Part shown: positions 1-56,232 of the stretch, one piece after another
How the letters are laid out: each line of letters starts with the position of its first letter
Numbering within the stretch: position 1 is the stretch's first letter
NCBI GenBank assembly: GCA_001800605.1
Contig: MGVS01000039.1
Coordinates: forward strand, 1 to 56,232
Length of the DNA: 56,232 nt
From: Elusimicrobia bacterium RIFOXYD2_FULL_34_15
GTDB lineage: Bacteria > Elusimicrobiota > UBA8919
Direction: 5' to 3'
Position numbers and translations under genes: made by a program
Notes under the pieces: generated by a model
Databases searched by the model: none
Told to the model about the DNA's origin: nothing
What the model saw: the letters and a program-made list of their open reading frames with translations, nothing else

Positions 1-812
1 ACTTCGCTCTCTTTATAACCAAAAAGTTTTGTAAATGCAGGGTTAACCTTTAGAATTTGGTTATCAAAATCACTTATAACTAACGCTTCATTCATTGTGA
101 AAATTATATTTTCTGCCATCATAGCCGAATCTATAACAAATAGTTCATATTTCCATATTGCATAACAAACAAAAATTGAAAACCAAGTCAAAGAACTGAT
201 AGACATCTCTGGAATTCCTAATTTAAATATGGGTATTATCTCTGGTATAGACATTAATATAGGAACAAAAAAACCTATAGTTATATAATTTAGTTGTTTT
301 CGCTTCCTTGTAGACATCGTTTTTTTTCTATAACTTATAAGCAAAAAAAGTATTGACGATAAAATTATTAAAGTCCAAATATTACTCAGCCAAAAAAGTA
401 AAGATTTTTCATTTGAAAGATAAGCATAACCCCAATATCTTTTAACCACTCCTATTGTCATTTGATCAGTAGCCAACTCTATGATTGTAAAAAATAATGC
501 AGGGATATATAATAAAAAATAAAATAATTTACTAGTATGAATATTTATTTTTTCGGTGTATATTAATACAAAATGAATTATTAAAGCAACAGTGAATGGC
601 CACAAAAAATTCATTTTTAACCAAATATAAGCAATTCCCGAACTTTCAGCTTGGCGATACATAAATTCAATAAATCCCCAATAAGATATACTAAAACAGA
701 ATAGAGAAAAAATAATATGTTGTAAGCTTTTCCTGTTCTTATAAAAAACAAAACTCCCAAGAGAAAAACTAATTATGCTACTTAATAATGATAAAAAAGC
801 GAATATATTCAT
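1..812 (-). CDS. Membrane PAS sensor histidine kinase, N-terminal part (runs off the window)
   Basis: The reading frame is open from an ATG at 810-812 to the left edge, giving about 270 residues. The first ~220 residues form about seven hydrophobic segments separated by short basic loops, the layout of 7TM sensor modules in histidine kinases. A PAS domain follows, beginning near the segment ENIIFTMNEALVISDFD and reaching NPAFTKLFGYKESE at the edge. The catalytic half must lie outside the window, so kinase activity is inferred. It starts 2 bases after the stop of the upstream kinase gene, with a GGTGA ribosome-site-like stretch, so the two are probably co-transcribed. It could instead be a diguanylate cyclase or other PAS-linked output. 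Confidence 0.75.
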   Translation of the reverse strand, partial: MNIFAFLSLLSSIISFSLGSFVFYKNRKSLQHIIFSLFCFSISYWGFIEFMYRQAESSGIAYIWLKMNFLWPFTVALIIHFVLIYTEKINIHTSKLFYFLLYIPALFFTIIELATDQMTIGVVKRYWGYAYLSNEKSLLFWLSNIWTLIILSSILFLLISYRKKTMSTRKRKQLNYITIGFFVPILMSIPEIIPIFKLGIPEMSISSLTWFSIFVCYAIWKYELFVIDSAMMAENIIFTMNEALVISDFDNQILKVNPAFTKLFGYKESE

Positions 813-814
813 AT

Positions 815-3121
815 TTATTCACCAGCTACCTTCACCGGTAACTTTACAACAAATGTTGTACCTTTACCTACCTCGCTTTCCACTTCTATTGTCCCATTAT
901 GTTTCTTTATTATTTCATAACATATACTCAGTCCTAAACCAGTTCCTTTTCCTACCTCTTTTGTAGTATAAAACGGCTCAAAGACATGTTTCTTTACTTC
1001 TTCTGACATTCCCACACCTGTATCTGATATTGAAATTATAATATATTTTTTATCTGCGTTTATCCCTGCCTGCCGGCAGGCAGGTGCGTTTAAATCAGCG
1101 TCAATCTGCGATGTCGTTATCGTTATCGTTCCGCCTTCTGGCATCGCATCCATTGCATTATTACATAGATTCACTATCACTTGCTCTATCTGATTCTTAT
1201 TTATCTCTATCTGAGGTAAATCCGGAACATACCGTTTAATAATTTCAATATTTTTAATTTTTGCATGAGCTTCTACTAACGATATTGTATCATCAATCAA
1301 CACATTGATATCTGCTTTATCCTTTACCTTATCATCTATTCTGGAAAACGTTAATAAATTACTCACTAATTTTTTACATCTTATTGCTTCCCGCTCTATT
1401 GACTTCAATGGTATATATAACGAATCCCCTTCTTTCACCATTTTAACTACACTTTGGGCAAATCCTAATATTACCCCCATCGGATTGTTTATTTCATGTG
1501 CCACCCCACCTGCTAACTGTCCTACCGCTGCCATCTTCTCGGATTGTAGTAATTGTGCTTGAAGTTTTTCTTTCTCTTTCTCCATATTTTTCCGCTCGGT
1601 TATGTCACTAAATATTGCAGCAAATTTATTATCAGAATATTTATAAGCAAAAACTTCAAACCATTTATCTAAACTTTTAACGCGATTTTCTATATGCACC
1701 GGATTTCCCGTTTGAACAACTTCCGCATACTTATCAATCCAAAACTGTTCTATGCTCGGAATAATTTCACGAATAGTATGATTCATCGCCATATCACAGC
1801 GTATTCCTGTATTATTTTCCCAAGATTGGTTAACACTTAAATAACGGAAATCTATTGGCTTGTTTTGTTCATCCCAAATCATCTCGCAAAGTGCAAATCC
1901 TTCATTCATTTTATCGAATAACATACGATAATGCTTCTCACTCTGTTTCAATGCATATTCAGCATACTTCTGCTCGGTTACGTTTTTTATAATAGATCTC
2001 GTTCTGACAAAGTTTCCTACACTATCATATATTGCTGAAGAGTTTATTATTACATCCAATTTTTCTCCATTTTTTTTGATCATTTTCCCATTTTCAACAA
2101 ATAGTATTCCTTCATGTCTTAATTTTTCAAAACCTTTTTTGACGTTGTCCCATGTTTCAGGAGCATATATTTCTTTTATATATTTTCCATCGAGTTCTTC
2201 CCTTGAATAACCAAGAATTTCACATTCCTTTCGATTTGCAAAAACAATATGACCATCAATATTAACAGAATGAATCATATCCGAAGCATTTTCAACTATA
2301 TCTTGATACCGCTTTTCAACATCTATTAATCTTTTTTCTAATACTTTTGTTGATTCTATAAATTTTTCTCTCATTTCCCAATTGAAAATTTTAAGCATTC
2401 TAATTATGACCCAACTAACAATTACAGCACAAATAGCACGAAAAAACTGAACAGGGATATGTATAACCTCAAAAAATAAATCCATATTAAACCAGTCGGC
2501 AGGAAAAAAATTTGCTTTTGGAACTACCAATCCCCCTAAAAATCCATAAACTAAAAACGATAAACTCGCTAAAATAAAATATCTCTTTACTTTTAATGAT
2601 TTCAACATTATCTCGTTACATTTATAATACGAAGAAAAACCAAATGTTATAAGTATGCACCCGGTAAAACCTAAAAAATATCTTACCAATATATTCCCAA
2701 TTTTTAAAAAATCTGCAGACATAAATGCAAAGATAAAAATAAAAATTAAAATTATAAGTAATAACCACCTCGTTAAGACACTAGCTATTCTTTTGTGAAA
2801 TGAATTTCTATCTTTCCCTAAACTAAAAAGTTGTCTTCCAAACTCAAACAACAAACAATAAGAAATAACCAATATAAACCATCGAAATATATCAAAAAAG
2901 GTATTACTTTTTTTAATTATTGACCACATATCTAAAAATTCACTCAATCCGTGGGTTATACCAAATATAGCCAATAACCAAAGTATATCCGCAATCCTAA
3001 ATTCACTTTCTTTTTTAGGTTGAATTAAAATAGCAATTCCCATTACTACAAATGCAAAACCATAGACAAAAAATACAATATCCAGATTGTTTTGAAACCA
3101 CTGTTGAATTATATCCATCAT
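815..3121 (-). CDS. Membrane PAS-PAS hybrid-sensor histidine kinase
   Basis: A 768-residue sensor kinase that would autophosphorylate and pass phosphate to a response regulator, probably the one encoded just upstream. Residues 1-245 hold six to seven membrane segments. A short coiled coil leads to two PAS domains (about 270-385 and 395-510). The HisKA domain has the H-box GGVAHEINNPMG with phospho-accepting His542. The ATPase domain shows an N-box (NLCNNAMDAMPEGG), DTGVGM and GKGTGLGLSI. The start has an AGAGGTG site 8 bases upstream. Between the N-box and the DTGVGM box there are about 19 extra residues (about 673-691, including NAPACRQAG) that are the in-frame translation of a dispersed palindromic repeat. 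No receiver domain is present in this protein. Confidence 0.93.
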   Translation of the reverse strand: MMDIIQQWFQNNLDIVFFVYGFAFVVMGIAILIQPKKESEFRIADILWLLAIFGITHGLSEFLDMWSIIKKSNTFFDIFRWFILVISYCLLFEFGRQLFSLGKDRNSFHKRIASVLTRWLLLIILIFIFIFAFMSADFLKIGNILVRYFLGFTGCILITFGFSSYYKCNEIMLKSLKVKRYFILASLSFLVYGFLGGLVVPKANFFPADWFNMDLFFEVIHIPVQFFRAICAVIVSWVIIRMLKIFNWEMREKFIESTKVLEKRLIDVEKRYQDIVENASDMIHSVNIDGHIVFANRKECEILGYSREELDGKYIKEIYAPETWDNVKKGFEKLRHEGILFVENGKMIKKNGEKLDVIINSSAIYDSVGNFVRTRSIIKNVTEQKYAEYALKQSEKHYRMLFDKMNEGFALCEMIWDEQNKPIDFRYLSVNQSWENNTGIRCDMAMNHTIREIIPSIEQFWIDKYAEVVQTGNPVHIENRVKSLDKWFEVFAYKYSDNKFAAIFSDITERKNMEKEKEKLQAQLLQSEKMAAVGQLAGGVAHEINNPMGVILGFAQSVVKMVKEGDSLYIPLKSIEREAIRCKKLVSNLLTFSRIDDKVKDKADINVLIDDTISLVEAHAKIKNIEIIKRYVPDLPQIEINKNQIEQVIVNLCNNAMDAMPEGGTITITTSQIDADLNAPACRQAGINADKKYIIISISDTGVGMSEEVKKHVFEPFYTTKEVGKGTGLGLSICYEIIKKHNGTIEVESEVGKGTTFVVKLPVKVAGE
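1051..1110. repeat. Dispersed repeat inserted in frame in the kinase gene
   Basis: The perfect 20-base palindrome CCTGCCTGCCGGCAGGCAGG lies at 1065-1084, flanked by ATCTGCG/AATCAGCG-type repeat sequence. The same palindrome occurs between genes at 19514-19533 and, with one change, at 47768-47787. Here the whole block is a multiple of three and stays open in the gene frame. Confidence 0.85.
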
Positions 3122-3137
3122 ATTGTTTTCACCTCTT

Positions 3138-3710
3138 TTAAATAAGATTTTCTATTTTTTGTTTTAATTCTTCTGCTGTAAAAGGTTTTATTAAATAACC
3201 TTCTGCACCTGATTTAATTATTTTTTCTTTCATTTCCTTTGAAGCAAAAGCAGTAATAATAATTATTTTCATTTTTTCTTTTTTAAGTTCTTTTAAAACT
3301 TCAAAACCATCCATTCCTGGCAGCCTGATATCAAGAATTATCAAATCCGGTTTAAATTCTGCTATTTTCCTGCCTGCCACAAATCCGTCCGATGCTAATT
3401 CAATGTCCACATCCTTAAAAAATTTTTTGATAACTATTGAAATAAACTTTAGAATTCCTTCTTCATCATCAACTATTAAAATCTTTTTTATGTTATTTTG
3501 AGTTTTTTGAATATTTCCGGTAGCATTCAATTCTTCGGGAATGGGCATTTTGTACTTCTTTAAAAAATCTATTAAATCGTTAATTTCAATCCTTCTGTGT
3601 CCGCCGGGAGTCTTATAGGCAGGTATTTTACCGGAATCAATCCAATCTATAACTGTACTAATATCTACATGTAATAATTTTGAAATTTGAAAAGTAGTAA
3701 GCGGTTCCAT
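3138..3710 (-). CDS. Response regulator with N-terminal excisionase/MerR-type DNA-binding domain
   Basis: About 190 residues. The N-terminal ~55 residues are an excisionase/MerR-like winged helix (TFQISKLLHVDISTVIDWI, then PGGHRRI, then a helix). The C-terminal ~120 residues are a receiver domain with the acidic pair (VDDEEG), the phospho-accepting Asp in LDIRLPG, the Thr in IITAF and the Lys in LIKPF. This order, DNA-binding first and receiver last, is the reverse of OmpR-type regulators. The ATG at 3710 was chosen because GGGGGGAAT precedes it; an upstream alternative start at 3770 would translate only palindromic repeat DNA. The gene is first in an operon with two histidine kinases and probably forms a two-component system with them. 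DNA target unknown. Confidence 0.9.
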   Translation of the reverse strand: MEPLTTFQISKLLHVDISTVIDWIDSGKIPAYKTPGGHRRIEINDLIDFLKKYKMPIPEELNATGNIQKTQNNIKKILIVDDEEGILKFISIVIKKFFKDVDIELASDGFVAGRKIAEFKPDLIILDIRLPGMDGFEVLKELKKEKMKIIIITAFASKEMKEKIIKSGAEGYLIKPFTAEELKQKIENLI

Positions 3711-3719
3711 ATATTCCCC

Positions 3720-3797
3720 CCAACCCGACTTTGATCGGGTTGGCCTCGCCAAAGCCTCCCTGTCCGCCAAAGTTTCAGTGGCGGAAGTGGCGGACCA
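3720..3797. repeat. GC-rich palindromes in the leader of the regulator operon
   Basis: Contains the inverted pair CCCGACTTTGATCGGG and several copies of the TCCGCCA...TGGCGGA type, which could fold into hairpins in the transcript leader between the promoter at 3855-3883 and the ATG at 3710. The same elements recur in other gaps. Confidence 0.7.
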
Positions 3798-3854
3798 TCT
3801 TTCTATCTTTAAGATATATCTAATAAAACTAAATATCCTAAGTATCCTAATATT

Positions 3855-3883
3855 AGTATAAAGTATTTAGCAATTTTTGTCAA
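3855..3883 (-). promoter_or_regulatory. Sigma-70-type promoter for the two-component operon
   Basis: On the minus strand TTGACA (3878-3883) is separated by exactly 17 bases from TATACT (3855-3860), a near-perfect housekeeping promoter. The only genes downstream in this direction are the response regulator and the two kinases. The leader would be about 140 bases long. Confidence 0.75.
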
Positions 3884-3936
3884 GGGGAAATATTAAAAGC
3901 AGGGTTAGGGATTAGGATTACAGATTACAAAATCTT

Positions 3937-5775
3937 TCAATCTTCTAATTTGAGTACGGCGAGAAATGCTTCTTGCGGGATGGAAACGTTGCCAAATTGT
4001 TTCATTTTCTTCTTTCCTTCTTTCTGCCTTTCAAGAAGTTTACGTTTGCGGGAAATATCACCGCCGTAACATTTTGCGATGACATCCTTTCTTAATGCAC
4101 GGACATTTTCACGGGCTATTATCCTGCCCCCGATAGATGCCTGAATAGGAATTTCAAACATCTGGCGCGGGATCAGGCCTCTCAATTTATCCACTATTTT
4201 TCTTCCGTAATATTCTGCATTGTTTTTAAATACTACAAATGATAAAGCATCCACCGGTTCATTGTTCACAAGGATGTCCAGTTTAACTAAATCGGATTCT
4301 TTATAATCGCAAATTTCATAATCAAATGAGGCATAGCCGGAAGAAACTGATTTTAAATTATCATAAAAATCTACTATAGAATCGGCCAACGGCATTTCAT
4401 ATGAAAGTTTTACCTTGTCCTCTGTGATGTATGTCATATCCAGAAAATCTCCGCGCTTGCCTTCACAGAGAGCCATTACATTGCCTACATATTGAGCAGG
4501 AAGTACAATGGTTGCTAATATATACGGCTCGTAAATTTTTTCTATGTATTGTTTTTCAGGGAATTTTGACGGATTTTCTATTTCTATAATTGCGTCTTCG
4601 CCTTTTAAACCTGTAACCGGTTTACTTCCATCTATGCATTTAATTCTGTATCTTACGTTCGGAGCGGTTATGATAAGATTTAGGCCAAATTCTCTTTGTA
4701 AACGTTCTTTGACAATGTCCATATGCAGCAGGCCTAAAAATCCGCACCTATAACCGAAACCAAGTGCAACTGATGTTTCCGGCTGATAAAAAAATGCCGA
4801 ATCTTCAAGATGTAATTTTCCTATTGCCTTTGTAAGAGCATCATAATCTCCGGGTTGAACGGGATACAAACCGCAAAAAACAAACGGTTTTAATTCCTTG
4901 TATCCGGGGTGGGCTGTCTTTGCAGGATTCTCGACATCGGAAATTGTGTCTCCGATTTTTATCTTATGAATATCCTTTATACCGAGAATTACATAGCCGA
5001 CTTCACCCGCAGAAAGTTTTTCTATTTTGTGCCTGCCTGCGGGTGCAGACGGATTTTTTATTTCAAAAAAACCGACTTCTTCAACATCGAATTTTTCCCC
5101 GGATGAAAAGAAAAATACTTTTTGACCGGCCGATATCATTCCGTCAAAAACTCTTATATAAACTATTACTCCCCTGAAGGAATCGTAGAGAGAATCAAAA
5201 GCTAAAGCTTTTAACGGTTTTTCTGCTTCACCGACAGGAGCGGGTATTTTATTTATTATTGCATCAATTATTTCTTTCGTACCTATATTTTGTTTCGCAG
5301 AAACAAGTATCGGCTTTTCATCTATTTTTAAAATTATTTCTATCTGCTGCTGGGTCTTCGGCACGTCTGCCTGTTTCAAATCAATCTTGTTTATTACCGA
5401 AATTATTTTTAGATTATGTTGTCTTGCAAGGTCAAAATTTGAAAGCGTCTGGGCTTCAACACCCTGCGAAGCATCCACAAGCAAAAGACAACCCTCGCAT
5501 GCAGCAAGAGCTCTGGAAACTTCATAAGTAAAATCCACATGACCGGGTGTATCAATAAGATTTAGTTGATATTTTTCACCATCCGGTTTAGTATAGTTTA
5601 AACGGACAGTTTTTGCCTTAATCGTTATGCCACGTTCTCTTTCAAGGTCCATTGCATCCAAAACCTGTTCGTGATGTGTAGTTGTAATTGCAGAGGTAAA
5701 CTCTAAAAGCCGGTCCGCAAGCGTGGATTTACCGTGGTCAATGTGTGCAATAATAGAAAAATTACGGATTTTCAT
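3937..5775 (-). CDS. lepA: Elongation factor 4 (LepA), ribosome back-translocating GTPase
   Basis: About 612 residues, the normal size for LepA. It binds GTP and remodels stalled or mis-translocated ribosomes. The GTPase domain begins at the N terminus with the P-loop IAHIDHGKSTL, the switch segment RERGITIKA, DTPGHVDF and NKIDL. The LepA-specific C-terminal domain is visible in the GGDISRKRKLLERQKEGKKKMK region. The ATG at 5775 was chosen because family members start MKxIRNFSIIAHIDHGKS; the 34 codons upstream are hydrophobic repeat translation. Residues about 242-248 (NPSAPAG) look like extra sequence relative to other LepA proteins and coincide with a GC-rich repeat. It stands alone between repeat-filled gaps. 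Confidence 0.96.
   Translation of the reverse strand: MKIRNFSIIAHIDHGKSTLADRLLEFTSAITTTHHEQVLDAMDLERERGITIKAKTVRLNYTKPDGEKYQLNLIDTPGHVDFTYEVSRALAACEGCLLLVDASQGVEAQTLSNFDLARQHNLKIISVINKIDLKQADVPKTQQQIEIILKIDEKPILVSAKQNIGTKEIIDAIINKIPAPVGEAEKPLKALAFDSLYDSFRGVIVYIRVFDGMISAGQKVFFFSSGEKFDVEEVGFFEIKNPSAPAGRHKIEKLSAGEVGYVILGIKDIHKIKIGDTISDVENPAKTAHPGYKELKPFVFCGLYPVQPGDYDALTKAIGKLHLEDSAFFYQPETSVALGFGYRCGFLGLLHMDIVKERLQREFGLNLIITAPNVRYRIKCIDGSKPVTGLKGEDAIIEIENPSKFPEKQYIEKIYEPYILATIVLPAQYVGNVMALCEGKRGDFLDMTYITEDKVKLSYEMPLADSIVDFYDNLKSVSSGYASFDYEICDYKESDLVKLDILVNNEPVDALSFVVFKNNAEYYGRKIVDKLRGLIPRQMFEIPIQASIGGRIIARENVRALRKDVIAKCYGGDISRKRKLLERQKEGKKKMKQFGNVSIPQEAFLAVLKLED
5031..5052. repeat. Possible repeat remnant inside lepA
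   Basis: A GC-rich stretch starting GCCTGCCTGCGGG resembles half of the CCTGCCTGCCGGCAGGCAGG palindrome and encodes NPSAPAG, about seven residues that E. coli-type LepA lacks between the GIF and GEVG segments. This comparison is from memory of the family. Confidence 0.4.
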
Positions 5776-5974
5776 AAAATTAAAGATGGTGTATGATTGC
5801 GGGATAGCGTGATAGAAAATAAGGCAAAAAATGAAAAAGTAGAAAGGAAAATAAAAATTCACAGCTAACCTTTCCACCTCTCTACCTTTTACCTTTCTAT
5901 CTTTCCACCTGCTTTATACAATGCACAATCGCACAATCGTGCTATCGCACTAACTCACAATTTTGCTTTAATAT
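5776..5974. repeat. Gap upstream of lepA filled with nested inverted short tandem repeats
   Basis: Around 5868-5916 are 7-8 base units of the type TTTCCACC/TTTCTACC. Around 5920-5958 are 8-base units GCACAATC, GCACAATC, GTGCTATC. Near 5806-5850 both families recur in the opposite orientation (GCGGGATAGCGTGATAG, then GTAGAAAGGAAAA), so the gap can fold into a long imperfect hairpin. No gene or clear promoter was seen. Confidence 0.65.
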
Positions 5975-7696
5975 TTAATGTTTTCTTCTTTGTTTTATTT
6001 TTCTTAAAATAATATCTCTTTTACTTGGATCGTTTAATATTTCGTCTGCCATTTTTTTTGCAGCAGCAAGATTTACTCTTCTGACTTCTTTCTTTGTCCT
6101 AAGTACCGAACTGGAAACAACGCTAAAATGTTCCAGGCCTAAACCTAAAAGTATTTCTGTATACAATGGATCGCCGGCCATTTCACCGCACATAGAAACC
6201 CATTTCCCTGCTTTTTGCCCGGTATCTATTATTGTTTTTAATAATCTCAATATTGAAAGATGCAGAGGATCATAAAGATTAGTAACATATTCATTTATTC
6301 TGTCTACCGCAACGGTATATTGTATTAAATCATTTGTACCTATAGATAAAAAGTCTGCTTCCTTTACCAATATATCAACAGTTAGTGCCGCTGACGGTAT
6401 CTCTATCATTACACCTACTTCTACATTCTCATCATATTGAATTGTCTTACTGCTTAATTCCTTTTTTACTTCATTTAATAAATAATTCGCAGCCCTAAGC
6501 TCGTCAATTCCTGAAATCATCGGATACATTATTTTTACATTCCCGAATACCGATGCCCTTAATATTGCCCTAAGCTGAATCTTGAAAACTTCGGGATGCC
6601 GGAGGCAAAATCTTATTGCACGAAGGCCCATAAACGGATTTCTTTCTTCTTTTAAATTAAAATACGGCAAGAGTTTATCGCCGCCTAAATCAATTGTCCT
6701 TATTACCACCGAATTTGGAAATACTTTTTCTACCACCATCCTATATGATTCAAATTGTTCTTCTTCACTCGGGAATTCTCTCCTGTTTAAAAAAAGATAT
6801 TCCGTCCTAAAGAGACCTATCCCTTCCGAACCGTGAGATATAACAGATTTTGTCTCTTCCGGAATTTCAATATTGGAAGCAACAACAATTTTTTTACCGT
6901 CAGTTGTCACCGCAGGAAGATCCATGTACTTAGAAAGTTCTTTTATTTCACCAATATATAATTGCTGCCTTCTCTTGTAATTTGTAATTGTGTCTTCATC
7001 CGGATCTATAATTACGACTCCCTCATTACCATCTATAATGACTGTCTGGCCATGAATAGCATGCGTTGTAATATCTTTCATGCCGACAACAGCAGGAATT
7101 TCCATTGCGCGCGCCATAATCGCAGTATGAGATGTTACCCCGCCCATATTTGTTGCAAATGCAAGAACATTTTCCTCTTTCATTACAATAGTATCCGTCG
7201 GAGTTAGATTATTAGCAAAAACTATTGAATGTTCTGTCACCTCAGAAAGCATTTTTTTATGGGCACCGGTTATATGTTTCATAATCTTCTTGCCGACATC
7301 GAGGATATCTTTCCCGCGTTCCCTGAAATATTCATCTTCTATTTTATCAAAAACCTGAGAATATTTTTCAATAACGTTATATAATGCATATTCTGCATTT
7401 ATTAGCTCTTTGTTTATTTTAGATATAACGTCTTTTTCAAAAGTCGGATCTTCCGCAATAAAAATGTAAGCTTCGAAAAGCTTAACATGTTTTTTTCCAA
7501 AATGTTTTGCTACTTTTCCTTTTGCTTTTTCCAGTTCTAATTTCGTATCGATAACTGCATTTTTAAATTTTTCTATTTCACTATGAACATCTTCTTTAGC
7601 TATTGGTTTTTTTACTGCAGAAAACTCTTCATCTTCTATAACAAAAGCTTTTCCGATTGCTATACCATCTGAAGCTGCAATACCTTTATATAACAT
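5975..7696 (-). CDS. ptsI: PTS enzyme I (phosphoenolpyruvate-protein phosphotransferase)
   Basis: 573 residues, full length for enzyme I and without the N-terminal GAF domain of PtsP. It takes phosphate from phosphoenolpyruvate onto a histidine and hands it to HPr. The active His190 lies in GGVTSHTAIMARAMEIPAVVG. The PEP-binding TIM-barrel half shows GIGLFRTEYLFLNR, the IRTIDLGGDK segment and the catalytic Cys motif WVSMCGEMAGDPLY. The gene follows ptsH on the same strand with a ~90-base hairpin-containing repeat between. No PTS permease (IIB/IIC) is in the window, so the phosphate probably serves regulation through the two IIA proteins nearby. Confidence 0.97.
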   Translation of the reverse strand: MLYKGIAASDGIAIGKAFVIEDEEFSAVKKPIAKEDVHSEIEKFKNAVIDTKLELEKAKGKVAKHFGKKHVKLFEAYIFIAEDPTFEKDVISKINKELINAEYALYNVIEKYSQVFDKIEDEYFRERGKDILDVGKKIMKHITGAHKKMLSEVTEHSIVFANNLTPTDTIVMKEENVLAFATNMGGVTSHTAIMARAMEIPAVVGMKDITTHAIHGQTVIIDGNEGVVIIDPDEDTITNYKRRQQLYIGEIKELSKYMDLPAVTTDGKKIVVASNIEIPEETKSVISHGSEGIGLFRTEYLFLNRREFPSEEEQFESYRMVVEKVFPNSVVIRTIDLGGDKLLPYFNLKEERNPFMGLRAIRFCLRHPEVFKIQLRAILRASVFGNVKIMYPMISGIDELRAANYLLNEVKKELSSKTIQYDENVEVGVMIEIPSAALTVDILVKEADFLSIGTNDLIQYTVAVDRINEYVTNLYDPLHLSILRLLKTIIDTGQKAGKWVSMCGEMAGDPLYTEILLGLGLEHFSVVSSSVLRTKKEVRRVNLAAAKKMADEILNDPSKRDIILRKIKQRRKH

Positions 7697-7708
7697 ATTT
7701 TTCTCAAT

Positions 7709-7791
7709 TTGATTATACAGGTTTTTTATCTAATCTGTGTAATCGTTTTTCAAAATCCGTGTAATAAGACATCCTTCTTTATAGAATGTCA
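7709..7791. repeat. Composite repeat: GTGTAATC units plus hairpin at the 3' end of ptsH
   Basis: Copies of ATCTGTGTAATC-like sequence are followed by a hairpin (GACATCC paired with GAATGTC, 7768-7790) that overlaps the ptsH stop codon. It is the shortest of four such modules (12641, 19503, 47622), all placed directly after a stop codon. It might act in transcript termination or 3'-end protection, but no U-run follows on the minus strand. Confidence 0.65.
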
Positions 7792-8055
7792 TTCTTCTTC
7801 AAATTTCTTACTGATTAGATCTTCTACTGCGGCTAGTAATTCCGCTTCATCAGGACCATTGATTAAAAATCGTAATTCTGTCCCCTGTCCGGCAGCAAGC
7901 ATCATAAGACCCATTATAGATTTACCGTCAATCTCCTGATTGTCTTTGATTACTTTAATAGACGCTTTAAATTTACCCGTTGTCTGAACAAAAAGTGCTG
8001 AAGGGCGTGCATGCAAGCCTAATTTATTCTTTATCACAAGTGTCTTTTCAATCAT
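7789..8055 (-). CDS. ptsH: HPr phosphocarrier protein
   Basis: 88 residues, the usual HPr length. His15 (GLHARPSA), the site phosphorylated by enzyme I, and Ser46 (DGKSIMGLMML), the regulatory site for HPr kinase, are both present. The intact Ser46 fits with the hprK gene found 6.6 kb downstream in the same orientation. It lies between a GH57 glucanotransferase gene and ptsI. It would shuttle phosphate to the mannose-type and fructose-type IIA proteins of this cluster. Confidence 0.97.
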   Translation of the reverse strand: MIEKTLVIKNKLGLHARPSALFVQTTGKFKASIKVIKDNQEIDGKSIMGLMMLAAGQGTELRFLINGPDEAELLAAVEDLISKKFEEE

Positions 8056-8089
8056 AATTAAACTTCCTTATAAGTCGCCCGGAACAAGT

Positions 8090-8186
8090 GCGATAGTGGG
8101 ATGGCGCGATAGTGCATAGTTTGAAATCAGTTGTTCAAGCCGCTACTTTCTATCTATCTACCTCCGCCAGTTGGCGGATTACCTTT
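8090..8186. repeat. Short tandem repeats between ptsH and the GH57 gene
   Basis: GCGATAGTG-type 8-base units (8090-8118) are followed by TTTCTATC/TCTACC units and the palindrome TCCGCCAGTTGGCGGA (8163-8178). These are the same families as in the gap upstream of lepA. Confidence 0.6.
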
Positions 8187-10322
8187 TTACCCTTTCCCTG
8201 CTTTTAAATTAATTTTTAATGTAAAATTATATTTTTCTTTCGGCTTTAAATTGAGTTTTCTATTAATAGTAACTGACGAACCCTGATAAGTTTTTTCGAA
8301 ACCACCATCTGATAATGAAATTGTCCAAATTGGAAATACCCAAAAATCAAAACTATCAGATACATCCATCTTGAGGGCCAGATTATTATATATATCATTC
8401 ATTGCAAAAGATTTTATCGTATCAAAAGAGGTCTTCGCTGAAAATCTTTCTTTCTTTGCTCCGGCCATATAAAAACAATTATCATCCTCGGGATTTGAAA
8501 ATCCAAAATTAAACTCGCAACCATACCAAAACTCCCAATCTTTTTCATAATTGTTTACAATTTGGTATTGAATATTAATTATCTGCTCATTTATAGATAT
8601 TGTCTTTTGCACTTCAGCAGGTATTAGACCTGATGGAAGCCAGAGAAAACCATTTCGTTTTAATGTTATATTTTCATTTTTTTTGCCGGATGCTATTTCC
8701 AATTTATACGGTTGATTTACAAAATCTCCTACTTCACCGTATTCACAATTAGAATATTTTTCCAGATTGGTATCGTTATGAAAAAAATGATCAATCAAGG
8801 AATTCCTGTTATACCAGTCATATTTAAGATATTTTTCTAAACCGAGTTCTTTTGTATAATAAGTTCCCTTTATCGGCTCCGCCTTTTCATCTACATTTTT
8901 TATTATAGAAACATCAACTTTTTTATGATATGCTTCAAATCTCCTGGTTAAAACATCCGTTAAATTATAACTTACCGGCTTGAAATCAATTTCTGTAATC
9001 GCACCGCCACAAGACGGTTTTACATAAACATTTATATTTTTATTTGAGAGTATAGCCTCGTTTTGCCCGTCTTTATCGAAATCAATAATGTCTTTAGAAA
9101 TTATCGGTTTTGATCCCGAATCCAGAACATTTTCCGCATCTATTAAACTTTTATAAATTGCATGCCTTAAATGAGGCAGGTACAATCCGCCAAATACACC
9201 ATGCCAATAAGCACAATTACATTGACCCTTATAAAGAGAATCTATTGCCTGCTCTATTTGTGAAACTGTCTTTTTATTTTTTTCTTCTGAGCCGGTTTCT
9301 TTATTTAAATTTAACGATTGAATCTTATCGCCGATATAAAGCATTTTTTTATGCATGTTGTTAGATTCAGTGTATTTTGTCAAAAAATTTCTCCAAAAAC
9401 CGCCTCGTAAAAATCTTTTTGTGTTAGCATCAGCATGTGATACAATTTTTTCAAAATCAACCTGAGATTTTGCGGGTAGTGACCACTCGCTCATCTCGAA
9501 ATACGAAGCAGTCGGCAGATAGATTCGGCCTCTTGCCGGATATTGCTTCATATATTCAGAAAAAGTTGTTGTATTAATCCAATCAGAATTTTTTTCTAAT
9601 AATGTTAAAAAATTTTCTAGCCATTTTTCTTCATAACATGTTTTGAAGGTTTCAGGCCACAATCCGAATTTCTCGCCATCGTCAACCATTACAAGCAGGT
9701 CTGACGGTTCATCGGATACATGACTCCTCAGATATTCTATAGTTTCTTCGGGTTCGGCAAACGGTGTTAAATATCTTAATTTTTGATTTATAGTGAAAAT
9801 TTTTAAAGCAAAACCCTGCTCTTCAGTTATAAAATACCCTTTCAATTTATTTTCTTCAATCCCTGACGCTAAAAAGGGTGCGTCATCCAAAATAACATAC
9901 TCAATACCTGCATCATTAAGCGATTTTGCTAATGACGGCTCCCAAACTCTTTCAGCCAACCACATACCTTTTGCTTTATATGAAAACTTTTTATCTATGT
10001 AACTGCTGAGTTTTGAAATTTGGCCTAATTTGTCTCTATCCGGGATTATAGACATTATTGGTTCATAATATCCGCCTGTTAAGAGCTCTGCTTGCCCTTT
10101 TTTAACAAGAGTTTTCAATTTATTTAGTATTTCCGGATTTTTTCTTTCAAAAAAATCAATTAAAGGACCTGTATAATGAAAGACTGCTTTTATTTTTGGA
10201 TATTTCTTTATAGTGTCTAAAAATGGTTCATATGCCATTCTTGTTGCCATATCAAAAATATCATCATAATTACCTACCGGCTGATGATTATGAACACCAA
10301 AAATAAAATTTATCTTCTTCAT
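8187..10322 (-). CDS. GH57 4-alpha-glucanotransferase / alpha-amylase-type enzyme
   Basis: 711 residues. The N-terminal GH57 barrel begins FIFGVHNHQPVGN, with the predicted nucleophile Glu124 (GMWLAERVWEPS) and acid/base Asp214 or 215 (VMVDDGEKFGLWPETF), matching the Thermococcus litoralis 4-alpha-glucanotransferase type. The C-terminal ~350 residues resemble the DUF1925/DUF1926 beta-sandwich domains of that enzyme. There is no signal peptide, so it should act in the cytoplasm on glycogen-like glucan or maltodextrin, transferring alpha-1,4 chains. A GH57 branching enzyme and a DUF4912 protein lie in the same cluster. The ATG sits right behind a GTAAYGR repeat and has no clear ribosome site. 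An amylase activity cannot be excluded. Confidence 0.9.
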   Translation of the reverse strand: MKKINFIFGVHNHQPVGNYDDIFDMATRMAYEPFLDTIKKYPKIKAVFHYTGPLIDFFERKNPEILNKLKTLVKKGQAELLTGGYYEPIMSIIPDRDKLGQISKLSSYIDKKFSYKAKGMWLAERVWEPSLAKSLNDAGIEYVILDDAPFLASGIEENKLKGYFITEEQGFALKIFTINQKLRYLTPFAEPEETIEYLRSHVSDEPSDLLVMVDDGEKFGLWPETFKTCYEEKWLENFLTLLEKNSDWINTTTFSEYMKQYPARGRIYLPTASYFEMSEWSLPAKSQVDFEKIVSHADANTKRFLRGGFWRNFLTKYTESNNMHKKMLYIGDKIQSLNLNKETGSEEKNKKTVSQIEQAIDSLYKGQCNCAYWHGVFGGLYLPHLRHAIYKSLIDAENVLDSGSKPIISKDIIDFDKDGQNEAILSNKNINVYVKPSCGGAITEIDFKPVSYNLTDVLTRRFEAYHKKVDVSIIKNVDEKAEPIKGTYYTKELGLEKYLKYDWYNRNSLIDHFFHNDTNLEKYSNCEYGEVGDFVNQPYKLEIASGKKNENITLKRNGFLWLPSGLIPAEVQKTISINEQIINIQYQIVNNYEKDWEFWYGCEFNFGFSNPEDDNCFYMAGAKKERFSAKTSFDTIKSFAMNDIYNNLALKMDVSDSFDFWVFPIWTISLSDGGFEKTYQGSSVTINRKLNLKPKEKYNFTLKINLKAGKG

Positions 10323-10434
10323 ATTACTTATTACCCAGCTTGTCCCGACCCATCGGGATTACTCATTACTTGTCACTCATCACTCGTTACCCCCGCCACT
10401 AGGTCTTCGGCGGGCAAGCATTACTCGTTACCGA
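10323..10434. repeat. Repeat cluster after the mannose-type IIA gene
   Basis: GTAAYGR heptads (read on the minus strand) at 10361-10390 and 10421-10434, the hairpin TCCCGACCCATCGGGA at 10342-10357, and a CCGCCACT...CGGCGGG palindrome at 10392-10413. The heptads begin 5 bases past the stop codon of the upstream IIA gene. Confidence 0.7.
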
Positions 10435-10438
10435 TTTT

Positions 10439-10846
10439 CTATGCTCTGAAGAAATTTCCCTTTAAATCCATTATTGATGCTTTTGCATCACTTAATACTT
10501 TTTCTTTTAGTTCCAACAATGTCAATTTCTGCCTATGTGTAAATGCAGACATAACCATATATAGATTAACACCGCTTAATATTTCAATCTTGTTGTTAAA
10601 TTTTTTTAAAAGAGATGTGCAGACAACCGAAGGGGTACCGCCTACTAAATCAAGTAATATAAGCAAACCGTTTTCAATGTTAAATGCTTTTATTATTTTT
10701 TCAAGCCGGATTTCGACAGATTTAGGATCTTCATTGCTTTTTATAGATACTGCGGCCGAAAACTGCTGTTCACCTATTATGTTTCGGGCAGTTTTCAAAA
10801 GCGTTGCCCCGAAATCTTCGTGTGTAATAATTAGAATATTAATCAT
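10439..10846 (-). CDS. PTS mannose-type EIIA protein
   Basis: About 135 residues, the size of a single EIIA(Man) domain. It takes phosphate from HPr on the predicted active His9 (IIITHEDFG). Further family marks are LLILLDLVGGTPS and the C-terminal helix. The ATG at 10846 was chosen because the fold begins with MINILIITHE; the upstream ORF extension is repeat-derived. No IIB, IIC or IID gene is nearby, so a regulatory role, as for the orphan EIIA(Man) proteins of delta- and alphaproteobacterial hprK clusters, is more likely than sugar uptake. It ends in TAG, which helps show that this organism uses TAG as a stop. Confidence 0.93.
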   Translation of the reverse strand: MINILIITHEDFGATLLKTARNIIGEQQFSAAVSIKSNEDPKSVEIRLEKIIKAFNIENGLLILLDLVGGTPSVVCTSLLKKFNNKIEILSGVNLYMVMSAFTHRQKLTLLELKEKVLSDAKASIMDLKGNFFRA

Positions 10847-10859
10847 TTTTTCGTTAGAA

Positions 10860-11028
10860 AAGCCGAGACCACCACCGAACCGTAGATGGGCAGGCAAACT
10901 CGGCAACTCTTTCAACTTTTAACTTCCAACATCGTTCTCTTGTTCTGAAGTTCTGCTGTTCTATAAACTATGAACTCTTTACTATGAACTTTTTTACATT
11001 TTACTCATTACCCGTTACTCGTTACTTA
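10860..11028. repeat. Repeat-filled gap between the branching-enzyme and EIIA genes
   Basis: Four tandem 8-base units GTTCTNNN lie at 10934-10965, followed by repeated ACTATGAACT units (about 10966-10990) and GTAAYGR heptads at 11001-11028 on the minus strand, 17 bases beyond the stop codon of the branching enzyme. Confidence 0.7.
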
Positions 11029-11045
11029 TTCTTTTCCTTCTATGT

Positions 11046-12626
11046 TTATATGTATACTTTGTAATCAATATTCGGAAAAATGTTATTTCTTCTCTCTAAA
11101 TCACGTAAAAAACCTTCATCAATTTGATTGCTTTTCACCTGCTCGTATAATTTCGTAAATTGATAAATGTGGTTTTTAGTTCTTTTGCATGCATATGCCA
11201 CCATCGTTCCGGTTGTCATTATGAACGCCCAGTCAGAAGATTGTGCAAGAAGTAATTCACGTGCTGCCTGATTTAGTGCCCGTTTCTTTAAACCATGTGC
11301 ACTTGGATTTTCCACTGCAATTTCAATCATTCTTTCTGATGCCTTATGAAGATGCCTGTAAATCCAGTCATTTGCCCCGTTAAGCCATACCTCATTATAA
11401 CCTTTATCCCCCCAAGATGACATTGATGGTTGAATTACCTGATTTTCGGGATACATCTGCAAATATTCACTTGGAGTAATTGGCGTTATTGTCTTTTGGT
11501 CGTAATACATTTTCCTGAATAAAAATTCAATAAATTCCGGTCCTTCGTACCACCAGTGCCCAAAAAGTTCTGCATCATACATTGAAACAATCACAGGTTT
11601 TCTTTTAAGGAAAGAATGTAAAAACTCAACTTGTTTTTCACGATTAAACAAAAAATTACCGGCGTGGCTTGCTGCTATATCCCTTGCTTCATCCGGATCA
11701 TATGGCTGCTTTTCCGAAAGCCCTACTTTACCTGTAATTTTAAAATACTTTAATCCGATGTTTCTTCTTACTCCGTCAGAATGCAAATATGGTTTTACAT
11801 AATTATAATCTAAATCGTAACCAAGATCCCTGTAAAATTCTCTATATTTATAATCACCGGGATATCCGATTTCGGCAGACCAGACCTGATGAGCCGATTC
11901 CATGTCTCTCGCAAAAGCGGCAACACCAGAAGGGCAATATACCGGTGCGAATACACCATAACGGGGTCTTGGCGAACCGTATAATATACCGTGTGTATCT
12001 ACAAAAAAGTATCTTAATTTCTGTTCTTTTAAAACATAATCATCACCGGGATTATAAGCACATTCGGCAAGCCATATTCCTTTTGGCTTTCTGTGAAATT
12101 TATCCTTATAATCGTCAACTGCCGTTTTTATCTGGGCTCGTACTGCATTTCTATGAATCTTTAAAGGTAAAAAACCGTGAGTGGCACAGCAGGTTATTAT
12201 TTCTAATTTTCCTTCATCCTGAATTTTTCTAAAACCATTTATCAAATTCCCATGATGCTTTTCAACAATCTGTCTGCATTTTTTTAATTTTCTTTCATAC
12301 ATTAAAGCTGTCTTATGAAATTGATGCTGGTTTTGGGTTCTAAATACTTCCTTTTCTGAAAGATCTATGAGTTTTTCAAGATGTCTTTTATATCTTCCCA
12401 TCAGAAGTTCATCTGAAAACATGGCACATAGAGTCGGCGTTAAAGACATTGTAATACGAAAATCAACACCCTCAGAAATGAGACGCTCGTACATATCTAA
12501 AAGTGGAATATATGTTTCGGTAGCCGCTTCGAAAAACCAATCTTCTTCTAAAAAATCATCGTACTCGGGATGACGGATAAAAGGAAGGTGTGCGTGCAAA
12601 ACCAGACAAAGGTGACCTTGTTCCAT
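11046..12626 (-). CDS. GH57 1,4-alpha-glucan branching enzyme
   Basis: 526 residues, matching the bacterial/archaeal GH57 branching enzymes. It would form alpha-1,6 branches in glycogen. The start LCLVLHAHLPFIRHPE is typical. The predicted nucleophile is Glu188 (KGIWLAECAYNPG) and the acid/base Asp351 (VSMYDAELFGHWWYEG). The C-terminal helical DUF1957 domain contains SSDWAFIMTTGTMVAYA. An AGGAA site precedes the ATG. The upstream gene encodes a DUF4912 protein, and the next gene downstream is the mannose-type EIIA. No signal peptide is present. Confidence 0.94.
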   Translation of the reverse strand: MEQGHLCLVLHAHLPFIRHPEYDDFLEEDWFFEAATETYIPLLDMYERLISEGVDFRITMSLTPTLCAMFSDELLMGRYKRHLEKLIDLSEKEVFRTQNQHQFHKTALMYERKLKKCRQIVEKHHGNLINGFRKIQDEGKLEIITCCATHGFLPLKIHRNAVRAQIKTAVDDYKDKFHRKPKGIWLAECAYNPGDDYVLKEQKLRYFFVDTHGILYGSPRPRYGVFAPVYCPSGVAAFARDMESAHQVWSAEIGYPGDYKYREFYRDLGYDLDYNYVKPYLHSDGVRRNIGLKYFKITGKVGLSEKQPYDPDEARDIAASHAGNFLFNREKQVEFLHSFLKRKPVIVSMYDAELFGHWWYEGPEFIEFLFRKMYYDQKTITPITPSEYLQMYPENQVIQPSMSSWGDKGYNEVWLNGANDWIYRHLHKASERMIEIAVENPSAHGLKKRALNQAARELLLAQSSDWAFIMTTGTMVAYACKRTKNHIYQFTKLYEQVKSNQIDEGFLRDLERRNNIFPNIDYKVYI

Positions 12627-12640
12627 AAATTTTTCCTAAT

Positions 12641-12755
12641 AAATGATTACACAGATTTTCAACACCGATTACACTTATTAGAACCTAATCCTTAGAAAAA
12701 TCTGTGTAATCTGCCTTTTAATCTGTGTAATCAAACATCCGTTTTTAGGATGTTT
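12641..12755. repeat. Composite repeat plus hairpin at the 3' end of the DUF4912 gene
   Basis: GATTACACAGATT and ATCTGTGTAATC units in opposite orientations are followed by a hairpin AAACATCC/GGATGTTT (12733-12755) abutting the stop codon. Read on the plus strand it has a T-rich tail; on the minus strand, where the gene lies, it does not. Confidence 0.7.
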
Positions 12756-13618
12756 TATTTTGTTTTTCTTTCTGCTGTTATCGTTATATGACGTTCATCA
12801 ACCCCATCTTCTGAAACTGCCTGTATAGCATGTTCCTGAAAACCATCAGGAAATGCAAATCTTAATGAGAATGTACCATCGGGATTCAATTTAATCGGCT
12901 TGCCGCTTACGGTTAAAGATGCTGTCGGTTCAGTTGCTCCATAGATAATTAGTTCAGCATCTGCAATAAGCCAGAATTTTCTTTCTTTTCCCAGCGGTTT
13001 TCTGAATGAACTTGAACCGGAAAACGCACCCGATGAAATTACGCTTAGCATTTCCCATCTCTTTGCAAGCAACTTTGCCATTTCTAATGAGCCAACACCA
13101 ATTTTATCAACACCGGAAAGTTTCATTAATCTGTCATAATCGCCCATTAATAGCATCCATTGTTCATCGGTGATATCTGAAACTCTATCTGCCGGAAGTG
13201 AAATAATGTTTGATCTTAAAAGCAATATGAATTTTCCGTCTTTGGTCTTGAGACCAAGCTCAACACACCAGGACCTACCCGAAAAATCAACTCTAATATA
13301 CCAATTTTGTGCATTCAAAGATACAGAATTATCCTTAAAACCTATGGAATTAACTCCATTGAAGTTGCTCACCCCTGTAACATCGTGAATGCGCAAGACA
13401 ATTTGTGCATTTTCAAAAATATCATTACCATATTTACTTTTTATTTCCTGTTTCTTGCCTTCGGTAAGTTCCCAATAAGCAAATATCCAATATGGATCCC
13501 TTGGTAATATAACAATGCGGTCGTCACCATATGTTTCCGGTATCGAATATCCGACATCAACAAAACCTTCCTGTTTTTTTTCTTTCTTTCCCATTGGAGA
13601 AGATGGATTTTGAGACAT
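12755..13618 (-). CDS. DUF4912 domain protein linked to alpha-glucan enzymes
   Basis: 287 residues. The N-terminal ~160 residues fit DUF4912 (RIVILPRDPYWIFAYWELTE, VLRIHDVTG, WYIRVDFSGRSWCVELG). Residues about 215-280 look like a small beta-sandwich (AELIIYGATEPTASLTVSGKPIKLNPDGTFSLRFAFPDG), similar to carbohydrate-binding or Ig-like folds. No signal peptide or membrane segment is seen. Family members often occur beside GH57 genes, and here the next gene downstream is the branching enzyme, so a helper or glucan-binding role is inferred. An AAGAAGGGGG site precedes the ATG. Confidence 0.85.
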   Translation of the reverse strand: MSQNPSSPMGKKEKKQEGFVDVGYSIPETYGDDRIVILPRDPYWIFAYWELTEGKKQEIKSKYGNDIFENAQIVLRIHDVTGVSNFNGVNSIGFKDNSVSLNAQNWYIRVDFSGRSWCVELGLKTKDGKFILLLRSNIISLPADRVSDITDEQWMLLMGDYDRLMKLSGVDKIGVGSLEMAKLLAKRWEMLSVISSGAFSGSSSFRKPLGKERKFWLIADAELIIYGATEPTASLTVSGKPIKLNPDGTFSLRFAFPDGFQEHAIQAVSEDGVDERHITITAERKTK

Positions 13619-13654
13619 AGTCTGCCCCCTTCTTAAACATACTCTACAATTTTA

Positions 13655-13683
13655 AATTTACTATTCTACTCGTTTAGATTCAA
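13655..13683 (-). promoter_or_regulatory. Possible promoter for the DUF4912-GH57-EIIA group
   Basis: On the minus strand TTGAAT (13678-13683) and TAAATT (13655-13660) are 17 bases apart, with an AT-rich leader of about 30 bases. This 214-base gap (13619-13832) has no repeats, unlike most gaps here, which fits a promoter region. Confidence 0.4.
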
Positions 13684-13832
13684 CTATATATATCTAGATT
13701 CCCATATTACTAAACTAAAATAATTTTACTCCGTAAAACATGCTTCCGTGACTCTTAAATAAATCTTTATTATTTTATTCCACTTAAATGTCAAATATGT
13801 ATATAAGCTTACAAACCAATCTCTAACTGGGC

Positions 13833-14696
13833 TTATCTTCCAATATCTCTGTGTTTCAAAGTTACAGAAAATCCCTTTTTGCCCAAATAATCTCCCAAAG
13901 CATTAGCAAGAACTACCGAACGGTGTTTGCCACCGGTACAGCCAAGAGCGATTGATAAATATGATTTTCCTTCCTTTACATATTTAGGAATTATATTTGC
14001 TATCATAGAAAAAAATGATTTTGTGAATTTTTTTGCATCTTCAAAACCCATCACATATTTCTTAACTTTTTTATCATTACCGGTATGGTTCTTAAGAGCT
14101 TCTACATAATAGGGATTAGGTAAAAATCTTACATCCATTACTATATCGGCATCTGAAGGAACACCATATTTATAACCAAAAGAAATTATTGTGATCCTCA
14201 TCTCTTCTTTCTGCGATACTTTCAATAAATCAGCAATGTTTTCTTTAAGCTCCTGAAGATTCATGTTTGAAGTATCGATAACTTTCGATGCCTGAGCTTT
14301 TATATTTGATAAAATAGCGCGTTCTGTTTTAATTGATTCTGTAATGGATTTTCCTATCGGATGCTTTCGCCTGGTTTCGCTGAATCTCCTAAACAACACC
14401 TCATCAGAAGCATCCATGAATAGAATTCTTGGCTGGATACTAAGCCCGGAGATTATTTTTGGGAAATTTGAAAGATCTTCACCTTCTCTGATATCTATGC
14501 CAAGCACTATTTTTTTAAATCTTGAATCTCTTGAGCTTGTACCAAGTGATACGAATTTATCAACTAAAGAAAGTGGCAAATTATCAACACAAAAAAAACC
14601 TAAATCCTCAAAACATTTTATTGCCTGGCTTTTCCCTGCTCCGGATATGCCTGTAATTATAAAAAATTGTGTTTCTTTACTATTGCTTTTGTTCAT
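13833..14696 (-). CDS. rapZ: RapZ/YvcJ-type nucleotide-binding RNase adapter protein
   Basis: 287 residues, full length. The N-terminal P-loop ITGISGAGKSQA lies at about residues 16-23. The C-terminal domain has the conserved SFGYKYGVPSDADIVMDVRFLPNPYY and IALGCTGGKHRSVVLANAL blocks and ends HRDIGR. In E. coli RapZ binds small RNAs and RNase E to control amino-sugar synthesis; in Bacillus YvcJ hydrolyses GTP. Which applies here is unknown. It overlaps the end of hprK by 17 bases, the usual neighbourhood, and was probably translated from the same message. Confidence 0.95.
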   Translation of the reverse strand: MNKSNSKETQFFIITGISGAGKSQAIKCFEDLGFFCVDNLPLSLVDKFVSLGTSSRDSRFKKIVLGIDIREGEDLSNFPKIISGLSIQPRILFMDASDEVLFRRFSETRRKHPIGKSITESIKTERAILSNIKAQASKVIDTSNMNLQELKENIADLLKVSQKEEMRITIISFGYKYGVPSDADIVMDVRFLPNPYYVEALKNHTGNDKKVKKYVMGFEDAKKFTKSFFSMIANIIPKYVKEGKSYLSIALGCTGGKHRSVVLANALGDYLGKKGFSVTLKHRDIGR

Positions 14697-15639
14697 TATT
14701 TTTCTTTCTATCTTCTTCTCTCATCATTTCAATAAGCCGTTTATTTAAGTCCTGCGCAGCATGATAACCGCGTAATTTAAGACGCTGGTTCATAGCTGCT
14801 ATTTCTATAATACCCGCAATGTTTCTACCCGGTTTTACAGGAATAGTTACTTCCGGAATCTTAACACCCAATATCTCAGTGTATTTATCATCAAGTCCAA
14901 GGCGTTCATATTCTTTTTCTCCGGCCCAGTTTTCAAGCTGGACAAGCAACTCAACCTTAGTTGAATCCATAACAGAGAATATTCCAAAAAGATTTCTTAT
15001 ATCAATAATACCGATGCCTCTTATCTCCATATGATGTCTAATAAGTTCTTCTCCTGAACCCATAAGAACATCACCTGACTGCCTTTTTATTTCAACAACA
15101 TCATCAGCAACAAGAACATGCCCTCTTTTTATGAGTTCTAGCGCTGTTTCTGATTTTCCAATAGATGCATTGCCAAAAATTAAAACACCCATGCCTGAAA
15201 CATTGACCAAAACTCCGTGTTTCACTATAGAAGGAGCCAGCATATCTTCTAAAAATAGTGTAAGCCCTGTCGAGAACTTTCCTGTTTCTAAAGATGTTTT
15301 TATGATGGGTATTTCTTCTTCCTTTGATAGCTTTAAAAATTCTATAGGTATATCAAGATTTCTTGTTACAATTATAGTAGGAATTTCATAGGAAAATATT
15401 TTTTTGAAAACTTCTTCTTTTACCAGATGTGATTTGAGGTATGTTATTTCTCCTAAACCGATTATCTGAACGCGTTGATAAGGAAAATAATCGAAAAAAC
15501 CTGTCAGCACCAGACCCATTCTGTTTATTTCAGCAACAGTTATTTTTCTATTTAACCCTTCCTCTCCTGAAGCAATTTCTAACGAAAACTCCGTTTCTTT
15601 TTTTTCAAAAAAATCTCGTATAGTGATACTTTTATCCAT
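14680..15639 (-). CDS. hprK: HPr kinase/phosphorylase
   Basis: 319 residues with the family layout. The N-terminal domain (residues 1-130) precedes the kinase domain, which has His141 (KHGVLVNVSG), the P-loop GNASIGKSETALEL (156-163 core) and the HPrK signature MEIRGIGIIDI. It phosphorylates and dephosphorylates Ser46 of HPr in response to ATP, phosphate and sugar phosphates. The ATG at 15639 was chosen because the upstream ORF extension is CAGNAYN repeat translation and the fold begins ITIRDFFEKKE. It ends in TAG. The gene lies between ptsN and rapZ. Confidence 0.95.
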   Translation of the reverse strand: MDKSITIRDFFEKKETEFSLEIASGEEGLNRKITVAEINRMGLVLTGFFDYFPYQRVQIIGLGEITYLKSHLVKEEVFKKIFSYEIPTIIVTRNLDIPIEFLKLSKEEEIPIIKTSLETGKFSTGLTLFLEDMLAPSIVKHGVLVNVSGMGVLIFGNASIGKSETALELIKRGHVLVADDVVEIKRQSGDVLMGSGEELIRHHMEIRGIGIIDIRNLFGIFSVMDSTKVELLVQLENWAGEKEYERLGLDDKYTEILGVKIPEVTIPVKPGRNIAGIIEIAAMNQRLKLRGYHAAQDLNKRLIEMMREEDRKKNNEQKQ

Positions 15640-15647
15640 TATTTTCT

Positions 15648-15737
15648 CAGTATACAGTATACAGTACACAGTTTTTAGATAACCTTATTTTTTGTCTACT
15701 CACTGTATCCTGTAGTCTGTATCCTGTGTACTGCAGT
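15648..15737. repeat. Inverted CAGNAYN heptad arrays between ptsN and hprK
   Basis: Heptads CAGTATA, CAGTATA, CAGTACA, CAG at 15648-15672 face the reverse-complement arm CTGTATC...CTGTGTACTG at 15702-15733. The arms can pair as an imperfect hairpin around an AT-rich loop. Confidence 0.75.
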
Positions 15738-15738
15738 A

Positions 15739-16197
15739 TTATAGTTCGTCTTCTTCCTTTATTATTTTAATAACTTCGTGAGAAGATTGAGCGTCCCTTA
15801 AGGATTGTCTGAAAAATTTATCTTTCAATAACCTTGAAATTTTTGCAATCGCCTGCAAGTGTTCGCTTATTGATTCAGGCGGAGCAATCATTAAAAAAAC
15901 TATATAAACAGGTTCGCCGTCAAGAGAATCAAAATCAACACCAGCTCTGGAAATACCTAAAGATGCAACTATCTTGGAAACCTCTTCGCTTTTTGCATGC
16001 GGTATCGCAACACCTTGGCCGATACCGGTAGACCCTGTACTTTCTCTCTTCATAATAGCTTCTATAGTTTTATCAACACTTTTTACAAGTTTCTTTTTAG
16101 CCAACACATCTATAAGTTCGTTGATAACCTCTTTCTTAGTTTTTCCTTTTAAATCCGTGATAACTAAATTTTCCGATAAAAAATCCAAAATTTTCAT
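15739..16197 (-). CDS. ptsN: PTS fructose/nitrogen-type EIIA protein
   Basis: 152 residues, the size of EIIA(Ntr). The predicted phosphorylated residue is His67 in GIGQGVAIPHAKS, followed by the conserved YIVFLMIAPPESISEHLQAIAKISRLL. Position between hpf and hprK matches ptsN in proteobacteria. A strong AAGGAGGAG site overlaps the end of hpf. It likely receives phosphate from HPr and acts as a regulator, for example of transporters or the stringent response; the target is unknown. Confidence 0.94.
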   Translation of the reverse strand: MKILDFLSENLVITDLKGKTKKEVINELIDVLAKKKLVKSVDKTIEAIMKRESTGSTGIGQGVAIPHAKSEEVSKIVASLGISRAGVDFDSLDGEPVYIVFLMIAPPESISEHLQAIAKISRLLKDKFFRQSLRDAQSSHEVIKIIKEEDEL

Positions 16198-16198
16198 G

Positions 16199-16732
16199 CT
16201 ACGAACTCCTCCTTTTCTCTATCTCAATTAAACCATAACCAGAATCGTATTTTTTATGAATTACCGACAATTTGTTATTTTGACTGTTAGTAAATACTAA
16301 AAACGCGTAATCATTCTCGGTCAAACTTTCCAGTGCTTCATTAACACTTAAAATCTCGGGAATAAATTTTCTCTTTTTTAAATCTACTGATTCCGCCGGA
16401 GATTGAAATGATTTTTCCTCCAACAACAAATATTTTTCTGCTTTTCTATGACCCTTAATTTTCTCTTTTTCTTTTAATAATTGCAGTTCAACTTTATCGA
16501 CAGCCATATCTACCGCAGAATGAAAATCTGTCGATTTCTTTTTAACTTTTAATGTAACACCCAGTAAATTAATAACAATTTCGACAAAATAAAGATATTT
16601 TTCGCGGCTTAAAAAAACTTCAATTTCATTGATATTTGGAAAAATCTTATGGCTTTTAGCTAATTTTTCATTAATATAATCTAACAACGAATTTGGAACT
16701 TTAACTTTTATAGTCCTAATATTGATTACCAT
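16199..16732 (-). CDS. hpf: Ribosome hibernation promoting factor, long form
   Basis: 177 residues with the S30AE domain at residues 1-100 and the C-terminal dimerization domain (FIPEILSVNEALESLTENDYAFLVFTN) that defines long HPF. The long form alone drives 100S ribosome dimers in stationary phase in most bacteria outside the gammaproteobacteria. A GGGAGGAGC ribosome site and a good promoter precede it. It ends in TAG 1 base before the ptsN ATG. In proteobacteria rpoN sits between lptB and hpf; it is missing here. Confidence 0.95.
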   Translation of the reverse strand: MVINIRTIKVKVPNSLLDYINEKLAKSHKIFPNINEIEVFLSREKYLYFVEIVINLLGVTLKVKKKSTDFHSAVDMAVDKVELQLLKEKEKIKGHRKAEKYLLLEEKSFQSPAESVDLKKRKFIPEILSVNEALESLTENDYAFLVFTNSQNNKLSVIHKKYDSGYGLIEIEKRRSS

Positions 16733-16750
16733 TGCTCCTCCCGAACCTAT

Positions 16751-16778
16751 ATAATACTAAAATCACGAATAAAGTCAA
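16751..16778 (-). promoter_or_regulatory. Sigma-70-type promoter for hpf-ptsN
   Basis: On the minus strand TTGACT (16773-16778) is followed after 16 bases by TATTAT (16751-16756), about 20 bases before the hpf ATG. The short leader carries the ribosome site. This suggests that hpf-ptsN-hprK-rapZ is expressed apart from the lpt genes. Confidence 0.6.
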
Positions 16779-16816
16779 CTATTTATACACAAAAATTAAA
16801 AATTACCTGCCCCTAC

Positions 16817-17536
16817 TCACATCTTAAATTTCTTGCCGAGATATATTTTCCTTGCTTCTTCGCTCTCTAAAAGCTGTTTAGCTGAACCTTCAATTAGAAC
16901 CCTACCATCATAAATTATGTATGCCCTATCTATTATCTCCAAAGCTTCTCTAACATTATGATCTGTCAATATAACACCTATCCCCGATTTTTTCAAATCT
17001 TTTATTATATTTTGGATATCAGCAATTGTAATCGGATCTATACCTACAAAAGGTTCGTCAAGAAGTATGAAATGAGGATTTATTGCTAACGCACGCGCTA
17101 TTTCTGTCCGTCTTCTCTCGCCACCGGACAGATTATATGCGTATCTGTCTTTTAGATTATAAATACCCAGTTTCTTTAAAAGTAATTCACTTTCCGTGTA
17201 GCATTTATCTCTTTCATAACCGAGCATTTCAAGTATTGCCAGAATATTTTCCTGCACAGTAAGCCCTCTGAAAATCGATGACTCCTGAGATAAATATATT
17301 ATCCCTTTTTGGGCCCGCAAATAAACAGGAATATTTATTATGTCTTCCGAATCAAAGTATATATGTCCGCTATCCGCCTTTATTAATCCGCTTATTATGT
17401 GAAACGAGGTTGTTTTACCGGCACCGTTAGGGCCAAGCAGACCTATAATTTCCGAGTCATTTACGAACATCGAAAGTTCGTTGACTACTCTGTGCTTTGA
17501 ATAAGTTTTTACAATATTTTCTATTTTCAGTTGCAT
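16817..17536 (-). CDS. lptB: LPS export ABC transporter ATPase LptB
   Basis: About 239 residues. The P-loop GPNGAGKTT lies at residues 35-43, the signature LSGGERRRTEIARAL in the middle and Walker B FILLDEPFVGIDPITI follows. The wording of these motifs is that of LptB. It powers extraction of LPS from the inner membrane with LptF and LptG, which are not in this window. The ATG at 17536 is preferred over a TTG 15 bases upstream, as LptB proteins start with a beta strand just before IVKTY. It follows lptA after a ~200-base repeat-filled gap. Confidence 0.94.
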   Translation of the reverse strand: MQLKIENIVKTYSKHRVVNELSMFVNDSEIIGLLGPNGAGKTTSFHIISGLIKADSGHIYFDSEDIINIPVYLRAQKGIIYLSQESSIFRGLTVQENILAILEMLGYERDKCYTESELLLKKLGIYNLKDRYAYNLSGGERRRTEIARALAINPHFILLDEPFVGIDPITIADIQNIIKDLKKSGIGVILTDHNVREALEIIDRAYIIYDGRVLIEGSAKQLLESEEARKIYLGKKFKM

Positions 17537-17568
17537 AATATTGAGAACCAATTTAAAATTAAAAGTTT

Positions 17569-17720
17569 CCGCTACTAAGTCGTTAGCGGATCCGCCGAAG
17601 CATAGTGGCGTAAAATATTCAGAACGACATTCATGTCATGCTGAGCCACATTCACTTCGTTCAGGATGACACTTTGTATCATTTTTAATTTTTCATCCCG
17701 TAAAAACGGGACAAGTTTTT
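17569..17720. repeat. Repeat-filled gap between lptA and lptB
   Basis: Contains a CCGCTACTAAGTCGTTAGCGG palindrome variant (17570-17590), a GTCATGCTGAGC...TTCAGGATGAC inverted pair (17635-17671) and the hairpin CCCGTAAAAACGGG (17697-17710). No coding sequence was seen. Confidence 0.6.
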
Positions 17721-17734
17721 GCATTTTTAATTGC

Positions 17735-18397
17735 CTATTTCATAATCATCTTTGATTGTACATTGCCTAAAATGGTTAAAATTTCTTTTTCCAATGCCAA
17801 TATAATTTTGTCTCCGGTGTATTCAGAATAATTTTTTTCATCTCTTCTTATTATTTTAGGAGGACCGCCTAATAGCAAAAGCTCGTCTGTTTTTTTGTCA
17901 TAAAATGCTTCATCACTTAGCATCTCTGTCCCTTCCTGAAAAATTTTAACATCTTTTATCGCATGAAACTTTTCACCAAAATCCGATATTTCAAGTTTTT
18001 CACAGGTCATATTTACAACGTCGGTTGTATTGTTGGTCAAAAATCTTTTCATTTTAACATTACCGAAAAAAATCCCGCTGCCGCTGTTTTTACTGTATTG
18101 TGCTTCATCTGCCCAGCCGTTGATATTTGTCATTCCGCTTGAATAGTGAATATTTATATTACCCTTACCGGTTATCTCGCCGTTTTTATCGTTTGACTTC
18201 ATTTCATCTGCAATGATTTCAAGGTTTTTTTGCTTAAATTTTACATTACCCAGGAATTCCATTATATCGCCTTTCGATAATATTTTCATCTTATCACCCG
18301 TAATTGTGGTCGGTTCATTTTTATCTGCAGAAAATACAAAACAACATACGTTGATAAAAAATATTATTATTAAACTAGTTTTCATTATTTTATTCAT
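17735..18397 (-). CDS. lptA: LPS transport periplasmic protein LptA (OstA-like)
   Basis: 220 residues: signal peptide (residues ~1-23, cleavage near VFSADKN) and a repetitive beta-jellyroll of the OstA type with motifs such as DKMKILSKGDIMEFLGNVKFKQ and TGKGNINIHY. LptA bridges the periplasm for LPS. The gene lies between lptC and lptB, the canonical order. An internal ATG four codons later is an equally possible start. Confidence 0.9.
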   Translation of the reverse strand: MNKIMKTSLIIIFFINVCCFVFSADKNEPTTITGDKMKILSKGDIMEFLGNVKFKQKNLEIIADEMKSNDKNGEITGKGNINIHYSSGMTNINGWADEAQYSKNSGSGIFFGNVKMKRFLTNNTTDVVNMTCEKLEISDFGEKFHAIKDVKIFQEGTEMLSDEAFYDKKTDELLLLGGPPKIIRRDEKNYSEYTGDKIILALEKEILTILGNVQSKMIMK

Positions 18398-18418
18398 TAA
18401 TATTACTCTGCATTCTTC

Positions 18419-18460
18419 AGCTGTATCCTGTATACTGTGTACTGTGTACTGTATCCTGAC
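18419..18460. repeat. CTGTATCCTGTATACTG-type heptads between lptC and lptA
   Basis: Six or so CAGNAYN heptads, read on the minus strand, fill the gap. The same family is found at 15648, 50291 and 54264. Confidence 0.75.
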
Positions 18461-18462
18461 TA

Positions 18463-18987
18463 TTACTTCTTTACCACCTTCACGTCTTTTAAAATAGTTA
18501 TATCTGACAAATCTGAATTTGCTTCCAGGCCTATGCCTGTAATTGTGGAATCCTGTTTCTCCTGGCGAATAAAAGAATTCGAAGTTACCCTATTGGTTTT
18601 TCCAAAATAATTCAGTGAATCGGCATAAATAGTAGTATTTTTCAAAAGTGAAACTATTGAAACATTCCCCATTGCCTTTACATCGCCTGTGTCGGATTGC
18701 AAAACTGCCTTGTCAGCTAAAATGAAAGAGCTTATTTTTTTATTTTCATAAAAGCTCATTCTAATGTTTGTTGCATTTACAACTTTTTTCTTTTCGTAAA
18801 CATCGCCGTGAATTGCAAAAAAATTCCACTCGTGTTTTTCTAAGTCGTATTTGTCTATACTTAGATTTTTTATAATCTGGTCCGGGAATGTATTGCTTAT
18901 AAAAAATTTGTCTGCCTTTTTGCTGCAAGAAATAAAGCAAAAAGACAATATAACTACGAGCGGTATTGCTTTAATACATTTTCCCAT
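18463..18987 (-). CDS. lptC: LPS export protein LptC-like lipoprotein
   Basis: 174 residues with a lipoprotein signal ending FCFISC, lipidated Cys21. The body is a beta-rich OstA/LptC-like fold (WNFFAIHGDVYEKKKVVNATNIRMSFYENKK). E. coli LptC is held by a transmembrane helix; a lipid anchor is the version found in several other phyla. The gene overlaps the end of kdsC by 34 bases and precedes lptA. Confidence 0.85.
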   Translation of the reverse strand: MGKCIKAIPLVVILSFCFISCSKKADKFFISNTFPDQIIKNLSIDKYDLEKHEWNFFAIHGDVYEKKKVVNATNIRMSFYENKKISSFILADKAVLQSDTGDVKAMGNVSIVSLLKNTTIYADSLNYFGKTNRVTSNSFIRQEKQDSTITGIGLEANSDLSDITILKDVKVVKK

Positions 18988-19493
18988 AAACCTTTTGATT
19001 TAAAAACAATCTCAATAACTTCCCTGAATACACCCTCGCCGCTTTCTGCATCTGTTATATAATCGGCCGATTTTTTAACATCTTCGGACGCATTTTTAGG
19101 ACATGCAGAAAAACCGCATTTTGACATTACCGATAGATCTACCAGATCGTCACCTAAAAAAGCAACTTCGTCAATATTAAAATTCTCTTTTTCCAAGATT
19201 TCGTTTATTGCAGAAATCTTGTTCATACAGCCCTGGTAAAGATAATGAATGCCCACTTCCTTTGCCCTTGTTTCAACCTGTTCTGACTTTCTTCCTGTTA
19301 CCCATGCAAGTTTTATATCTTTTGCATGATTTTTCAAAAGTGTATAGGCAAACCTGTCGCGCGCATCCCAGAATTTTACTTCTTCACCGTTTTTCAATAT
19401 TATTATTTTACCGTCAGTCAAAACACCGTCTATATCTGACGCGATTAATTTAATATTCTTTATCTTATTAATTATCTTTTTACTAATCTTCAT
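18954..19493 (-). CDS. kdsC: 3-deoxy-D-manno-octulosonate 8-phosphate phosphatase
   Basis: About 179 residues, the size of the HAD-family KdsC. Motif I is ASDIDGVLTDG (Asp20, Asp22), followed by the family-typical KFWDARDRFAYTLLKNH, WVTGRKSEQVETRAKEVGIHYLYQG and AFLGDDLVDLSVM. It removes phosphate from Kdo-8-P in the pathway started by KdsA. The ATG at 19493 is preferred over a GTG 21 bases upstream that lies in repeat DNA. Confidence 0.95.
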   Translation of the reverse strand: MKISKKIINKIKNIKLIASDIDGVLTDGKIIILKNGEEVKFWDARDRFAYTLLKNHAKDIKLAWVTGRKSEQVETRAKEVGIHYLYQGCMNKISAINEILEKENFNIDEVAFLGDDLVDLSVMSKCGFSACPKNASEDVKKSADYITDAESGEGVFREVIEIVFKSKGLWENVLKQYRS

Positions 19494-19502
19494 AAATAGA
19501 AT

Positions 19503-19656
19503 CTGATTACACACCTGCCTGCCGGCAGGCAGGGATTTAGAAAACCGATTACACAGACTTTTAAAAGCAATTTAAGATTTAACGAAGAGCCTTAATCTGT
19601 GTAATCTTGCCTTTTATCTGTGTAATCAGTGATTGTTTGGATTTTTAAACAATCAC
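19503..19656. repeat. Composite repeat plus hairpin after the zinc-ribbon protein gene
   Basis: GATTACAC units, the palindrome CCTGCCTGCCGGCAGGCAGG (19514-19533), and ATCTGTGTAATC units are followed by the 10-bp hairpin GTGATTGTTT/AAACAATCAC (19629-19656). The hairpin ends 3 bases from the stop codon of the upstream gene. The same hairpin and spacing occur at 47758-47804. Confidence 0.8.
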
Positions 19657-19659
19657 ATT

Positions 19660-20712
19660 TTATCTTTCTGTCATTTTTCTGGTATTTTTCTCAATATCCA
19701 GGAAAAGTAAAATTGTTTCGGCAATTGCGTTAAAAGAAATAAAAATTATATAGGATATAACGGCTATACCAACCATGCCGAGTAAAGACGAAAAAATACT
19801 TTGCGGAAGCAATACTATGAAACAACCTATTGCCGTTATTAATCCTATTATCAAAATAAATCTTCCGAGAAATCTAAATACGTTTGATATACGATGTAAT
19901 GCCCCGTATCTGCGCGGATTTGCAATCTCCGGTGCTTTAAGAATATTTCCGCAATTAATACAATAACCGCTAACCGGTGTTTCTTTCCGGCAGATAGCAC
20001 ATATCATTATGGCTTCTTCTGCCGACGCTTTTTCTTCTGAAGTAGGTGAAAATTTTTCTCCCATTCCTATAAAAAGAAATATTAATCCTGCCGTTATACC
20101 GCCTGAAATTACATCAGCAGTAAAAAACATTGCAGGAGAAACCGCTTCAAATCTTAACCTCAAAAATATTTCCCAACCAATTGCACCGCCAATTGCGCCG
20201 CCTAACGCACCGCCGATAAAAACATAGATTCTTCTTTTATCACTGGATGTAAACAATCCGATAAAAGCGCCCGTAATTAACCATATAACCGCATTTGCCG
20301 TTGTGTAAAGTGAGAATTCTAAACTTTTTGCTTTTTCCGGAATAAACAGCCACATCGGCATATCATTTCTTAAAAGGTACATGGCAACAATACTTCCGAT
20401 TACTCCGCCCAAAATTGCACCTAATAAACCGAAAATTACTTTATTAGTTGATTTCTCAAGAACTCCGATAACTATCCCAATAAAAACTGCAGCTATAACA
20501 ATCCTAAGCACAATATAGAACGGTTCTGCTATTCCTTGATTTGTAATGTTGAAAATACCGGAAGATAAAAACCAGCCTATACAACCCGCAATTGCGCCGG
20601 CAAGCGTTCTTCTCAATAACCATGCAGCGGTTGTGAGTAAGAAATTTGTTCCGCAAACTCCGCAATACTTGGAACCTTCTTTTACTTCTGCATCACAATT
20701 TGAGCAACGCAT
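19660..20712 (-). CDS. Polytopic membrane protein with two zinc ribbons
   Basis: 350 residues, function unknown. Residues 1-20 form a zinc ribbon (CSNCDAEVKEGSKYCGVCG). About six glycine-rich membrane segments follow. A second zinc ribbon (CAICRKETPVSGYCINCG) lies near residue 240, and two more membrane segments end the protein. A GGAGG site 5 bases before the ATG at 20712 fixes the start. It lies between kdsC and a small zinc-ribbon membrane protein, inside the Kdo gene group. The small paralogous-looking neighbour suggests a shared, perhaps membrane-assembly, role; this is speculation. Confidence 0.8.
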   Translation of the reverse strand: MRCSNCDAEVKEGSKYCGVCGTNFLLTTAAWLLRRTLAGAIAGCIGWFLSSGIFNITNQGIAEPFYIVLRIVIAAVFIGIVIGVLEKSTNKVIFGLLGAILGGVIGSIVAMYLLRNDMPMWLFIPEKAKSLEFSLYTTANAVIWLITGAFIGLFTSSDKRRIYVFIGGALGGAIGGAIGWEIFLRLRFEAVSPAMFFTADVISGGITAGLIFLFIGMGEKFSPTSEEKASAEEAIMICAICRKETPVSGYCINCGNILKAPEIANPRRYGALHRISNVFRFLGRFILIIGLITAIGCFIVLLPQSIFSSLLGMVGIAVISYIIFISFNAIAETILLFLDIEKNTRKMTER

Positions 20713-20744
20713 AAAACCTCCGTTAAACAGCAATTTAAAATTTA

Positions 20745-20883
20745 AAAACTTGTCCCGTTGTTACGGGATGTAAAATTATCCGCCACTAAGTCGCTGGCGG
20801 ATCCGCCTAAGCATCAATGGCGGAAAAATTGTGGTTAATTTATTAAAAAAACAATTTACCCATTACCCGTTACCCGTTACTTA
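20745..20883. repeat. Repeat cluster: hairpin, TCCGCCA palindrome and stop-codon heptads
   Basis: Holds TCCCGTTGTTACGGGA (20754-20769), the palindrome TCCGCCACTAAGTCGCTGGCGGA with further arms (20778-20825), and GTAAYGR heptads (20856-20883, minus strand) that include the stop codon of the next gene. Confidence 0.75.
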
Positions 20884-21134
20884 TTTATTGGTTTTGGTGC
20901 CATTTTTTCATACATCGGATATTCTGATTCCCAAGTTGGTAAATTTCTATCAAACTTGTTTAAGAAAAATCTTGCTACAAAAAATAAAACTATTACTATA
21001 ACATAAATTATTCCAAGAACTTTCAAGTGCCATTTCCAAGTCGGTTTCCATGGAACATACATCAAATCTGCACCGCAACTTTTACATATCTTTGCCGTAT
21101 CCTTGTTTTCAGTCTGACAATTATAACATTTCAT
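20877..21134 (-). CDS. Small zinc-ribbon membrane protein
   Basis: 85 residues. An N-terminal zinc ribbon (CYNCQTENKDTAKICKSCG) is followed by one membrane helix (VLGIIYVIVIVLFFVARFF) and a short polar tail. A GGGGGAGAAG site precedes the ATG. Its last two codons and stop (NK, TAA) are made of the GTAAYGR repeat. Function unknown; it neighbours the larger double zinc-ribbon membrane protein. Confidence 0.75.
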   Translation of the reverse strand: MKCYNCQTENKDTAKICKSCGADLMYVPWKPTWKWHLKVLGIIYVIVIVLFFVARFFLNKFDRNLPTWESEYPMYEKMAPKPINK

Positions 21135-21149
21135 AAACTTCTCCCCCTA

Positions 21150-21294
21150 AAGACAACCCGCCTGCATCAGCTGTGCTGAAAGCACTGCGGGCAGGTTAAA
21201 AATTCAAAATGAAAAATTTAAAAATGAATGTGAAAACCTTATCTTTCCGCTACGACTCCTCAGCCCGTTACTCGTTACCCGTTGCCCGTTACTT
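21150..21294. repeat. Repeats between kdsA and the small zinc-ribbon gene
   Basis: A GCCTGCATCAG...CTGCGGGCAGG inverted pair (21159-21197) and GTAAYGR heptads at 21264-21294 whose first unit supplies the kdsA stop codon. Confidence 0.7.
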
Positions 21295-22092
21295 ATTTTT
21301 AATTTCTTTCAATAAATTTTTTAGTTCAGATAATTTTACGGAATTTGCTGAATCTGATAATGCCTTTTCAGGACTGGGATGCACTTCCATGAAAATAGCA
21401 TCTGTCCCAATCGCTAAAGCAGCTTTTGATAACGGCAGAATAAATTCCTTCTGTCCGCTGCTTTTATTGCCAAGACCTCCCGGCAATTGAACCGAGTGTG
21501 TAGCATCAAAAATTACGGGATATCCGAAATTTTTCATTATCACAAGAGAACGCATATCAACAATAAGGTTATTATAGCCGAAACTTGTGCCCCGCTCAGT
21601 AAGTAAAATATTTTTATTCCCGGTTGACTCTATTTTCTCAACTACATTTTTCATGTCATACGGCGAAAGAAACTGGCCTTTTTTTACATTTATAGGTTTC
21701 TTTGTAATTGCTGCTGCAATTAATAAATCAGTTTGACGACATAAAAATGCCGGAATCTGTATTGCATCCGCTACTTTTGCGACTAACGGAATTTCGCTAA
21801 CGCAATGAACATCCGTTAAAACCGGTATATCAAATTTTTCTTTAATATCTGCTAAAATCTCAAGCCCTTTATAAATACCGGGACCGCGGTATGATTTTAT
21901 CGAAGATCTGTTCGCTTTGTCATATGATGCTTTAAATACTAATGGTATTTTTAATTCCTTTGTAATTTTTTTAAGTTGTTCGGCAATCTTAAAAACAATT
22001 TCTTTTGTCTCAATTACACACGGCCCCGCAATTAAAACAAACGGATTTTTACCGCCGATTTTTATATTACCAATTTTAATTTCTATAGTCAT
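21289..22092 (-). CDS. kdsA: 3-deoxy-8-phosphooctulonate (Kdo-8-P) synthase
   Basis: 267 residues, a normal class I/II DAHP-synthase-fold enzyme joining arabinose-5-phosphate and phosphoenolpyruvate. Motifs: FVLIAGPCVIE near the N terminus, FKASYDKANRSSIKSYRGPG, PVLTDVH, IPAFLCRQTDLL, KKGQFLSPYDM, LTERGTSFGYNNLIVDMRSL, FDATHSVQLPGG. Its ATG overlaps the TAA of the PLD-like gene by one base. With KdsC and KdsB, also here, it makes CMP-Kdo for LPS. Confidence 0.97.
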   Translation of the reverse strand: MTIEIKIGNIKIGGKNPFVLIAGPCVIETKEIVFKIAEQLKKITKELKIPLVFKASYDKANRSSIKSYRGPGIYKGLEILADIKEKFDIPVLTDVHCVSEIPLVAKVADAIQIPAFLCRQTDLLIAAAITKKPINVKKGQFLSPYDMKNVVEKIESTGNKNILLTERGTSFGYNNLIVDMRSLVIMKNFGYPVIFDATHSVQLPGGLGNKSSGQKEFILPLSKAALAIGTDAIFMEVHPSPEKALSDSANSVKLSELKNLLKEIKNK

Positions 22093-22625
22093 TATTCAAT
22101 ATGTTCAATATATTCTATCAACCTTTTAGCCTTGTCTTTATCCCTGAGAAGCAACGAAGTGTCATTATTATTTTTTAACCCGTCAAACGAATAATTATGA
22201 CTACCGATGATAATTGTTTCTTTATCTATAACTAAAACTTTGCTGTGAGTCGTCCTTTTAGAACTGTCAAACCGTACATTTATACCGGCTGCCTTTAATT
22301 TATTGAATACTTCCTGATTTTTTAGTGTTTCTTCTTTTATATACTCAGATTTTGGATAGTCCAAAACCACATAAACATCTAATCCCCTGGTACGTGCATC
22401 TATGAAATCCCTGAGCAACCTATTGGAATATGCATCTTTATAATCGTAAAGAAGAAACAAATAAGCGACAAGATGAACTGATTCTTTTGCATTTTGTATC
22501 TCTCTATGAGCAATCTGAAAGTATTCATCATTCAGTATTAGCTCGCTCTGTATTCTTGCTGTGACACATCCTAAAAAAATATTTACTATGATAAAAAGCA
22601 AAATTATTAATGTCCATTTTTTCAC
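22092..22625 (-). CDS. PLD-family (single HKD) lipoprotein
   Basis: 177 residues. A lipoprotein signal ends IFLGC (Cys20). The remainder is one phospholipase-D half with the HKD motif THSKVLVIDKETIIIGSHNYS and the preceding LVAYLFLLYDYKDAYSNRLLRDFIDARTRG strand-helix. Proteins with one HKD motif act as dimers and include nucleases (Nuc type) and lipid enzymes; the substrate here is unknown. The start is GTG at 22625 with a GAGG site. It is tightly coupled to kdsA. Confidence 0.87.
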   Translation of the reverse strand: MKKWTLIILLFIIVNIFLGCVTARIQSELILNDEYFQIAHREIQNAKESVHLVAYLFLLYDYKDAYSNRLLRDFIDARTRGLDVYVVLDYPKSEYIKEETLKNQEVFNKLKAAGINVRFDSSKRTTHSKVLVIDKETIIIGSHNYSFDGLKNNNDTSLLLRDKDKAKRLIEYIEHIE

Positions 22626-22657
22626 TCATTCCTCTTTTTGACACCGATTCTATCCTC

Positions 22658-22682
22658 TACTCATTACCCATTACCCGTTACT
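22658..22682. repeat. GTAAYGR heptads after the peptidase gene
   Basis: Three to four heptads on the minus strand begin 6 bases downstream of the stop codon of the papain-like peptidase. Confidence 0.75.
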
Positions 22683-22688
22683 ATTCTT

Positions 22689-23474
22689 TCACACAACAAC
22701 CCGATTCTTATAATTCAATACACTTGCCAATGTAAGCGGGTTAGGGTCATCGATATCAACCGAGCTCCAAGCGTCCATCATAAAACGTTCAATATATGCA
22801 TACGGTAAAAATCCGTAACCTTTCTGTCCCCACTCTTCTGACCATGAATTCTTAAATTTAATAACTTGCTTTTTATCGTCATAACCTACCGGACAAATTG
22901 CATGCCCACCCAAGCTGCTTTCATTTTTCTTTGGCATAGGCACAATACCCGTCGTTCCGGTTTCCATCATCCCATTGAAAACCTCAATCCCGATAACGCA
23001 CGGTCCTTTAGTCGCAAGATTTAGACGCAGTTCATTAAGGTTAAGTATACGGGCATATGTCATTATACTAAATTTTTTGGCATTTGTCTTGGCTCCTTCC
23101 TGCGCTTTGTTTCTTTGATGCGGGAAATACGGCCAATACTTTTCCTGGCAAACACCTTTGCTCTCAAGCACCTGCATCGCCGCGCGTATTGTCGTGCCTT
23201 CTGCCCCGGGTATACCGTCAATCTTTTTACATTCACTATAAAGAAACCTGGGGGAAAGCAAAACCAATTTTTTATAATCCTGTAATTCCTGGTACTCTTT
23301 CATACCGGCGACTGTCGCAAAACCAACGCAGGTACCTTCATCTCCCTGATCTCTGACAGGCGATACCTTTGGCGTATAGTCAACCTTAGCCGGTAACTTT
23401 ACAACCGGCAAATACGCCCTCATCAAATAATCCCTGTCGTCAAATTTATCTTTAATACATCCAAATTTTTTCAT
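22689..23474 (-). CDS. Papain-like (C1 family) cysteine peptidase
   Basis: 261 residues. The catalytic set of C1 peptidases is intact: oxyanion Gln43 and Cys49 (RDQGDEGTCVGFA), His191 (GGHAICPVGYDD) and Asn209 (KFKNSWSEEWGQKGYGFLPY). The N-terminal ~35 residues (KDKFDDRDYLMRAYLP, then LPAKVDYTPKVSPVRDQG) resemble the start of bacterial C1 enzymes without a long propeptide. No signal peptide is visible, so it is either cytoplasmic or exported another way. It sits 5 bases after an outer-membrane-barrel gene and before the PLD lipoprotein, inside a cell-surface gene block. Confidence 0.92.
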   Translation of the reverse strand: MKKFGCIKDKFDDRDYLMRAYLPVVKLPAKVDYTPKVSPVRDQGDEGTCVGFATVAGMKEYQELQDYKKLVLLSPRFLYSECKKIDGIPGAEGTTIRAAMQVLESKGVCQEKYWPYFPHQRNKAQEGAKTNAKKFSIMTYARILNLNELRLNLATKGPCVIGIEVFNGMMETGTTGIVPMPKKNESSLGGHAICPVGYDDKKQVIKFKNSWSEEWGQKGYGFLPYAYIERFMMDAWSSVDIDDPNPLTLASVLNYKNRVVV

Positions 23475-23479
23475 TTGTT

Positions 23480-24778
23480 TTAAAAACTATACTTAAACAC
23501 TGCTCTTACCGAATTCCGGCCAACACTATCTTTCTGTACATAATCCGTATATCTGGATATAAAATCTATCCCTAGTGTTAAATCTCCATCTATGAAATAT
23601 TTATCGATTGATAAATTAGTATAGTATCTTTTTTTATCATTATTTGAATCATTAAAATCGTAATTATTTCCTATTAATCCCGCCGAAACCTTCCAACCAT
23701 TTTGTTTTATTTTGTAATTTGCTTTTATACCGGCGGTTTCCTTCCTGTAATTATTACCTAACTTAAGACTATAATTTACATTTTTATGCTCAATATCAAA
23801 ATCAAGCCATATTCTATTTTTGTCATTATCCAAAATTTCGTATCCCCATCCGTTTTGAATATAAAACCCTTCGTGATTTAAGTCAGCGTCAATATAATCC
23901 CTTTTAAAATACTGATATTTTAAATTTGCATTTAATCTTTTATTGATTCTGTGTTCAGTCCCGGCATAGTATTGTCGATATTCGTAATCGTAATCATCGT
24001 CTCTTTCGTCTTCTTCTTTAGTATCCCGCTGGCCCCAGCTAGCCCGGGTTGTGATTTCATATAGCCAGGGAAAATCAAAAATATAATCAAATCCTCCCAT
24101 GGCATCCTGTTTGGTTCTTTTCCGGTCTATTTTCTTTTCTTTCAGTTGTTCTATCTTGTAAGATGAAGTAAGCATTAATTTCTTACCCAAAAAATATCTT
24201 TTCCCGCCAAGCTTACTAAAAATCTTAAGTTGATCATTATTTTCTGATTTTAAATAATCAAAATCATCGATACCCGCAGATAAATTTATCGTATAAAAAT
24301 CTTTTTTCGTAAATGTAATATCGGGTACGCCTGTAACCTGATTATATTCACTTTTTGGAGAATTATCATACCGTTTCTCTTTATATTTCATTTTAAGGCC
24401 CAGCTCCAGCGATTCTTCCTCAAGCTTGCTGATAAAATATGACCAGTTTGTTTTGAAAATTTTAGATACGTTATCCAAAGAATCTTTAGTATCATAGTTT
24501 TTGTCATAGATGAATGAGCTTATATTGTAAATTAACCGATCTGATACTTTCTGTCCGAATTTGAGATGATAGTTGTGATAAGTATAATCATCATCCGTGT
24601 CTTCTTCTTCGTAATCTTCAGATGTTGACCTTTTACTTACTTCAGTATAACCGCTTAAGGTAAAAACATCCGCTTTTGATAAAGTATATTCATTTTCATC
24701 CGTGTAAACCGGTAAAGTAAAACCTTTTATTATATTTAGGGTAAAAAACCCAATTATGAGAAAGAACACTTTTTTCAT
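23480..24778 (-). CDS. Predicted outer-membrane beta-barrel protein
   Basis: 432 residues. A signal peptide (MKKVFFLIIGFFTLNIIKG) is followed by alternating beta strands rich in aromatic and charged residues, for example TYHNYHLKFGQKVSDRLIYNISSFIYD. The last strand ends RAVFKYSF with C-terminal Phe, the signal recognised by the BAM complex. No family is recognised; around 16-20 strands can be guessed. It is next to the papain-like peptidase gene. A role as porin, secretion pore or glycan exporter is open. Confidence 0.8.
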   Translation of the reverse strand: MKKVFFLIIGFFTLNIIKGFTLPVYTDENEYTLSKADVFTLSGYTEVSKRSTSEDYEEEDTDDDYTYHNYHLKFGQKVSDRLIYNISSFIYDKNYDTKDSLDNVSKIFKTNWSYFISKLEEESLELGLKMKYKEKRYDNSPKSEYNQVTGVPDITFTKKDFYTINLSAGIDDFDYLKSENNDQLKIFSKLGGKRYFLGKKLMLTSSYKIEQLKEKKIDRKRTKQDAMGGFDYIFDFPWLYEITTRASWGQRDTKEEDERDDDYDYEYRQYYAGTEHRINKRLNANLKYQYFKRDYIDADLNHEGFYIQNGWGYEILDNDKNRIWLDFDIEHKNVNYSLKLGNNYRKETAGIKANYKIKQNGWKVSAGLIGNNYDFNDSNNDKKRYYTNLSIDKYFIDGDLTLGIDFISRYTDYVQKDSVGRNSVRAVFKYSF

Positions 24779-24782
24779 TATC

Positions 24783-24958
24783 TAATTTGTTATGATGGAG
24801 TTCCTGCCGATGCATCAGTGACAGACTACCTCTTCGGTTTGCTGTAGTTGCCAACCTTGGCTGGCTTCTTTGTCTTTCAAATGTCAACACAGCCGAGCAA
24901 GCTCGTCAACTACATCCGCCAGTTGGCGGAGATAGGTAACCCCTGCCAATACTATGAT
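24783..24958. other. GC-richer non-coding island, possible relic of a plus-strand reading frame
   Basis: This 176-base gap is visibly richer in G and C than its surroundings. Read on the plus strand from 24794 it is open for about 60 codons but for one TAG and reads like protein (DGVPADASVTDYLFGLL, then after the stop LPTLAGFFVFQMSTQPSK). It also holds the TCCGCCAGTTGGCGGA palindrome (24906-24921). No start codon or ribosome site was seen. It separates two minus-strand genes. Confidence 0.4.
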
Positions 24959-27900
24959 CTACCTAATTACAGCTATTTTCCTTAAAACCCTTATCGTCTT
25001 CTCGCCTGTCTTGTGTGCCTTTATTATATATAAATAAACGCCAGATGCAATGTCATTTATATCCCAAGTGTATTCGTAGGCGTATTTATTATTCTTTATA
25101 ATTGGCAATGAAAATATTTCATTTTTATGCAATAATTCACCTGCTATGTTGTATATTTGTATCTCCAAACTATCAGCTATTCCACACTCAGCATGAATAA
25201 TTGGCTGATAACCATTTTTAGCCGGGTTTGGATATGCATACACCTCACCCTTAACAAATGCTGCCGACGGTGCTTGTTTTAATGCTCCAAGTAATATTGG
25301 CTTTTCTTTGTAGTTTACACCTATTATCTTGCTTTGGCCGTTTATGTCAATGCTTTTTGCTATTACGTTACTTAATGTTATTCCTTGTCCGTTTATTGAT
25401 ATATCGCTGTATGGAGCATATATTATTCCTTTTAGTTCTCCCTGCCCGCTTATCTGTATCGGTTGTGTAGTGTTACAATAAATCATTAACTTGTATGGGT
25501 TCCCATTATAATGTACTTCACTTTGTCCTGATATCTGTATTTTGCCTATGCATAATATTTGTATTTCGCCGGTTAGATTAAGTTTTGCTTGTCCTGATAG
25601 ATCTATTCCTGATAAATAATATGTTCCTGTTGATATTGTTAGTGTGTCCTGCCCTGATAGTGTTAATATTCCATTTATAAGTGCTTTTTTGCCTTTGCTG
25701 GTTAATGGTATTTTGTCGTTGTCGTTTGTTTGTGATATTTTTACCTGCATTGTGTCCAAGTCTATAATATATGGACTCATTGGTTCTGTATTTTGTGTTA
25801 TTGTCCCAGTTATTTTGCTTTGGCCAATTAATGTTATTTTTTGTCCTTCCGCATTACCGTCTATTAATGCTTGTCCTGATAGTTTTATTTGTTTGTTGCT
25901 TCTTACATCCCCGTATATTTTACCTTGGCCGTTTATTGTTATTCCTTCAATTCCAAGTGCTGCATATTCAGTTAGTTGCGTTACCGTAAATACTGCTGAT
26001 TTTAATGTTTCTACGTTTGAAACATTATCAATACTCCGGTAAGTTACTGTGTGAGTACCTTCGGAGACAAGGTAAATGGGTAAAGAGGTAGAAAGGTAGA
26101 CAGTGTATGTACTATTATCTATTGAATAATATGTTTCTTTCACACCGGATGCTATACCGTTAACTAACGGATCAATAGTATTAAAAAATATTGGGGTGTC
26201 TGGTGTTATGTAGGTTTCTGTTGTGTTTATAGTAGTGATTGGCGGAGTTGCGTCTACATTTAGAGTTATAGAGTTATAGGGTTCAGCATTATTGAGATTA
26301 TCCTCTGCATAGTATTTTATTGTATGGATACCTTCTGATAGAGTAAATGAAGATGTATAATTTATGAACTCTGAACTATCAACTCTGAACTTAATATCTT
26401 TTAGTCCTGAAAATACTCCATTGATTATTGAATCTTCTGCACTTATTATTATTTCCGTCTCTGAATTTATATATGTTTTGTCGCCAATCTGAAATCCCGA
26501 TGAGTCGGGACAAGTTCCGCAATTTGAAATTTGTAATTCCGATTCCGGCGGAGTATTATCTAATTTTATTGTTACTGTTCTTTCCGGTTCGGTGTTTTCC
26601 ACGTTATCTTGCGAGTAATAATTCATTAAATATATTCCATCTATGCCAGTTATGTTGAATGTGGTGATATATTGGGTATATGCTGGAATATTATCGGTAC
26701 TGGTATATATGGTGTATTTTGTTTCTTTTATACCTGACGGTATTGTGCCAGTACTTGCTTGCCCTGAGCCTGTCGAAGGGTCTATGGTTACCAATTTAAA
26801 TATTGAGTTTGAGGTTATGTATTCATTAAACTTTGGATCAGAGATTGATAAAAACGTTTCGGGAACGCTGTTGTCAATTGTTATTGTTAATGATTTTTCT
26901 GCCTCTTGATTTAGTAGGTTATCATAACTTCTGTAATATATAGTATGCTCGCCGTCAGACAGATTAGAAAGATAAATGGTAGACAGGTAAATAGAATACG
27001 GACTATCATCTATCTTATATTCTGTGTATTTTACACCAAGTCCTATTCCATCCCCAACTTCTATTAAATCATCTATCGCCGATAATTCTATTTGCGACTC
27101 CGACGTTATATATGTCTTGCCATTAATTTGAAATTTGTAATCTGCAATCTGCAATTGACTCACCGGCGGTTTTGTATCCCAAACTACTTCAAATTTTGCC
27201 GTAGTAGATGAACTGTAATTACCGATTGCATCTGTAGCTTCAACTGTCAATGTATAAATTCCATAGGATGGTAAATTAAGAGGCTCTATCTGAACATCCG
27301 TACTCACTATTACTTTAGTACCGATTTTTGATGTATCAGGACATTCTATCAACGTTAAATAACCGGTTGTTACAAACCGTGACAAATCAGTTACATTGAA
27401 ATCAACATATATTTTATTTAAAGTTGCTATAAATCTTTCTCCGCCTTCAGGTGAATTTATTGTAATTACCGGTGATTCATTATCGGTAATTGCTAATATG
27501 CCTATCCTACTTGAAGATTCGTATCTGCTGTCTCCGTCAAATCGCACTCTTAAATAGTATGATAATCTTACCGGTCTTTCAGGAAGTGAAAATTCAAATG
27601 TCACACTGCTTTTTACAAGTGTGCTTTGTGTTATTGTTTGCCAACTGTCATTATTCCAATATTCAAGCACAACCGTTTTTGGTTCATCTTCCTGGTGCAA
27701 TAATTCTAAATTTTCATCATCTGTCATTGTTACTATCAATGTTGTTGTTCCCGGATACAAAATAGTTGCGTTAGGTTTAGATAATATAACTTTTTCTTTT
27801 ACTATTTTTAATGTTTCCTGCACTTGACTGGGTAAATAATAATATCCATCACCGGGAAATTCTATCTTTATAGGATATTCACCGGGCAGTAAATCAATGC

Positions 27901-29857
27901 CGTATAAAGCAGAATAAGAACCATTATTGCCGGTAATTTCTGTGCAACTGCTATTATTAACATAAAAATTGACTTGTTTATCAGCTAATGCATTGTTGGA
28001 AGTATCAGTTAGTGTTGCACGAAATTCAAATGTATCGGAATAATTAATTATTTTTTCAGTATTATTGTAAATACTTGTTTGTTTTGGAATAACTGAAATT
28101 ATCGTATTTGTCCTTGTTTCTTCAGGTACTGACGGAAAATACACGGTAGCGTAATTTGCTATTACAGTTCCCGGTTGCGCATTACTATTTACCCTGACGC
28201 TCATATCAAACTTTCCGCCTTGCTTTGAACCAACTTCTCCGTAATTATCCGCAAAAACCGTGAGCAATCTTGTTTGCGGACTATATTTATATTCAAAATT
28301 ACAAGGTATTTCTGTATTATTGTTATAATCAATTCTTTTAAAATTGGAAACATTTAAACTTGTATCATCTATACCTTCAGGTAATACATCAGTTACATAT
28401 ACGCCGTAAGCAATACCCTCGCCTACATTTTCAAATTCAACAGTATAATTTAATGTCTGTCCTGCAGAGATATACCCCTCGGGCCCGTACATAATATTAG
28501 GATCACGTGCTATAAGAACTGATAATAATTTTTTGTATATTGATGCAAAAGGCCCGACCGGCGTTGTTGTCGGAGAACTCGGTGGTGTAGTTGGTCCCGG
28601 AGGTAATGGAGGTTCTGGCGGCGGACTTCCAGGTGGCTCCGGTGGTTCCGGCGGTGTTGGTGGCCCGGGTGGCGTTGGCGGTTGTGGTGGAGTCGGTGGT
28701 TGTGGCGGTGTTGGTGGTTCTGACGAACCATCACCATCGCCATCACTTTCGCTTACTTTAAAAGAATAACTTCTACTTTCTTCTAAATATAGTTCATTTT
28801 TAACTACAAAACTTACATTATACGTCCCCACCGGCAACGGCTCCGGTGTCTCGTAGGTAATACGCACTGTCTCGGAATTTATCCTAAATAAATTAGGAAT
28901 TTCTTCAGTCCCGCCATTTATACTTATTTTAGCTGATTCTATTCGTAATTTAGATTTTACTAATAATTTTATTTGTACTTTTTTCGGTTCATCTTCGTTA
29001 ATAATCACATTATCTTTTGGTGAGAATGTATCGGTTAAAACAGGGAATGGGGTGTAGGGAGTGTGTGGCATATATGCTCCATATCTATATAATTTCAATT
29101 CATTATTTTCTATTTTAAAATTCGTCGTTTCTTCTATGACTCTTCTCATATGAATGCCTGTTACATATGATAACCATGCGGCGTGTATTATTGTTACTGT
29201 TCCAGTGTTAGCTGTATTATAATTTAATTTAGTTTTTACTAAGACAACATGGCCTTTTGGATCATATAATGCATCACCATTATCTATTAAATGATAATTC
29301 GCAACACTTAATCCATATTTAGAACCAACATTGCTACTATGTATATCATTTGTATTTCCGGGTACCCACATCTCTTCTACAAACTCTGCACAATCTATCC
29401 CGGCATATCCTTTGCCTGCATGACTTGAAGGTACTGTTGTATCTAAATCCCTTTTCCCTGCTATATAACCATTGGTAATTCTACTTTTGAATGTAGTGAA
29501 TGTATTGTCCATGCCATACGCATACGCTACACTGGGATATGATTTACCTAGTTCAAATGGCCACCAACTATTAGGAAAATTTGAATTTAATTCTTTATCC
29601 ACATTTCGTCTATCATCTATGTCATCGTTTGGTATACCCCTTTTTGTTACAATATCTTTTCCTATTTTTACTTTTATATCAGAACCATCATCTATAATAT
29701 TATTCACTGAGCATACCCAAGGTTGTAATAACATATATGGCGCAGTTCTAGATATAACTTCATCTCTTGTAATGCCACAAATAGATGTTTTGATAGAAAT
29801 CAAAAAAGTTGAAAATATAATACAATATTTGATATTGTTATTTATCTTTTGGAACAT
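24959..29857 (-). CDS. Giant multidomain exoprotein with NlpC/P60-like domain and C-terminal sorting domain
   Basis: 1632 residues. Signal peptide at 1-28. Residues ~30-265 look like an NlpC/P60- or CHAP-type cysteine amidase: Cys156 (YAGIDCAEFVEEMW), His203 (KGHVVLVKTK), and a third polar residue such as His225. Then a beta domain (~270-370), a proline-rich linker (~380-432), a DUF11-type domain (~455-590), Ig-like domains, four or five OmpL47-like repeats (pattern YKIDD...LSEGIHTIKYYAEDN...EPE) at about 890-1290, and a SGQ-rich solenoid (~1310-1535). The last ~90 residues (AYPNPAKNG...IYNIAGELL...ASGVYLYIIK) resemble type-9-secretion sorting domains. Two dispersed repeats are embedded in frame. 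Substrate and export route are unknown. Confidence 0.88.
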   Translation of the reverse strand: MFQKINNNIKYCIIFSTFLISIKTSICGITRDEVISRTAPYMLLQPWVCSVNNIIDDGSDIKVKIGKDIVTKRGIPNDDIDDRRNVDKELNSNFPNSWWPFELGKSYPSVAYAYGMDNTFTTFKSRITNGYIAGKRDLDTTVPSSHAGKGYAGIDCAEFVEEMWVPGNTNDIHSSNVGSKYGLSVANYHLIDNGDALYDPKGHVVLVKTKLNYNTANTGTVTIIHAAWLSYVTGIHMRRVIEETTNFKIENNELKLYRYGAYMPHTPYTPFPVLTDTFSPKDNVIINEDEPKKVQIKLLVKSKLRIESAKISINGGTEEIPNLFRINSETVRITYETPEPLPVGTYNVSFVVKNELYLEESRSYSFKVSESDGDGDGSSEPPTPPQPPTPPQPPTPPGPPTPPEPPEPPGSPPPEPPLPPGPTTPPSSPTTTPVGPFASIYKKLLSVLIARDPNIMYGPEGYISAGQTLNYTVEFENVGEGIAYGVYVTDVLPEGIDDTSLNVSNFKRIDYNNNTEIPCNFEYKYSPQTRLLTVFADNYGEVGSKQGGKFDMSVRVNSNAQPGTVIANYATVYFPSVPEETRTNTIISVIPKQTSIYNNTEKIINYSDTFEFRATLTDTSNNALADKQVNFYVNNSSCTEITGNNGSYSALYGIDLLPGEYPIKIEFPGDGYYYLPSQVQETLKIVKEKVILSKPNATILYPGTTTLIVTMTDDENLELLHQEDEPKTVVLEYWNNDSWQTITQSTLVKSSVTFEFSLPERPVRLSYYLRVRFDGDSRYESSSRIGILAITDNESPVITINSPEGGERFIATLNKIYVDFNVTDLSRFVTTGYLTLIECPDTSKIGTKVIVSTDVQIEPLNLPSYGIYTLTVEATDAIGNYSSSTTAKFEVVWDTKPPVSQLQIADYKFQINGKTYITSESQIELSAIDDLIEVGDGIGLGVKYTEYKIDDSPYSIYLSTIYLSNLSDGEHTIYYRSYDNLLNQEAEKSLTITIDNSVPETFLSISDPKFNEYITSNSIFKLVTIDPSTGSGQASTGTIPSGIKETKYTIYTSTDNIPAYTQYITTFNITGIDGIYLMNYYSQDNVENTEPERTVTIKLDNTPPESELQISNCGTCPDSSGFQIGDKTYINSETEIIISAEDSIINGVFSGLKDIKFRVDSSEFINYTSSFTLSEGIHTIKYYAEDNLNNAEPYNSITLNVDATPPITTINTTETYITPDTPIFFNTIDPLVNGIASGVKETYYSIDNSTYTVYLSTSLPIYLVSEGTHTVTYRSIDNVSNVETLKSAVFTVTQLTEYAALGIEGITINGQGKIYGDVRSNKQIKLSGQALIDGNAEGQKITLIGQSKITGTITQNTEPMSPYIIDLDTMQVKISQTNDNDKIPLTSKGKKALINGILTLSGQDTLTISTGTYYLSGIDLSGQAKLNLTGEIQILCIGKIQISGQSEVHYNGNPYKLMIYCNTTQPIQISGQGELKGIIYAPYSDISINGQGITLSNVIAKSIDINGQSKIIGVNYKEKPILLGALKQAPSAAFVKGEVYAYPNPAKNGYQPIIHAECGIADSLEIQIYNIAGELLHKNEIFSLPIIKNNKYAYEYTWDINDIASGVYLYIIKAHKTGEKTIRVLRKIAVIR
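26493..26514. repeat. In-frame palindromic repeat inside the giant gene (AATCCCGATGAGTCGGGAC)
   Basis: The same sequence occurs between genes at 56184-56202 and as a variant at 10341-10360. Here it encodes TCPDSSGF at about residues 1115-1121, between two OmpL47-like repeats. Confidence 0.8.
26761..26782. repeat. In-frame palindromic repeat inside the giant gene (CCTGAGCCTGTCGAAGGG)
   Basis: A variant of the CCTGAGCTTGTCGAAGGATC element at 45656-45675. On the coding strand it reads DPSTGSGQ (about residues 1026-1032), in a linker before an OmpL47-like repeat. Confidence 0.8.
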
Positions 29858-30839
29858 ATTTTATTACCTTTAGTATATTACTAATCATATCATCATAAAA
29901 ATAATATTTATCTATATAATATATCGGTACTCCTTCTAACTTTTTTATGAGTTTACCTTCCAAATTAAAAACAAATATTTCACTTTTAGCATTTTCTGCT
30001 TTACCTGAATAAATTTCTACATAAATTTCATTTGGTGTTAAAAAACCATAATACCTTATAGGATATTCGATCTTTGATAAATCAATTTTCGTTATCTTAT
30101 TTGTTGATTTTGACTTAATATTTATTATCCTTTCTGGCAAACCACTCTCAGAACTCGAAAGATATAATGAGTATTCGCTTTTGTCGTCTGGTATTTCTTT
30201 GTATTTTGCTTCTGTATTTATATCAAGATAATATTTGTCCATATTCAAGAACAAACGATCATTTTTTACTATTAAAGAATTGCCTGCTTCTACTTCCCAT
30301 TTCTTTATAAACTTATCATCCTTAAACTGCCAGACTTCGCCTTTTTTGTTTCTTTCAAAATAGTAATATAAATTGTCATTCGAATCTATTACAATGTTAA
30401 TACCATATACTTCAATGGGATATATTAAATATTTTTCTTTTAAATATGGGTTTTCTATAGGTTTTCCTTCAAAATATTTTGTCTTACCTTTAAAAGATTC
30501 AACAGGTATTGAAAGCAAATATTTACCTTCACTATCAAATTTCTGTATTCTATTATTTACAGTATCAAGAATATATATATTCCCTTTTGAATCTACTATC
30601 ATACTTTGAGGTTCGTAGAATTGTTCTCCCCATTCGCTCTTTCCGAATTCCCCATGTTCTGTCCCCCACATCCCTTCCACAATTACCTTCGGCATATACT
30701 CTTCTACCATTACAGGATATGTAGCATAGGGCGTAAGTATCATTTTATATGTCTCTGTGCTTTCAGACAATTCCGCTGAATATAAATACATACTATTAAG
30801 AAATAAAACCAACACTAAAATGTTTTTCTGTAATTTCAT
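29838..30839 (-). CDS. Secreted NHL/beta-propeller-like protein
   Basis: About 333 residues with a signal peptide (KLQKNILVLVLFLNSMYLYSA). An NHL-type blade is clear (GEQFYEPQSMIVDSKGNIYILDTVNNRIQKFDSEGKYLL); later blades are degenerate (INIVIDSNDNLYYYFERN). ATG at 30839 is preferred over a TTG six bases upstream. The 3' end overlaps the start of the giant exoprotein gene by 20 bases, so the two are co-translated and perhaps act together. Function unknown. Confidence 0.75.
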   Translation of the reverse strand: MKLQKNILVLVLFLNSMYLYSAELSESTETYKMILTPYATYPVMVEEYMPKVIVEGMWGTEHGEFGKSEWGEQFYEPQSMIVDSKGNIYILDTVNNRIQKFDSEGKYLLSIPVESFKGKTKYFEGKPIENPYLKEKYLIYPIEVYGINIVIDSNDNLYYYFERNKKGEVWQFKDDKFIKKWEVEAGNSLIVKNDRLFLNMDKYYLDINTEAKYKEIPDDKSEYSLYLSSSESGLPERIINIKSKSTNKITKIDLSKIEYPIRYYGFLTPNEIYVEIYSGKAENAKSEIFVFNLEGKLIKKLEGVPIYYIDKYYFYDDMISNILKVIKYVPKDK

Positions 30840-30848
30840 AAACAATAT

Positions 30849-31925
30849 TTATTCTTCCTGTGTTTTATATAATTCTGCAGAACATCCTAACGTCGTATCA
30901 GCAAATATACCACCTTTAATTACTATTTGATAATTAAATTTTATTGTTGATTTTGCGGGAATTATTTTCATATCCCAGCGTAATAATGGCCATGGATCTT
31001 GTTCATTTACCCAATCTTCTAATCCAAGTATTTGAAGATAACATCCTTCTGTACCGGAAAGATATTTACATTGTGACGGTAATTCTACAAGTACCGCATA
31101 ATTTTCCGCAGCGCCCAATCCATCGTTCCGTACTTCTACAGTGCATGACACAGTTTGTCCAGGACTTGCTCTGTCCGGACTAAAAAGCTTTACGCTTAAA
31201 TCAGGTTGTGGTGATAAACCATAATCAAGCCGTGTTATAGATAAAGAAAGATTTTTTGTTTTTTCATCTATTGTTGCTGATGCAAGACCGTATATAGGTT
31301 TTGTTATTACTCCTTCCAGTTTTGTTTGGAATACATTGTATTTTACAGTCGTATAAATTGAACCTGCTCCTAAATTTGAATTAAATGATATTATAGAAAA
31401 TCCTTCGTTGTTATATGGATTATTTATATCGTTTACTCTTAGTAATGTTAATGTTGTAGATAAATTACCGTTATAATGCCCAACTGAATTTCCTTCTAAC
31501 ATTTTTTGAAGGTAATATAACTGTGTGTTAGGATATTCTGTTTCCATCTGATATGTAATGTTTCCAGCTATTTTTATTTTGTCTATCATTTGTTGATTTT
31601 CGGCTTGAACTATTGATAATGTGGCGTAATATATATCGTAATTATTACTTCCGGTTACCGATTCTTGAATTACTCCTTCTATTATTCCGTACATCGGACC
31701 TTTAACATTTCCATACAAATATATTTTTCTTTCTTTTTCATTTAAATAAGACATTCCATCACATTGATTTAAATAAGATGCGTTACCAACAGTTAATATG
31801 AATTCGCTTTTAAAAATACCTTTATCCGCAAATACACCTGTTTTAATATCTATTTTGTCAAAATAATTAAATGCAAGTGTTCCAATCATCGTATTACCTT
31901 CAAAAGTATTGTTTTGCAGTACCAA
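30849..31925 (-). pseudogene. Downstream half of a surface-protein gene, separated by an in-frame TAG
   Basis: 358 codons open from directly after the TAG at 31929-31931, in the same frame as the 889-codon upstream part. There is no signal peptide, no ribosome site and only a TTG or an internal ATG (codon 13) as start. The first residues (KLVLQNNTFEGNTMIGTLAFNYF) read as a continuation of NNIINETLKK upstream. The C-terminal ~120 residues are a DUF11-like domain (PDLSVKLFSPDRASPGQTVSCTVEVRNDGLGAAENYAV). It may be a broken gene, a readthrough product, or a sequencing error. A separate gene is less likely. Confidence 0.6.
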
Positions 31926-31928
31926 TTT

Positions 31929-34598
31929 CTATTTTTTTAGTGTTTCATTTATGATATTATTTTTTGTATAGGTTTCAGTTAAATCTGATACCGCTACCGG
32001 TGAATCTGTTGTTAGTGATTTATATATGACGGTTCCATCCGGGGCGTTCGCTAATCCTTGTCCGCCTTTTGCTTGTATACTACCTGTATATGAAGTTGTT
32101 TCATAATATACGGCTATCCTACCACCTGCTCCGGCATTTGCTAAATAATATTCTGATGCATCACCGCCATCGGCATTTATTTCTCCGTTACCGCTTAATG
32201 TTTTTGTTATTATGTATATACTGCCACCTCGGCCACCACTGGTGTGCCTGTCTCCCCAATAGTTATATTTAATTCCTTTTTGTCCTCTCGCAGTTATCTG
32301 GCCATTAATTATTATGTTATTCGCAATTATTTTTATCTTACCACCGCCGCTTGCTCCTGCACATTGTTCGTTTGCATTACCGCCGCTACCCAGTTCTGCA
32401 GGTTCGTAAATAGAACCGTATATCCCTGCTGGGCCACTACCACCGGGGTATCCTTTGTAATCCACATTGATACTGCCACCGTCTTCTATTATTAAGTTAT
32501 TACTTACTTCAAGGTCAAAATCAGAATCCTGTAATGTGTGGGTTACTACACCGCCGGATGAGATTGTTAGATTTGATGTGGTAAGTTTAGTGTTCAAATA
32601 AAACGTTCCTTTATTACCTATTTGAGGTGTTCCTAATATTAACAAACTACCTTCGTTATAGTAAAGCATCCCGCCATTTTCCAATGTTAAGTTTGTTATT
32701 GTTAAATCGCCATTATTACTTAATATACCATTATTAGTTATAGTTAAGTCTGTAGTTGTTATTTTGTTAGTGTTATTTATTCTTAGTTCTGCTTTGTTCT
32801 TCATTATTATATTATCTAATGTATATGTACCTTGTGGTAATAAAGTGGGTGAACAGTTGTTACTACTGTTGTTATCTAACGTTAAATTACCATTAGATTG
32901 TTGTGTTGATTTAATATATATTGTTCCTGCTGCCGAATCTTTTGACAAACCACCTGTACCACGACCTCCGTTACCAGTAATATTGCCTGTAAAATTGTTT
33001 ATCTCATAATATATTGCTATCCTACCACCAGGGCCGGCAGATACGCTGTAATATGGTGTATTGCCGCCATCGGAAATTATCTTCCCGTTACCGAATAATG
33101 CCTGCGTTCTTATATAAATACTACCGCCTTCTGCACCGGTTGTGTATTGTTCTGACCAGTAATGATATGATATCCCGTTTTGTCCTCTGGTTGATATTTG
33201 TCCATTTACTACCATGTCTTTTGCTGTTATTTTTATTTTCCCGCCGCCGGTTGCTCCGGCACATTGTGCATTTGCACCTCCGCCGGCTCCCATGTCTACC
33301 GGCTCGTATATCGAACCATGCGGCCAACTTGGACCATTACCACCGGGATATCCTTTATAATCCGCATTGATACTGCCACCGTCTTCTATTATTAAGTTAT
33401 TACTTACTTCAAGGTCAAAATCGGAATCCTGTAATGTGTGGGTTACTACTCCGCCGGATGAGATTGTTAGGTTATCTATTGATAATGCTGTGTTTAAATA
33501 AAATGTTCCACCGCTGCCAATTTGTAATATACCGTTATTTGGTATTGTTCCTTTAACTGATAGATTTCCCTCATTGTGATATAACACACCACCACTTTCT
33601 AATGTCAAATTAGTAATTGTCAGATTTCCGTTATTAGTTAATGTTCCATAATTGGTTATGATTAAATTTGTAGTTGTTATTTCGTTAGTGTTATTTGTTC
33701 TCAGTTCTGCTTTGTTCTTTATTATTATATTATCTAATGTATATGTACCTTGTGGTAATAAAGTATACCAGCTGTTATTGGTGGTATTGTTATCTAGTGT
33801 TAAATAACCGTTGGATTGCTGGGCTGACTTAGTATATATTGTCCCGGCAGAAGCTTCTGTCGGTAAACCGCCGGATCCGCGGCCACCGTTTGCAGTAATA
33901 TTACCTGTAAGATTGTTTGTCTTATAATATATCGCTATTCTGCCTCCTGCTCCACCGGATACTGAGTAATATGGCGAATCTCCACCGTCTGCAAGTATCT
34001 TACCACTTCCGGATAATGCCTGCGTTCTTATGTAGATACTTCCGCCTTCGGCACCGTTTGTATATTGCGGTGACCAATAATGATATGATATCCCATTTTG
34101 GCCTCTGGCTGATATTTGTCCATTTACTACCATGTCTTTTGCTGTTATTTTTATCTTCCCGCCTCCGGTTGCTCCGGCACATTGTGCATTTGCACCTCCG
34201 CCGGCCCCCATGTCTACCGGCTCATATATCGAACCATGCGGCCATGCAGGACCACTACCACCAACATATCCTTTGTAATCCACATTGATACTGCCACCGT
34301 CTTCTATTATTAAGTTATTACTTACTTCAAGGTCAAAATCAGAATCCTGTAATGTGTGGGTTACTACACCGCCGGATGAGATTGTTAGATTTGATGTGGT
34401 AAGTTTAGTGTTCAAATACAATTTTCCATATATTTGAACAGAATTGGTATATGTATGAGGATTATCTAATATGTAGGTTTCTGTAGAAAGAACTATTAAA
34501 TCACTGTCTGTATCGGTTACTGCTAATAAATACGTATTGGATAAAAAAAATATGATTAATATTGCTAATAATATATTTAAATATATATTTTTCTTCAT
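31929..34598 (-). CDS. Large secreted solenoid protein with three ~300-residue repeats (ends at an amber codon)
   Basis: 889 residues with a signal peptide (residues 1-26). Three tandem repeats of about 300 residues follow, each starting LYLNT/FYLNT...SNLTISSGGVVTHTLQDSDF and containing glycine-rich blocks such as GAGGGANAQCAGATGGGKIKI and GGAGGRIAIYY. The pattern of short beta strands and Gly/Asn turns suggests a right-handed beta-solenoid adhesin or surface fibre. The reading frame stops at TAG (31929-31931) and continues in frame beyond it. It starts 3 bases after kdsB, so it belongs to the LPS operon transcript. Function unknown. Confidence 0.8.
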   Translation of the reverse strand: MKKNIYLNILLAILIIFFLSNTYLLAVTDTDSDLIVLSTETYILDNPHTYTNSVQIYGKLYLNTKLTTSNLTISSGGVVTHTLQDSDFDLEVSNNLIIEDGGSINVDYKGYVGGSGPAWPHGSIYEPVDMGAGGGANAQCAGATGGGKIKITAKDMVVNGQISARGQNGISYHYWSPQYTNGAEGGSIYIRTQALSGSGKILADGGDSPYYSVSGGAGGRIAIYYKTNNLTGNITANGGRGSGGLPTEASAGTIYTKSAQQSNGYLTLDNNTTNNSWYTLLPQGTYTLDNIIIKNKAELRTNNTNEITTTNLIITNYGTLTNNGNLTITNLTLESGGVLYHNEGNLSVKGTIPNNGILQIGSGGTFYLNTALSIDNLTISSGGVVTHTLQDSDFDLEVSNNLIIEDGGSINADYKGYPGGNGPSWPHGSIYEPVDMGAGGGANAQCAGATGGGKIKITAKDMVVNGQISTRGQNGISYHYWSEQYTTGAEGGSIYIRTQALFGNGKIISDGGNTPYYSVSAGPGGRIAIYYEINNFTGNITGNGGRGTGGLSKDSAAGTIYIKSTQQSNGNLTLDNNSSNNCSPTLLPQGTYTLDNIIMKNKAELRINNTNKITTTDLTITNNGILSNNGDLTITNLTLENGGMLYYNEGSLLILGTPQIGNKGTFYLNTKLTTSNLTISSGGVVTHTLQDSDFDLEVSNNLIIEDGGSINVDYKGYPGGSGPAGIYGSIYEPAELGSGGNANEQCAGASGGGKIKIIANNIIINGQITARGQKGIKYNYWGDRHTSGGRGGSIYIITKTLSGNGEINADGGDASEYYLANAGAGGRIAVYYETTSYTGSIQAKGGQGLANAPDGTVIYKSLTTDSPVAVSDLTETYTKNNIINETLKK
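32461..34420. repeat. Three ~900-bp direct repeats inside the solenoid gene
   Basis: The same ~120-140 base block starts at 32461, 33361 and 34279, so the period is 900-918 bp. The first and third blocks (32461-32600 and 34279-34418) appear identical by eye, the middle one differs at a few bases. Such identity points to recent duplication or gene conversion and is a site for recombination. Confidence 0.85.
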
Positions 34599-34601
34599 AT
34601 T

Positions 34602-35318
34602 CTATGCTATCTTGCCTATATTTAGTCTCTTTAAATATTTTCCGACTTTCAACAGGTCCGCTTTTGTATCAACACCTATTGTATTGTATTTTGTTTTAAC
34701 AACAAAAATTTTATAACCGTTTTCTAAAATTCTTAACTGTTCAAGTTTTTCTGCAATTTCAAGCGGTGTTTGTTTCATCCCGGAATATTTCAGTAAAAAA
34801 TTATTGCGATAGACGTATAAACCGATATGTTTAAGTGAATTTTGTAAAGGTAATCGCGAAAAATAAATAGCAAAATTATTTTTATCAATTATAACTTTTA
34901 CGTCATTTGGATTTGTTCTTTCCTGTTCCGAGGTAAAATCAGTTGCAAGTGTTGATACTAAAATATCTTTGTTATCAATTAACGGTTTAACCGCTAAATC
35001 AATCATTGCGTGCTTTATTAGCGGTTCATCGCCTTGAATATTAACGACGATATCACAATTCATTTTTTTTGCGACAAATGCCAGCCTGTCGGTACCGCTA
35101 TTGCATTGCGGCGTCATTATTACATCTGCGCCAAAAGATTTCGCAGAATTAAAAATTCTTTTGTCATCGGTTGCAATTATAACTTTATCTAATAATTTGG
35201 ATTTTGAAACTGATTCATAAACCCATTGTATCATGGGTTTGTCTAAAATTTTAATAAGTGGTTTTCCTGGTAATCTGGTAGAGGCGTATCTGGAGGGGAT
35301 AATACCAATTATTTTCAT
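34602..35318 (-). CDS. kdsB: CMP-Kdo synthetase (3-deoxy-manno-octulosonate cytidylyltransferase)
   Basis: 238 residues, standard length. Motifs: IGIIPSRYASTRLPGKPL, IATDDKRI, NIQGDEPLI and the family ending TKYNTIGVDTKADLLKVGKYL. It activates Kdo with CTP before transfer to lipid A. Its ATG overlaps the stop of the heptose kinase gene. KdsA and KdsC are encoded 13 kb downstream on the same strand. Confidence 0.96.
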   Translation of the reverse strand: MKIIGIIPSRYASTRLPGKPLIKILDKPMIQWVYESVSKSKLLDKVIIATDDKRIFNSAKSFGADVIMTPQCNSGTDRLAFVAKKMNCDIVVNIQGDEPLIKHAMIDLAVKPLIDNKDILVSTLATDFTSEQERTNPNDVKVIIDKNNFAIYFSRLPLQNSLKHIGLYVYRNNFLLKYSGMKQTPLEIAEKLEQLRILENGYKIFVVKTKYNTIGVDTKADLLKVGKYLKRLNIGKIA

Positions 35319-36280
35319 TTTAATGCTTTTGATAACTCCTGAGGGGAAACCGTTGCGGTACCAACTTTTCCAACGACAATTCCGGCTGCAAAATTTGCAA
35401 TTTTTGCCGAATCTGAAAGAGACATCCCACTTGCCAAAGCCAAAGTTAATACGGCAATTACAGTGTCTCCTGCTCCCGTTACATCAAAAACTTCTTTCGC
35501 CGCTGTGGGTATATGCAAACTTTTTGTTTGTTCAAAAAGAGTCATGCCGTTTTCACCCTGAGTTATCAATACTGACCTGCATTTTAGTTTTTTTAATATT
35601 TTTTTCCCAAGTTCGTCTATTTCACTTATATTTTTTAACCTTGTAATATGCATTCCGCCCATAGCTTCGTAGATGTTCGGCGTCAAGCAGTCGACATATT
35701 TATATCTTGTAAAATGTTCTATTTTAGGGTCAACGGTAACTATTTTTCTATGTTTTTTGGCTAATTTTATAATCTTTTGTATTATACTTTTGGTGATTAC
35801 TCCTTTACCATAATCCGATATCAATACCGCATCTGAATCAGATATTCTTTCAGTGAAGAATTCTAAAATCTTTTTTGTGTTGACCGGGGAAAGTTCACGT
35901 ACGGTCTCTTTATCAAACCTGACAACTTGTTGATGACCGGCAATTATCCTTGTTTTGATGGAAGTTTCTACGGTTTTATCTTTAAATATACCGCTTACAT
36001 CAATATTTTTCGCATGAAGTTCTTTTAATAATACTTCCGCAGTATAATCATTCCCGACAATACCTGAAATAGAAACATTTCCGCCAAGAGAAACTATGTT
36101 ATTTGCAACATTTCCGGCTCCGCCTAAACAGTATGTTTCCATCTTAACTTCAACAACCGGAACGGGTGCTTCCGGTGAAACTCTTCGTGCCTCACCACGG
36201 ATAAACCTGTCAAGTATCAAATCCCCAAGAATAAGCACTTTCGCTTTCGAAAATTTATCGAATATATGACTAAAATTCAT
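35315..36280 (-). CDS. rfaE1: D-glycero-beta-D-manno-heptose-7-phosphate kinase (RfaE domain I)
   Basis: 321 residues, PfkB-type kinase lacking the nucleotidyltransferase half of bifunctional HldE. It begins VLILGDLILDRFIRGEARRVSPEAPVPVVEV, characteristic of this subfamily, with GGAGNVANNIVSLGG and the catalytic GAGDTVIAVLTLAL. It makes heptose-1,7-bisphosphate, the substrate of the GmhB-like domain encoded four genes upstream. The adenylyltransferase and epimerase steps are not found in the window. Confidence 0.93.
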   Translation of the reverse strand: MNFSHIFDKFSKAKVLILGDLILDRFIRGEARRVSPEAPVPVVEVKMETYCLGGAGNVANNIVSLGGNVSISGIVGNDYTAEVLLKELHAKNIDVSGIFKDKTVETSIKTRIIAGHQQVVRFDKETVRELSPVNTKKILEFFTERISDSDAVLISDYGKGVITKSIIQKIIKLAKKHRKIVTVDPKIEHFTRYKYVDCLTPNIYEAMGGMHITRLKNISEIDELGKKILKKLKCRSVLITQGENGMTLFEQTKSLHIPTAAKEVFDVTGAGDTVIAVLTLALASGMSLSDSAKIANFAAGIVVGKVGTATVSPQELSKALK

Positions 36281-36301
36281 AAGAGAAATTATATAAATTT
36301 A

Positions 36302-37210
36302 TTACAGAAAAGTCAATAAAGAATGATATAGCAAAGGAAGCATTATTTCGTGGTGCCCGATGAAGTAAAAACCACTGCCGCCGGTAGGCCTTGAAACTAT
36401 ATTTTCTGCTGCTCTATACTGATAATTCATATCGAAATTACAAGCAGTAAAATTATTAACTTTATGCCCAAGATTTCTTGCTAAATTCAATGATTTTAGG
36501 AAAACTTCCGGCAAAATTACAGCAGACCCAAAGTTTAAAACCACACCGCCTTCCAATTTTGTAATTATATCCGTAAGTTTTATGAAATCATTATATGATG
36601 TTTTACCCCAGCTTGCCCCGTCACATTCGGGATGCTGATAAATTATATCGGTACCTATACCGGCATGTACCGTTGCCGGAATTTTTAAATTATATGCATT
36701 TGCAAAAATGCTATCTCTATGAAATTTTAATTTTTTATTGTTAATCATATTGCCGATTGTTTCGCCAAGCCCGAGATTTCTTTTTGCACCTTCTTTTACC
36801 GCTCCATTTATATATTTTCCTGTTTCAAGTGACATACCGAATTCACCTTTTTTTAATTGTATTGCGACATCTTCGGACGTTTTTCCGGTATAAGCAAGTT
36901 CAAAATCATGGATGATTGAAGCTCCGTTTGTCGAAACCGCGGTAATTACGTTTTTTTTCATTAAATCAATGACTATACGGGAAAGCCCGCATTTAATGAC
37001 ATGCGCTCCAAACATAAAAATAACAGGTTTTTTATTTTTTTTAGCAGAAATAATCCTTTTGACGACTTCTTTAAAATTCTTGCCGGCTAAAACATCCGGC
37101 ATGCACTTAATTAAATTTTTTTTATCCGGAGTTACCAGCATGTTTATGCTAACCTTGCTTTCTCTTTTCTCCAACGGATATCTTTTAACTTTTTTTATAT
37201 TTATCACCAT
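36302..37210 (-). CDS. Conserved protein of unknown function in the LPS operon
   Basis: About 302 residues. I do not recognise the family with confidence. Visible blocks that look conserved: VIFMFGAHVIKCGLSRIVID, STNGASIIHDFELAYTGKTS, GEFGMSLETG, ATVHAGIGTDIIYQHPECDG, NFGSAVILPEVFLKSLNLAR and SGFYFIGHHEIMLPLL. The alternation of strands and glycine turns suggests a Rossmann-like fold; some wording recalls deoxyhypusine-synthase-type enzymes, but this is weak. No signal peptide. The ATG at 37210 has a GAAGGGGG site and follows the DUF3108 stop by 7 bases. It precedes the heptose kinase. Confidence 0.7.
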   Translation of the reverse strand: MVINIKKVKRYPLEKRESKVSINMLVTPDKKNLIKCMPDVLAGKNFKEVVKRIISAKKNKKPVIFMFGAHVIKCGLSRIVIDLMKKNVITAVSTNGASIIHDFELAYTGKTSEDVAIQLKKGEFGMSLETGKYINGAVKEGAKRNLGLGETIGNMINNKKLKFHRDSIFANAYNLKIPATVHAGIGTDIIYQHPECDGASWGKTSYNDFIKLTDIITKLEGGVVLNFGSAVILPEVFLKSLNLARNLGHKVNNFTACNFDMNYQYRAAENIVSRPTGGSGFYFIGHHEIMLPLLYHSLLTFL

Positions 37211-37217
37211 GCCCCCT

Positions 37218-37955
37218 TCATTTTTCAGGAATGTTCGCCATATTTTCATTCCATTCAGCAATGATATTACCAACGCTGACTCCGGATTTCATCTTTACGG
37301 GAATATGTTTTTCATCGTCAGTTAGCCATATTTTTATAGTTCCCTTTTGCATAAAAATACCCTGATCCTGAAGAATCGGTTCAACAACAATGGTCTTATA
37401 TTCTTTATTATTAACATTTATTGTCTCTCTACCGTAAATGTTAATATACATTATATAATTTTTTTTGTGAGAATTAACATTTACTTTTAACGCTTTACCA
37501 GGTTCAAGTTTCTGAAGCCTAACCCAGTAAAAAGCAGAAAGTACATCTAAAGCATTATCAAAAATATTAAATGTTTCTCCTTTATTATTTGTTCCGATAT
37601 GTTTTTTCTGATCGTATTTTGTCATTCTTTCCCGTTTGTATCTGCCTTCTTTTATTTTTTGCAGAAATGCTAACGAATGAAAACTATTAACATCAATCCA
37701 AGCTTCATTCATATCTCTTACTTTATAAAACACATCAAAAAACGGCACTGATTTTGCTTCAGAATATATATGATATGCTTTTTTACCTTCATAATCCTCT
37801 ATACCTTTTACTTCAAGAAGACCATATCCGACTTTAACAAATTGCCAGCTTACTTCAAAAACCAATTTTTCACCTACAATCAGCGTCTTATTCTCTGAAA
37901 AACAATTATTAATAGGTAAAAAACACAGCATTAAAACAAGTATTTTAATTTTCAT
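37218..37955 (-). CDS. DUF3108 periplasmic/outer-membrane-associated protein
   Basis: 245 residues with a signal peptide (MKIKILVLMLCFLPINNCFS). The rest matches the DUF3108 layout: GEKLVFEVSWQFVKVGYGLLEV near the N terminus, VRDMNEAWIDVNSFHSLAFLQKIKEGRYKRERM in the middle and KGTIKIWLTDDEKHIPVKMKSGVSVGNIIAEW at the end. The function of the family is not settled. Overlaps the preceding ligase/phosphatase gene by 11 bases. Confidence 0.88.
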   Translation of the reverse strand: MKIKILVLMLCFLPINNCFSENKTLIVGEKLVFEVSWQFVKVGYGLLEVKGIEDYEGKKAYHIYSEAKSVPFFDVFYKVRDMNEAWIDVNSFHSLAFLQKIKEGRYKRERMTKYDQKKHIGTNNKGETFNIFDNALDVLSAFYWVRLQKLEPGKALKVNVNSHKKNYIMYINIYGRETINVNNKEYKTIVVEPILQDQGIFMQKGTIKIWLTDDEKHIPVKMKSGVSVGNIIAEWNENMANIPEK

Positions 37956-39651
37956 TTTTTATTATCCATTCTGCGGCAGCTAAAATATCTTTCGCTGTAT
38001 AATCCGCACCTTTGACATCTTTACCCTGACCGCTTAAAACAAAAATTGATTTTGCATTTATGCTTTTTGCCAAATCAATATCACATTGTTTATCGCCGAC
38101 AATGTATGAATTTTTTAAATCTATATTTAAATCTTTTTTTGCCCTAATAAGCATTCCGGGTTTTGGTTTCCTGCAAGAACAGTTATCGTCCGGATGATGC
38201 GGACAAACATATATATTATCAATATGGGCATAGTTTTCATTAAGCCTCTTTTTTAATTCCTTGTTTACTTCGTCTGCATCTTTCCTGGAGTAATACCCCC
38301 TTCCAATCCCGGACTGATTAGTAACAATTATAACTTTATATCCTGATTTGTTCAATAGTCCTATCGCTTGTGCAGATTTTTCGAAAACCTTAAGATCTTT
38401 AACTTTTGATAGATAATGTGAGTCTTCAATTATCGTACCGTCTCTATCAAAAAAAACTACCCTGCTTTTATAAAACGTCAATGCCATTAAAAATAATGCA
38501 GTCATTCTAACTTCCGAATCACCATAAGTATATTCTGTTAAACCTGATAATAAAAACCCTGGAATTCCCAATAGACATCCTGAAATAAAAAACCTCTCTA
38601 AACCACTGACGTACTTTGCTTTTCTTATTCCGTAATAAAAATAAAATACAAATAAATTCAAAAAAGCCAATAAACCAAATATTCCTCTTTCAGTCAGCAA
38701 ATGTATAAATGTGCTATGCAAATGTGAAAGTTTATAATGTTCTTTTGGTAAATTTAATTTTTCATAATAACCGGGATATACCGTTTTTATATTTTTCATT
38801 CCGGTTCCAAATAACGGATAATCCTTAAAAATTGCAAAAGAAGTTTTCCACATGTTGATGCGGATAGGATCTCTGAAATCAGTTGCCCTTTTAATAATAT
38901 TTGCCCTTTTTGGAAGGAAAAAACTTGAGGATATTATTAAGATTAAAATAATACCAAACCAAATAAAATTAATATTTTTAAGTATTTTAAATTGAGTAAA
39001 AAACATAATTCCAAAAATAACAAATGTCGTTAACCAGACCATCCTGACATAACTTAAAACTATTCCTGAAATAATAAGTCCGATAATCAAATAATAAAAT
39101 ATTTTTTTTCTTGAATTTAGTGAAAAATAAATGGCTATCGGCAAAGCCATAAGAAGCCCTTCTGCATATGTGTGCATCCATGAACGCGTTCCATGAGCGC
39201 GAAAATTAAACATGCTCAAAAGGCTTGCGGTTTTACCGTATGCAACATTATCCCAGATATTATTGCCGCTAAAGTACTGCCACAAACCTAATATGCCGGT
39301 CAAAGCAGAAGAAATTAAAAAGAAATAAACTATTTTTTTTACGTGTTCAAAATCTTTTACATTTACAGCAATAATAAAAAAAACTATAAAAAGCAATTCA
39401 GAATTTAAACCTTTTATACTATTTGAAAAATTTAAACCAAAAAATGAAGAAATTATTGTTACAAGCAGAAATATAAAAATTGGATAAATTAACGGAATAG
39501 AAAAATCTTCTGATTTTTTTAAAATTATTTTAATAATCCATACGAGCAATAGAATTGCCCAAACAACATTTGTTGCGGCAATAGAAATTGGAATTACAAA
39601 CGCCAGCACCATTAATCCATAATATAAAATTGAATCAAGCTTTTTAACCAA
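37945..39651 (-). CDS. O-antigen ligase (Wzy_C-type) fused to heptose-bisphosphate phosphatase GmhB
   Basis: 568 residues from a TTG start chosen for the perfect GGAGG six bases upstream (39658-39662). Residues 1-390 have about eleven membrane segments and a periplasmic loop with LFGTGMKNIKTVYPGYY and HLHSTFIHLLTERG, as in O-antigen ligases and polymerases. The last ~175 residues are a HAD phosphatase: VVFFDRDGTIIED (Asp402, Asp404), VIIVTNQSGIGRGYY, the zinc motif CPHHPDDNCSCRKPKPGM and SYIVGDKQCDIDLA, diagnostic for GmhB. No stop or start separates the parts. The two activities act in one pathway, LPS assembly and heptose supply. The gene overlaps lpxK by 8 bases. Confidence 0.9.
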   Translation of the reverse strand: MVKKLDSILYYGLMVLAFVIPISIAATNVVWAILLLVWIIKIILKKSEDFSIPLIYPIFIFLLVTIISSFFGLNFSNSIKGLNSELLFIVFFIIAVNVKDFEHVKKIVYFFLISSALTGILGLWQYFSGNNIWDNVAYGKTASLLSMFNFRAHGTRSWMHTYAEGLLMALPIAIYFSLNSRKKIFYYLIIGLIISGIVLSYVRMVWLTTFVIFGIMFFTQFKILKNINFIWFGIILILIISSSFFLPKRANIIKRATDFRDPIRINMWKTSFAIFKDYPLFGTGMKNIKTVYPGYYEKLNLPKEHYKLSHLHSTFIHLLTERGIFGLLAFLNLFVFYFYYGIRKAKYVSGLERFFISGCLLGIPGFLLSGLTEYTYGDSEVRMTALFLMALTFYKSRVVFFDRDGTIIEDSHYLSKVKDLKVFEKSAQAIGLLNKSGYKVIIVTNQSGIGRGYYSRKDADEVNKELKKRLNENYAHIDNIYVCPHHPDDNCSCRKPKPGMLIRAKKDLNIDLKNSYIVGDKQCDIDLAKSINAKSIFVLSGQGKDVKGADYTAKDILAAAEWIIKNEN

Positions 39652-40657
39652 TCTGGCCCTCCAGAAATTTAGCAAATTCCTGTTTTTCTTTGATTTCAAG
39701 TTTTACATCAAGAACATAGCATGGAAAATCTTCCGGCAAACGGGTAGCATCTTTTGATGTGGTAATAATAGCTGCCTGAAATTCTGCGGCATCGCCGTAA
39801 AATTTTCCTATATCCCTGTCTTTAAAAAAGTAATGATCGGGATATTTTTTATGACCAAGAAGATTCAGTCCTAATTCTTTGATTGTCTTTTCAAAATCTT
39901 CAGGAACAGCAATCCCCGAAATGGCAATGACATTCTTTTCTTGTAAAGTTGATATTTCAACTTTATTGCCATTTCTATCAAAAATATTTTTACTGAAATA
40001 TGCATGGAAAACGGGAATATCTTTTTTATATTTTCTTATTGTGGCTTCTATTTCCTGAATTTTTTCGTCCGGTACCTGATTGCTTCTTGTAATTACAATA
40101 ACATCTGCTCTTGACAAGCCTTTTACGGGTTCTCTCAAATACCCTGCAGGTAAAAGCAAAAAATCACCGAAAGGATTCAAGGCATTAATACATACAATAT
40201 CTAAATTCCTATAAAGGCCCAAGTACTGAAGCCCATCATCCAGAATTATCGTATCGGTTCCGAATTTTTCAATTGCAAAATGCCCCGCTTTGTATCTGTC
40301 TCTGCCAATGACAACAGGAACATTTTTTAATGACCTTGCTGATAGATATGCTTCGTCACCTGAAATCGTTGGACCAAGAAAAACCCTTTTTCCGTCACTC
40401 ACTGTTACAGGATTATTATTTTTTATTTTAGATTTGTATCCCCTGGAAACTACACAAACTTTTTTTCTTGTTTTTGACAATAAATCTGCCAAAAATATTA
40501 CTAAGGGAGTTTTTCCGGTTCCCCCGACTGAAATATTGCCTACTGAAATCACTTTACAATTTAATTTTTTCTGTTTTGCCTTTCTTATCATCTGTGAAAT
40601 GTTAAAAAAGAAAAGATAAACAAAAGAAAGTGGTTTAAGAAATTTTAATGGTTTCAT
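39644..40657 (-). CDS. lpxK: Tetraacyldisaccharide 4'-kinase (lipid A 4'-kinase)
   Basis: 337 residues, normal for LpxK, a membrane-associated P-loop kinase of the Raetz pathway. It has an N-terminal hydrophobic helix (LSFVYLFFFNI) and the P-loop NISVGGTGKTPL at residues 41-52, plus VVSRGYKS, GDEAYLSARSL and DTIILDDGLQYLGLYRNLDIVCI. Its start overlaps the stop of the deacetylase gene (ATGA). Confidence 0.95.
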   Translation of the reverse strand: MKPLKFLKPLSFVYLFFFNISQMIRKAKQKKLNCKVISVGNISVGGTGKTPLVIFLADLLSKTRKKVCVVSRGYKSKIKNNNPVTVSDGKRVFLGPTISGDEAYLSARSLKNVPVVIGRDRYKAGHFAIEKFGTDTIILDDGLQYLGLYRNLDIVCINALNPFGDFLLLPAGYLREPVKGLSRADVIVITRSNQVPDEKIQEIEATIRKYKKDIPVFHAYFSKNIFDRNGNKVEISTLQEKNVIAISGIAVPEDFEKTIKELGLNLLGHKKYPDHYFFKDRDIGKFYGDAAEFQAAIITTSKDATRLPEDFPCYVLDVKLEIKEKQEFAKFLEGQIG

Positions 40658-41349
40658 ATTTTTTTATACACCTTTTCATAAATTTTTGAAAAAAACTGAT
40701 TTGAATAGATCACTAAACGGTTTCTTAGCCATTTTTCAGGACCCCGCGCATCGATTCGTTTCAGTAGATATGGATTTTGATTAATATCATTAGACCCTAT
40801 ATCCAGAGTAAGCCCGCCTAAAAAACCCGCAGATTTTAAAACATCGACATATAATTCATCATATTCTCCGTACGGATAGCAAAAATATTTCGACTCCTTT
40901 TTCAAGTTTCCTTTTATAATATTTTTTGAAAGCATAATATCATCTATAAGCTCTTGTTTTGACGGTTTCATTAAAAAATATCTCGGATGACTGTGCGTAT
41001 GCGACTCAAAATCAATAATTCCGGAATCCTGCATTTCAAGGATTTCTTCCCAGTTAAGATGCCCCAAAAGACCTACTTGGGATGTTATTAAAAATACCGT
41101 TGCTTTGAAACCATATTTTTTAAGTATTGGAAATGCTTCTGAATAATTATCCTTATATCCGTCATCAAAAGTTAAATGAACAGTTTTGTCAGGTAAAGTT
41201 TTCTTTCCATTAATATAATTATAAACCTCATCGAGTGTTGCGGAATAATATTTTTTTTCAATAAGTAATTTAATATTTTTCTCAAATATTTCCGGCGTAA
41301 TCATTCCGTTTTTGTTAATATTATGATAACAGATTATTAATACTGACAT
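40654..41349 (-). CDS. NodB-type polysaccharide deacetylase
   Basis: 231 residues, a CE4 carbohydrate esterase domain without a signal peptide. The metal and base residues are seen in HLTFDDGYKDNYSEAF (Asp62, Asp63) and FESHTHSHPRYF (His117, His121), with the TVFLITS strand. Homologues in LPS operons deacetylate sugars or undecaprenyl-linked glycans. The substrate cannot be read from the sequence. Overlaps the neighbouring GT9 gene. Confidence 0.92.
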   Translation of the reverse strand: MSVLIICYHNINKNGMITPEIFEKNIKLLIEKKYYSATLDEVYNYINGKKTLPDKTVHLTFDDGYKDNYSEAFPILKKYGFKATVFLITSQVGLLGHLNWEEILEMQDSGIIDFESHTHSHPRYFLMKPSKQELIDDIMLSKNIIKGNLKKESKYFCYPYGEYDELYVDVLKSAGFLGGLTLDIGSNDINQNPYLLKRIDARGPEKWLRNRLVIYSNQFFSKIYEKVYKKI

Positions 41350-42263
41350 TCGATAATTTTCCCAAAAACTTCTTCAGTTGAAAGTTTATTAAGATCTCCT
41401 TGTATATATCTGTGAATATCCGAATCCGGCGGTGTCCAATTTACAGGATTTGTTTTCAATCCATAAATGATAAACGTTGGAGTGTTCTGGCTTGTCGCTA
41501 TATGACCCGGCGCTGACGAAGTACCTACATGCAGTTTAACATTTTTCATCAATGCGGCTAAATCTAAAAGATCAGTATTAAACGATAAAATATGTTTTTT
41601 CTTACACAAACCCATGGTTTCTCTTACGTAATCCTCCTCATTGGGTGCATAAGTAAAAACTATTTTAGCATTTAATTTTTCAGATATCAAATCAGCAAGC
41701 TTTGCAAATTTTTCTTTTTCCCAGCTTTTATACGCTCTTTTGCTTGTCACATCAAGAGTAATCAGAAAATCATTTTTACTAATACCATTTTCATTGAGAA
41801 AACTTATCACCTTTTCTTCATTTTCTTTATTAAATTTTAAGTCTAAATTAATGCCATCATCTTTTAAGTTCAATATTTCAAGAATTTTAAGACGGTCATA
41901 AACTGTATAGACCCGAGTTGAATATCTTGGCATAATATTATAGCACCAAAAACCCCAAGGCCTGTAAAATGCAATTCTTTTCTTAGCTTTTGATTTGAAA
42001 GTATAATATCCTGTAATGGCTGAATTCATGAAATCTATTACCACGTCAAACTTGTGTTCTTTTATCTTCTTTAATGAACCTTTGTCAAATAAAATTATTT
42101 CAGATAAATACGGATTATTTTTTAAAATTTTTTCAGATATCTTCTCGGTCAAAAAAAATATTTCACTTTCCGGCTTATTTTTTTTTATGGCCCTGATTAA
42201 CGGTGTTGTAAGTAAAACATCACCTATTGCTCTTAATACAATTATTAATATTTTTTCATTCAT
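41337..42263 (-). CDS. Glycosyltransferase family 9 (LPS heptosyltransferase-like)
   Basis: 308 residues, GT-B fold of the heptosyltransferase family: N-terminal ILIIVLRAIGDVLLTTPLIRAIKKNKP, middle FLITLDVTSKRAYKSWEKEKFAKLADLI, and C-terminal VGTSSAPGHIATSQNTPTFIIYG. It would add heptose or a similar sugar to the LPS core. It is the more divergent of two GT9 genes in this operon. Confidence 0.9.
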   Translation of the reverse strand: MNEKILIIVLRAIGDVLLTTPLIRAIKKNKPESEIFFLTEKISEKILKNNPYLSEIILFDKGSLKKIKEHKFDVVIDFMNSAITGYYTFKSKAKKRIAFYRPWGFWCYNIMPRYSTRVYTVYDRLKILEILNLKDDGINLDLKFNKENEEKVISFLNENGISKNDFLITLDVTSKRAYKSWEKEKFAKLADLISEKLNAKIVFTYAPNEEDYVRETMGLCKKKHILSFNTDLLDLAALMKNVKLHVGTSSAPGHIATSQNTPTFIIYGLKTNPVNWTPPDSDIHRYIQGDLNKLSTEEVFGKIIECQY

Positions 42264-42276
42264 TTTATATACTTTT

Positions 42277-42313
42277 TACCAATTACTTGTTACCCATTAC
42301 TCATTACCCGTTG
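42277..42313. repeat. GTAAYGR heptads at the end of the GT2 gene
   Basis: Five heptads, minus strand, that include the GT2 stop codon (GGG TAA TGA). They fill the only sizeable gap (40 bases) in the LPS operon. Confidence 0.75.
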
Positions 42314-43050
42314 CTGTCTCTTTTTTCCTTCAATTTCAATAACGACACAAACTCATTATACGAGTCCATTAAAGAAACTGAAAAACCGGTAAAACCATCT
42401 AAAAAACCTAATTTTAAAAAATACAGTTTAAAAAATTTTATTAATGACTGCATCAATATAAATTTTGGAGTTTTACCATTACTGAACCAATATTCCGCTT
42501 TTCTCGAAGTATAAAAATTTGATTTTTTTAGCATATCTGAAATATCCTGATACGGATAATGCAGCATCGGAGATTCAAATTTTTTAACTTTGCCGTCAAC
42601 ATCAATTTTTTCATGGACATGTTTACATGAAAATTTTGCAAAACCATTTTTAAAAAACCGCAATTGGTAATCAGGATATTTGCCGCCAAATCTTAAAAAT
42701 TTACCGAAATAATAATTCTTCCTAGGTATAGAATAACCCCTGACTTCATTTCCTTCAGTTTGAATTACGGATAACATTTCTTTTCTTAAATTACCTGTAA
42801 TAACCTCGTCCGGATCCAAATACAAAATCCAGCTATTCTTGCACTGCTCAATCCCGAATTGTTTATTGACATTAAGATTCGGATTATTTTCTCTGCTGAA
42901 AATTTTCTGAGTGTATCTCTTAACAATTTCCGCTGTTTTATCTGTGGATTCACAATCAACAAAAATTATTTCATCCGCCCATTTAACGCTTTCAAGGCAT
43001 CTTTCAATGTTTTTTTCCTCGTTATGCCCTATAATAGATACGGATATCAT
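42304..43050 (-). CDS. Glycosyltransferase family 2 (WaaE/KdtX-like)
   Basis: 248 residues. GT-A fold with ISVSIIGHNEEKNIERCLESVKWADEIIFVDCESTDKT at the N terminus and the DxD-like ILYLDPDEVITG. The overall wording and size fit the LPS core beta-glucosyltransferase type (WaaE/KdtX). The C-terminal segment has an amphipathic region (LMQSLIKFFKLYFLKLGFLDG). Its last codons derive from the heptad repeat. Confidence 0.9.
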   Translation of the reverse strand: MISVSIIGHNEEKNIERCLESVKWADEIIFVDCESTDKTAEIVKRYTQKIFSRENNPNLNVNKQFGIEQCKNSWILYLDPDEVITGNLRKEMLSVIQTEGNEVRGYSIPRKNYYFGKFLRFGGKYPDYQLRFFKNGFAKFSCKHVHEKIDVDGKVKKFESPMLHYPYQDISDMLKKSNFYTSRKAEYWFSNGKTPKFILMQSLIKFFKLYFLKLGFLDGFTGFSVSLMDSYNEFVSLLKLKEKRDSNG

Positions 43051-44123
43051 ATAATCTCCGAATATATTCTTTCGGTACTATCTATCATATTCTCTTTTGA
43101 AAATTCTCTTGATTTTATTTTATTTAATTGGGAAAATCGCATTTTTAAATTTTTATCATTAACTATTTTCATTACAGCATCTACTATCTGCACTGGATTG
43201 TCCGGTGAAACCTGCAAACCATTTGTATTGTCTTCTATCAATTCCGGGACACCGCCCACGTTTGTCGCAACTATCGGCAATCCTGATGCCATAGCATCAA
43301 TTAGTGAGGTGCAGAGCCCCTCCGAATCTGAAGATAAAATAAATATGCTAAAAATTGACAAAATTTGCGGAATGTCGTTTCTGAACCCTGTAAAAACGAT
43401 TGAGTCCGATAATCCTAATTTTTCTGTATATGCTATTAATTCTTTTTTTAATACTCCCTCACCCACAATAAAAAATATCGAATTCGGAATCGAATTTTTA
43501 ATTATTGATGCAGCTTGAATAAAATTTTTATGATTTTTGCACCTGTCAAGACTACCCACTGTACCAATAACTATCTGCTCTTTTTTAATATTGAATTCCG
43601 CATTAAGATACTCATTAGAAATCTTTTCAAATCTTTTTAAATCAACACCGGAATAAACAACTGAAATTTTATTCTCGGAAATTCCGCTTTTAACCAGAAT
43701 TTCTTTTACCCTTTTTGAAATCGCAACTATTTTATCAACATTCTCATATTTCCATCTGTTATTTATACCGAATTCCACTCTTCGCGATAAAATAAGTTTT
43801 GATTTATGCCGTGATAATTTCGAAGCAATAACCCCTATCGTATGCGCATGTGCCGAATGTAAATGTATTATATCAGGTTTCACTTCTTCAATTATTTTTT
43901 TAGTTCTAAAAATTGCAAAAGGATCCAGTTCAAACAACATTTTTAAAGAAAAAAAGTCATAACTATTATCCTGTAATTTCTTATGTAATTCACTATCGGT
44001 TCGGCAGACAACATAATTGTTATGTCCTTTTTTAGAAAGACCCTCTACTAACCAAAAAAGCTGCTGTTGACCGCCGCGCCATGTTTTTTCAAAATCAATG
44101 TGCAATATTTTTAATTGTTTCAT
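43047..44123 (-). CDS. Glycosyltransferase family 4
   Basis: 358 residues, GT-B fold. N-terminal ILHIDFEKTWRGGQQQLFWLVEGLSKKGH, acceptor-domain IIHLHSAHAHTIGVIAS, and the donor-site motif SSDSEGLCTSLIDAMASGLPIVATNVGGVPELI with the E-x7-E. It likely transfers a nucleotide-activated sugar to the LPS core or a surface glycan. It overlaps the next GT4 gene by 29 bases; the two share ~25 percent-type similarity by eye only. Confidence 0.91.
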   Translation of the reverse strand: MKQLKILHIDFEKTWRGGQQQLFWLVEGLSKKGHNNYVVCRTDSELHKKLQDNSYDFFSLKMLFELDPFAIFRTKKIIEEVKPDIIHLHSAHAHTIGVIASKLSRHKSKLILSRRVEFGINNRWKYENVDKIVAISKRVKEILVKSGISENKISVVYSGVDLKRFEKISNEYLNAEFNIKKEQIVIGTVGSLDRCKNHKNFIQAASIIKNSIPNSIFFIVGEGVLKKELIAYTEKLGLSDSIVFTGFRNDIPQILSIFSIFILSSDSEGLCTSLIDAMASGLPIVATNVGGVPELIEDNTNGLQVSPDNPVQIVDAVMKIVNDKNLKMRFSQLNKIKSREFSKENMIDSTERIYSEII

Positions 44124-45153
44124 TATACGCCTTTTCTGTTTCTGAAATGAACTTGTCTATATTATATTTTTCTTTTATTATTTTTCTATTGTTTTCTCCG
44201 GTAATTTTTATATTTCCCGGTTTTTCTAAAAAATATAAAATATTTTTTGTTAAAATTTCAGAATCGCACGGCTCGGATAAAAATTCTTTACCTAAGATCT
44301 CAGGAATACATCCTACCGAAGTTGCGACTACCGGCTTGCCACAGCTCATCCATTCTAAAAGAACCCGGCTAACCGCTTCACTGCCGGTTGATGCGATAAC
44401 CCCAATGGTACATCCTGACATGAACTTGTAAACATTATCTACATATCCTACAAACTGGATATTTTTTTCAATCCCCAGTTTACCTGCAAAAACCTTTAGT
44501 TCCTCATATTTTATATTTTCTTCTTTACCTGCAATTAAAAATTTTGCATTAGAAAATCTCTTCAATACAAAAGCAGCAGCTTCTAAAAAATATTTATGAC
44601 CTTTTACCGGATCCAAACGGCCGACCATACCGATTATCGGACCTTCCGGAGCCGGATATTCCGATAAAACCGGAATTTCAATACCCTGATATATTATAGC
44701 AATCTTTTCCGGATTTGTTTTTATTTCAATATATCTTTTTTTTATAAGTTCTGATGCTGCTATTATTTTGTCAGTTTTAGCCGATAGAAAACTTCTTTTC
44801 GGATACATATCATCTGCTTTAGTCCTTACTATTGCAAATTTATTTTTAGAAAATATTGAAGCCAAATATGCTAAAAAATGTCCTTTTCCGGTGTGCGCAT
44901 TAACAATGTCAATTTTTTTATTTTGAATCAAATCTTTTAATTTCAGAACGCTTTTTAAAATAAACGGATTTTTTCTTGAACATATCACCAGAGTTTCAAA
45001 ACCATTTTCTCCTGCAACTTTTAACGGCAGACCATTCTTTACACCGGCAAAAAAAATCTTGTGCCCTTTTTTGGAAAGTCCTTTTGAGGATTCAATCGCA
45101 TAGCTGGTCACTCCGCTATACCAAGGTATATCAATTATATTCAAAATATTCAT
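44095..45153 (-). CDS. Glycosyltransferase family 4
   Basis: 352 residues. N-terminal ILNIIDIPWYSGVTSYAIESSKGLSKKGHKIFFAG, interdomain IIGMVGRLDPVKGHKYFLEAA and the donor motif STGSEAVSRVLLEWMSCGKPVVATSVGCIPEIL. A GT-B sugar transferase of the LPS/surface glycan set; donor and acceptor unknown. It overlaps both neighbouring genes, as expected of a translationally coupled operon. Confidence 0.91.
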   Translation of the reverse strand: MNILNIIDIPWYSGVTSYAIESSKGLSKKGHKIFFAGVKNGLPLKVAGENGFETLVICSRKNPFILKSVLKLKDLIQNKKIDIVNAHTGKGHFLAYLASIFSKNKFAIVRTKADDMYPKRSFLSAKTDKIIAASELIKKRYIEIKTNPEKIAIIYQGIEIPVLSEYPAPEGPIIGMVGRLDPVKGHKYFLEAAAFVLKRFSNAKFLIAGKEENIKYEELKVFAGKLGIEKNIQFVGYVDNVYKFMSGCTIGVIASTGSEAVSRVLLEWMSCGKPVVATSVGCIPEILGKEFLSEPCDSEILTKNILYFLEKPGNIKITGENNRKIIKEKYNIDKFISETEKAYNETIKNIAH

Positions 45154-46189
45154 AAAGCTTTTTTACAGCTCCAAATACTTCATCAACAGTAACTTTGTTC
45201 ATACAATTAAAATGATTTCTTGGACATTTATTTGACCCATGCCTGTCGCATGGCCGGCACTTGATATCCTTTTCTATTACAACCGCTTTATCCGAATACG
45301 GGAAAAATCCGAATCTTTTTACTGTAGGACCAAAAATTGCAACAGTCGGTATATCCAATGCAGCGGCAATATGCATCGACCCGGAATCATTTGTAATAAA
45401 AACTCTGCATCTTTTTATCAACGCTGTTAGCTGTTTAAGCGTTGTCTTGCCGGCAAGATTAATCGGGTGTTTCTTCATATTTTTTTCAACTATTGATGCT
45501 GTATCAATATCATCGACACCGCCAAAAATTATTATTTTTCCGCCAAATTTATCTACAATTTTATCCGATAATTCTGCATATCTTTCCGGAAGCCATCTTT
45601 TGGTCGCCCAAACACTTCCCGGATTTATCCCAAAATATCTGCCCTGAGCGACCTGTCCTGAGCTTGTCGAAGGATCTAAAGTTGAGTCTGCATACTCATC
45701 GGATTTTTTATCAATATATATTTTTGTCTTTTCTTTTTCTAATTCAAAACCGAAATATTGCATTAAATCCAAATATCTTTCAAGTTGACATTTATCTTTA
45801 TCAAAAGGTATGCACTTAGTTAAAAAAAACCTACCCGCACTATTACAAAACCCTACTCTCTTTTTTATTCCGGATAAATAGGCTAAAAAGCCAGATTGGA
45901 AAGAAGGGTGTGGAATTAAAACCGTATCATATTTTTTTTCCCTTATTTTTTTTGCTAATTTAAATAAATTAAAAATCCCCCTGTCTTTACCTTTTTTATC
46001 ATAAACAATAATTTCATCAATATCCGGGTGCCCTACAAGAATATCTTTTGTCGAAGGAATGCATAATACAGATACTTCAGACTTTAAATATTTTTTTGCT
46101 GCCTGAATTAAAGGAATCGTTAAGACAACATCTCCTAAAAAAGCCGTCTGAATAATCAGTATTTTCACCTTTGCCTTCCTGAAAAACAA
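45131..46189 (-). CDS. Glycosyltransferase family 9, heptosyltransferase II-like (with in-frame repeat)
   Basis: 352 residues. Typical WaaF-like blocks: ILIIQTAFLGDVVLTIPLIQAAKKYL, FGINPGSVWATKRWLPERYAELS, FITNDSGSMHIAAALDIPTVAIFGPT and the terminal Cys segment CRPCDRHGSNKCPRNHFNCM. Residues about 172-182 (DPSTSSGQVAQG) are the translation of a dispersed repeat inserted just before the PGSVW donor-binding strand. The gene is first in the LPS operon. Confidence 0.92.
   Translation of the reverse strand: MFFRKAKVKILIIQTAFLGDVVLTIPLIQAAKKYLKSEVSVLCIPSTKDILVGHPDIDEIIVYDKKGKDRGIFNLFKLAKKIREKKYDTVLIPHPSFQSGFLAYLSGIKKRVGFCNSAGRFFLTKCIPFDKDKCQLERYLDLMQYFGFELEKEKTKIYIDKKSDEYADSTLDPSTSSGQVAQGRYFGINPGSVWATKRWLPERYAELSDKIVDKFGGKIIIFGGVDDIDTASIVEKNMKKHPINLAGKTTLKQLTALIKRCRVFITNDSGSMHIAAALDIPTVAIFGPTVKRFGFFPYSDKAVVIEKDIKCRPCDRHGSNKCPRNHFNCMNKVTVDEVFGAVKKLYEYFEYN
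45643..45675. repeat. In-frame repeat in the heptosyltransferase gene
   Basis: Contains CCTGAGCTTGTCGAAGGATC (45656-45675 region) preceded by CTGAGCGACCTGT. On the coding strand it reads DPSTSSGQVAQG and does not break the frame. Confidence 0.85.
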
Positions 46190-46356
46190 TTAAAAATTAA
46201 AAATGTAAAATTAAAAATTGTGGTGTTTTATCTATGAACCATAAACTACTAACTCTGAACTTTTTACCTTTTACTCAACCTGTTCTGCCGCCTATGGCGA
46301 GCCTCGCCCCTTTGGGGCGGGAGCTTATTAAGTAGTCGAAGGATTACTCGTTACTG
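46190..46356. repeat. Repeat-filled gap upstream of the LPS operon
   Basis: Holds AAAATTAAAAATT runs (46190-46220), a CTATGAACCATAAACTACTAACTCTGAACTT-type array (split near 46233-46262), a GCCGCCTATGGC and GCCCCTTTGGGGC pair of palindromes (46289-46320) and heptads at 46342-46356 that include the acyltransferase stop codon. No clear promoter for the LPS operon was identified. Confidence 0.6.
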
Positions 46357-46982
46357 ATTATCCCATCTGCTTCTGCTGTGATTTCATCCATTGCGATTTT
46401 CAATTCTTTTGACTTCTCTTCCAAACTATCATTTTCTTTGACATATACCGGATTACCATGACATACCGAAACTTTGTTAAATGGATATGGTATATGGAAT
46501 TCATCCCAGTGTCTAACAATATATTTTCTTTTTGCACTGTAAGCAACAGGAATTATTGGTAATCCTGATTTCTGAGCGGTAATAAGTACACCTGGCTTTA
46601 CTATTCTTTGCGGACCGCGGGGACCATCCGGAGTAAAAGCAATTACATTACCTTCTTTTGCATCTTCAATCAGAGAAAATAAAGATTCAACACCTCCTCT
46701 TGATGTTGAACCTCGAACAACCCTGTACCCAAATTTTTCTGCAACTTTTGCTATCAATTCCCCGTCTTTTGATCTGCTTATTAAAAGACCGATACCTTCA
46801 CATTTGTGTGCCCATATTAAAAATATTTGCCTGCCATGCCATAAAGCATAAATTACCGGACTATTGCTTCTTCTTAATTCATCGTGTATTTGAGAATTTT
46901 TTATAATAATTTTTGAAGTTTTTCCGATAAGCCATATATAACAATATCCTATTTCAATTAATAACCTGTCTAATAAATTCAT
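46344..46982 (-). CDS. DUF374-family lysophospholipid acyltransferase-like protein
   Basis: 212 residues. Hydrophobic N terminus, then the DUF374 signatures ALWHGRQIFLIWAH, LISRSKDGELIAKVAEKFGYRVVRGSTSRGG, VIAFTPDGPRGPQRIVKPGVLITAQKSGLPIIPVAYS. The family is related to acyltransferases that modify lipid A or phospholipids. Its position just before the LPS operon suggests lipid A acylation; the acceptor is not provable from sequence. Confidence 0.9.
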   Translation of the reverse strand: MNLLDRLLIEIGYCYIWLIGKTSKIIIKNSQIHDELRRSNSPVIYALWHGRQIFLIWAHKCEGIGLLISRSKDGELIAKVAEKFGYRVVRGSTSRGGVESLFSLIEDAKEGNVIAFTPDGPRGPQRIVKPGVLITAQKSGLPIIPVAYSAKRKYIVRHWDEFHIPYPFNKVSVCHGNPVYVKENDSLEEKSKELKIAMDEITAEADGIISNE

Positions 46983-47054
46983 TCTTATTCTTTGTCCGCC
47001 GAAGAATGCGAGAATGCCGCGGCCGCCATTGTAGGATATGCCTCCCGTGGCAGT

Positions 47055-47573
47055 CTATTTTTTCTTCTTTAACAACCAATTAATAGCAAAAAATTTCGTA
47101 TATTCAGGAAATATTTTATTATATTCAAACTTTACTCCTATTTTGGAAAAATCAACTTCTTTTAATATTTTATAATTCTCGAAAATTTTCGGAGAATCAA
47201 TTTCTATTGGTTCTGTTACCTCACAATGTTCTTCTTCTGCCTCCATTTCAATTAGTTTAAAAATAAAATGCCGGGCAACATCGAGTCCGTCTTTTAATGA
47301 TACATCTGTAATCTCATTTTTTTCTAATGACTCGACATCCTTACCGAGAGTAATTGAAGAAAGTGAAATAGCTATTGATTTCCCCAATTCAAAATAACCG
47401 CGAAAAACATCCGGTTTAAAAGAATCGTAAACTGTTGCCGGTTTTATATTTTTTTGAATTTCCTTTATTTTTTCTGCAAGTATTTCTTCGGAAATATCAA
47501 TTTTTCTCTTTTTAAGTTCTCTAAAAATATAACCCTGTCTAAGATTAATTTTAAAGTTCCTTATTAACTTCAT
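47055..47573 (-). CDS. Hypothetical protein
   Basis: 172 residues, not recognised. The N-terminal 20 residues are basic (MKLIRNFKINLRQGYIFRELKKRKID). The middle has two predicted helices (ISEEILAEKIKEIQKNI and DGLDVARHFIFKLIEMEAEEE). No signal peptide or membrane helix. It lies downstream of secF after a 230-base repeat gap and upstream of the DUF374 acyltransferase. Confidence 0.65.
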   Translation of the reverse strand: MKLIRNFKINLRQGYIFRELKKRKIDISEEILAEKIKEIQKNIKPATVYDSFKPDVFRGYFELGKSIAISLSSITLGKDVESLEKNEITDVSLKDGLDVARHFIFKLIEMEAEEEHCEVTEPIEIDSPKIFENYKILKEVDFSKIGVKFEYNKIFPEYTKFFAINWLLKKKK

Positions 47574-47621
47574 AATTACGTTATTATATCAGAAAAAGGC
47601 AGGTATTACAAGAAAAATGCT

Positions 47622-47807
47622 TTTGATTACACGGATTTCTAACATCGATTACACCGATTAAAACCTAAACCTTCTAATAGAATCTGCCCGTCCTCCGCAG
47701 TAGCAGTGCTACTGCTACGGAGGATGGATGTAATATGCATTCTAATCTGCGTAATCAGTGATTGTTACCTGCCTGCCGGTAGGCAGGGTTTTTTTAACAA
47801 TCACAAT
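47622..47807. repeat. Composite repeat plus nested hairpin after secF
   Basis: GATTACAC units, a CCTCCG...CGGAGG inverted repeat around GCAGTAGCAGTGCTACTGC (47694-47724), ATCTGCGTAATC, then hairpin GTGATTGTTA/TAACAATCAC (47758-47804) whose loop contains the palindrome CCTGCCTGCCGGTAGGCAGG (47768-47787). The hairpin ends 3 bases from the secF stop codon, exactly as in the module at 19503-19656. Confidence 0.8.
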
Positions 47808-48695
47808 TTACTGAGTTTTTCTTTTTTCCCATTCGTAAACAATCGGAGTCGCAACAAAAATTGTAGAATACGAACCGATTATTACCCCGAAAAGGAGAGC
47901 GAGCGCAAAATCGTGTATTACCTCACCACCAAAAAAGAAAAGTGATAGTAAAACTAATAAAACGGTGAGAGAAGTTATAACCGTCCTGGAGAGTGTTTCA
48001 TTTACTGAACGGTTTATCAATTCATATAGAGTATCCTTTCTGTAAAGACGTATATTCTCGCGCATTCTGTCAAAAATAACTATAGTATCATTTATTGAAT
48101 ATCCGGCAAGCGTCAAAAGCGCCGCTATTACATTTATATTTATTTCTCTATTTAAAACCGAAAAAAGCCCTACAGTAATAAAGACATCATGTATTATTGC
48201 TATGACTCCTGCTGCGCCCCAAATGCCTGATTTAAATCTAAATGCGACATAAACGATTATTCCTACAAAAGACCAGAAAAGTGCAAAAAACGCTTGATTG
48301 ACCAAATGTTTGCCAATGGTAGGTCCGACATATTCTGATCTTTCTAAAACATAAGGATTCTGAGGAACTTCTCTTTTAAAAATTCCCTGAATATTTTCTG
48401 AAATTCCCGCTTCAGTTCCTTTAACTTTCACTAAAATAGAATTTTGCTGGGGAAAATCCTGAAGCTCGCCGGTAACACCATTTTTAGATAAAATATTCCT
48501 TACATCAGAAAGTGGAATATGCTGATTAAATTTCAGCTGGATAAGTGTACCGCCGGAAAAATCGATTCCATAATTCAGTCCTTTATGAAAAAAGATTGAA
48601 AAAATAGAAATTAAAATCAGGCTTGCTGATAAACCAAAAAATATTTTTCTCTTGCCGACAAAATCAAAGTTAGTTTTTTTAAAGAATTGAATCAT
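47808..48695 (-). CDS. secF: Protein translocase subunit SecF
   Basis: 295 residues with six membrane segments. N-terminal KRKIFFGLSASLILISIFSIFF then YGIDFSGGTLIQLKF, and the family motif LTLAGYSINDTIVIFDRMRENIR in TM4-5. Works with SecD to pull exported proteins across the inner membrane using the proton gradient. Follows secD after a ~130-base gap. Confidence 0.97.
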   Translation of the reverse strand: MIQFFKKTNFDFVGKRKIFFGLSASLILISIFSIFFHKGLNYGIDFSGGTLIQLKFNQHIPLSDVRNILSKNGVTGELQDFPQQNSILVKVKGTEAGISENIQGIFKREVPQNPYVLERSEYVGPTIGKHLVNQAFFALFWSFVGIIVYVAFRFKSGIWGAAGVIAIIHDVFITVGLFSVLNREININVIAALLTLAGYSINDTIVIFDRMRENIRLYRKDTLYELINRSVNETLSRTVITSLTVLLVLLSLFFFGGEVIHDFALALLFGVIIGSYSTIFVATPIVYEWEKRKTQ

Positions 48696-48825
48696 GTTTT
48701 TACTCCCTATTTTAACTTCAATGAAAAGTTAAAAGTTTAAATTAGAATCAAGTTTTTTTCGTTTTATTTCAATTTATACTTTTTATCCTTCGTCACACTC
48801 AGGACAAGTTTTTAACTTGCCTTAA
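48696..48825. repeat. Gap between secD and secF with a short palindromic repeat
   Basis: An AT-rich stretch and, at about 48786-48820, ATCCTTCGTCACACTCAGGAC followed by AAGTTTTTAACTT, a variant of the CCTTCGACAAGCTCAGG family. No gene seen. Confidence 0.5.
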
Positions 48826-50256
48826 CTATATCGATAATTCTTTTAACTGTCTTCCTGTGAGCCAAAAATCATATATTTGATGAGTTACAATAACTGCTGT
48901 ATACATCGACACGATTAAACCGAGTGTTAATGATACTGCAAAACCTTTTATAGGACCTGTCCCAAACTGAAAAAGAAATGCAGCAGCTATAAGCGTTGTT
49001 AAATTTCCATCCAGAATTGCTGAAAATGCTTTTTCATATCCAAGGTCAACTGCTACTCTAACCGTTTTCCCATTTCTTAATTCTTCTCTCATTCTTTCAA
49101 GTATAAGAACATTCGCATCAACTGCCATACCCACTGTTAGAATTATTCCCGCGATACCGGGTAGAGTTAGGGTCGCATGAAAAAGTGACATCAACCCAAG
49201 TAAAATTACTAAATTTAGAAGCAACGCCATATTGGCAATTAATCCTGAAAACTTATAATAAAAAATCATATACCCTACTACGAGTAAAATACCAATTATA
49301 CAAGCCATTAACCCGGATTTAATAGAATCCCGACCAAGTGATGGCCCTACTATTCTATTCTCAATGATTCTTACAGGAGCAGGCAGTGCACCTGCACGGA
49401 GAATAATCGCAAGCCCTGAAGCTTCATCGGCGGTGAAATTACCCTCGATAATTGCATGCCCGTCCGGAATTCTGCTTTTTATATTAGGTGCTGATTGAAC
49501 CACGCCGTCAAGTACAATGGCAAGTCGCCTTTCTATATTTGCTTCGGTAACCGCCGAAAATATCTTGGCACCGTCGTTATTAAAATCAATTCCTACATAT
49601 GGCATCCCGTATTGCCCGCCGATTTTCATTTTGGCATCAGTTAAATATGCGCCCGTAATTTGAGCAGATGATGTAACAAGAAAGTATCCTTCCTCTTTAC
49701 CGGGTAAAACCTCATAACCTTTTGGAATTAAATCTACAAATTCTTTTTTTGGTTTACGGTTTTCATCGTAAATATCTTTTAATTGAATACTCAGTTCTTT
49801 CGCCTTAGCTGCGATTTTTTCTATTGCCCCCGTACCATCAACAAGCCGGAATTCTAAAAGTGCGGTTTTACCGATTAAATCTATAGCGGCTTGCGGATCT
49901 TTCACCCCAGGTAGTTGAACGGTAATCCATTTTTCGCCTTGCTTAGCAATCAATGGTTCCGAAACACCAAACTGATCAATACGATTTCTGATAATTTCTA
50001 TCGCTCTGTTTAATGCATCAACTAGATTTGTGCCCTTTTCGAGTTTAGTATCATCTATTTCAAGAACAAGATGAATTCCACCCTGTAAATCCAATCCTAG
50101 ATTTAATACTTTACCCGCTATTTTTTCCTTCATTTGTTGTGCTTTCGTTCTTTCTTCTTGTGACATCTGATACCACTGAAAAGTAGGCCACAACAAATAA
50201 ACAGAACCCAATAACACCACCCAAAAAATCAACAATTTAATTTTTTTACCATCCAT
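48826..50256 (-). CDS. secD: Protein translocase subunit SecD
   Basis: 476 residues. First membrane helix near residues 6-24, then the periplasmic P1 domain opening with LGLDLQGGIHLVLEID, and five C-terminal membrane helices with AGIILTVGMAVDANVLILERMREELR. Part of the SecDF-YajC complex; yajC lies just upstream, separated by an HD-domain gene. Confidence 0.97.
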   Translation of the reverse strand: MDGKKIKLLIFWVVLLGSVYLLWPTFQWYQMSQEERTKAQQMKEKIAGKVLNLGLDLQGGIHLVLEIDDTKLEKGTNLVDALNRAIEIIRNRIDQFGVSEPLIAKQGEKWITVQLPGVKDPQAAIDLIGKTALLEFRLVDGTGAIEKIAAKAKELSIQLKDIYDENRKPKKEFVDLIPKGYEVLPGKEEGYFLVTSSAQITGAYLTDAKMKIGGQYGMPYVGIDFNNDGAKIFSAVTEANIERRLAIVLDGVVQSAPNIKSRIPDGHAIIEGNFTADEASGLAIILRAGALPAPVRIIENRIVGPSLGRDSIKSGLMACIIGILLVVGYMIFYYKFSGLIANMALLLNLVILLGLMSLFHATLTLPGIAGIILTVGMAVDANVLILERMREELRNGKTVRVAVDLGYEKAFSAILDGNLTTLIAAAFLFQFGTGPIKGFAVSLTLGLIVSMYTAVIVTHQIYDFWLTGRQLKELSI

Positions 50257-50290
50257 GATTACGCTCCAATTAAAAATTTTTGCAAAATTT

Positions 50291-50455
50291 TAGTACTCAG
50301 AATACAGTATACTGTACACAGTTTAAAATTCAGTACTCAGTACACATAATATAGTATACAGCTTTTAATAACTCGCAAAACTGAATTCTGTGAGCTGTTT
50401 ATTATGAGCAGACTTTTAAGAACTGTATCCTGTATACTGTTTGCTGTGTACTGCC
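50291..50455. repeat. CAGNAYN heptad arrays upstream of secD
   Basis: Heptads AGTACTCAGAATACAGTATA at 50291-50322, another array at 50329-50362, and the reverse-complement arm CTGTATCCTGTATACTG at 50424-50440. They can fold back on each other. The 3' edge touches the stop codon of the HD-domain gene. Confidence 0.75.
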
Positions 50456-51121
50456 TTAAAAAAGCTTCGTTTCGTTTATATATAAATCAAAATCAGTTTT
50501 TAAAAATTCAGCTGCTTTCTTACATATCAGCATTCTGCTCAAGAATATCTCAAAATATTCCATCACCTGCGAAATTTTGGTATCGATAGTTAATTCTAAA
50601 GCAATTTTTTTCTTTTCTGCATCAACCCTTAAAAAAGAACGTTCCACTGCATAGTTAACCCGGTCATGTATATCCATTGCTATTAATTGCGGATTTCTTA
50701 CTCTGCTTCTATGAACATCCGCTTTATCCGCTAAAATCAACGCTGCAGCTACAGGATTGACCGGTTCGCCGATGGGTTCCTCATGATTACCTATCGCACC
50801 AATAATTATCGCAACATCTTCCGGTGACATTCCTAACTCATCCAGAACATCCATAGTAATTAATGCACTTGCTGAAATATGGTCGGTACGGTTAACAACG
50901 TTACCTATATCGTGTAAATATCCCGCAATAGCAGCTAATTCCGGAAGCGGTTTTTTATAATTTAAATGAGCTAAAACGTTTTTCGAAAGTTTTGAAACAA
51001 TATCTGCGTGCCTGAATCCGTGCTCAGTATAACCTATGACACCGAGATATTCATTAGCCGCTTCTAAAAAAGAAACCACTTGAGGATTATTTTTTACAGC
51101 TTCTAATGTAATTTCCTTCAT
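50456..51121 (-). CDS. HD-domain protein (paralogue 1)
   Basis: 221 residues. HD metal-binding motifs: HGFRHADIVS (first His), GYLHDIGNVVNRTDH (HD pair) and AIGNHEE. A conserved LILADKADVHRSRVRNPQLIAMDIHDRVNYAV block follows, then a beta C-terminal domain (KKIALELTIDTKISQVMEYFEIFLSRM). Probably a metal-dependent phosphohydrolase. It overlaps yajC by 4 bases (ATGA). A close paralogue lies 1.6 kb upstream (52724-53389). Confidence 0.88.
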   Translation of the reverse strand: MKEITLEAVKNNPQVVSFLEAANEYLGVIGYTEHGFRHADIVSKLSKNVLAHLNYKKPLPELAAIAGYLHDIGNVVNRTDHISASALITMDVLDELGMSPEDVAIIIGAIGNHEEPIGEPVNPVAAALILADKADVHRSRVRNPQLIAMDIHDRVNYAVERSFLRVDAEKKKIALELTIDTKISQVMEYFEIFLSRMLICKKAAEFLKTDFDLYINETKLF

Positions 51122-51435
51122 TTATTTTCAATTACCGGCGTACTTTGAACAGTTTCATTTATGACCGCTGAAATTGCCGATTTGAGCATCTGAACATTTA
51201 CATTTTCCGATATCTTTATTTTTACGATATTTCCCTGAATTTCATGAACAGTTCCATAAATTCCGCTGATTGTAATTACCCTGTCGCCTTTCTTTAGATT
51301 ATTAATCATTTTCAAATGCTCTTTCTGTTTTTTGGCTTGCGGCCTGATTAATAAAAAATAAAAAACTACAAAAATCAAAATTATTGGCAACATCGACGAA
51401 AACATTGAAGCTCCCTGCGCTGTATTTGGTGGCAT
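51118..51435 (-). CDS. yajC: Preprotein translocase subunit YajC
   Basis: 105 residues with one N-terminal membrane helix (SMLPIILIFVVFYFLLIRPQAKKQKEH) and the conserved LKKGDRVITISGIYGTVHEIQGNIVKIKI. Located after tgt and before secDF, the common bacterial order tgt-yajC-secD-secF with one HD gene inserted. Confidence 0.95.
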   Translation of the reverse strand: MPPNTAQGASMFSSMLPIILIFVVFYFLLIRPQAKKQKEHLKMINNLKKGDRVITISGIYGTVHEIQGNIVKIKISENVNVQMLKSAISAVINETVQSTPVIENK

Positions 51436-51461
51436 TTTTATTCCCCCTATACTTCGTATAA

Positions 51462-52601
<1,140 letters not shown>

Positions 52602-52684
52602 TTATTTTTAAAAGGATGGAGGTAAAAGATGGAAAAATAAAGAGTAACAGCTTAAATGATTTGAACTACTTAAACCCATACCTT

Positions 52685-52718
52685 CTACCCATTACCCATT
52701 ACTCATTACCCGTTACTG
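52685..52718. repeat. GTAAYGR heptads after the second HD gene
   Basis: Five heptads on the minus strand start 5 bases downstream of the stop codon. Confidence 0.75.
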
Positions 52719-52723
52719 ATTTT

Positions 52724-53389
52724 TTAAAGGAATTTATTTTTGTTTACATAAAGAACGAACATGCATTTTAAATAATTTGAAGCTTTTTTTAGCTGTAGCA
52801 TTCTTTCCAGAAAAGTTTCAAAATATTCGCCTATATCTATAATCTTTGTATCAATAGTTAATTCCAGCGAAATTGTTTTTGATTCGGCATCAACTCTTAA
52901 AAAAGAATTTTTACATGCGAGATTTACACGTGTGTGTTCATCCAGTCCGGTTCGCTTTTCGGTTCTTACTCTTGAATGATGTACATCTGTTTTATCACCT
53001 AAAATTACTGCAGCAGTAAGTTCCGAGCCCGGCATAATATCTTTTTCTTCGTGCGATCCGACAGCAGTAATTATTTTGGCAAGCTCATTATTATGCATAC
53101 CCATGCGCTGCAAAAACCTTTTTGATAAGATCGCGCCCGATAAAGTATGCTGGTGCATCTCTATTGAGTTTCCGATATCATGAAGATAACCTGCTATCTG
53201 TGCCAGTTCAATATCTCTTTTTGAAAAATTTAAATATGTTAAAACATTACCGGCAATATTTGAAGCAAGTTTCGCATGCCTAAGACCGTGTTCCTTATAT
53301 CCTATTGCAGCAAAATTATTATCCGCGGCACCTAGGAATACTCTTACATAATGATCTTTTTTTACTTCGGAAATAGTTATATTACCCAT
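52724..53389 (-). CDS. HD-domain protein (paralogue 2)
   Basis: 221 residues, the same length and layout as the HD protein at 50456-51121: HGLRHAKLAS, GYLHDIGNSIEMHQH, AVGSHEE, VILGDKTDVHHSRVRTEKRTGLDEHTRVNLAC and the C-terminal KTISLELTIDTKIIDIGEYFETFLERM. Metal ligands are intact in both copies. The two flank yajC-tgt, pointing to an old tandem duplication with divergence. It overlaps the AEC transporter gene by 13 bases. Confidence 0.88.
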   Translation of the reverse strand: MGNITISEVKKDHYVRVFLGAADNNFAAIGYKEHGLRHAKLASNIAGNVLTYLNFSKRDIELAQIAGYLHDIGNSIEMHQHTLSGAILSKRFLQRMGMHNNELAKIITAVGSHEEKDIMPGSELTAAVILGDKTDVHHSRVRTEKRTGLDEHTRVNLACKNSFLRVDAESKTISLELTIDTKIIDIGEYFETFLERMLQLKKASNYLKCMFVLYVNKNKFL

Positions 53390-54255
53390 AATATTAAAGG
53401 AATCAAAACCAAAGTCATAATTAAACCGACGGCAATCATCGAAGATGCAAATTCATAATCTGCATGATATTTTCTGGTATATATGTAAGAACTAACTGCT
53501 GACGGCATTGAACTTGAAAGCAGGCATACAGATCTTGCACTACCAGATATTTTTAAAATTTTACAAAATAAAATTGCAACTAAAAAACCGCCAATCATGC
53601 GTACCGAAACTCCGATGAATATTTTTTTTAGGATATCTTTATTTACCGGTTTTATTTGGTATCCCACCAGACACAACATTATCGGCAGTGTAATAATATT
53701 TAAAATTTTGCCGAAATTATCTAAATATGGAGGAATATAAATATTTTTTAAACTCATTAAAACACCCAAGAAAGCCGCATATACCATAGGCAATCTGAAT
53801 ATTTCTATTGCGGAACCGCTCAAAATCCAAAGCCCTATGCTATTATATAAAAGTGTCTGAAAAATATTATACATAATTGCATAATAAGTGCCTTCTGCCC
53901 CGAAAAAAATGGCATTTAGCGGGATCGCAAGATAGGCGGAATTCATAAAAATAATCGGCACCGCAATATTCCTAAATTTCAGAGAAAATATTTTTGAATA
54001 TAATGTTGCAAAAACCGCACCAAAAAAAAGGACAATTACAACTATATAAATAATATTTACCGAATTAGATAAACTTTCCCTTAACGGAGTCTTCCACATA
54101 GTAAAAAAAGTAAAAATCGGAAATAAAAAATAAATTGCAAATGTAACAAAATATTTTATAAATTTATCGTCCCAGTCAAGTTTAAATCTTGAAAAAATAT
54201 ATCCTATCAATATATAAGGTAATACTTTTAAAACAAGATCAAATAAAATAGTCAT
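53377..54255 (-). CDS. AEC-family (auxin efflux carrier-type) transporter
   Basis: 292 residues with about ten membrane segments. Features of the family include the PIFTFFTMW and FMNSAYLAIPLNAIFFGAEG segments and the second-half NIITLPIMLCLVGYQI. Members export small organic acids, such as malate, in bacteria. The substrate is unknown. It is the first minus-strand gene beside the divergent gap. Confidence 0.88.
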   Translation of the reverse strand: MTILFDLVLKVLPYILIGYIFSRFKLDWDDKFIKYFVTFAIYFLFPIFTFFTMWKTPLRESLSNSVNIIYIVVIVLFFGAVFATLYSKIFSLKFRNIAVPIIFMNSAYLAIPLNAIFFGAEGTYYAIMYNIFQTLLYNSIGLWILSGSAIEIFRLPMVYAAFLGVLMSLKNIYIPPYLDNFGKILNIITLPIMLCLVGYQIKPVNKDILKKIFIGVSVRMIGGFLVAILFCKILKISGSARSVCLLSSSMPSAVSSYIYTRKYHADYEFASSMIAVGLIMTLVLIPLILWVI

Positions 54256-54263
54256 TTTAAAAT

Positions 54264-56232: not shown

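Follow-up and report, generated by a model that had tools for sequence, protein, structure and literature searches.

An O-antigen-ligase-type membrane domain and a GmhB phosphatase domain in one conserved reading frame of an Elusimicrobiota order

How does a membrane ligase of the O-antigen type come to share a reading frame with GmhB, the phosphatase of heptose-precursor synthesis, and what could such a protein do? We examine this question at a locus of Elusimicrobia bacterium RIFOXYD2_FULL_34_15 (contig MGVS01000039.1; "the window" below is the whole stretch analysed, 56,232 nucleotides). Our preferred reading, to which as a whole we give a probability of roughly 0.7, is that the gene encodes a two-sided protein in which a WaaL-type ligase is joined to the only GmhB of the genome, that it arose by a single merger and has been kept by selection, and that it likely provides a fixed one-to-one supply at the membrane. 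The features that the argument needs are these:

37945..39651 (-), fused coding sequence, WaaL-type membrane domain plus GmhB, 568 aa, TTG start, TAA stop (translation, domain matches)
39658..39662 (-), ribosome-binding site GGAGG, 6 nt 5' of the TTG (sequence and duplex energies)
38479..39651 (-), membrane domain, residues 1-391, 12 predicted TM helices, N-in/C-in (hydropathy and positive-inside counts)
38659..39084 (-), Wzy_C (PF04932) core, residues 190-331, including the large periplasmic loop with R264 and H312
38485..38505 (-), two in-frame ATG codons, residues 383 and 389, candidate weak internal starts before GmhB
38467..38478 (-), junction FYKS, residues 392-395, between the last TM helix (379-391) and the first GmhB strand (396-402)
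37948..38466 (-), GmhB domain, residues 396-568 (NF006506/TIGR01656; E. coli GmhB 2gmw/3l8e)
38434..38448 (-), HAD motif DRDGT, residues 402-406 (D402, D404); D402, D404 and T406 invariant in 9/9 genomes
38173..38205 (-), zinc motif CPHHPDDNCSC (C-x-H ... C-x-C), residues 483-493; C483, H485, C491 and C493 invariant in 9/9 genomes
39644..40657 (-), lpxK, upstream, 8-nt overlap with the fusion start (PF02606, TIGR00682)
41337..42263 (-), GT9 family (heptosyltransferase-like) gene (PF01075)
37218..37955 (-), DUF3108 gene, downstream, 11-nt out-of-frame overlap with the fusion end (PF11306)
35315..36280 (-), hldE (HldE kinase), TIGR02198 above cut-off
34602..35318 (-), kdsB (Kdo cytidylyltransferase), TIGR00466 above cut-off

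Translation of 37945-39651 (-) is uninterrupted over 568 residues from TTG to TAA, and the open frame, together with Wzy_C and GmhB model matches whose motifs are intact, bears out the proposal of the initial annotation that a ligase and a GmhB lie in one frame. The same is true of its call of a TTG start with a perfect ribosome site. The GGAGG, which sits within the 3' end of lpxK, gives a duplex energy of -9.8 kcal/mol, compared to a background with a mean of -1.85, 5% at -6.2 and 1% at -8.4 kcal/mol, and GGAG with a TTG start is kept in all nine genomes of the order (-6.4 to -11.5 kcal/mol). The further statement that no start intervenes is not quite accurate: there is an in-frame ATG at residue 383 (38503-38505, 19 codons 5' of DRDGT) and another at residue 389 (38485-38487, 13 codons 5' of DRDGT), though neither has a clear ribosome site, their energies (-5.8 and +0.4) being within background.

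To see how widely the pairing occurs, we searched 60 relatives and then all 341 Elusimicrobiota genomes (the nine with the fusion and 332 others). The full-length, stop-free fusion is found in the other member of the genus (73% identity), in six further family members (56-63%) and in one genome (50%) that belongs to a different family of the order. With the window's own genome, this makes nine of nine genomes of one order of uncultivated Elusimicrobiota, and exactly these nine of the 341. The domain-pair search that had been suggested thus recovers the same pair at full length in eight relatives. None of the 332 other Elusimicrobiota genomes gave a full-length match, GmhB there being separate from the ligase or without a match, and we rejected the fusion as a phylum-wide trait on this ground; 64 genomes of other phyla (53, plus a few more from two of these phyla) gave no full-length match either. 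Named copies, all labelled Elusimicrobia bacterium, come from separate MAG projects (CG06 groundwater, UBA, NC_groundwater, Zod, ADurb); the scan for them was queried with N-terminal ligase peptides only and is blind to independent fusions with other ligases. The fusion itself is real and conserved.

The membrane domain matches PF04932 Wzy_C in Pfam over residues 190-331 with 69.5 bits (cut-off 31.7, E 3.5e-19). Hydropathy averaged over the nine fusion sequences has 12 transmembrane peaks; the loops assigned to the cytosol are short and positive, those assigned to the periplasm include one of 78 residues (246-323) and an acidic one that precedes the last helix. Taken together, 12 helices and this charge pattern place both ends of the domain, and hence GmhB, in the cytosol. 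R264 and H312 are invariant in all nine fusions and in the unfused ligase of one more distant genome, G204. We also modelled the protein with AlphaFold2, using seven natural fusion sequences; the model is of moderate confidence (pLDDT 60.9, pTM 0.64) and for this reason uninformative about the relative placing or packing of the two domains. In this model residues 2-396 align with WaaL 7tpg (7tpg_B; Z 22.8, 353 of 403 residues), and 7tpg is the sole PDB match of the membrane-domain profile. The likeness to WaaL (7tpg/7tpj) covers the fold over almost all of the membrane domain and the Wzy_C core, but WaaL is free-standing, without a phosphatase domain, and identity in the structural alignment is about 14%. 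By fold and genomic context (lpxK, heptose and Kdo genes), the domain is likely an O-antigen ligase.

The GmhB assignment draws on both models and structures. NF006506, TIGR01656 and TIGR00213 match residues 396-564 with E-values of 1.6e-50 to 1e-37; in bits, the TIGR01656 domain score of 141 is above its cut-off (84), while NF006506 (171.2, cut-off 178) and TIGR00213 (129.5, cut-off 149.6) fall just short of theirs. The zinc motif had been called complete, and its four ligand positions are indeed all present and unchanged across the order, as are the HAD residues D402, D404, T406, T/S444, K495, G519-D520 and D524 (9/9). In one fused GmhB (G003, L009) the motif reads DRDDT in place of DRDGT, at window residue 405, with both aspartates retained. 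The best structure matches of the C-terminal part are solved GmhBs, and modelled residues 395-568 match E. coli GmhB 2gmw with Z 20.0 over 171 residues; from the alignments to 7tpg and E. coli GmhB we take both domains to be complete. E. coli GmhB (2gmw, 3l8e) shares the HAD fold, the DxD, the zinc motif and about 30% identity; it differs in being soluble and encoded by its own gene, and the zinc loop of the fusion GmhB (CPHHPDDNCSC) is shorter. The GmhB part is predicted to hydrolyse heptose 1,7-bisphosphate. In each of the nine genomes it is the sole match over the TIGR01656 cut-off, a second, free GmhB having been sought and none found over cut-off, so the fusion must supply the heptose 1,7-bisphosphate phosphatase step if the pathway runs.

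Where do the two parts meet? The initial annotation put the junction near residue 390, and it lies near residue 392: in the AlphaFold2 model the last helix (379-391) and the first GmhB strand (396-402) leave a hinge of four residues. All nine fusion sequences are gap-free from residue 290 to 542, and amino-acid identity reaches 77% at 385-400 and 79% at 392-397, compared to 59% at 2-370 and 65% in GmhB. Codon differences among the nine genomes at residues 385-400 count 172 synonymous versus 134 nonsynonymous. The conserved, gap-free joint and this synonymous excess argue that the joint has been kept by selection as a one-frame protein sequence.

The neighbourhood listed above is one of lipid A, heptose and Kdo genes. 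The same genome also has an RfaE2 adenylyltransferase, adjoined by a GmhA-like isomerase that scores under its curated cut-off. The HldD epimerase is over cut-off in only one of the nine genomes (G008, among G000-G008), and ADP-D,D-heptose may be the end of the pathway in the window's family, the D,D form being the one activated. Between the DUF3108 gene and hldE lies a GSU2086-family gene (deoxyhypusine-synthase-like; 36302-37204 (-), NF052581 well over cut-off).

The arrangement in distant relatives suggests how the fusion arose. In G022 and G045 the ligase gene is followed by gmhB and then DUF3108 as separate genes with out-of-frame overlaps. The unfused ligase most similar to the fused one (31-34% identity) is that of G204, where gmhB starts from an ATG that falls within the end of the ligase gene but in another frame. 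These adjacent waaL-type and gmhB genes have the order of the fusion, ligase before gmhB, but they are two overlapping genes in different frames, and such out-of-frame overlapping neighbours point to the route by which the fusion arose. In a tree of 77 GmhB domains, the nine fused GmhBs form one clade (support 100/99). A single merger in the order's ancestor explains these data. Relatives with separate genes had been named as an outcome that would speak against the fusion; they exist, adjacent and unfused, in distant G022, G045 and G204, but within the order the genes are fused in all nine genomes.

Other long GmhB frames (up to 658 aa) were considered as further ligase fusions, and those examined are not ligases. 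They join GmhB to DUF3108, a heptosyltransferase, a nucleotidyltransferase or an RfaE2-like domain, and in high-GC genomes the upstream extensions of long GmhB frames resemble non-coding read-through. GmhB and the downstream DUF3108 share one frame at L024:616-1992 (-), L066:4374-5837 (-), L067:4362-5825 (+) and L068:4722-6098 (+), and further such frames are L054:3765-5696 (-), L055:702-2435 (-) and L056:3342-5042 (-). These frames run through a hydrophobic signal-like stretch and occur in two separate Elusimicrobiota groups, the low-GC f3 and the high-GC f22/f23; they may represent another GmhB fusion that recurs, here to a periplasmic domain. In another phylum, a 575-aa frame (G349, L099:1764-3488 (+)) joins a GT9 heptosyltransferase-like part to GmhB; a nucleotidyltransferase-GmhB frame lies at L100:1636-2970 and a GmhB-RfaE2-like frame at L102:2662-3741.

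Several other explanations of the locus have to be weighed. That an assembly or frame error joined two genes has in its favour a source that is a draft genome in 119 contigs, and the initial annotation named such an error at about 38470 as a refutation. The same stop-free frame in nine species-level genomes, 50-73% identical and assembled by several independent projects, excludes it, and we regard this explanation as practically negligible. A more substantial doubt concerns the membrane domain, which could be another Wzy_C member, a polymerase or a protein O-glycosylation ligase. Each of the nine genomes has 5 to 11 Wzy_C matches, a number of paralogs that leaves the ligase assignment unproven, and all equivalog ligase models are under cut-off for the domain (TIGR03097 with 52 versus 188 bits). 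On the other side, the fused paralog is the one inside the lpxK/heptose/Kdo cluster, and the match to WaaL extends across nearly the entire domain with no other PDB structure hit by the profile. We consider it unlikely, though by no means far-fetched, that the domain is such a member; what stands of the earlier name "O-antigen ligase" is the WaaL fold and the Wzy_C core, while the ligase role itself is assigned by context. As an observation on these paralogs, the 2.5-Mb genome of the window (G000) has nine Wzy_C matches, on contigs C39, C45, C52, C68, C69 and C95, and many of their frames are 580-750 aa long; they form a large group of ligase/polymerase paralogs.

The remaining two alternatives accept the fused frame and differ in what it means. 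In one, the merger is neutral: a stop was lost between overlapping operon genes, leaving two independent enzymes whose gain is limited to co-expression. This fits the unfused relatives in which both genes are adjacent and overlapping, and the fact that the product of GmhB is not used by the ligase. It also fits the ease with which GmhB merges: other families have it in frame with DUF3108, and genomes of other phyla with a heptosyltransferase, nucleotidyltransferase or RfaE2-like domain, and it is these joinings to other neighbours that make a neutral merger a serious rival, at somewhat less than even odds. What tells against it is that all nine genomes keep the fusion, none having split it again at identities as low as about 50%, and that the joint is strongly conserved without length change. 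In the other, the gene yields two products, the fusion and a free soluble GmhB made from an in-frame ATG some 10-13 codons before DRDGT. Such an ATG is present in all nine genomes, at -13 in eight and at -10 in G008, near the start expected of a free GmhB; yet its ribosome-site energies (+1.9 to -4.5) are near background, whereas those of the TTG are -6.4 to -11.5, and methionine is common in transmembrane helices. We consider dual products quite improbable.

Returning to the selected two-sided fusion, we can outline what the protein would do. It would be one inner-membrane protein with two sides. Its N-terminal part would be a WaaL-type ligase with the active loop turned to the periplasm, which would probably transfer a glycan from a lipid carrier to lipid A-core. 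The C-terminal GmhB would be attached where the last transmembrane helix ends in the cytosol and would turn heptose 1,7-bisphosphate into heptose 1-phosphate for ADP-heptose synthesis. The gene would stem from a single in-frame merger of adjacent, overlapping lipid A/core operon genes in the ancestor of the order and would have been under purifying selection since. Ligation takes place on the periplasmic side of the inner membrane, while the heptosyltransferases that consume heptose work at its cytosolic face, and the product of GmhB is not a substrate of the ligase. Because of this, no direct channelling or hand-over from the GmhB active site to that of the ligase is expected, and tethering can amount to no more than co-location with a fixed stoichiometry. 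The likely effects would be a fixed 1:1 supply and a heptose synthesis that is located at the membrane, next to the heptosyltransferases. The earlier suggestion, a tethering of heptose supply to the membrane at the site of core completion, is supported in part: the predicted topology does set GmhB at the cytosolic face of the membrane, but ligation happens on the other one. Membrane tethering of heptose synthesis is plausible; that the cell holds one intact polypeptide with both activities, and that tethering brings any benefit, we infer. A bolder version, in which the GmhB under the ligase anchors the HldE kinase, RfaE2 and the heptosyltransferases, such that core supply and ligation are coupled across the inner membrane in a second, independent class of two-sided ligase, seems to us decidedly unlikely.

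The closest precedent of the fusion is WadA of Brucella, a single polypeptide that combines an O-antigen ligase domain of 12 TM helices, acting in the periplasm, with a cytosolic enzyme of core synthesis, a glycosyltransferase at the N-terminus by which the acceptor sugar is made (PMC9938171). Both proteins thus combine a periplasmic ligase with a cytosolic core-synthesis enzyme, but in WadA that enzyme is at the N-terminus, whereas the Elusimicrobiota fusion has a heptose-precursor phosphatase at its C-terminus and gives no glycosyltransferase match to Pfam or curated family models, lacking the feature that defines WadA. The literature that we searched, a limited collection, holds no paper on a ligase-GmhB fusion or on heptose LPS in Elusimicrobia. 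The claim that a ligase fusion of this kind was not known therefore stands for the ligase-GmhB pair and fails for fusions of a ligase to a cytosolic enzyme in general, of which WadA is one (PMC9938171). Within that literature, the fusion is a previously unreported pairing of two well-known parts, of unproven benefit. It would be a second kind of O-antigen-ligase-type protein fused to a cytosolic core-synthesis enzyme, here in a little-studied phylum, and it suggests a possible physical link between the steps of lipid A-core synthesis on either side of the inner membrane. The fusion further offers a single-gene marker of one Elusimicrobiota order and a clear case of overlapping operon genes turning into one protein. 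If tethering matters, this natural fusion would be a tool for testing the membrane placement of soluble ADP-heptose enzymes.

Two short repeats were seen elsewhere in the window, with a chance expectation of none. The palindromic CCTGCCTGCCGGCAGGCAGG has three dispersed copies (window positions 1065-1084, 19514-19533 and 47768-47787), one of them in frame within a histidine-kinase-like ORF at 815-3121 (..PACRQAG..), and CTTCGACAAGCTCAGG at 45657-45672 is in frame within the ORF 45131-46189 (..DPSTSSGQ..).
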